Origin: a virus
Direction: 5' to 3' (one strand)
Length of the DNA: 21,589 bases
IMG/VR virus record: IMGVR_UViG_3300042876_000440
Location: 1-21,589 of that record
Every line of letters starts with the position of its first letter. The first letter of the stretch is position 1. The translations under genes were made by a program, and so were the position numbers. Shown here piece after piece: positions 1 to 21,589 of this stretch. The notes under the pieces were generated by a model, which saw only the letters and a list, made by a program, of their open reading frames with translations, did no database searches and was not told the origin of the DNA.

Positions 1-598
1 GCAACGACGGAGTTGTAGGCTCTAACTTTTGAATCTCGCGTTGATTCTTCTCGAACGCGCTTGCTTCAGTAACTCGGACATCGTACTGCTTCTCTAGGCT
101 GAGTGCGAGGTTAGCATCTTTCTTCAGACCGGCAGCGAATTCAGACGCAAGAAGTAGAACTAGAGCCCGGACAAAATGTGCAGAGTACGCAGCAACATTT
201 TCAATCCTGGCAGTATACTTAATCTCTATAACATCGAGATTAGTGAGGAGAACTCGGCCAGTACCAGCATCATTAGCTTCAATCTGGTACTCAGCCCGAA
301 TTTCCGGAATAGGAAGGACCGAGCCCTCCACAATGATTTCCTGTAGCTTAAGGAAATCAACCGGAAGATTAAATCCGTAGGCCCAATTAGTACGAACGAA
401 ATTCGCCAGCGATGGCGGGGAGGCTCGGCGCGTAGCGAACGGCCAATCTGCAGATTCTAAAACAAGATCACGGGACTGCTCATACACCGACTTTGCGACC
501 CTAGCCTCCTCGGTTGGATCTTCAAAATCGTCGAAGTGAGCCGTGTTACCGATCTTGGTGAGAGCCTTGTTACAGATGGCAACAGCAGACTGTTCCAT
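1..598 (-). CDS. Tail tubular protein A-like head-tail adaptor (3' end outside window)
   Basis: An open frame runs from ATG at 598 to the window edge, about 199 residues without a stop. The N-terminus reads MEQSAVAICNKALTKIG, followed by EEARVAKSVYEQSRDLVLES and DWPFATRR. This pattern (short helix, then a tyrosine/arginine helix, then W-x-FA-x-RR) is typical of podoviral tail tubular protein A (T7 gp11 family), which forms the ring joining portal to tail. The start is set by GGGAGG five bases upstream. It is the last gene seen of the late operon, separated from the capsid genes by a strong hairpin. The family call rests on motif resemblance only, and the C-terminus is missing because of the window edge. 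Confidence 0.7.
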   Translation of the reverse strand, partial: MEQSAVAICNKALTKIGNTAHFDDFEDPTEEARVAKSVYEQSRDLVLESADWPFATRRASPPSLANFVRTNWAYGFNLPVDFLKLQEIIVEGSVLPIPEIRAEYQIEANDAGTGRVLLTNLDVIEIKYTARIENVAAYSAHFVRALVLLLASEFAAGLKKDANLALSLEKQYDVRVTEASAFEKNQREIQKLEPTTPSL

Positions 599-600
599 GA

Positions 601-614
601 AGGCCTCCCAAGGC
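601..614 (-). promoter_or_regulatory. SD-sequestering mini-hairpin before tail gene
   Basis: On the minus-strand transcript GGCCT and AGGCC can pair around a TGGG loop. The SD sequence GGGAGG of the tail tubular gene lies in the loop and 3' arm. This could lower or regulate translation of the tail gene. The stem is only 5 bp, so the effect is an inference. Confidence 0.35.
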
Positions 615-615
615 C

Positions 616-645
616 GAGGGGTGGGCCCCGAAGGGCCCACCCCTC
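616..645 (-). terminator. Intercistronic hairpin with UUCG loop (terminator or processing site)
   Basis: A perfect 13-bp stem (616-628 with 633-645) encloses TTCG on the minus-strand transcript, closed by C-G, the extra-stable cUUCGg tetraloop. It lies between the capsid/cement module and the tail tubular gene. No T-run follows, so it may be an attenuating terminator, an RNA-stability element or a processing site rather than a full stop. T7 Tphi lies at the same point, between the capsid gene 10 and gene 11. Confidence 0.7.
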
Positions 646-656
646 ACCGCTAATAG

Positions 657-893
657 TTACACCGGCTCTTGATCGCTCGCCCGAGCGCGGGTAGCTTCCC
701 CGACTTGCATTTCGCTCATCGTCTGCACGCCGCTAGGGACTGCAGCAGGTTCAGGCACAGGCTGGCCATCCTCGAGCTTGAAGCAGAAGCGCGGAGGCTT
801 CTCGTCGTCAGGCAGCTCGAACTCCTGACCGACATCCACTCGCTTCCCATGCAGGAAAGCGGTAGTTCCACCAGTCAGAACGTAACGGGCCAT
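657..893 (-). CDS. Small unknown protein between cement and tail genes
   Basis: This 78-residue protein is not recognised. Residues 1-35 look like a small beta domain (MARYVLTGGTTAFLHGKRVDVGQ at the start), and the rest is a proline/alanine-rich, acidic, probably disordered tail. The SD GGGGAGGTG ends five bases before ATG. Its position just after the cement protein suggests a virion-associated accessory or decoration role, but that is only positional inference. A strong hairpin follows its stop codon. Confidence 0.75.
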   Translation of the reverse strand: MARYVLTGGTTAFLHGKRVDVGQEFELPDDEKPPRFCFKLEDGQPVPEPAAVPSGVQTMSEMQVGEATRARASDQEPV

Positions 894-908
894 TGGTCAC
901 CTCCCCGA

Positions 909-1397
909 TTACAGACCGACCATGTTGGTCTGGCGCTGGTCAACGATACCAGCCGTGATCTTACCGGCCGTGGTAGCGAACGCGGCAATCACGTACCGGA
1001 GTTGCAGATAGCGCAGCTTCGTTCCGGGGAAGAAGCTCCGGAACTTGAACTGGTATCCAGCAACCAGAGTGGCAACCGCGATGGCGCCAGAGTCGAAAAG
1101 CGTCACCTCACCGGCGTTGATGTCACCGTTACCATCCACACCCGTGCCCATCGAGAGGATAGCCTGAACCGTCGCCGCACCACCAGAGGTGACCGTCTCG
1201 TTTACCGTGATGAGGCACTCGACAGGCTCACCCTTACCGATGTCGATCTCCGCCGATGGATTGCTCCCAAGAAGCGGGGGTAGGTAGATCGTACCAGGAA
1301 CCCCAAGATCGATCGACTTCTCCGAGCGAACTGTACCAACGGCAGAAACGATGGACTGCTTCCAGCTGAAGCAATTCTCCCTATCGAACATTCCCAT
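909..1397 (-). CDS. Bbp16-like capsid cement protein
   Basis: The 162-residue product has the layout of the Bbp16 capsid cement family of BPP-1-type phages. An N-terminal MGMFDRENCFSWKQSIV segment is followed by 'SIDLG', a beta-rich core with GEPVECLITVNETVTSGGA and VATLVAGYQFKFRSFFPG, and a C-terminal LRYLQLRYV ... AGKITAGIVDQRQ. These proteins bind the outer capsid surface and stabilise the expanded shell. ATG at 1397 has AAAGGAG seven bases upstream; an in-frame ATG at 1391 is a weaker alternative. It lies directly downstream of the major capsid gene, as in BPP-1. The call is from remembered family pattern, not a search. Confidence 0.8.
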   Translation of the reverse strand: MGMFDRENCFSWKQSIVSAVGTVRSEKSIDLGVPGTIYLPPLLGSNPSAEIDIGKGEPVECLITVNETVTSGGAATVQAILSMGTGVDGNGDINAGEVTLFDSGAIAVATLVAGYQFKFRSFFPGTKLRYLQLRYVIAAFATTAGKITAGIVDQRQTNMVGL

Positions 1398-1421
1398 GAC
1401 TTGGCTCCTTTCCGGACGGCG

Positions 1422-2426
1422 TTAGATCGCCGCCTCCTGATTCGTAATAGCGTCCGCAATCCGGATGGGAATCCCACGGTAGAAATTCACCGGCTTGCCC
1501 TCGACCATCCCGACCGTCATGCCGGCGTTCTTCGCCGCACCGATGGACTGGAGATCCAGGTACGTCGCCACAGTGCGGTTCATGTAGATGATCACGTTGC
1601 CGGTACGGAGGTCTTGGATCTGGTGATACGCCTTGACTAGAGAATCCCAGAGGGCCGTATCAGCAGCACCGATCTTTGCAGCCTCCGTATCGATGTTCGC
1701 GATACGGACCACGTAGCGCCAATCCTTGACGCAGAGCCCGAGCTTCCACTTCCAACTCGTGACGTACGCAGTGTACTTCTTGCCGGTACCGTCATCCCAC
1801 GGCTGAACACCGAGGTCCTTGTGCTGGAGGCCACCCGTCATGTTCTTCGGATAGATTCCGAACACCGTGTCCGGGCCCCAGGCCACGAACCAGATGGAGG
1901 TACAGTCGTTGCCGTTCGCGGCAGCGTGGCACTTGATGATCTGCCCACCGCCCGGGTCCGTCGTGGAGTTGAATCGCGGCGCGAGGCCGTGAATCTCCTC
2001 CGGAGCGTTCTTCACGTTGGAGTAGAAGAACGCCGTCTCCACCTCGTTGTTGAACCCCTGGACGAACCCGAGATCCTCCGAGGCGCGGAACGCAGCAGCA
2101 TCTCCGTTCAGGTCAGCAAGGTCGGTATCGACCACCGAGAAGCCGTCGAGCATACCGCACGTCTCGTCGACCTGCGTGGTCCGAGACTTGCCGGGCGCGA
2201 CGCCCTCGTTGAATCGACGCCACCCGATACCGGCAGCCTTACCCGGAATCGCGGTGCGGCTCGAGAAGACGTGACCAGTCTCCTTATTGCCGGGATAGAA
2301 AGGCACATCCTCGAGCAGCGCATTGCGCCGGGTGAGGACCTCAACAACGCGAGCGATCGCGCCGTTGGGATCGCGTCGCCGAACCTGGTCAAGCAGGGTC
2401 GGGAACGACGTGTTTGCAACCGTCAT
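1422..2426 (-). CDS. Major capsid protein (BPP-1/epsilon15-type, HK97 fold)
   Basis: A 334-residue protein with the expected length and signatures of the BPP-1-like major capsid family. Visible segments include DPNGAIARVVEVLTRRNALL near the N-terminus, TTQVDETCGMLDGFSVVDTD, NGDAAAFRASEDLGFVQGFN, then GLAPRFNS, and TSIWFVAWGPDTVFGIYPK followed by GLQHKDLG. DWRYVVRIANID and NVIIYMNRTV lie further on. It builds the icosahedral shell. The gene is four bases downstream of the scaffold gene and has GGGAGAG six bases before ATG. Base composition is somewhat more GC-rich than the scaffold and portal genes, as often seen for highly expressed capsid genes. Confidence 0.92.
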   Translation of the reverse strand: MTVANTSFPTLLDQVRRRDPNGAIARVVEVLTRRNALLEDVPFYPGNKETGHVFSSRTAIPGKAAGIGWRRFNEGVAPGKSRTTQVDETCGMLDGFSVVDTDLADLNGDAAAFRASEDLGFVQGFNNEVETAFFYSNVKNAPEEIHGLAPRFNSTTDPGGGQIIKCHAAANGNDCTSIWFVAWGPDTVFGIYPKNMTGGLQHKDLGVQPWDDGTGKKYTAYVTSWKWKLGLCVKDWRYVVRIANIDTEAAKIGAADTALWDSLVKAYHQIQDLRTGNVIIYMNRTVATYLDLQSIGAAKNAGMTVGMVEGKPVNFYRGIPIRIADAITNQEAAI

Positions 2427-2429
2427 TTG

Positions 2430-3143
2430 TTACTCTCCCTTCTTCTTCATGGTAGGATAAAGCTCCTCGTGGAACGCTGCATCATCTGTGGCAGGTGTCC
2501 TCGGAGCACCACCCAGAGTTCCGGCAACTGAATCATCCGTACTGGCCTTAGAGATTCCATGTAGGAACCTAACCAGCGGAGGCCAATTGCCAATTCCAGC
2601 CTTCGAGATTTCCTTCCGGAACGACTTGTCAGGATCCACTTTATTCAGGAATTTCTGAAGACCCGAGATGTTAGCCTGGAACTCCTTACCACCGAAGTTC
2701 TTATCTCCCTCGAGCTCCTTCATCCACCCCTGAACTTGCTTCTCCCGGCTAGCCTTGAACTCTGCTTCCTGCTTAGTCGTAATTTGAGCCAGGCGCTTGC
2801 TCCAACTGTCCACAAGCTTCTGCAGACCTTCGGGCTTCACACCTGATTCCTTTGCCCACGACTTCACATCTCCGAAGAACTCCTGATCGACGTCTGCGCC
2901 CTCGGGGAGCTTCACCGATGCATACGGATCGGTAGCGGTCTCTTGGCCTTTCGGCTCGCCGCTTTGCCCACCCTGCTGCGCCTCGGATACCCCTCCATCT
3001 AGAATAGAAGGAGCACCTCCCTGCGGTACTGCGGCGCCTCCCTGAGCGTTCGGCGCTGGAACTGCAGCAACTCCACCAGCGGGAGCTGCACCTGGTGCGC
3101 CAGCTGTCGGTGAACCCTGGGCTGGAGCGGCTGTATCAGGCAT
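2430..3143 (-). CDS. Capsid scaffolding protein
   Basis: About 237 residues lie immediately upstream of the major capsid gene. The first ~75 residues are low-complexity Ala/Gly/Pro/Gln. A helical, charged middle follows (QEFFGDVKSWAKESGV, then QKLVDSWSKRLAQITTKQEAEF), then a basic region and a short C-terminal helix-rich segment ending in MKKKGE. Disordered ends plus a helical core and a basic C-terminus suit an internal scaffold. Two starts are possible. ATG at 3149 abuts its SD, while ATG at 3143 has AGAGG six bases upstream and is preferred. It overlaps the 3' end of the preceding gene. Assignment rests on position and composition. Confidence 0.75.
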   Translation of the reverse strand: MPDTAAPAQGSPTAGAPGAAPAGGVAAVPAPNAQGGAAVPQGGAPSILDGGVSEAQQGGQSGEPKGQETATDPYASVKLPEGADVDQEFFGDVKSWAKESGVKPEGLQKLVDSWSKRLAQITTKQEAEFKASREKQVQGWMKELEGDKNFGGKEFQANISGLQKFLNKVDPDKSFRKEISKAGIGNWPPLVRFLHGISKASTDDSVAGTLGGAPRTPATDDAAFHEELYPTMKKKGE

Positions 3144-3486
3144 TGTCATCCTCTTTCATTCTCTTGAGCTGCTCGAGTTCGGCCTCAACTCGATCGTGCT
3201 CGAATTGGGAGTATAGCTCGGGAAACCGGGAAAAAGTCCTCAAAACGTCAACCCCGACCGCTCGACGTCCTTCAAGAAACGCAAACAGATTACTGGTTTG
3301 AAAGATGGTCTTATTCACACCGCAGAATTCACCAGCATAGATAAGACCAACTGCCCACCTACGAAACTGTGGTTGTTGCAACAGCCAACGAAGATCCTCC
3401 TTGGCTTGATAGTCGATCAACTTATCCCGTCTTGCTTTCTGGGCCGCGGACCTTTCATCCGCGGCCGGACCCATCTTGTTGCTCAT
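3136..3486 (-). CDS. Bbp19-like phage protein
   Basis: The 116-residue product contains DYQAKEDLRWLLQQPQFRRW, then SNLFAFLEGRRAVGVDVLRT and a charged C-terminal helix. The pattern 'short helix, L-x-P-x-x-RR-x, F-x-EG-RR-x-VG' matches the small Bbp19 family found between portal and scaffold in BPP-1-like phages. Its molecular role is not known. ATG overlaps the portal stop codon (ATGA), so the two are probably translationally coupled, and its own 3' end overlaps the scaffold start. Confidence 0.7.
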   Translation of the reverse strand: MSNKMGPAADERSAAQKARRDKLIDYQAKEDLRWLLQQPQFRRWAVGLIYAGEFCGVNKTIFQTSNLFAFLEGRRAVGVDVLRTFSRFPELYSQFEHDRVEAELEQLKRMKEDDNA

Positions 3487-5219
3487 GCGGGAATCCCCAT
3501 AGACGCACTAGCAATCGGTCCAACCATTTGCTGCATAGCTGCCTGTCCAGTCGGCCCTGCCTCGTTAAGAGCACCAGCCATGTTCTTGGCACCCTTTCCA
3601 TACTGCTCGAGCATTTGACCCTGCTGCATCGCCGCATCCTTACGGGCCCGCTCGTTACGGATCCTAGAAACCTGCTTAGGATCCCGGAGGAACTTCGGCG
3701 GAACGCCAAGGATGGTGCCCATCTCGAGAGATACAGCGTCGATATCCACAGTGTCGACGACCTCAGGGAATCTCTCAGATACAGAGATAGCGAAGGCAAC
3801 GAATCGCTCGGTGGAAGCGACATTAACCAGACGCTGAGCTTGGCTCATCACCGACAGGTACTCGATTCCAAGTGGCGCACCACGAAGTTCCCGTGGCGCC
3901 GGAGGAAGCATATCAGCCAGAGCGGCGTGGTAGAAGGTGAGATCAATTCCAGGAGTAAGAATTTCCTTCTCAGCGCGGTTGACGACCGGACCAAGTTGGA
4001 GCATCTTTTCCTCGTGACGCTCACTAATCTCCCGAGCTGTGCGGGGCTGAGTCCTCTGATCGTTGATGATCTGTAGCCAGAGGTCCGTGTAAAACGCCTT
4101 ACCAACACGAAGTGCAATGCCATTCGCCCGCTCAGTTGTAGCAGTCAAGCCCTGGGGCGAGACCACCATAGCAGGCTCAGCCTTGGCACCCTGAGCGGTA
4201 CGCGGGATGTAGTTAGTCGCGCCGGGAACAAGAGAGTACTGGCTCGCTCTCATCTCCTCAGGGATGTTCATCGGCGGGTCGGCCATCTTATCCAGCAGCT
4301 TCATGGCCTTCCGCTCATGATGCTGGAGCTCGCTGGTGTCACCGAGAGCTTCCATGCCCGGGCTGTGCCCGTACACGTCCGAGACAGAGTTCGTCAACTC
4401 CCAGCGAGGAGCAAGAACCGGGAAGTTGTCGTAGCCACCAACTTTGAGGAACCCAGCCTTAGGGTCGTCCTCATTGCTCTTCTCCATCCAGAGGGAGAGG
4501 TACTTCTTACCTTGCGGCCCAATAGCTCCGTGGCGCCAGTCTTCATTGGGAATGATGGCGTGGATACACTCAACCATCTTCTCGTAGTTTCCCTCGTTGT
4601 ACTGTGCCTTCACTCGCTCGGAACATCTATCGATGCCGAACTTACGAGCCATCTGCCGGACGGTGAACTGGATCTCCCGCATCATCACGTCAACGATGCC
4701 CTTGGCATTAACTGCAAGAACATACTCGCCAATCGCCAGCGGGAACAACCGAATGACCTCGTCGGTATCTTCCTCGAGAATGGAGCAGTGCGTTCCGAAG
4801 ACGAGAAGATCCTTATACGTCGCGCCCGCGAGAGTTGTGTACCAGTTCGACTTAGCAAAGATAGTTAGGAGAATGTCCTCCACACCGTGCAGATACTTAC
4901 GAACAGGACCCCAGATTGCCAGTTCAGGATCTGTAGTGGTGAACCGAAACCAGCGACGGGCGGGGGAGGTAATGCCAGCCATCATCCCAGCTGTTGCCAC
5001 CCGGAGAGCAATTAGAGGCTCGTTGTTGATGATCTTGTCATTCCGGCGCCCACCATCCACCCCAGCGTCGGAAGCAAAGAACCGAGCACGCCGAGGTTGC
5101 ATCATCTCGGCCATCTGCATGTAATGCTGGTCGAAGGAGTTGCGCTTACCCTTAAGGTTCTTGTACCAAGTCAGGATGAACTGTCTCGGCGTTTCCTTGG
5201 GCATCATATCTGCGAACAT
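3483..5219 (-). CDS. Portal protein (T7-type head-to-tail connector family)
   Basis: About 578 residues, normal for podoviral portals (roughly 530-600). The N-terminal part reads WYKNLKGKRNSFDQHYMQMAEMMQPRRARF, then RNDKIINNEPLIALRVATAG, then MMAGITSPARRWFRFT. These are hallmarks of the bacteriophage head-to-tail connecting protein family. Twelve copies form the ring at one vertex through which DNA is pumped by the terminase. An in-frame TTG at 5231 exists, but ATG at 5219 has GGAG six bases upstream and is chosen; the SD lies inside the end of the preceding gene. The last four bases overlap the Bbp19-like start. Confidence 0.92.
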   Translation of the reverse strand: MFADMMPKETPRQFILTWYKNLKGKRNSFDQHYMQMAEMMQPRRARFFASDAGVDGGRRNDKIINNEPLIALRVATAGMMAGITSPARRWFRFTTTDPELAIWGPVRKYLHGVEDILLTIFAKSNWYTTLAGATYKDLLVFGTHCSILEEDTDEVIRLFPLAIGEYVLAVNAKGIVDVMMREIQFTVRQMARKFGIDRCSERVKAQYNEGNYEKMVECIHAIIPNEDWRHGAIGPQGKKYLSLWMEKSNEDDPKAGFLKVGGYDNFPVLAPRWELTNSVSDVYGHSPGMEALGDTSELQHHERKAMKLLDKMADPPMNIPEEMRASQYSLVPGATNYIPRTAQGAKAEPAMVVSPQGLTATTERANGIALRVGKAFYTDLWLQIINDQRTQPRTAREISERHEEKMLQLGPVVNRAEKEILTPGIDLTFYHAALADMLPPAPRELRGAPLGIEYLSVMSQAQRLVNVASTERFVAFAISVSERFPEVVDTVDIDAVSLEMGTILGVPPKFLRDPKQVSRIRNERARKDAAMQQGQMLEQYGKGAKNMAGALNEAGPTGQAAMQQMVGPIASASMGIPA

Positions 5220-5220
5220 G

Positions 5221-5475
5221 TTATTCTCCAAGGATAGACGTCGTCATGGTCGGAATCTGTGAGCGATCGCCAAGCGGGCCGGTCAGCATGGAAGACCGGC
5301 GGGAACCGAACACTCCGCGCCGCCTCTGCTGTTCCTCAGCTTCCCGGACGGCCGCATCGGTAAGATCTGGGGAGGTTGGAGGACTAGAAGGATCTTCGAT
5401 GATTCCCCCCTCGAATCCAAGAGCAGATCCTAGTCTATGCCCGACCCATTCTCCACCTTGACGAACAAATCCCAT
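5221..5475 (-). CDS. Small protein between terminase and portal
   Basis: This 84-residue protein is not assigned. A glycine-rich N-terminus (MGFVRQGGEWVGHRLGSALG) is followed by a proline/serine linker, a charged helix (AAVREAEEQQRRRGVFGSRR) and a C-terminal SSMLTGPLGD motif. Short proteins with an S-[ST]-x-L-T-G-x-L-G-D tail often sit beside the portal gene in podoviruses, so a packaging or head-completion role is plausible. ATG at 5475 has AAGGAG seven bases upstream, inside the terminase 3' end. One base separates it from the portal start. Confidence 0.7.
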   Translation of the reverse strand: MGFVRQGGEWVGHRLGSALGFEGGIIEDPSSPPTSPDLTDAAVREAEEQQRRRGVFGSRRSSMLTGPLGDRSQIPTMTTSILGE

Positions 5476-5476
5476 C

Positions 5477-6934
5477 TTAGTTCTCCTTGAATGGATCGTA
5501 CTCGGTAATTGCCCTGCCAGAGCCCTTCGGCTTGTACAGAAGAACTTCTTCGTCTGGCCGGAATCTTGGTTTCACAGGCGAGGCAAAGGTGAGCGCGTAG
5601 CCATCCGCCAGATCAGGAGACCTTTGGAGGTTCTCCTTGATATCATCTTTGGCGTCCAGTATAACGCGACCCCTAGGATCAAAGTCGTAGTTCGGTGCGC
5701 AGAGTTCCTGCTTCAGCTCGACGATCTTTGGTAACGCCACGCTACCCTTATTGTTCTTCAGGAACTGAGCAACATCCCAGTACATCTCAGCCCGGCGGTT
5801 GACGAATCTCTGGTCGTCCGCTGCCTTCGACCCGAAGTTCACCCCGTGAACCTTGCTGAACCCTCGGGTGTGGCACCAGTCGACCAGCGCGATTCCCATA
5901 CCACCAACATCTACAAACGCGGCGTCGGCCTCCCATGCGTCCATGTACCGAATCAGTTCCTCGCCAAGTTGCTCGTGGTCGAGATTACGATACTGACGCG
6001 GGCGCCAGGCCATGAGACCCTGACGAGGAAAAATGATGGATTTGTCATCACCGAAACGCGCAACGTCAACCCCGAGAACCCGGGCACTTCTACGGAACAG
6101 AGCTTCCGCAGGGTTTGCTCGGAAGGCTGCATCTACCACCTCCGGCCCGATGAGCTTGGTTGCGCCCGCAGGAGGGAATTCCCCGAGAACGTTAATCATC
6201 ACCCATGGGTTATCCCTACCCCACTGGTCAATCTTCTGCTGTGCCCAAACCGGGTCAATGCGCTTCGACCGTTTCGGGTTAGCCGGGTCGCCCGTGATCT
6301 TAATCACTTTCCACATGTGATTATAGACCTTCACGGCGTCATACAGAGGACCATCTGTACGTGTCGGATTCCCGGTCATGAGAATCCTATTCACCTTGCC
6401 GGTGGAGAGGGAGGCATCTGCAGCTTCCGTGACGCCAGGCGGGATATCGCCAGCCTCGTCGATTAGAACAATGGTGTAAAGACCGTGGAGCCCGGCGAGT
6501 GTATTGGCCTGGCTTGACTTGTCAGATTGCTTGCTCCATTGGCGGGTGGAGAGGAACCAGGTCTCAGGCGACTCCTTGCAAAAGATACGCTCTGATTGCC
6601 ACTGGAAGAACTCTGACAAGAAGGGTGACTTCTTTTGCCAAAGCGCGAATTCTGACCACAGGTTATCCCGGAGGTTATCCCCGGTGATAGCTGTAGCGAA
6701 CCCCTTAGCCTGAGGGAAGCATGCTAGGAACCACCACCCACCCCAGGCCATACCACACGACTTGCCAGGGCCTTTGCACGCAGAGGCGACGGTCCGTTGA
6801 TTATCCCTGAGCGAGAGAAGGAATTCCTCCTGCCAGTCGTCAGGTGTGGCCTTAAAGTTATCCTTGACAAAGAGAATAGGATCTTGACGCCACCTACGCA
6901 GGGTTTCGATGGCTCCCGATTCTGCCAGATTCAT
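5477..6934 (-). CDS. terL: Terminase large subunit (ATPase-nuclease packaging motor)
   Basis: A 485-residue protein with both TerL domains. The ATPase has a Walker A-like ACKGPGKS (residues ~52-59), Walker B TIVLIDEAGD (~154-163) and the coupling motif LMTGNP (~185-190). The RNase H-like nuclease has LGVDVARFGDD (~287-297), AAFVDVGG (~338-345, second Asp) and SPDLADGYALTF (~439-450, third Asp). It drives genome packaging through the portal. The ATG has no strong SD; upstream in-frame codons contain no better start before a TAA. It heads the head operon, downstream of the 6935-7355 control region. Confidence 0.93.
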   Translation of the reverse strand: MNLAESGAIETLRRWRQDPILFVKDNFKATPDDWQEEFLLSLRDNQRTVASACKGPGKSCGMAWGGWWFLACFPQAKGFATAITGDNLRDNLWSEFALWQKKSPFLSEFFQWQSERIFCKESPETWFLSTRQWSKQSDKSSQANTLAGLHGLYTIVLIDEAGDIPPGVTEAADASLSTGKVNRILMTGNPTRTDGPLYDAVKVYNHMWKVIKITGDPANPKRSKRIDPVWAQQKIDQWGRDNPWVMINVLGEFPPAGATKLIGPEVVDAAFRANPAEALFRRSARVLGVDVARFGDDKSIIFPRQGLMAWRPRQYRNLDHEQLGEELIRYMDAWEADAAFVDVGGMGIALVDWCHTRGFSKVHGVNFGSKAADDQRFVNRRAEMYWDVAQFLKNNKGSVALPKIVELKQELCAPNYDFDPRGRVILDAKDDIKENLQRSPDLADGYALTFASPVKPRFRPDEEVLLYKPKGSGRAITEYDPFKEN

Positions 6935-7355
6935 AGGTTTAGGATACTCTGCAAATTTTTCCAGGGTGGTACTTGCTTAAAAGAAAAGCGATGAATGAGG
7001 TGATGGGTGCTAGGAATTCGGGGGTAGGGTCCCCTGTCGCGCGAGCGGGGTACCTGAAAACCCCGGGTCACCCCCGCCCGGGGCGCACCGTTCAGGGGCC
7101 CCTTTCGTATCAGCCCCTATCGGTACTGAACCGCTACGTTACCCGATAGGGTACTGACCCATTCGGGTACCATACCCGGTATGCTACCCGTTCGGGTATG
7201 ATAGCCCTACCTAGTACCCAGAAGGGTATACTCGTAATTCAACCCTTCTGGGTAGTAGTAATCTTCACTAGGCGTACCTAGATTAGTAGCGTAAGGGTGA
7301 GGGTGATAGCCGGAATGAACCGGCGGGCCGCGAGCCCCTACATACTGGAGGCAGT
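6935..7355. promoter_or_regulatory. Divergent noncoding control region rich in TACCC/GGGTA dyads
   Basis: About 420 bases without a credible gene separate terL (minus) from the plus-strand cassette. Inverted repeats are dense: CCCCGGG 7061-7067 with 7077-7083; GGGGCCCC 7095-7102; TACCC/GGGTA 7140-7153; ACCC/GGGT 7157-7168; CATACC/GGTATG 7171-7183; TACCCG/CGGGTA 7185-7198; a 13-bp dyad 7215-7254; CTAGG/CCTAG 7268-7281. Reading the minus strand, the 7061-7083 hairpin is followed by TTTT, so it could act as a terminator before terL. I could not define a convincing sigma70 promoter. The repeated half-site suggests operators or a phage-specific control region. Confidence 0.6.
7215..7254. repeat. 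13-bp inverted repeat carrying the iteron core
   Basis: The arm TACCCAGAAGGGT (7215-7227) is perfectly repeated inverted at 7242-7254 around a 14-base spacer. Each arm contains ACCCAGAAG, the same 9-mer found in the direct repeats at 8198-8263. It could be a binding site for the protein that recognises those repeats. Confidence 0.75.
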
Positions 7356-7694
7356 ATGGCGAACACCGAGACGACCGCGACGACCGAGACGCCGAAGGCG
7401 CAGCCCAGCGAGAAGACGCTCGCCCGCCGCGAGAACGAGAAGAAGCTCCGCGAGAAGAAGGTGGACTACAGGGCGAAGGGCGCGGTCGTCCGCATCCTCG
7501 CGAAGGACAGCCCGAAGAAGAACGGCTCGAAGGCGCGCGAGATCTGGGACATCTACAAGGACGGGATGACCGTGGAGGACATCCTGAAGGCCGCGGAGAA
7601 CACGAAGGGCGGCGCCAGCTACGCCCGCGCGTGCATCATCTGGGACGACCGCCACGGGCACATCTCGGTCGTGGCCGGCCCGGAGAAGAAGTAG
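7356..7694 (+). CDS. Small basic protein, paralogue of 16135-16563
   Basis: The 112-residue product has no recognised function. Residues 1-35 are a Thr/Lys/Glu-rich, probably disordered tail. The C-terminal half contains IYKDGMTVEDILKAA (~66-80) and IIWDDRHGHISV (~94-105), which align with LYKNGQTVAEFVKLA and IRWDKEHGFIEL in the 16135 gene. The composition (high Lys/Ala/Glu, high GC, almost only AAG for Lys) suggests an abundant nucleic-acid-binding or virion protein, but this is inference. ATG is preceded by GGAGG four bases away. It is on the opposite strand to both terminase genes flanking it and has its own terminator, like a moron inserted in the late operon. Confidence 0.85.
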   Translation: MANTETTATTETPKAQPSEKTLARRENEKKLREKKVDYRAKGAVVRILAKDSPKKNGSKAREIWDIYKDGMTVEDILKAAENTKGGASYARACIIWDDRHGHISVVAGPEKK

Positions 7695-7695
7695 C

Positions 7696-8109
7696 CTAGT
7701 CCGGCGTCGTAGGTCCGAGGGCGGGGCGCTCATGCGCCCCGCCCTCTTCGTCTTTTGGCTCGTCCAGGCTCTTCGTAAGCAGATGCTCGAGCCGCCCCTT
7801 CACATCCACATCGACCTTAGTAGCGATGGGACCGCACACCTCTTTGCGGATCTCGATGGCACCCTTTAGCACCTGCGTAGCCCTATGTGGCGAAACGCGG
7901 CCCGCGGCGACATCGACATACCGCTGGAATGCGTAGTCAGCTGCCTTAGCTGCCTCAGGGTCTGTATCCTTTGGGATGCGGAAACCCTTGGGAGCCTTGG
8001 GTGTCTCTGTTGCCTTCATAAGTCTGGTCGCTTTCACGAAGCCACGAGGAAAGAGCTCCTTCACTCCGGGTGGACGCCCAGCTCCTGGTCTTCGGCCACC
8101 CCTAGGCAT
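7696..8109 (-). CDS. Probable terminase small subunit
   Basis: From ATG at 8109 the product has 137 residues and begins MPRGGRRPGAGRPPGVKEL. The GGxRPGAGRPxG N-terminus is common in phage small terminase-like and other DNA-binding phage proteins. Helical segments follow (DPEAAKAADYAFQRYVDVAA and SPHRATQVLKGAIEIRKEV), then a disordered acidic tail. A TTG at 8127 would add six residues but has a poorer SD; GAGG precedes ATG 8109. Such proteins recognise phage DNA and regulate TerL. Against a simple call, terL is not adjacent: a convergent cassette and the dyad region intervene. Its last ~18 codons contain the terminator of the cassette. Confidence 0.6.
   Translation of the reverse strand: MPRGGRRPGAGRPPGVKELFPRGFVKATRLMKATETPKAPKGFRIPKDTDPEAAKAADYAFQRYVDVAAGRVSPHRATQVLKGAIEIRKEVCGPIATKVDVDVKGRLEHLLTKSLDEPKDEEGGAHERPALGPTTPD
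7717..7756 (+). terminator. Rho-independent terminator of the 7356 cassette
   Basis: A perfect 13-bp GC-rich stem (7717-7729 with 7734-7746, loop TCAT) is followed by TTCGTCTTTT. It ends the plus-strand cassette but lies within the coding 3' end of the convergent small-terminase-like gene. Confidence 0.85.
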
Positions 8110-8197
8110 GCGATGCGCCTCGTCCAATCAGATTCATACGTTAGGCGTACTCTAGGCTCGGGGTGACCGTCGGCCTAGCCCTTCTTACTCCGCGATA

Positions 8198-8307
8198 GCA
8201 CCCAGAAGATAGATCCGGAGCACCCAGAAGATAGATCCGGAGCACCCAGAAGATAGATCCGGAGCACCTAGAAGATAGATCCATAGCACCTAGAAGATAG
8301 ATTCGTA
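8198..8307 (+). repeat. Five tandem 22-bp direct repeats (iterons)
   Basis: Units start at 8198, 8220, 8242, 8264 and 8286 with no spacers. Units 1-3 are identical, with core CACCCAGAAGATAGATCC. Units 4 and 5 have CACCTAGAAGATAGAT and differ at the last few bases. A 22-bp period is about two helical turns, placing sites on one face of the DNA. Confidence 0.95.
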
Positions 8308-8395
8308 GAGAATCGACTATAAGGAAAGGATAGATACGACTAGAAGCTCGGGACGGAGGAAAGAACTCTTGGCAGCCCCTCATCCGGGTTCTTTT

Positions 8396-8416
8396 AGTTA
8401 CGAGTTACGAGTTACG
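8396..8416 (+). repeat. Three tandem AGTTACG 7-mers
   Basis: AGTTACG occurs at 8396, 8403 and 8410 without gaps. The reverse complement (in CCGTAACT) recurs at 8515-8522 and a related CGTAACGAGTAACT at 8541-8554, so the AT-rich stretch lies between inverted copies. Confidence 0.9.
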
Positions 8417-8425
8417 GTACCCCTA

Positions 8426-8454
8426 TTGTTAGGTCTAATAGATATTGATTTAAT
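8426..8454 (+). promoter_or_regulatory. Weak sigma70-like promoter candidate upstream of 8567 gene
   Basis: TTGTTA (8426-8431) and TTTAAT (8449-8454) are 17 bases apart, giving four matches of six to each consensus hexamer. The AT-rich context makes chance matches likely. Confidence 0.25.
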
Positions 8455-8566
8455 ACTAGTGTTAAGTTAAAGGAAGTATATTAGATAGTAGTAGTTAATC
8501 AATTCCTAAACCTACCGTAACTCCAAACCCGGTCCGTAGCCGTAACGAGTAACTGAGAGGACTACA

Positions 8567-8914
8567 ATGGCGAGACTGCAGATTGATGTGCCTGAGGACC
8601 TGAATGTTGCTATTCGTGCTCGATTCAGGACACTGAAAGAGCTCACCGCCCGGACGGGAGCGGCAGAGCTTGACATCGTACGAGCTCAGATGAAGGTCTC
8701 ATTCCTCCAAATGCAGGCTGGAAAGCCAGGAGCAAAGGAAGAGTGGGAGCAACTACAGGCTAAGGAACAGGAGATTATTAAGAACACCCAGCCGCTATCA
8801 GTCGGCTCCATCTTTATTGCTCTCCTTCGTCTTGGCTTCGTCCACCCCGACGACGAGGTAGCGCAGGAAATGACCAAGACCGACATTCGTCAGGGACGAA
8901 AACTACAATTCTAA
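8567..8914 (+). CDS. Ribbon-helix-helix-like protein with coiled-coil insertion
   Basis: The 115-residue protein starts MARLQIDVPEDLNVAIRARF, like the beta strand and first helix of a ribbon-helix-helix DNA-binding domain (strand with alternating hydrophobics, then P-E-[DE]-L). The usual second helix seems displaced to QPLSVGSIFIALLRLGFV (~77-94), with a charged helical insert of ~50 residues between. This is inferred from pattern only. It is the first gene after the iteron/AT-rich region, so a repressor or initiator-accessory protein acting there is plausible. AGAGG precedes ATG by about six bases. Confidence 0.7.
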   Translation: MARLQIDVPEDLNVAIRARFRTLKELTARTGAAELDIVRAQMKVSFLQMQAGKPGAKEEWEQLQAKEQEIIKNTQPLSVGSIFIALLRLGFVHPDDEVAQEMTKTDIRQGRKLQF

Positions 8915-9042
8915 CGGCTTAAAAGGGTTACTACCCCTTTAGGGGCTTTATTTCTTTACCCTGGCGGGTTAGCTTTACCCTACCCCGTAGGGCGCTCTAC
9001 GCGAGCCTGGCGCCCGAGTTACGTCTTCGCCGGAGGCCGAGG
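8915..9042 (+). terminator. Intergenic hairpins, possible weak terminator
   Basis: CCCC/GGGG (8934-8945, loop TTTA) is followed by CTTTATTTCTTT, and an overlapping AAAGGG/CCCTTT pair lies at 8922-8940. These are alternative structures, reminiscent of an attenuator. A second hairpin CCCTAC/GTAGGG occurs at 8978-8992. The stems are short. Confidence 0.4.
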
Positions 9043-9255
9043 ATGTATCAGAGTGAGAGAGTCGCACGGAAGTTGTTCAAGGCCAGCTGCGCCGCCATTC
9101 TGTTGCTGAGCGCTGCGGCCATCGTCCTCTTCTACGAGGATCCGTACACCGTCTGCATGGACGAGTGTATGGCCGCGGACGAGGACTGCCTGGAGCCCGA
9201 CCCCGCTCCGCAGTGCCCTACGCAGGAGCGCTGCGAGGAGGTGTGCGGTGGCTAA
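9043..9255 (+). CDS. Membrane-anchored or secreted cysteine-rich small protein
   Basis: The 70-residue protein has a basic N-terminus (R6, R9, K10, K13), a hydrophobic stretch at ~14-30 that could be a signal anchor, then an acidic domain with six cysteines at 38, 42, 49, 58, 64 and 68. The first and last cysteine pairs are C-x3-C, the spacing of helical-hairpin disulfide peptides. It probably acts outside the cytoplasm where disulfides can form. The function is unknown; superinfection exclusion or envelope modification are possibilities only. GGAGG and GAGG lie upstream of the ATG. The next gene starts inside its last codons. Confidence 0.75.
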   Translation: MYQSERVARKLFKASCAAILLLSAAAIVLFYEDPYTVCMDECMAADEDCLEPDPAPQCPTQERCEEVCGG

Positions 9256-9508
9256 CCTCGACAACGCCAAGATGATCAAAGACCAGGACTCCTGGCCGCA
9301 GTGGCCATTCCTTCCGGTGAAGCGTAGGGCAGTCGGCGGTGGGTTCCCAGAGACAGGGCTCATCGCTGCCGACCCGGACTACCGGAAGGGGATCATCAAC
9401 GTCTACAAGGCGAACCTCTTCAACCTGCCGCAGGACCCCACCGGAGTCGAGAAGATCACCTACCAGACGGTGGACGCCGTCCTCGCAGATGGCTGGGTGG
9501 TGGACTAG
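9248..9508 (+). CDS. Conserved-looking small phage protein
   Basis: An 86-residue protein with a GTG start, preceded by GGAGGT, overlapping the previous gene by eight bases. Visible segments are MIKDQDSWPQWPFLPVKRR and a C-terminal YQTVDAVLADGWVVD. A short protein with W-P-x-WP-x-LPVKR and a terminal DGWVVD suggests a compact conserved fold. No catalytic motif or function is recognised. Confidence 0.75.
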   Translation: MANLDNAKMIKDQDSWPQWPFLPVKRRAVGGGFPETGLIAADPDYRKGIINVYKANLFNLPQDPTGVEKITYQTVDAVLADGWVVD

Positions 9509-9509
9509 T

Positions 9510-9680
9510 ATGGGCAAGCAGACCTTCTACCGCGTCCACATCGAGCACCCGAGCTTCGCGAGGACGATGTGTGGGCGTGAGTTCGACCTCGTGTACATCC
9601 ACATCACCGCTGAGGAGTACAAGAAGGGCACCAGTCGCTACATGAAGCGTATCTGCCAGCACTGCATCAAGCAGATGTAG
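9510..9680 (+). CDS. Small cysteine/histidine protein
   Basis: A 56-residue product from ATG at 9510, one base after the previous stop, with GGTGG upstream. The longer in-frame extension upstream is out-of-frame translation of the previous gene and is rejected. The N-terminal strand (TFYRVHIEHPSF), a CGREF segment and a C-terminal ICQHCIK could supply metal ligands (C33, C60-type pairs are few), but zinc binding is uncertain. Function unknown. Confidence 0.65.
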   Translation: MGKQTFYRVHIEHPSFARTMCGREFDLVYIHITAEEYKKGTSRYMKRICQHCIKQM

Positions 9681-9688
9681 GAGGGGTC

Positions 9689-9919
9689 GTGAGGTTCTTT
9701 ATCTTCGAGGAAGAGAGCGAGGAGCTTCCGGGGATCTACGAGAGTCCGGAGGCGTGGGCAAAGATCATGAAGGAGGAGCGTGGGCTCCCGGAGGAGGTCA
9801 CCAACGAGATCGTCCAGAAGTTCGCGGATCCGTCGTTGCAGGAGTTCTGCAACGCCGCCGCCAGGTTCTACTGGATGGAAATCTGCCCGTGGTTCTACGG
9901 GCGTGCCGTGAACGTCTAA
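9689..9919 (+). CDS. Small acidic protein of unknown function
   Basis: 76 residues from a GTG start preceded at short distance by GGAGGGG. Acidic and helical (EEESEELPGIYESPEAWAKI and EEVTNEIVQKF), with an aromatic C-terminal segment FYWMEICPWFYG. No family recognised. It sits in the tight run of small genes with an 8-base gap before it and 11 bases after it. Confidence 0.65.
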   Translation: MRFFIFEEESEELPGIYESPEAWAKIMKEERGLPEEVTNEIVQKFADPSLQEFCNAAARFYWMEICPWFYGRAVNV

Positions 9920-9930
9920 CCGGAGGCAGT

Positions 9931-11328
9931 ATGGAAGCAGCAGAAAAGTTGGAGGAGGAAGAGCCAGTTCCCAACGTCCCCGACGCCGAGGGGTTCTTCC
10001 TCTACAAGCCGAAGAGGATCTGCGAGACCTGCGGCGAGGGGGTTGGCTGCAATGCCAACCTCCAGACCATCAAGGTGACGAGGGGCGAGCTGGAGCTTCT
10101 CCAGAAGTACGAGCACCCGGTCGGGACCCACATCCGGATCTTGAACATCGCCAACACCTTGCTCGGCAGCAGTACCAATCCGAGCACGGGAATCCCGTTC
10201 CAGAACGCAGACGTGATTCCCATCCTCGAGGGAATTGACCACCGGGGCGAAGCCCCGGTGGTGACGACCGAGAGGGCTCGCCTCTACGGCATACAGGGAC
10301 GGGATTGGGTTCCGACGGACGCGCCCGTCACCAATGGCAGCCCCGAGAAGATCGCCGCCTGGCGGTACGAGATGGAGTGGCAGGAAGCCATCGACGAGAA
10401 CAGGCGGCACGAGGAGAGGAAAAGAGAGCGCGAGCGGCAGGAAGAGATCCGGAAGAGCGAGGAAGTCCTCAAGGACGTCGCTCCGGAGCTTCCTCCCATC
10501 AACTGGGAAGCTGGCGAGTCGCTCATGCGAGCGAAGGTCGCCTGGCGCTTCCTGAAGATGATGGGGGCCTGTGGAGGCCCGATCGACTACGTGAGGTCCT
10601 ATCCGGACGAGGCGCTCGCCAGCGAGGTGTGGGAGAACACCCTCAACGGGAAGAAGAGCCCGAGGGGCTATCCGGTCTCCTACTACTGGATCACCCGGAT
10701 CATCAACTACGTCCCGGGGCTGATGAAGGAAGTCCTCAAGGAGATGAAGAAGGGAGACCTAGACACTTACAATGCCGACGGGCACTATGAGCGCGCTGAG
10801 TTCCGTCAGGCTCTCCTGAAGATCCTCCCCTGGCCCAAGCTGGAGCACCGTCTCCGACAGCACGGGGTCTACAAGCCGACGAGATGGGAAGTGGAGCTGT
10901 TCAACGCTTCCCGCATCACCCCTCCTGCCATCGTGGCGGAGGGTATCCCGCAGCAGGCAGCACCACCCAAGAAAGAAGAGGAAGAGATGGCCATCAACAA
11001 GGACCGCGTCGTCGCCGTGTCGAAGTTCGTCGCCGAGCAGATCGCCCCGAAGCTCGGGAAGCGCCTGACCCTCGAGGGGACCCCGACGCAGCAGCTCACC
11101 GCGACGGAGAACTTCATCGAGACCGCGGCGAACAACAACGGCATCGGCTGGGTCCCGGTGGACGGGACGTCCGAGCAGCGCCTGGACGCGATGGAGAAGA
11201 TCCTCGAGGAGCAGGCGCCCCGGCTGAACCTCACGTACCGGAGGTGGGTTCGGCAGGAGGCCCGCCCCGTCGCGGACCGCCTCGCCGCTCTCGAGGCGTT
11301 CGCCGCGAAGCACGGCTTCCAGGCGTAA
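9931..11328 (+). CDS. Large unknown multi-segment protein with possible internal start
   Basis: From ATG at 9931 (GGAGG four bases upstream) the product has 465 residues. An acidic N-terminus is followed by a cysteine cluster (C31, C34, C40), then a highly charged Arg/Glu coiled-coil at ~150-180. A globular segment with YPVSYYWITRIINYVPGLMK lies near 250-270, then a KKEEEE linker at ~347. The C-terminal ~113 residues begin at Met353, which has its own SD (GAGG five bases before ATG 10987), and are more GC-rich. That part repeats a Q/D-x-L-x-A-x-E-x pattern three times. It may be a fusion, or give a second shorter product. No function recognised. Confidence 0.7.
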   Translation: MEAAEKLEEEEPVPNVPDAEGFFLYKPKRICETCGEGVGCNANLQTIKVTRGELELLQKYEHPVGTHIRILNIANTLLGSSTNPSTGIPFQNADVIPILEGIDHRGEAPVVTTERARLYGIQGRDWVPTDAPVTNGSPEKIAAWRYEMEWQEAIDENRRHEERKRERERQEEIRKSEEVLKDVAPELPPINWEAGESLMRAKVAWRFLKMMGACGGPIDYVRSYPDEALASEVWENTLNGKKSPRGYPVSYYWITRIINYVPGLMKEVLKEMKKGDLDTYNADGHYERAEFRQALLKILPWPKLEHRLRQHGVYKPTRWEVELFNASRITPPAIVAEGIPQQAAPPKKEEEEMAINKDRVVAVSKFVAEQIAPKLGKRLTLEGTPTQQLTATENFIETAANNNGIGWVPVDGTSEQRLDAMEKILEEQAPRLNLTYRRWVRQEARPVADRLAALEAFAAKHGFQA

Positions 11329-11329
11329 G

Positions 11330-11365
11330 GTGACGAAGAAGGGCGCCAAGAAGCTGAAGAAGTAG
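11330..11365 (+). CDS. Possible 11-residue lysine-rich mini-ORF
   Basis: GTG at 11330 starts the reading MTKKGAKKLKK and stops at 11363-11365, immediately after the 465-residue gene and one frame ahead of it. There is no good SD. It could be a tiny basic peptide, a remnant, or the tail reached by a frameshift. Evidence is weak. Confidence 0.2.
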   Translation: MTKKGAKKLKK

Positions 11366-11373
11366 CAGTAACC

Positions 11374-11432
11374 AGGGACGGAGGGGGTTGTGGGGTAGTA
11401 AGCCCATCTAGGTTCAAGTCCTAGCGTCCCTA
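11374..11432 (+). tRNA. tRNA-like element 1 (59 nt, lacks one arm)
   Basis: A perfect 7-bp acceptor-like stem (11374-11380 with 11425-11431) and a canonical T-arm, CTAGG/CCTAG around TTCAAGT (11408-11424), directly precede the 3' acceptor strand. A discriminator-like A is at 11432. Only 27 bases lie between the 5' acceptor strand and the T-arm, against over 40 in a normal tRNA, so a D-arm or anticodon arm is missing. The remaining bases can form GTGGG/CCCAT around 8 bases, abutting the T-arm. No CCA is encoded. It occupies an intercistronic gap. Probably not a decoding tRNA; perhaps an RNase P/Z processing signal or a tRNA mimic. Confidence 0.5.
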
Positions 11433-11456
11433 TGAAGTAAACCAGAGGGAGATGAG

Positions 11457-11966
11457 ATGAGAGTCGAGCTTTTGTACCACCTGAATACCCTTCTCATGAA
11501 GCACAATGCAGGTCGGGAAGTGGCAGACCTGGACATCAAGAAGGCCCAGGCCATCGTCGAGCGCATGATCAAGGAGGACATGAAAGCTCGCGAGAAGATG
11601 CCAGCAGACGAGGCTGACCGCAAGTACGCGGAGGAGTTCATCGCCAAGTACCTCGCGCACGAGGGTCCGTTCAAGACGGTGACGGAGTTCATCCAGGAGA
11701 ATACCCTCGGCAACGAGGACAACTTCTACACTCCGACCGAGGAGATGTTCGAGACCCACGAGGAGGCGGTCAACAGCTACAACGGCAAGTGGAACCTCCC
11801 GGAAGACGAGAACCCGACCAGCAAGGCGCCGCATCCGAACATGATGGGCTACCTGGAGCTCCCGTACGGGACGATCTGCAACTCCTGCGGTGGCTCCATG
11901 GTCGCGGTGATTCAGCTGGACAGAACCGGCGCGGTTCTCAAGACGCTCCTGGAGAACTGCAGATGA
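11457..11966 (+). CDS. Unknown 169-residue protein
   Basis: Helical N-terminal half (DIKKAQAIVERMIKEDMKAR and ADRKYAEEFIAKYLAHEGPF) and a C-terminal part with YGTICNSCGGSMVAV, a short C-x2-C that could bind metal. No recognised family. GAGGGAG lies upstream of ATG 11457. Its stop overlaps the next start (ATGA), so translation is probably coupled. It is the first gene after tRNA-like element 1. Confidence 0.75.
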   Translation: MRVELLYHLNTLLMKHNAGREVADLDIKKAQAIVERMIKEDMKAREKMPADEADRKYAEEFIAKYLAHEGPFKTVTEFIQENTLGNEDNFYTPTEEMFETHEEAVNSYNGKWNLPEDENPTSKAPHPNMMGYLELPYGTICNSCGGSMVAVIQLDRTGAVLKTLLENCR

Positions 11967-12376
11967 AGAACCTCTACCTGGACTGGGGTGTGTACCAGGT
12001 TCGCGTTCAGTACGACCCCACCAACATCAACGCCTTCAACGTCTTCTACGCCGGGCAGGGAGATCTCGAGGGCCGCAATTATCGGCGCCTCACCCTTCCG
12101 GAGACCAGGGCGGTGATGGAAGGCATCTACAAGGCTGAGAAGATCAAGATCACCACTTCCCAGGAGACACCTGTGGCGACCAAGAACGAGCTGACGTTCC
12201 TCCGTGATCGCATCGCGATCGAGGCCCTCAAGACGACCCTCGAGAAGAAGGGATTCATGCCTTCGCCCAAGGGCCGCGCGTTCGTCGCCAAGTTCTGCTA
12301 CTCCATGGCCGATGCGATGCTCGAGGCCAGGGACGAGACGAACAAGTGCAGCGAGTGTGGGAAGGAGAAGCTGTAA
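11963..12376 (+). CDS. Unknown 137-residue protein with C-terminal C-x2-C
   Basis: Starts MKNLYLDWGVYQVRVQYD with a beta-rich N-terminus, then a helical middle (LTFLRDRIAIEALKTTLEKK) and a C-terminal KCSECGKEKL that resembles half a zinc knuckle. ATG overlaps the preceding TGA (ATGA). The longer in-frame version from 11789 is a shadow of the preceding gene. Function unknown. Confidence 0.75.
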   Translation: MKNLYLDWGVYQVRVQYDPTNINAFNVFYAGQGDLEGRNYRRLTLPETRAVMEGIYKAEKIKITTSQETPVATKNELTFLRDRIAIEALKTTLEKKGFMPSPKGRAFVAKFCYSMADAMLEARDETNKCSECGKEKL

Positions 12377-12386
12377 GGAGGACGAT

Positions 12387-12632
12387 ATGAGGATCGAATA
12401 CCGAGATCTCACCGACGAGCAGCTGGAAGAGATCGACGAGAAGTACGCGAAGGATGCGACTCCCGAGTTGGTGAAGGAGTACATCTTCCTGGTCTGGAAT
12501 GTGACCGAGGAGGAGGCAAAGAAGCTCGTCGAGAAGCACATGGACGTCATCGACAACCACAGAGCGTCCGGAGCTTGGGTCTACTACGTCGCAGACGTGA
12601 TCCTCAACATCGAGCTCAATCTCCCGAGGTAG
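12387..12632 (+). CDS. Unknown 81-residue acidic protein
   Basis: ATG 12387 has an excellent SD (AAGGAGG, five bases). The product is acidic and helical (LTDEQLEEIDEKYAKDATPE, then WNVTEEEAKKLVEKHMDVID). The first part resembles small helical phage proteins but no function is recognised. It ends just before tRNA-like element 2. Confidence 0.75.
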   Translation: MRIEYRDLTDEQLEEIDEKYAKDATPELVKEYIFLVWNVTEEEAKKLVEKHMDVIDNHRASGAWVYYVADVILNIELNLPR

Positions 12633-12639
12633 AAGTGCT

Positions 12640-12702
12640 GGGGATGGGAAGGCCAGCTGGGACAGCCTCCGCCAGCTCCAGGTTCGACTCCTGGCATCTC
12701 CA
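12640..12702 (+). tRNA. tRNA-like element 2 (63 nt, lacks one arm)
   Basis: A 7-bp acceptor-like stem (12640-12646 with 12695-12701, one G-U) encloses a textbook T-arm, CCAGG/CCTGG around TTCGACT (12678-12694). Only 31 bases lie between 5' acceptor strand and T-arm. They can form AGCTGG/CCAGCT (12655-12660 with 12672-12677) abutting the T-arm, or alternatively a D-arm-like AGGC/GCCT with an AGCTGGGACA loop containing the GG expected in D-loops. It cannot form all four arms. Both this and element 1 are followed by ATG-xAG-TAA-AC. Likely the same kind of element, duplicated. Confidence 0.5.
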
Positions 12703-12734
12703 TGCAGTAAACAACCAGTACGGAGGCAGTGAAC

Positions 12735-12977
12735 ATGGCACAAGTGAAGTGGGGCGAGAGTTTCAAGAAGTCCGTCGCGATGAAGATCTACCGCGGAGCC
12801 ACCCCGGAGGAGATCAAGGCCTCCTTCGCGCGGATGGTGGACGGGCTCATCACGCCGCAGACGAAGCTGGTCTTGGCGCAGGCCGAGATCCGGCGCCTGC
12901 GCCAGCAGCTCCGGGCGAAGGGTTCCAAGAAGGAGCTGAAGCTCATCGACCCGTCCAAGAAGGAGGGAGCCAAGTGA
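12735..12977 (+). CDS. Unknown 80-residue basic helical protein
   Basis: ATG 12735 is eight bases from GGAGG; a GTG at 12729 is too close to it and is not preferred. The sequence is helical, with TPEEIKASFARMVDGLITPQ and a leucine/arginine coiled-coil LAQAEIRRLRQQLRAKG, and a lysine-rich end. Possibly a small DNA-binding or regulatory protein, by charge only. Its stop overlaps the next GTG (GTGA). Confidence 0.7.
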   Translation: MAQVKWGESFKKSVAMKIYRGATPEEIKASFARMVDGLITPQTKLVLAQAEIRRLRQQLRAKGSKKELKLIDPSKKEGAK

Positions 12978-13369
12978 AGAAGAAAGATCTGTCCCCGGCC
13001 GCTCTGGCAGTCATCGACAAGCTCGGCGCGGAGGAGGTGACCATCATCTTCAACTGTGGTGACAAGGACTGCCCTTCTGGGCAGCGTCACCCCGTGACGA
13101 CGACCATCAACCAGATCATCACGCGAATCTGCATGATGAAGGACCAGATGGGGATCCAGTCGCAGATCGAAGAGACGATGACTGGAGGGAAGATCACCTA
13201 CGAACAGGCCCTCGTCGAGAACTTCATCGCCGCCGCCTTCATCACCATCGACAAGACGCCAAAGTACCTCGACGTCGACATGGGTAAGCTTCTCGACAGG
13301 GTGTCCGAGGTGTGGATCCAGCAGGACGAGATCGCAGACCTCGACCAGAAGGTCGTCGCTCAGGCGTAG
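12974..13369 (+). CDS. Unknown 131-residue protein
   Basis: A GTG start overlaps the previous stop, with AGGAGGGAG upstream. The N-terminal segment VTIIFNCGDKDCPSGQRHP has two cysteines and a histidine that could bind metal. The rest is helical (INQIITRICMMKDQMGIQ and ALVENFIAAAFITID). No family recognised. The next gene begins directly at its stop. Confidence 0.75.
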   Translation: MKKKDLSPAALAVIDKLGAEEVTIIFNCGDKDCPSGQRHPVTTTINQIITRICMMKDQMGIQSQIEETMTGGKITYEQALVENFIAAAFITIDKTPKYLDVDMGKLLDRVSEVWIQQDEIADLDQKVVAQA

Positions 13370-13612
13370 ATGGCCAAGGAAAACCTATTCTGGATGCAGA
13401 CCGGCACCGCGTTCTACCTTGGGCGTAACCCCAAGAGTAGAACCGGTGTCGCTCTGTACAAGGTCCCAGTTGTCGACGTCCCCAAGAAGCTTGCGGCGCG
13501 GACAGAGCACATCGAGGACGCTTGGCTGTGGGTCGGGCCTTACCTCTGTGTGCTCTTCCGCGACCCTGAAACAGGCAACATCTACGCACAGCCTACTGGA
13601 GATAAGGGATGA
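13370..13612 (+). CDS. Small unknown protein upstream of DNA ligase
   Basis: 80 residues. ATG follows the preceding TAG without a gap and has only a weak SD, so it probably depends on coupling. The sequence is beta-rich (FWMQTGTAFYLGRNPKSRTG, later WLWVGPYLCVLFRDPETGN). Its stop overlaps the ligase start (ATGA). Function unknown. Confidence 0.7.
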   Translation: MAKENLFWMQTGTAFYLGRNPKSRTGVALYKVPVVDVPKKLAARTEHIEDAWLWVGPYLCVLFRDPETGNIYAQPTGDKG

Positions 13613-14643
13613 GTCGCATCTGGACATTCCAACAGATTGAACCACAAAATGCCCGGGGTAAGCTGAAGGAATTCATGTGGGACGACCTGGCCTGGGTCGC
13701 AGAAGAGAAGCTCGACGGTGATCGTCGAATCGCGCAGTTCTGCGGGGATGTGGTTCGATTCACTGGCCGTAAGAAAAGCGTGAAGGACGGGCTATTCGTG
13801 GAGAAGACGCACAATATTCCACATCTGTCTGCGTGGGGAACTGATCTTGATATGACAAAGAGGCCAGTTCACATTCCACCCACCGAGCTCGAGGGAACAG
13901 TTCTCGACGGGGAGATGGTTATCCCGGAAGGGTTCATCACTGGAGCTGGTGGTAGGAGCAAACACGTCACCTCCATCATGGGTAGTCTTCCTGCGGAGGC
14001 AGTTAGAAAACAGGTTGAACGCGGATGGTTGCGCTACGCCGTCTTCGACTGCCTGTTCTACAAGGGTGAGGACATCCGGTTCCAGACGTACGAGTACAGG
14101 AAGGTCTGCGCTGAGAATGCGTTGATGCAGTGGAAGAATTCCTACGCCTATCTCGTAGAGGGTGTGAGGAGCAACAAGCGGGCGTATCTTGAGGAGATTT
14201 ACGAGAAGGGTGGAGAGGGGATCGTCCTCAAGGCAATGAACCAGAAGTATGGCGAGAACTTCGGGGGTCACCTGAAGTGGGTAAAGGTGAAGTTCAAGGC
14301 CAACGCCGATGTCTTCATCGTCGGATACAAGCCCGCCAAGGAGATGTCGAAGAAGGTCACCGGGGAGATCTCGATCACGAAGTACGCAGAGGAGGGTCTC
14401 ATCGGAGCTATCATCTTCGGGCAGTATCGGGACGGTGCAATCTGGGAGTGTGGTAACACCTCGGGCATGGACGAGGAGACCAGAAGATACATCACCAGAA
14501 ATCAAGATGCCCTGTTGGGAGCAGTGTTCGAGATCGAGCACTGTGGGAGAGAACCCACTGGAAAGTTCCGTCACCCCCAGTTCAAGGGGTGGCGCGAGGA
14601 CAAGGACAAGAGCCAGTGTGTCTACAACCCGGAGGAACAATGA
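13609..14643 (+). CDS. ATP-dependent DNA ligase
   Basis: 344 residues, a normal size for a minimal phage ligase. Nucleotidyltransferase motifs are in order: motif I EEKLDGDRR with the adenylated lysine at K34, motif III VLDGEMV (~98-104), IIIa RYAVFDCLF (~142-150), motif IV EGIVLK (~203-208), motif V WVKVKF (~224-229). The C-terminal ~110 residues are a likely OB-fold. It seals nicks in replicating phage DNA in the cytoplasm using ATP. ATG overlaps the preceding TGA, and the next gene is also overlapped, so this is a coupled operon. Codon usage is less GC-rich than in several neighbours. Confidence 0.92.
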   Translation: MSRIWTFQQIEPQNARGKLKEFMWDDLAWVAEEKLDGDRRIAQFCGDVVRFTGRKKSVKDGLFVEKTHNIPHLSAWGTDLDMTKRPVHIPPTELEGTVLDGEMVIPEGFITGAGGRSKHVTSIMGSLPAEAVRKQVERGWLRYAVFDCLFYKGEDIRFQTYEYRKVCAENALMQWKNSYAYLVEGVRSNKRAYLEEIYEKGGEGIVLKAMNQKYGENFGGHLKWVKVKFKANADVFIVGYKPAKEMSKKVTGEISITKYAEEGLIGAIIFGQYRDGAIWECGNTSGMDEETRRYITRNQDALLGAVFEIEHCGREPTGKFRHPQFKGWREDKDKSQCVYNPEEQ

Positions 14644-14984
14644 TGAACAACAAGCCCTACTTCTACATCCTGAAGGAAGCAATCGACGACCATAATCAAC
14701 GTGAGTGGGTAAAAGCCGAGACTAACAAGACGAAGCCGAGGCTCCTTCCCAAACTGGTTGGAGTGGACGAGGTGCTGGAGGAGCCAGTCAACAATCAGAT
14801 CATTCACCTCAAGGTGAAGGCGGTCTACCGGCCGTACTACAGCAAGCGCGACCCAGGTTCCAGAAAGGCGTTGCATCGCTTCGAGCTCGGCCGGGCGAGG
14901 GCCGGGCTCGTTATCATCGACATCTTCTCTACCGGGAAGTACAGCATCAACTTCCCGGACCTCCGACTGGAGGTGAAGTCATGA
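14643..14984 (+). CDS. Unknown 113-residue protein
   Basis: Two adjacent ATGs (14640, 14643) follow GGAGG at 14631; the second has seven-base spacing, the first gives an ATGA overlap with ligase. The product is basic and probably beta-rich (NQIIHLKVKAVYRPYYSKRD, then ARAGLVIIDIFSTGKYSINF). No family recognised. Its last bases overlap the next ATG. Confidence 0.75.
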   Translation: MNNKPYFYILKEAIDDHNQREWVKAETNKTKPRLLPKLVGVDEVLEEPVNNQIIHLKVKAVYRPYYSKRDPGSRKALHRFELGRARAGLVIIDIFSTGKYSINFPDLRLEVKS

Positions 14985-15640
14985 ATACAGGACAGCAGGA
15001 ACCAAGATGCGACAAATGTGGTGAGTATGTTATGGATGGACGAGCGTGGACCATTCACCACAAGAAATGTCCATGTCCGTTCGCCACGACCACGGAAAAG
15101 CTGTCACCGTGGATGGATCCGAATCACGCTTTCGGCCCGCCCGCCTCCCCTTCCCCCTCTCCGCACGGAGACGCGCCCGAGGGCGTGGGCGGCGACGTGG
15201 ATTCGCGGGTCGTCCTCGTTCCGCCGCCCGCCCCGACCACGGAGAGAGCCGCCGCGACCCCGGGGACGTTCGCGGCGCTCGGGATGACGTTTCGCGTGGA
15301 CGAGTTCCAGCCCGAGGGCGTCGTGACGTTTCGCGACGCAGACGGGAACGAAGTGGGGCGCATCGTGAGCGTCTCGTCCTCGCCCGCCGCGACCCCGGCC
15401 AGTCTCGTGAACGACCCCGTGGTCTGCGCGCTGCGGACCGCCATCCTTGGCCCGACGCCCGCCGCGACCCCGGACCCCACGGAGGCCGGCCCGTCGTGGG
15501 GGGAGATCGCGGAGAAGGCCGACGGGTACGCGACGCACATGGCGACCGCGGACGGGCTCCGCAGCGCCATGCGGATCCTGGCCGAGAACATCCGGTGCGC
15601 TCTCCGGCGCGCGAGGAGCGGCGGAAAGGACGGACGCTGA
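14981..15640 (+). CDS. Zinc-finger-tipped, proline/alanine-rich protein
   Basis: 219 residues, starting at an ATGA overlap. The N-terminal ~35 residues carry CDKCGEY...HHKKCPC (C10, C13, H26/H27, C30, C32), a likely small zinc finger. From about residue 48 the DNA becomes far more GC-rich and the protein turns into a Pro/Ala/Ser linker. Three exact copies of GCCGCGACCCCGG (15251, 15386, 15461) encode ATP-containing repeats. A folded helical end follows (SWGEIAEKADGYATHMATAD). The composition break suggests a mosaic gene with a recombined 3' portion. Function unknown. Confidence 0.7.
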   Translation: MNTGQQEPRCDKCGEYVMDGRAWTIHHKKCPCPFATTTEKLSPWMDPNHAFGPPASPSPSPHGDAPEGVGGDVDSRVVLVPPPAPTTERAAATPGTFAALGMTFRVDEFQPEGVVTFRDADGNEVGRIVSVSSSPAATPASLVNDPVVCALRTAILGPTPAATPDPTEAGPSWGEIAEKADGYATHMATADGLRSAMRILAENIRCALRRARSGGKDGR

Positions 15641-16041
15641 TGCGCGCGTGGATCGTGGCATCAAAGTCAAGGAGCCCGCGCAAGGCGATGGACGGGGTGG
15701 AAATCTGGTTCACCCGTCGCGAGGCCTATCGATCGCAGGACGAGGTGTTCGACGAGGACGGGTGGGAGATCCGCGAGATCGAGAGGCCGCTGGAATCGGG
15801 CAGTGCTGACGTGAACACCTCCCGCGAGGCCCTCCTCGCCGCTCTCCGGGAGCTACGGGCAGAGGCCGAGAGGCTGCGGGAGGCGTTGCGGAGCGCGCAA
15901 CATTACGTCCGCTTCGGCAACGGCCAGCAGCAGAATCTCGCGGCCGGACGTGGCGTCGCTCTGGCCATTATCGACCGCGCCCTCGCGTCGTCTTCGGAGG
16001 AGCCAGGGACGAAGTCTAACACGCAGGAGGGGCATGAATAG
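15640..16041 (+). CDS. Unknown 133-residue protein with coiled coil
   Basis: ATG at 15640 overlaps the preceding TGA (TGATG). The N-terminus MRAWIVASKSRSPRKAMDGV is followed by a domain with FTRREAYRSQDEVFDEDGWE, then a leucine/arginine/glutamate coiled coil (EALLAALRELRAEAERLREA). The long upstream extension in this frame lies within the previous gene and is rejected. GC-rich like the 3' part of the previous gene. No function recognised. Confidence 0.7.
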   Translation: MRAWIVASKSRSPRKAMDGVEIWFTRREAYRSQDEVFDEDGWEIREIERPLESGSADVNTSREALLAALRELRAEAERLREALRSAQHYVRFGNGQQQNLAAGRGVALAIIDRALASSSEEPGTKSNTQEGHE

Positions 16042-16051
16042 ACGTTTTACC

Positions 16052-16080
16052 TTTACTTCTCCGTAGAGCCGAGGTATAGT
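16052..16080 (+). promoter_or_regulatory. Sigma70-like promoter for the 16135 gene
   Basis: TTTACT (16052-16057) and TATAGT (16075-16080) are separated by 17 bases, matching the bacterial consensus at 4/6 and 5/6. It lies just after the stop of the preceding operon and upstream of a separately terminated gene. Confidence 0.55.
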
Positions 16081-16094
16081 TCTGTCATACACTA

Positions 16095-16112
16095 GAGGAG
16101 GCCGACCTCCTC
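16095..16112 (+). promoter_or_regulatory. Leader hairpin before 16135 gene
   Basis: GAGGAGG and CCTCCTC pair perfectly around CCGA just downstream of the candidate promoter. The 5' arm is SD-like but paired; the actual SD is probably AAAGG at 16122-16126. It might protect the 5' end of a short, abundant mRNA. Confidence 0.5.
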
Positions 16113-16134
16113 CCTCACACGAAAGGTAGATCCA

Positions 16135-16563
16135 ATGGCTGAGACGCCTGCCGTTCCGAAGCCCGTTTCCGTCGCTACTCCCACGAAGCCGGTCTCCGTC
16201 GCCACCCCTGCCCCCGGCAAGCTCGAGGGTGCCGTCGCCGCGACGGCCGCTGCTCCGGCGAAGCCCGCCGAGGCCAGCGCCGAGAAGAAGGAGCGCAAGG
16301 GCCGCACCTCCGAGCTCTCGAGCAAGAAGATCTTCCTCGTCGAGGCGAAGATCCGCGAGAAGATGCCGGAGGGCCGCGCGGAGCTCAACCCGAAGCGCGA
16401 GGGGACGAAGGGCTACCGTGCCTTCGGCCTCTACAAGAACGGTCAGACGGTCGCCGAGTTCGTGAAGCTCGCGAGCGAGACGAAGGTCGAGGGCGAGTCG
16501 GTCGGCGGCATGGCCGACATCCGCTGGGACAAGGAGCACGGCTTCATCGAGCTGAAGGACTAA
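16135..16563 (+). CDS. Paralogue of the 7356 cassette protein
   Basis: 142 residues. A long disordered Ala/Pro/Val/Thr N-terminus contains PVSVATP twice (~10-25), then a basic ERKGRTSELSSKK segment, and a C-terminal domain LYKNGQTVAEFVKLA ... IRWDKEHGFIEL (~99-140) that aligns with the 7356 gene product. A lysine-rich tail plus a small conserved domain could mean a nucleic-acid-binding protein; this is not shown. The gene is flanked by a promoter-like sequence and a terminator, so it is a stand-alone transcription unit. It is GC-rich with strong AAG/CTC codon bias, suggesting high expression. Confidence 0.85.
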   Translation: MAETPAVPKPVSVATPTKPVSVATPAPGKLEGAVAATAAAPAKPAEASAEKKERKGRTSELSSKKIFLVEAKIREKMPEGRAELNPKREGTKGYRAFGLYKNGQTVAEFVKLASETKVEGESVGGMADIRWDKEHGFIELKD

Positions 16564-16622
16564 GCCACAGCAGCGGCGGGGCGGATGAAATAAGCCGACG
16601 ACCCCACGCCAAGCCAAGGGCT

Positions 16623-16652
16623 GAAAGGACCGCTTCGGCGGTCCTTTCTTTT
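16623..16652 (+). terminator. Rho-independent terminator
   Basis: An 11-bp stem (16623-16633 with 16638-16648) with a TTCG loop is followed by TTTT. It ends the 16135 unit. Confidence 0.92.
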
Positions 16653-16667
16653 AGAAAGGAGGGTGCC

Positions 16668-16685
16668 ATGACTACAAACACGTAG
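16668..16685 (+). CDS. Five-codon leader mini-ORF (MTTNT)
   Basis: ATG at 16668 has a near-perfect SD (AAAGGAGGG, four bases) yet stops after five codons. The stop is followed by a second SD (AAAGGAG) for the 16699 gene. It could couple or regulate translation of that gene, or be a duplication of the ribosome binding site. Confidence 0.4.
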   Translation: MTTNT

Positions 16686-16698
16686 AAAGGAGTTAGTC

Positions 16699-16845
16699 AT
16701 GGGACTCGGAGAGCGTCGCACGAAGGACCAGGAGATGGCGAAGCGGATGAAGGACGAGAAGCGCCAGTCCGCCCGTTGTCCGATCTGCAACAAGATCATC
16801 TCCCTTAATCAGCTGCCGGTGCACATCGCATACCACCCGGCGTAG
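16699..16845 (+). CDS. 48-residue C2H2 zinc-finger protein
   Basis: A very basic helical N-terminus (MGLGERRTKDQEMAKRMKDE) is followed by CPICNKIISLNQLPVHIAYH, a C-x2-C-x11-H-x3-H zinc finger close to the classical spacing. ATG has AAAGGAG six bases upstream. It probably binds nucleic acid. It lies between two terminators, after the one at 16623-16652 and before the one at 16852-16888, so it is a short unit of its own or depends on read-through. No promoter stands out. Confidence 0.8.
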   Translation: MGLGERRTKDQEMAKRMKDEKRQSARCPICNKIISLNQLPVHIAYHPA

Positions 16846-16851
16846 GCAGTT

Positions 16852-16888
16852 AAGAGCCTGGGTCTTCGGACCCAGGCTCTTTTTCTTT
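16852..16888 (+). terminator. Strong rho-independent terminator
   Basis: A 13-bp stem (16852-16864 with 16869-16881), TTCG loop and TTTCTTT after it. It ends the zinc-finger unit and isolates the downstream replication operon. Confidence 0.95.
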
Positions 16889-16895
16889 ATAATCT

Positions 16896-16931
16896 AAGAG
16901 CTTTTCTTTTTAGCTCTTCGCGCGGTATAAT
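16896..16931 (+). promoter_or_regulatory. Hairpin and TATAAT promoter of the replication operon
   Basis: AAGAGCT/AGCTCTT (16896-16902 with 16912-16918, loop TTTCTTTTT) is a possible operator or second terminator. It is followed by a perfect TATAAT at 16926-16931. No good -35 hexamer is present at 17 bases, so the promoter would need an activator or another sigma/phage factor. Confidence 0.45.
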
Positions 16932-16968
16932 GAAGGCCTCACTAGGGTTACTCCAGGAGGCCGCTACC

Positions 16969-17211
16969 GTGCTCGTAGTCATGCAACTCAAGATGACGCC
17001 TGAAATGTCGGATAAGATCCGACAGAAATTGGCTCATCTACAAACCCTAACAACCGACCCAGACCTTCAGCGTAAGCTGAACTTGAATAACCTCGTCCGA
17101 TTCTACATCGATGAGGGTATGCATGTTGAGCCCCCGCTTAGGGACGAAGAGATTCTAGCCGAGATTAGTAACACCGGGATGGCCCGCGGACGTCCAACCC
17201 AGGACAGCTAA
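16969..17211 (+). CDS. RHH-like small DNA-binding protein
   Basis: GTG at 16969 has AGGAGG eight bases upstream and gives 80 residues. The longer reading from ATG 16930 overlaps the TATAAT box and would precede the likely transcription start, so it is rejected. The N-terminus VVMQLKMTPEMSDKIRQKL fits the strand and first helix of a ribbon-helix-helix fold, with the second helix LNNLVRFYIDEGM after an inserted linker. The last third is acidic and unstructured. Likely a regulator of the operon it heads; inferred from pattern. Confidence 0.6.
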   Translation: MLVVMQLKMTPEMSDKIRQKLAHLQTLTTDPDLQRKLNLNNLVRFYIDEGMHVEPPLRDEEILAEISNTGMARGRPTQDS

Positions 17212-17212
17212 C

Positions 17213-19225
17213 ATGCCGGATCTAATGGAGCTGGCGCGCGCCAAATGGCGTAGCTCGGGGTTGTCTGACGAACAGGCGGAAAAGCTCCAGTTTCAGGCTC
17301 TCGATAGGGAGGACGTTCGTCTTCTCGGCGGTAACTTTCAGTGCGCTCACGGTCTGAAGATTCCATACTTCGACGCTGAAGGAAATCTTTCAACCTTCTA
17401 TCGCCTCCGCTACCTTGAGCCTCTTCCTGGCTTCGCGGCACAGGCGACTAAGCCACAACGATATGTCCAGCCATCAGGAACACTCAACGAAGTGTATATG
17501 CCCCCGCTGCTCGAACATTCTTGGGCATCAGTACAAAGAGATCCAAAAGTTCCTGTCTATATTACCGAGGGGGAGCTCAAAGCAGCTGCCGGTTGTTCTG
17601 CCGGATTGGCAACTTTGGGACTTGGCGGCGTTGATGTATGGCGTTCGGCAAAGAAAGGGCTCGAAGTTCTTCCTCAGCTCGGCGCGTTTGAGTGGAAAAA
17701 CCGAACTGTTACAATCATATACGACAGCGATGCTGCAACAAACGAGAACGTCGTCAGAGCCCAGCGGCAGCTCGCCCAAGAGCTCACGGTCCTCGGCGCT
17801 ATTCCGCAAATCGCTTCTTTGCCAGCAACTGCAGAAGGTAAGAAGCAAGGACTTGATGATTTCCTCGTCGCCAATGGGAAGGAAGCTCTCCTCGAAGTTC
17901 TCGGGAAAGCACCCTCGTTCCCCGAGGCCGACGCTCTATGGGAACTTAACGAGGAGGTAGCCTACATCCGAGACCCAGGTCTTGTTGTAGTTCGATCCTC
18001 CAACCAGAAGCTTGCGCCCTCTGCCTTTGTCAATCACTCCTTCGCCAACCGGCACTACATGGAGATGATTCAGACGAAGAAGGGTACCCGCCAAGAGCGA
18101 AAGCCATTGGCGAAGCGATGGATGGAGTGGGAACATCGATTCGAACTCTCGAGAATCACGTACGAGCCTGGTAGGGAGAAGATGGTCGGTGGGAGGTGGA
18201 ACCAGTGGGCAGGATGGGGCACCTACCCGGAGGAAGGTGATATTCAGCCGTGGGTAGATCTTCTCGACTTCCTGTTTAAGAAGCAGAAGGATGCGCGAGA
18301 ATGGTTCGAGAAGTGGCTTGCCTATCCTATTCAGCACCCCGGTACGAAGATGTACACGGCAGCAGTGCTGTGGGGTGTTGAGCATGGTACTGGTAAGACG
18401 TTGATTGCGTATATCATGCGGCGAATCTACGGCGATAACTTCGTCGAGATTAAGAACAAGCACCTGAAGGGTGGGTTCAACGAGTGGTCTGAGAACAAGC
18501 AGTTCGTCTACGGTGACGAGATCACTGGAAATGACGGGAAGCGTACGGATGCAGATCTCATCAAGGGGCTCATCACCCAGGAGATCATGCGAGTCAATGC
18601 TAAGTACGTTCCTTCCTATGAAATCCCGGATTGTGTGAATTACTACCTCAGTTCCAACCATCCTGATACTGTGTTCCTAGAGGATACGGACAGGAGGTTC
18701 TTCGTTCATGAAGTTATCGGAAAGCCGCATAAAGATTTTGAATTCTACAAGAGGATTGATTCTTGGCTTAGAGGATCTGGTCCTCGTCACCTGTTTAAGT
18801 ATCTGCTTGATCTTGATCTGGCTGGGTTTGACCCTCACGCGCCTGCTCTCAACACGACGTCGAAGCAGGCGATGATTCGGGACAACAAGTCCGATATTGG
18901 TGTATGGGTTATGCGTCTTCGGGAAGACCCAGACAGCGCACTCAACCATTTCAACGAGAAGGTTCGGCGTGAGTGTGACCTGTTCACCCCGACCATGCTC
19001 TTGGAGGCGTACGACTCGAACAAAGATACGAAGGTGACAGTCAACGGACTGTCTCGAGAACTGAAGAGGTCTAGCTTCCGACAAGTCAACGATGGAAACC
19101 CGGTGCGTACGGCAATGGGTCTTCAGCGACTGTACGCAATTCGTAATTGCGACAAATGGGATAGGGCTGAGCCAAGAGAGTGTGCCGAGCATTTTGACAA
19201 GTTCTGGACTGGAGGGAAGTTCTAA
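17213..19225 (+). CDS. TOPRIM primase - SF3 helicase fusion
   Basis: 670 residues. The N-terminal half carries a TOPRIM-like primase: YITEGELKAAAG (E119, E121) and TIIYDSDAA (D171, D173), plus GLDDFL (~213-218), the pattern of DUF3854-type domains. The C-terminal half is a superfamily 3 helicase: Walker A GVEHGTGKT (~388-396), Walker B FVYGDE (~431-436), motif C SSNHPD (~480-485) and DTDRRFF (~491-497) with likely arginine finger. It unwinds DNA and makes primers at the phage fork. It starts one base after the RHH-like gene; the stop overlaps the next ATG (TAATG). No DNA polymerase is in the window. Confidence 0.9.
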   Translation: MPDLMELARAKWRSSGLSDEQAEKLQFQALDREDVRLLGGNFQCAHGLKIPYFDAEGNLSTFYRLRYLEPLPGFAAQATKPQRYVQPSGTLNEVYMPPLLEHSWASVQRDPKVPVYITEGELKAAAGCSAGLATLGLGGVDVWRSAKKGLEVLPQLGAFEWKNRTVTIIYDSDAATNENVVRAQRQLAQELTVLGAIPQIASLPATAEGKKQGLDDFLVANGKEALLEVLGKAPSFPEADALWELNEEVAYIRDPGLVVVRSSNQKLAPSAFVNHSFANRHYMEMIQTKKGTRQERKPLAKRWMEWEHRFELSRITYEPGREKMVGGRWNQWAGWGTYPEEGDIQPWVDLLDFLFKKQKDAREWFEKWLAYPIQHPGTKMYTAAVLWGVEHGTGKTLIAYIMRRIYGDNFVEIKNKHLKGGFNEWSENKQFVYGDEITGNDGKRTDADLIKGLITQEIMRVNAKYVPSYEIPDCVNYYLSSNHPDTVFLEDTDRRFFVHEVIGKPHKDFEFYKRIDSWLRGSGPRHLFKYLLDLDLAGFDPHAPALNTTSKQAMIRDNKSDIGVWVMRLREDPDSALNHFNEKVRRECDLFTPTMLLEAYDSNKDTKVTVNGLSRELKRSSFRQVNDGNPVRTAMGLQRLYAIRNCDKWDRAEPRECAEHFDKFWTGGKF

Positions 19226-19458
19226 TGGACATCAATGCGATTCTCGACATGAACCGTAACGCGCAGGCCCTGGCTCGTGAGCTGCAGGATTCCCTGCCTA
19301 TCGGTCTGCGCTGTGCCGTACTACTCTTCACCGAGGGTGCCGGGCCGGTTGCGTTCGCACATACTGCGGGGAAGGGCCCGAAGATGCTTTCGGTTCTGGA
19401 GCAGACGGCGCGGAATCTCAAGGAGAAGGACAAGGATTCCGGACTGGTGGTGATGTAA
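19225..19458 (+). CDS. Small unknown protein after primase-helicase
   Basis: 77 residues, ATG overlapping the primase-helicase stop and its own stop overlapping the next ATG. A helical N-terminus (AILDMNRNAQALARELQDSL) leads to strands (CAVLLFTEGAGPVAFAHTA) and a lysine-rich helix. No family recognised; tight coupling suggests a replication accessory protein. Confidence 0.75.
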   Translation: MDINAILDMNRNAQALARELQDSLPIGLRCAVLLFTEGAGPVAFAHTAGKGPKMLSVLEQTARNLKEKDKDSGLVVM

Positions 19459-19937
19459 TGGCTGACACGACGCCGTTCCAGAGAGCTCGGGCTAGGTTCA
19501 ACGTCTACGCGGGGATGGATAAGCCGGTCCTCCCAACCAATGAAATGTCGGCAGCCCAGGTTCTTCTAGCGAGGTGGGTCAACGAGAAGGTGAAGCACAG
19601 TCTCCCGAACTCTGTCGAGAATGTGCTCGGTATCACGGAGGAAATGGGAGAACTAGAGGAAGTCAGGGAGGAGATGCTGTACCGTAAGGCTCTTCAAGGT
19701 GTCGGGAAGCTCGCACACTACGAGCTGAACGTCAGCCAGAAGCGCCGGTACTCGAAGCTCAGCGAGGAGGAGCTCCGCGCTCTCGAGGCGGACTGTGTCG
19801 CAGACATCGGAATCTTTCTGATGAACTTCTGTACTTCCCGTCGCCTGGACTTCGGAGCCTTGCTACTTGGTACCGCGGAGCAGGTGACTCGGAGGGATTG
19901 GCTCGCTTTCCCCGAGGATGCTCATGCCAGAAAGTGA
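19458..19937 (+). CDS. MazG-like nucleotide pyrophosphohydrolase
   Basis: 159 residues, all-alpha. VLGITEEMGELEEVREEM contains the E-E-x-x-E metal motif (E61, E62, E65) and ADCVADIGIFLMNFC supplies D112 and D116, the pattern of MazG-type NTP pyrophosphohydrolases (typically EExxE...ExxD; here the second motif is DxxxD, as in several phage MazG-like proteins). It would hydrolyse (d)NTPs to (d)NMP and PPi. Next to base-modification genes, trimming a normal nucleotide pool is a plausible role; which nucleotide is not shown. ATG overlaps the previous TAA. Confidence 0.7.
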   Translation: MADTTPFQRARARFNVYAGMDKPVLPTNEMSAAQVLLARWVNEKVKHSLPNSVENVLGITEEMGELEEVREEMLYRKALQGVGKLAHYELNVSQKRRYSKLSEEELRALEADCVADIGIFLMNFCTSRRLDFGALLLGTAEQVTRRDWLAFPEDAHARK

Positions 19938-20070
19938 TTGTTGTGGTCACTGTGGTGATGGCGAAAACTGTGACTATGGATGTATCGCCTTCGACGATGG
20001 TGAGTGTGGCGGCTGCCCGGGCGGCGCTGATTGTACGGAGGTGAAGGATGAGCCAGACGAGCAACCTTGA
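19924..20070 (+). CDS. 48-residue eight-cysteine protein
   Basis: A complete ORF overlaps the MazG-like gene by 14 bases and the next gene by 23, and exactly bridges what would be an unusually long gap. It carries cysteines at 6, 7, 10, 16, 20, 28, 31 and 37 and a histidine at 9, and is otherwise Gly/Asp-rich and acidic. GAGG lies six bases before ATG. It could be a double zinc site, an iron-sulfur carrier or a disulfide peptide. No signal peptide is present, which favours metal binding in the cytoplasm. It was identified from the gap and the codon pattern, not homology. Confidence 0.6.
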   Translation: MPESDCCGHCGDGENCDYGCIAFDDGECGGCPGGADCTEVKDEPDEQP

Positions 20071-20920
20071 TGGCTTCCTAGCCTACATCCGAGAGCGCGA
20101 GCGTATCCGGCTCCTCCGCCTGGCCGGGGCTCCGTATCCGTGGACAACTGACCCAATTCTTGGGCAGTACAAGTTCACAAATGTGCGTAGATTCCACGAC
20201 CGTACGACACAGCGGTTCTGGGCACAGTATCAACTTCACGCACGTGCTCATCAATCCGTCGCGTTATACAATTGTGGCGTGTACCGGTATCATGGTACTA
20301 TCTCCTTCATGGAGCAGTTCGGCTGGCAAGAACAGCACGACACTGAGTACATGATTGACCTCGCCCGTAAGATGCTAGCTGAAGGTAAGCAAGTGTACAC
20401 CGGAGCGTACATCGTTACGAATGGTGGTCGGGTTGGGTTCAAGGAATCAGTGGTCGCTGAATTCCTCAAGGCCCTGGCTGAAGATGCTGAATATATCTGC
20501 CACGCAATGGAAAGAGAGGAAAGCTGGAAGACCGGATTTGAGCATCTAATCCTACTTCCTGGATTCGGCGGCCAGGGATTTATGGCGAAGGAAGTTCTCC
20601 AGGACTATCTGCTTTGGAGGCGCGCGGCCGGGCGGCGCCCGCTCTCAGATGAGACTTCCTGGACGCCTGTAGGGCCTGGCGCAAGGCGTGGGCTTAACCG
20701 GCTCGCCGGTAGGCCCCTGAGGTATCAGCAAAAGCTGAGCTTGTTTATCGGTGAAATTCGCGACATCTGGCAAAAGGTGGACCGAGCATTCGACCAGATG
20801 TACGGAGAGCACCTTACGATGCATGACCTGCAGTTCTGTCTGTGCGAGTTCGACAAGTATGAGCGAGTCCGGCTAGGGGAAGGCCGTCCTCGTTCCCGCT
20901 ACGTCCCCACGAGGCAGTGA
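20048..20920 (+). CDS. 5-hmU DNA kinase / aGPT-pyrophosphorylase-like thymine hypermodification enzyme
   Basis: 290 residues. The N-terminus reads FLAYIRERERIRLLRLAGAP, then PWTTDPIL (31-38) and YKFTNVRRFHDRTT (41-54). The order 'RERxxIxxxR, PWTxDPIL, [FY]xFTNVxRxxDRxT' is what I associate with the helical 5-hmdU DNA kinase / alpha-glutamyl-putrescinyl thymine pyrophosphorylase families. In those pathways 5-hydroxymethyluracil in phage DNA is activated by (pyro)phosphorylation and then displaced by an amine or amino acid. A later GGQGFMAKEVLQDYL and a basic end suggest a full-length protein. SD GGAGG precedes ATG. No P-loop is seen, consistent with the all-helical clades. The assignment needs a profile search. 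Confidence 0.65.
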   Translation: MSQTSNLDGFLAYIRERERIRLLRLAGAPYPWTTDPILGQYKFTNVRRFHDRTTQRFWAQYQLHARAHQSVALYNCGVYRYHGTISFMEQFGWQEQHDTEYMIDLARKMLAEGKQVYTGAYIVTNGGRVGFKESVVAEFLKALAEDAEYICHAMEREESWKTGFEHLILLPGFGGQGFMAKEVLQDYLLWRRAAGRRPLSDETSWTPVGPGARRGLNRLAGRPLRYQQKLSLFIGEIRDIWQKVDRAFDQMYGEHLTMHDLQFCLCEFDKYERVRLGEGRPRSRYVPTRQ

Positions 20921-21123
20921 TGATTAGTGATTCCGCTAAAAGAGCAGCCGACGATATTGACAAAGGAGCTAGAGAACGTGCCGAAGAAACTAGCTTCGTG
21001 AGAAAGTACAATATCTGCCCAAGATGTGCTCGGCCAGTGAGAAACACATTCTTCGGGGATCTTTTAGAGTGTAAATCCTGTGACATGTGGTGGAGCAAAC
21101 CTGAGTACGTGGAGCACTTCTAA
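20920..21123 (+). CDS. 67-residue zinc-ribbon protein
   Basis: ATG at 20920 overlaps the preceding stop (TGATG), with GAGG five bases upstream; the GTG at 20917 is too close to it. A charged helix is followed by CPRC (34-37 approx.) and CKSC, spaced C-x2-C-x15-C-x2-C, a zinc ribbon. Ends WWSKPEYVEHF. Probably a nucleic-acid or protein adaptor in the modification cluster. Confidence 0.75.
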   Translation: MISDSAKRAADDIDKGARERAEETSFVRKYNICPRCARPVRNTFFGDLLECKSCDMWWSKPEYVEHF

Positions 21124-21251
21124 TGAAGCCATTCGTTGTTTTGACTATCATGTTTCTACTTTGCCCGCTCTGGATTCCGATGCTGATTGTGATCATCGCC
21201 TTTCAGATTGCATTTGCTACCTCTGAAATTCTCGCTCAGGAGCTCGACTAA
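21123..21251 (+). CDS. 42-residue single-helix membrane peptide
   Basis: ATG overlaps the previous TAA and the stop overlaps the next ATG. Residues ~4-31 are almost entirely hydrophobic (VVLTIMFLLCP, then LWIPMLIVIIAFQIAFA), then a short acidic tail SEILAQELD. One or two transmembrane segments separated by prolines. Function unknown; small membrane peptides in phages may act in exclusion or lysis, but nothing here decides. Confidence 0.65.
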   Translation: MKPFVVLTIMFLLCPLWIPMLIVIIAFQIAFATSEILAQELD

Positions 21252-21589
21252 TGGACCTGAATATCTACATCCCGTCGAAGTCCCGTTACGACATTCAGCG
21301 TACCTTCACGCGACTCCCGCAGGGCTTGCGTGAGAAGGCACAAATTGTCGTCCCGCCGGAGGACTACGAGCCTTACGTGAGGAGATATCACAATGTTCTT
21401 CAAACTCCTCCAACAGTGCGCGGTATTGCTCCCACTCGGGACTGGATTCTCGAGCACGCCATCGAGTCCGGACAGCGATATCTCGTCATGCTCGATGATG
21501 ACGTCGTTCTCCAGAAGCGACGCGGACCAGTTGTTCCAGGAGAGAAGGCTCCTAGCATTACAAACTGTAATCCTCAGGAGTACCCTGAG
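21251..21589 (+). CDS. Glycosyltransferase-like protein, possible TET-associated type (3' end outside window)
   Basis: 113 residues before the window ends. MDLNIYIPSKSRYDIQRTF is followed by QIVVPPEDYEPY (~31-42), a 'PPTVRGIAPTRDWILEHA' helix (~53-70) and LVMLDDDVVLQK (~78-89). A Rossmann-like start, R-x-W helix and a DDD metal/nucleotide-sugar motif (82-84) suit GT-A glycosyltransferases, including the phage TET-associated glycosyltransferase (TAGT) family that adds sugars to hydroxymethyl pyrimidines in DNA. Position beside the hmU-kinase-like gene supports DNA modification. Truncation prevents confirmation. Confidence 0.6.
   Translation, partial: MDLNIYIPSKSRYDIQRTFTRLPQGLREKAQIVVPPEDYEPYVRRYHNVLQTPPTVRGIAPTRDWILEHAIESGQRYLVMLDDDVVLQKRRGPVVPGEKAPSITNCNPQEYPE

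Follow-up and report, generated by a model that had tools for sequence, protein, structure and literature searches.

Thymidine hypermodification of the M6/ViI type combines a dUMP hydroxymethylase, a 5-hmdU DNA kinase (PF18748), HMUDK_hel (PF18723) and an amino acid:DNA transferase (ADDT, PF18724). Pfam describes PF18723, formerly named aGPT-Pplase clade 1, as the helical component of 5-hmdU DNA kinase, and ADDT forms a separate family. Clade II HTVC023P-type pelagiphages carry, near the DNA polymerase, the same combination as the locus described here: a thymidylate synthase (TS) homologue, aG/PT-PPlase1, a 5'-deoxynucleotidase and a putative beta-glucosyl-HMC-alpha-glucosyltransferase. The section of that report dealing with these genes interprets the set as thymidine hypermodification, so that co-location of TS, PF18723 and the glycosyltransferase TAGT is already published; the same section does not address kinase absence, partner exchange or chemistry (PMC9599517). 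TAGT itself is known to act on glucosylated hmC. In T6 it places a second sugar on the already glucosylated base, and TAGT may therefore not be a first transferase. A 2026 NAR study found TAGT without an alpha- or beta-glucosyltransferase in 288 of 753 phage genomes, and its authors proposed that these encode novel transferases (PMC13216743). Our analysis adds three observations to this picture: a partner swap around HMUDK_hel, the absence of kinase and ADDT, and a uracil-type synthase.

The window is an entire IMG/VR record, a viral fragment of 21,589 bases whose contig end falls inside a TAGT gene. The genes 3' of its primase-helicase all lie head to tail on the + strand and are joined by four TAATG/TGATG overlaps (19456–19460, 20918–20922, 21121–21125 and 21249–21253), in agreement with the overlapping unit after the replication gene described in the earlier note. 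The relevant features are as follows.

7356–7694, + strand: small protein, second paralogue of the family at 16135–16563 (iterated HMM; association only)
16135–16563, + strand: small protein (iterated HMM)
17213–19225, + strand: primase-helicase (DUF3854, DUF5906; PHROG DNA primase, 3.9e-37)
19225–19458, + strand: 77-aa ORF heading the run; no family match above cut-off
19458–19937, + strand: 159-aa protein with a MazG-like motif, possible nucleotide pyrophosphohydrolase (motif-level basis)
19918–20070, + strand: 50-aa Cys-rich ORF overlapping both neighbours; no family match above cut-off
20048–20920, + strand: HMUDK_hel, full length, 290 aa (Pfam PF18723)
20920–21123, + strand: 67-aa CxxC...CxxC zinc-ribbon-like protein (ORF) between HMUDK_hel and TAGT
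21123–21251, + strand: 42-aa hydrophobic ORF, single membrane-span-like, coupled to TAGT (sequence reading and translation)
21251–21589, + strand: TAGT glycosyltransferase, N-terminal 113 aa, cut by the contig end (Pfam PF20691)

The primase-helicase is also kept in sister phages L006 and L132/L147. In 41 relatives the small-protein family at 16135–16563 directly precedes the HMUDK/TAGT cassette, an association only; its two window members are 35% identical. The 42-aa hydrophobic ORF had been overlooked in the first reading of this DNA.

Profile searches place both core proteins above cut-off. The 290-residue protein matches HMUDK_hel over profile positions 4–277 of 281 (E 7.6e-37, 127.6 bits, cut-off 25), and retains the family's conserved columns; across 54 sequences the invariant positions are R17, R48, D51, A120, K132, F178, G209, G211, G215, C266, E267 and K270. 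The 113-residue fragment matches TAGT over positions 2–96 of 205 (E 7.8e-15, 55.8 bits, cut-off 27.5), comprises the N-terminal half with the GT-A type DDD motif, and is 49% identical to the TAGT of L132. The earlier note had proposed a base-modification cluster with a glycosyltransferase-like gene beside an hmU-kinase/aGPT-pyrophosphorylase-like enzyme. The glycosyltransferase assignment holds, and both the cluster and the pairing are genuine and shared by many phages; the enzyme is a clade 1 (PF18723) protein and not an amino acid:DNA transferase.

Other assignments in the run were borne out in part. The 159-aa protein carries the proposed MazG-like motif, EEMGEL...DCVAD, with a spacing of about 45 and a second motif that departs from the canonical ExxD. 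It had no match in Pfam (including PF03819), PHROG, NCBIfam, PDB sequences or tblastn against phages. Scans of viral contigs and of relatives likewise gave MazG identity no support, nor was it confirmed when 14,429 ORFs were searched for the motif or when the protein was compared with the MazG annotated in Koji, and the single-sequence fold was unusable (pLDDT 42.7). Because none of these approaches confirmed it, MazG identity is a motif-level guess. The two small proteins described as metal-binding exist as Cys-rich and CxxC...CxxC ORFs, and neither matches a family above cut-off in Pfam, PHROG or NCBIfam; the latter is 68 aa if started from the GTG at 20917.

HMUDK_hel is an operon companion of several different enzymes. 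Single-protein scans with HMUDK_hel, the MazG-like protein and the primase found no close relatives, so profile scans were needed. We fetched 140 loci, chosen by sequence similarity to the window and LuckyBarnes TAGT and hence favouring their kind. Across this set HMUDK_hel, present in 129 loci, shares its operon with a TS homologue and one catalytic partner: TAGT in 87, a GT-B glycosyltransferase in 33, a P-loop kinase in six and none in three. A kinase and a glycosyltransferase never occupied the same locus (0 of 140; Fisher 1.7e-7 after dereplication). The HMUDK_hel tree requires at least 11 partner changes, with the kinase present in five places. The HMUDK_hel proteins of Microbacterium phages Koji and Quartz are 67% identical, yet the partner is a kinase in Koji and TAGT in Quartz. 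Three genomes (L087, L088 and MW202897) pair TAGT with a uracil-type synthase and lack HMUDK_hel, which is therefore not indispensable. An apparent class of 25 HMUDK–TS loci with nothing between proved artefactual: TAGT-HMUDK-TS orders had been counted in and an ORF in L051 had been missed. The extra N-terminal length of a 587-aa HMUDK ORF in L037 was spurious.

Kinase and ADDT are absent from the glycosyltransferase-type (GT-type) phages. Since PF18748 alone under-reports kinases, we supplemented it with a home-made profile; with both, whole records of GT-type phages, including the 53.7 kb L006, gave no strong kinase match. The ORFs of the window fragment contain neither a P-loop 5-hmdU DNA kinase nor an ADDT. 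Across whole records, ADDT was confined to kinase-type phages and L024; an apparent exception in the GT-type phage L044 was dismissed, as the match overlaps HMUDK_hel itself. The mixed amino-acid and sugar chemistry raised in the earlier note is not supported, because no kinase or ADDT accompanies HMUDK_hel in GT-type genomes. Kinase-free glycosylation of hmU is the simpler reading, and these data support it.

Synthases beside TAGT point to uracil. The window lacks the hydroxymethylating enzyme, since its contig stops inside TAGT. In sister phage L006, where the earlier note's suggestion of a downstream synthase or TET dioxygenase could be followed, the synthase is the gene right after TAGT, in the consecutive order HMUDK_hel-TAGT-TS-5'-deoxynucleotidase, and there is no TET. 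All 90 synthase homologues adjoining TAGT, those of L006 and L132 included, have Asn, the uracil-type residue, at the position of ThyA N177; the CMP hydroxymethylase MilA has Asp there. Overall, 130 of 132 synthases are of the Asn type. Koji and Quartz have Asp, and HMUDK_hel may therefore also serve hmC. TET (PF12851) was found in exactly seven TAGT records, all seven without HMUDK_hel, and in none of the HMUDK_hel-type records tested; most TAGT loci lacking HMUDK_hel have TET instead.

The predicted fold of HMUDK_hel suggests a DNA-binding, base-presenting component. Its AlphaFold model (pLDDT 94.6) best matched PaMx11 gp46/PUGT, a 5-PmdU glycinyltransferase (8z2n), in VIA-align, at a Z of 11.8 that is below the tool's caution line of about 13 for helical bundles. 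The next matches were HhH DNA glycosylases (Z 8–10), a coherent list also below that line, and Foldseek E-values were weak. Identity to PUGT and to the glycosylases is 7–14%, and we carry no function over from either.

We propose, with a probability of roughly 55%, that the window segment forms the opening portion of a DNA-hypermodification operon that works without a kinase and yields glycosylated hmU. A TS homologue past the contig end, assuming the relatives' arrangement, would make 5-hydroxymethyl-dUMP for incorporation into phage DNA; HMUDK_hel, as a protein of predicted HhH-glycosylase-like fold, would bind and present flipped 5-hmdU; and TAGT would transfer a sugar onto its hydroxymethyl group. 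The resulting glycosylated hmU may shield the phage genome. Elsewhere among phages, HMUDK_hel would instead act with a P-loop kinase on the way to amino-acid-type thymidines. More tentatively, and at a little under even odds, HMUDK_hel is an interchangeable base-presenting module serving either a kinase/amino-acid route or a GT-A/GT-B sugar route, the latter equipping many phage genomes with glycosylated hydroxymethyluracil, a phage equivalent of base J whose synthesis involves no dioxygenase.

The likeliest of the alternatives, though still unlikely, is that the window phage has a dCMP-type synthase and that its TAGT adds a sugar to 5-hmC, as happens in T6-like phages. The known activity of TAGT on glucosylated hmC (PMC13216743) and the Asp-type synthases paired with HMUDK_hel in Koji and Quartz favour this route, against which stands the uniform Asn of synthases adjoining TAGT. 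It is distinctly unlikely that the rest of the genome carries a P-loop kinase and ADDT, with HMUDK_hel serving the kinase and TAGT adding its sugar atop, or separately from, an amino-acid-type thymidine. HMUDK_hel is indeed named for the kinase, adjoins it in M6 and is fused to it in one protein of Bacillus phage Goe26, and the window is only a fragment; however, GT-type whole records gave neither a strong kinase match nor ADDT, and kinase and glycosyltransferase never co-occurred.

Two further readings reassign the enzymes. TAGT could act on virion or host glycans, its place by HMUDK_hel and the synthase reflecting operon economy. In favour of this reading, some of the operons also contain FkbM methyltransferases and radical SAM enzymes. 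Against it, glycosyltransferases of two unrelated folds recur in tight linkage with HMUDK_hel and the synthase in diverse phages, and the kinase is excluded from the same slot; we consider this reading quite improbable. Least probable of all is that HMUDK_hel is itself a catalytic transferase, like its structural relative PUGT or ADDT, adding a non-amino-acid group that TAGT then decorates. The best structural match and the invariant polar residues R17, R48, D51, K132, E267 and K270 fit such a role. PUGT, however, acts on a phosphorylated base and requires the kinase that is absent here, and M6 encodes HMUDK_hel, ADDT and the kinase together, which means that the amino-acid transferase of that phage is not HMUDK_hel.

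The partner pattern offers a concrete acceptor, 5-hmdU in DNA, together with a kinase-independent role for HMUDK_hel. If the interchangeable-module reading is true, it supplies an acceptor for many "solitary" TAGTs. LuckyBarnes and the Koji/Quartz pair are isolated phages suited to examining both the acceptor and the role of HMUDK_hel.

As in M6, HMUDK_hel of the window's relatives adjoins a TS homologue near replication genes, with an HD 5'-deoxynucleotidase downstream; unlike M6/ViI-type phages, GT-type relatives hold TAGT or a GT-B enzyme in the slot of kinase and ADDT. The window phage differs from clade II pelagiphages: its primase, ligase and small genes are its own. Brevibacterium phage LuckyBarnes has the three core genes in a single operon, but in the order TS-TAGT-TAGT-HMUDK_hel, with two TAGT copies and a C-terminal extra domain on TS. 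TET-TAGT cytosine systems and T6 share the GT-A family PF20691 with the window cassette, whereas HMUDK_hel-type records lack TET and have uracil-type synthases. In T4-type hmC glucosylation, finally, the dCMP hydroxymethylase has Asp where TAGT-locus synthases of the relatives, beyond the window, have Asn.

The window, a 21.6-kb fragment that is one entire IMG/VR record, ends on the right in a run of coupled plus-strand genes:

17213-19225, plus strand: primase-helicase, first of the run
plus strand, next: 77-aa ORF
plus strand, next: 159-aa MazG-motif protein
plus strand, next: 50-aa Cys-rich ORF
plus strand, next: 290-aa HMUDK_hel protein (PF18723; E 7.6e-37, nearly the full model covered)
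plus strand, next: 67-aa CxxC protein
plus strand, next: 42-aa hydrophobic ORF
plus strand, truncated at the contig end: N-terminal 113 residues of a TAGT glycosyltransferase (PF20691; E 7.8e-15)

The profile match to TAGT bears out the glycosyltransferase-like gene of the earlier note. The MazG-like pyrophosphohydrolase proposed there found no profile support in any search (including Pfam, PHROG and NCBIfam), leaving the MazG motif only. The hmU-kinase/aGPT-like assignment holds as PF18723, which annotators call 'aGPT-Pplase clade 1' and Pfam now names the helical domain of 5-hmdU DNA kinase, but amino acid:DNA transferase (ADDT) is a distinct family, PF18724. In phage M6, which has the amine-modified thymidine 5-NedU in its DNA (PMC6449724), separate genes encode ADDT (gp51), kinase PF18748 (gp54), HMUDK_hel (gp55) and thymidylate synthase (gp58), and Bacillus phage Goe26 fuses kinase and HMUDK_hel in a single 636-aa protein. 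HMUDK_hel in the window therefore does not by itself imply amino-acid modification. The base-kinase genes of M6 (L142 4426-4989) and Microbacterium phage Koji (L143 1364-1969) are annotated 'terminase small subunit'; their Pfam matches are HMUDK_HMUD1 and Ploopntkinase3.

Across relatives, HMUDK_hel lies beside either a glycosyltransferase or a kinase. Profile scans yielded 80 HMUDK_hel and 57 TAGT loci, and profiles made from these found HMUDK_hel in 129 loci, accompanied by TAGT in 87, by a GT-B glycosyltransferase in its place in 33 and by a P-loop kinase in 6. GT-B cluster GT18 matches Pfam Glycos_transf_1; two smaller clusters, c57 and c84, lack a Pfam family match and were judged GT-B-like on visual inspection. 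Three loci are partner-less: L016, which is cut by its own end, L024, which has ADDT and matches the kinase weakly, and L034. Kinase and glycosyltransferase never shared a locus (Fisher 1.7e-7, dereplicated rows). In whole records, the Pfam kinase (4 records) and strong matches to our own kinase profile (6) fell exclusively in the kinase type, and ADDT in kinase-type records and L024 only. An ADDT match in L044 was rejected, the matched protein being HMUDK_hel itself. A tree of 87 HMUDK_hel sequences, a quick tree with some long branches, requires 11 partner-state changes, the kinase arising in five separate places.

The same pattern recurs in isolated phages. The HMUDK_hel proteins of the related Microbacterium phages Koji and Quartz are 67% identical, yet in Koji a PF18751 P-loop kinase adjoins it without TAGT (L143 1364-2837), whereas Quartz has TAGT and no PF18751 kinase (L144 2390-3262, 6591-7523). 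The window's primase lineage shows the exchange as well, since L189, a phage with a related primase (45% identical), has kinase-HMUDK_hel instead of HMUDK_hel-TAGT (20620-21956).

The synthases point to uracil as the likely modified base. We compared the position of ThyA Asn177, which is Asp in the aligned CMP hydroxymethylase MilA, in the 132 sequences spanning it among the 128 thymidylate-synthase homologues of these loci and those of five named phages. Asn occupies it in 130, including 90 of 90 synthases from TAGT loci; only Koji and Quartz, which keep HMUDK_hel while exchanging kinase and TAGT, have the cytosine-type Asp. TAGT with a TET/JBP dioxygenase is the cytosine route. Exactly seven TAGT records encode TET, every one lacking HMUDK_hel, and no HMUDK_hel-type record tested has it. 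TAGT thus keeps one of two companies, TET or HMUDK_hel with a uracil-type synthase, with L087, L088 and MW202897 (TAGT and Asn-type synthase, no HMUDK_hel) as exceptions. In Brevibacterium phage LuckyBarnes (L002 8436-9989) the synthase carries an extra C-terminal domain that resembles 'SWRKRG', a small protein (cluster c10) encoded close to the cassette in 59 loci.

The predicted fold suggests what HMUDK_hel may do. Foldseek with its AlphaFold model (pLDDT 94.6) returned no match at E < 0.001. VIA-align ranked first the PaMx11 5-phosphomethyl-dU glycinyltransferase (8z2n; Z 11.8 over 218 residues, where Z below ~13 calls for caution in helical proteins and the argument is the coherence of the match list), and the remaining matches were nearly all HhH DNA glycosylases (AGOG, Ogg, Mag, AlkA), plus the DUF2419 queuosine enzyme. 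Flipping a base out of the DNA helix is an established activity of HhH glycosylases, and we infer a base-presenting role for HMUDK_hel.

Sister phages indicate what should follow the contig end. The 53.7-kb record of L006 shares primase (58%), ligase and HMUDK_hel (46-47%) with the window and reads HMUDK_hel-TAGT-synthase-HD 5'-deoxynucleotidase, with DNA polymerase further on; the single 41.8-kb record of L132/L147 (primase 58%, TAGT 49% identical) has the same HMUDK_hel-TAGT-synthase order, as do 61 loci overall; in 51 of them no more than 300 b separate TAGT from the synthase start. From this layout we predict the remaining TAGT, then an Asn-type synthase, after position 21589. Two paralogous small plus-strand proteins in the window (7356-7694 and 16135-16563; 35% identical) belong to a family that may be part of the system, because it lies directly upstream of the cassette in 41 relatives (e.g. 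L012, L020, L100, L089); the 142-aa copy has no Pfam match above cut-off.

In the mechanism we propose, the synthase homologue would make 5-hm-dUMP, polymerase would build it into DNA, HMUDK_hel would present hmU and TAGT, or a GT-B enzyme, would transfer a sugar. FkbM-type methyltransferases (L010, L061, L066, L075, L029) and, at some loci (e.g. L029), SPASM radical SAM enzymes lie between HMUDK_hel and synthase, suggesting that the sugar is decorated further in those relatives, to methylated or rearranged forms. The 5-hmdU kinase prefers TG/TC sites (PMC6449724, PMC7653180), a preference that HMUDK_hel could carry.

Parts of this picture have precedents. The literature searched, with the field's core papers outside it, gave no prior account of partner exclusivity, kinase and ADDT absence, uracil-type synthases or a partner-swap tree. 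The occurrence of TAGT in the absence of alpha/beta-GT is a recognised open question (PMC13216743), and PMC9599517 already reports synthase, aG/PT-PPlase1 and a putative glucosyltransferase together in clade II pelagiphages. Glycosylated thymine derivatives have a precedent in the sugar-bearing thymine of phage SP-15 (PMC5977210), which is made by a different gene set.
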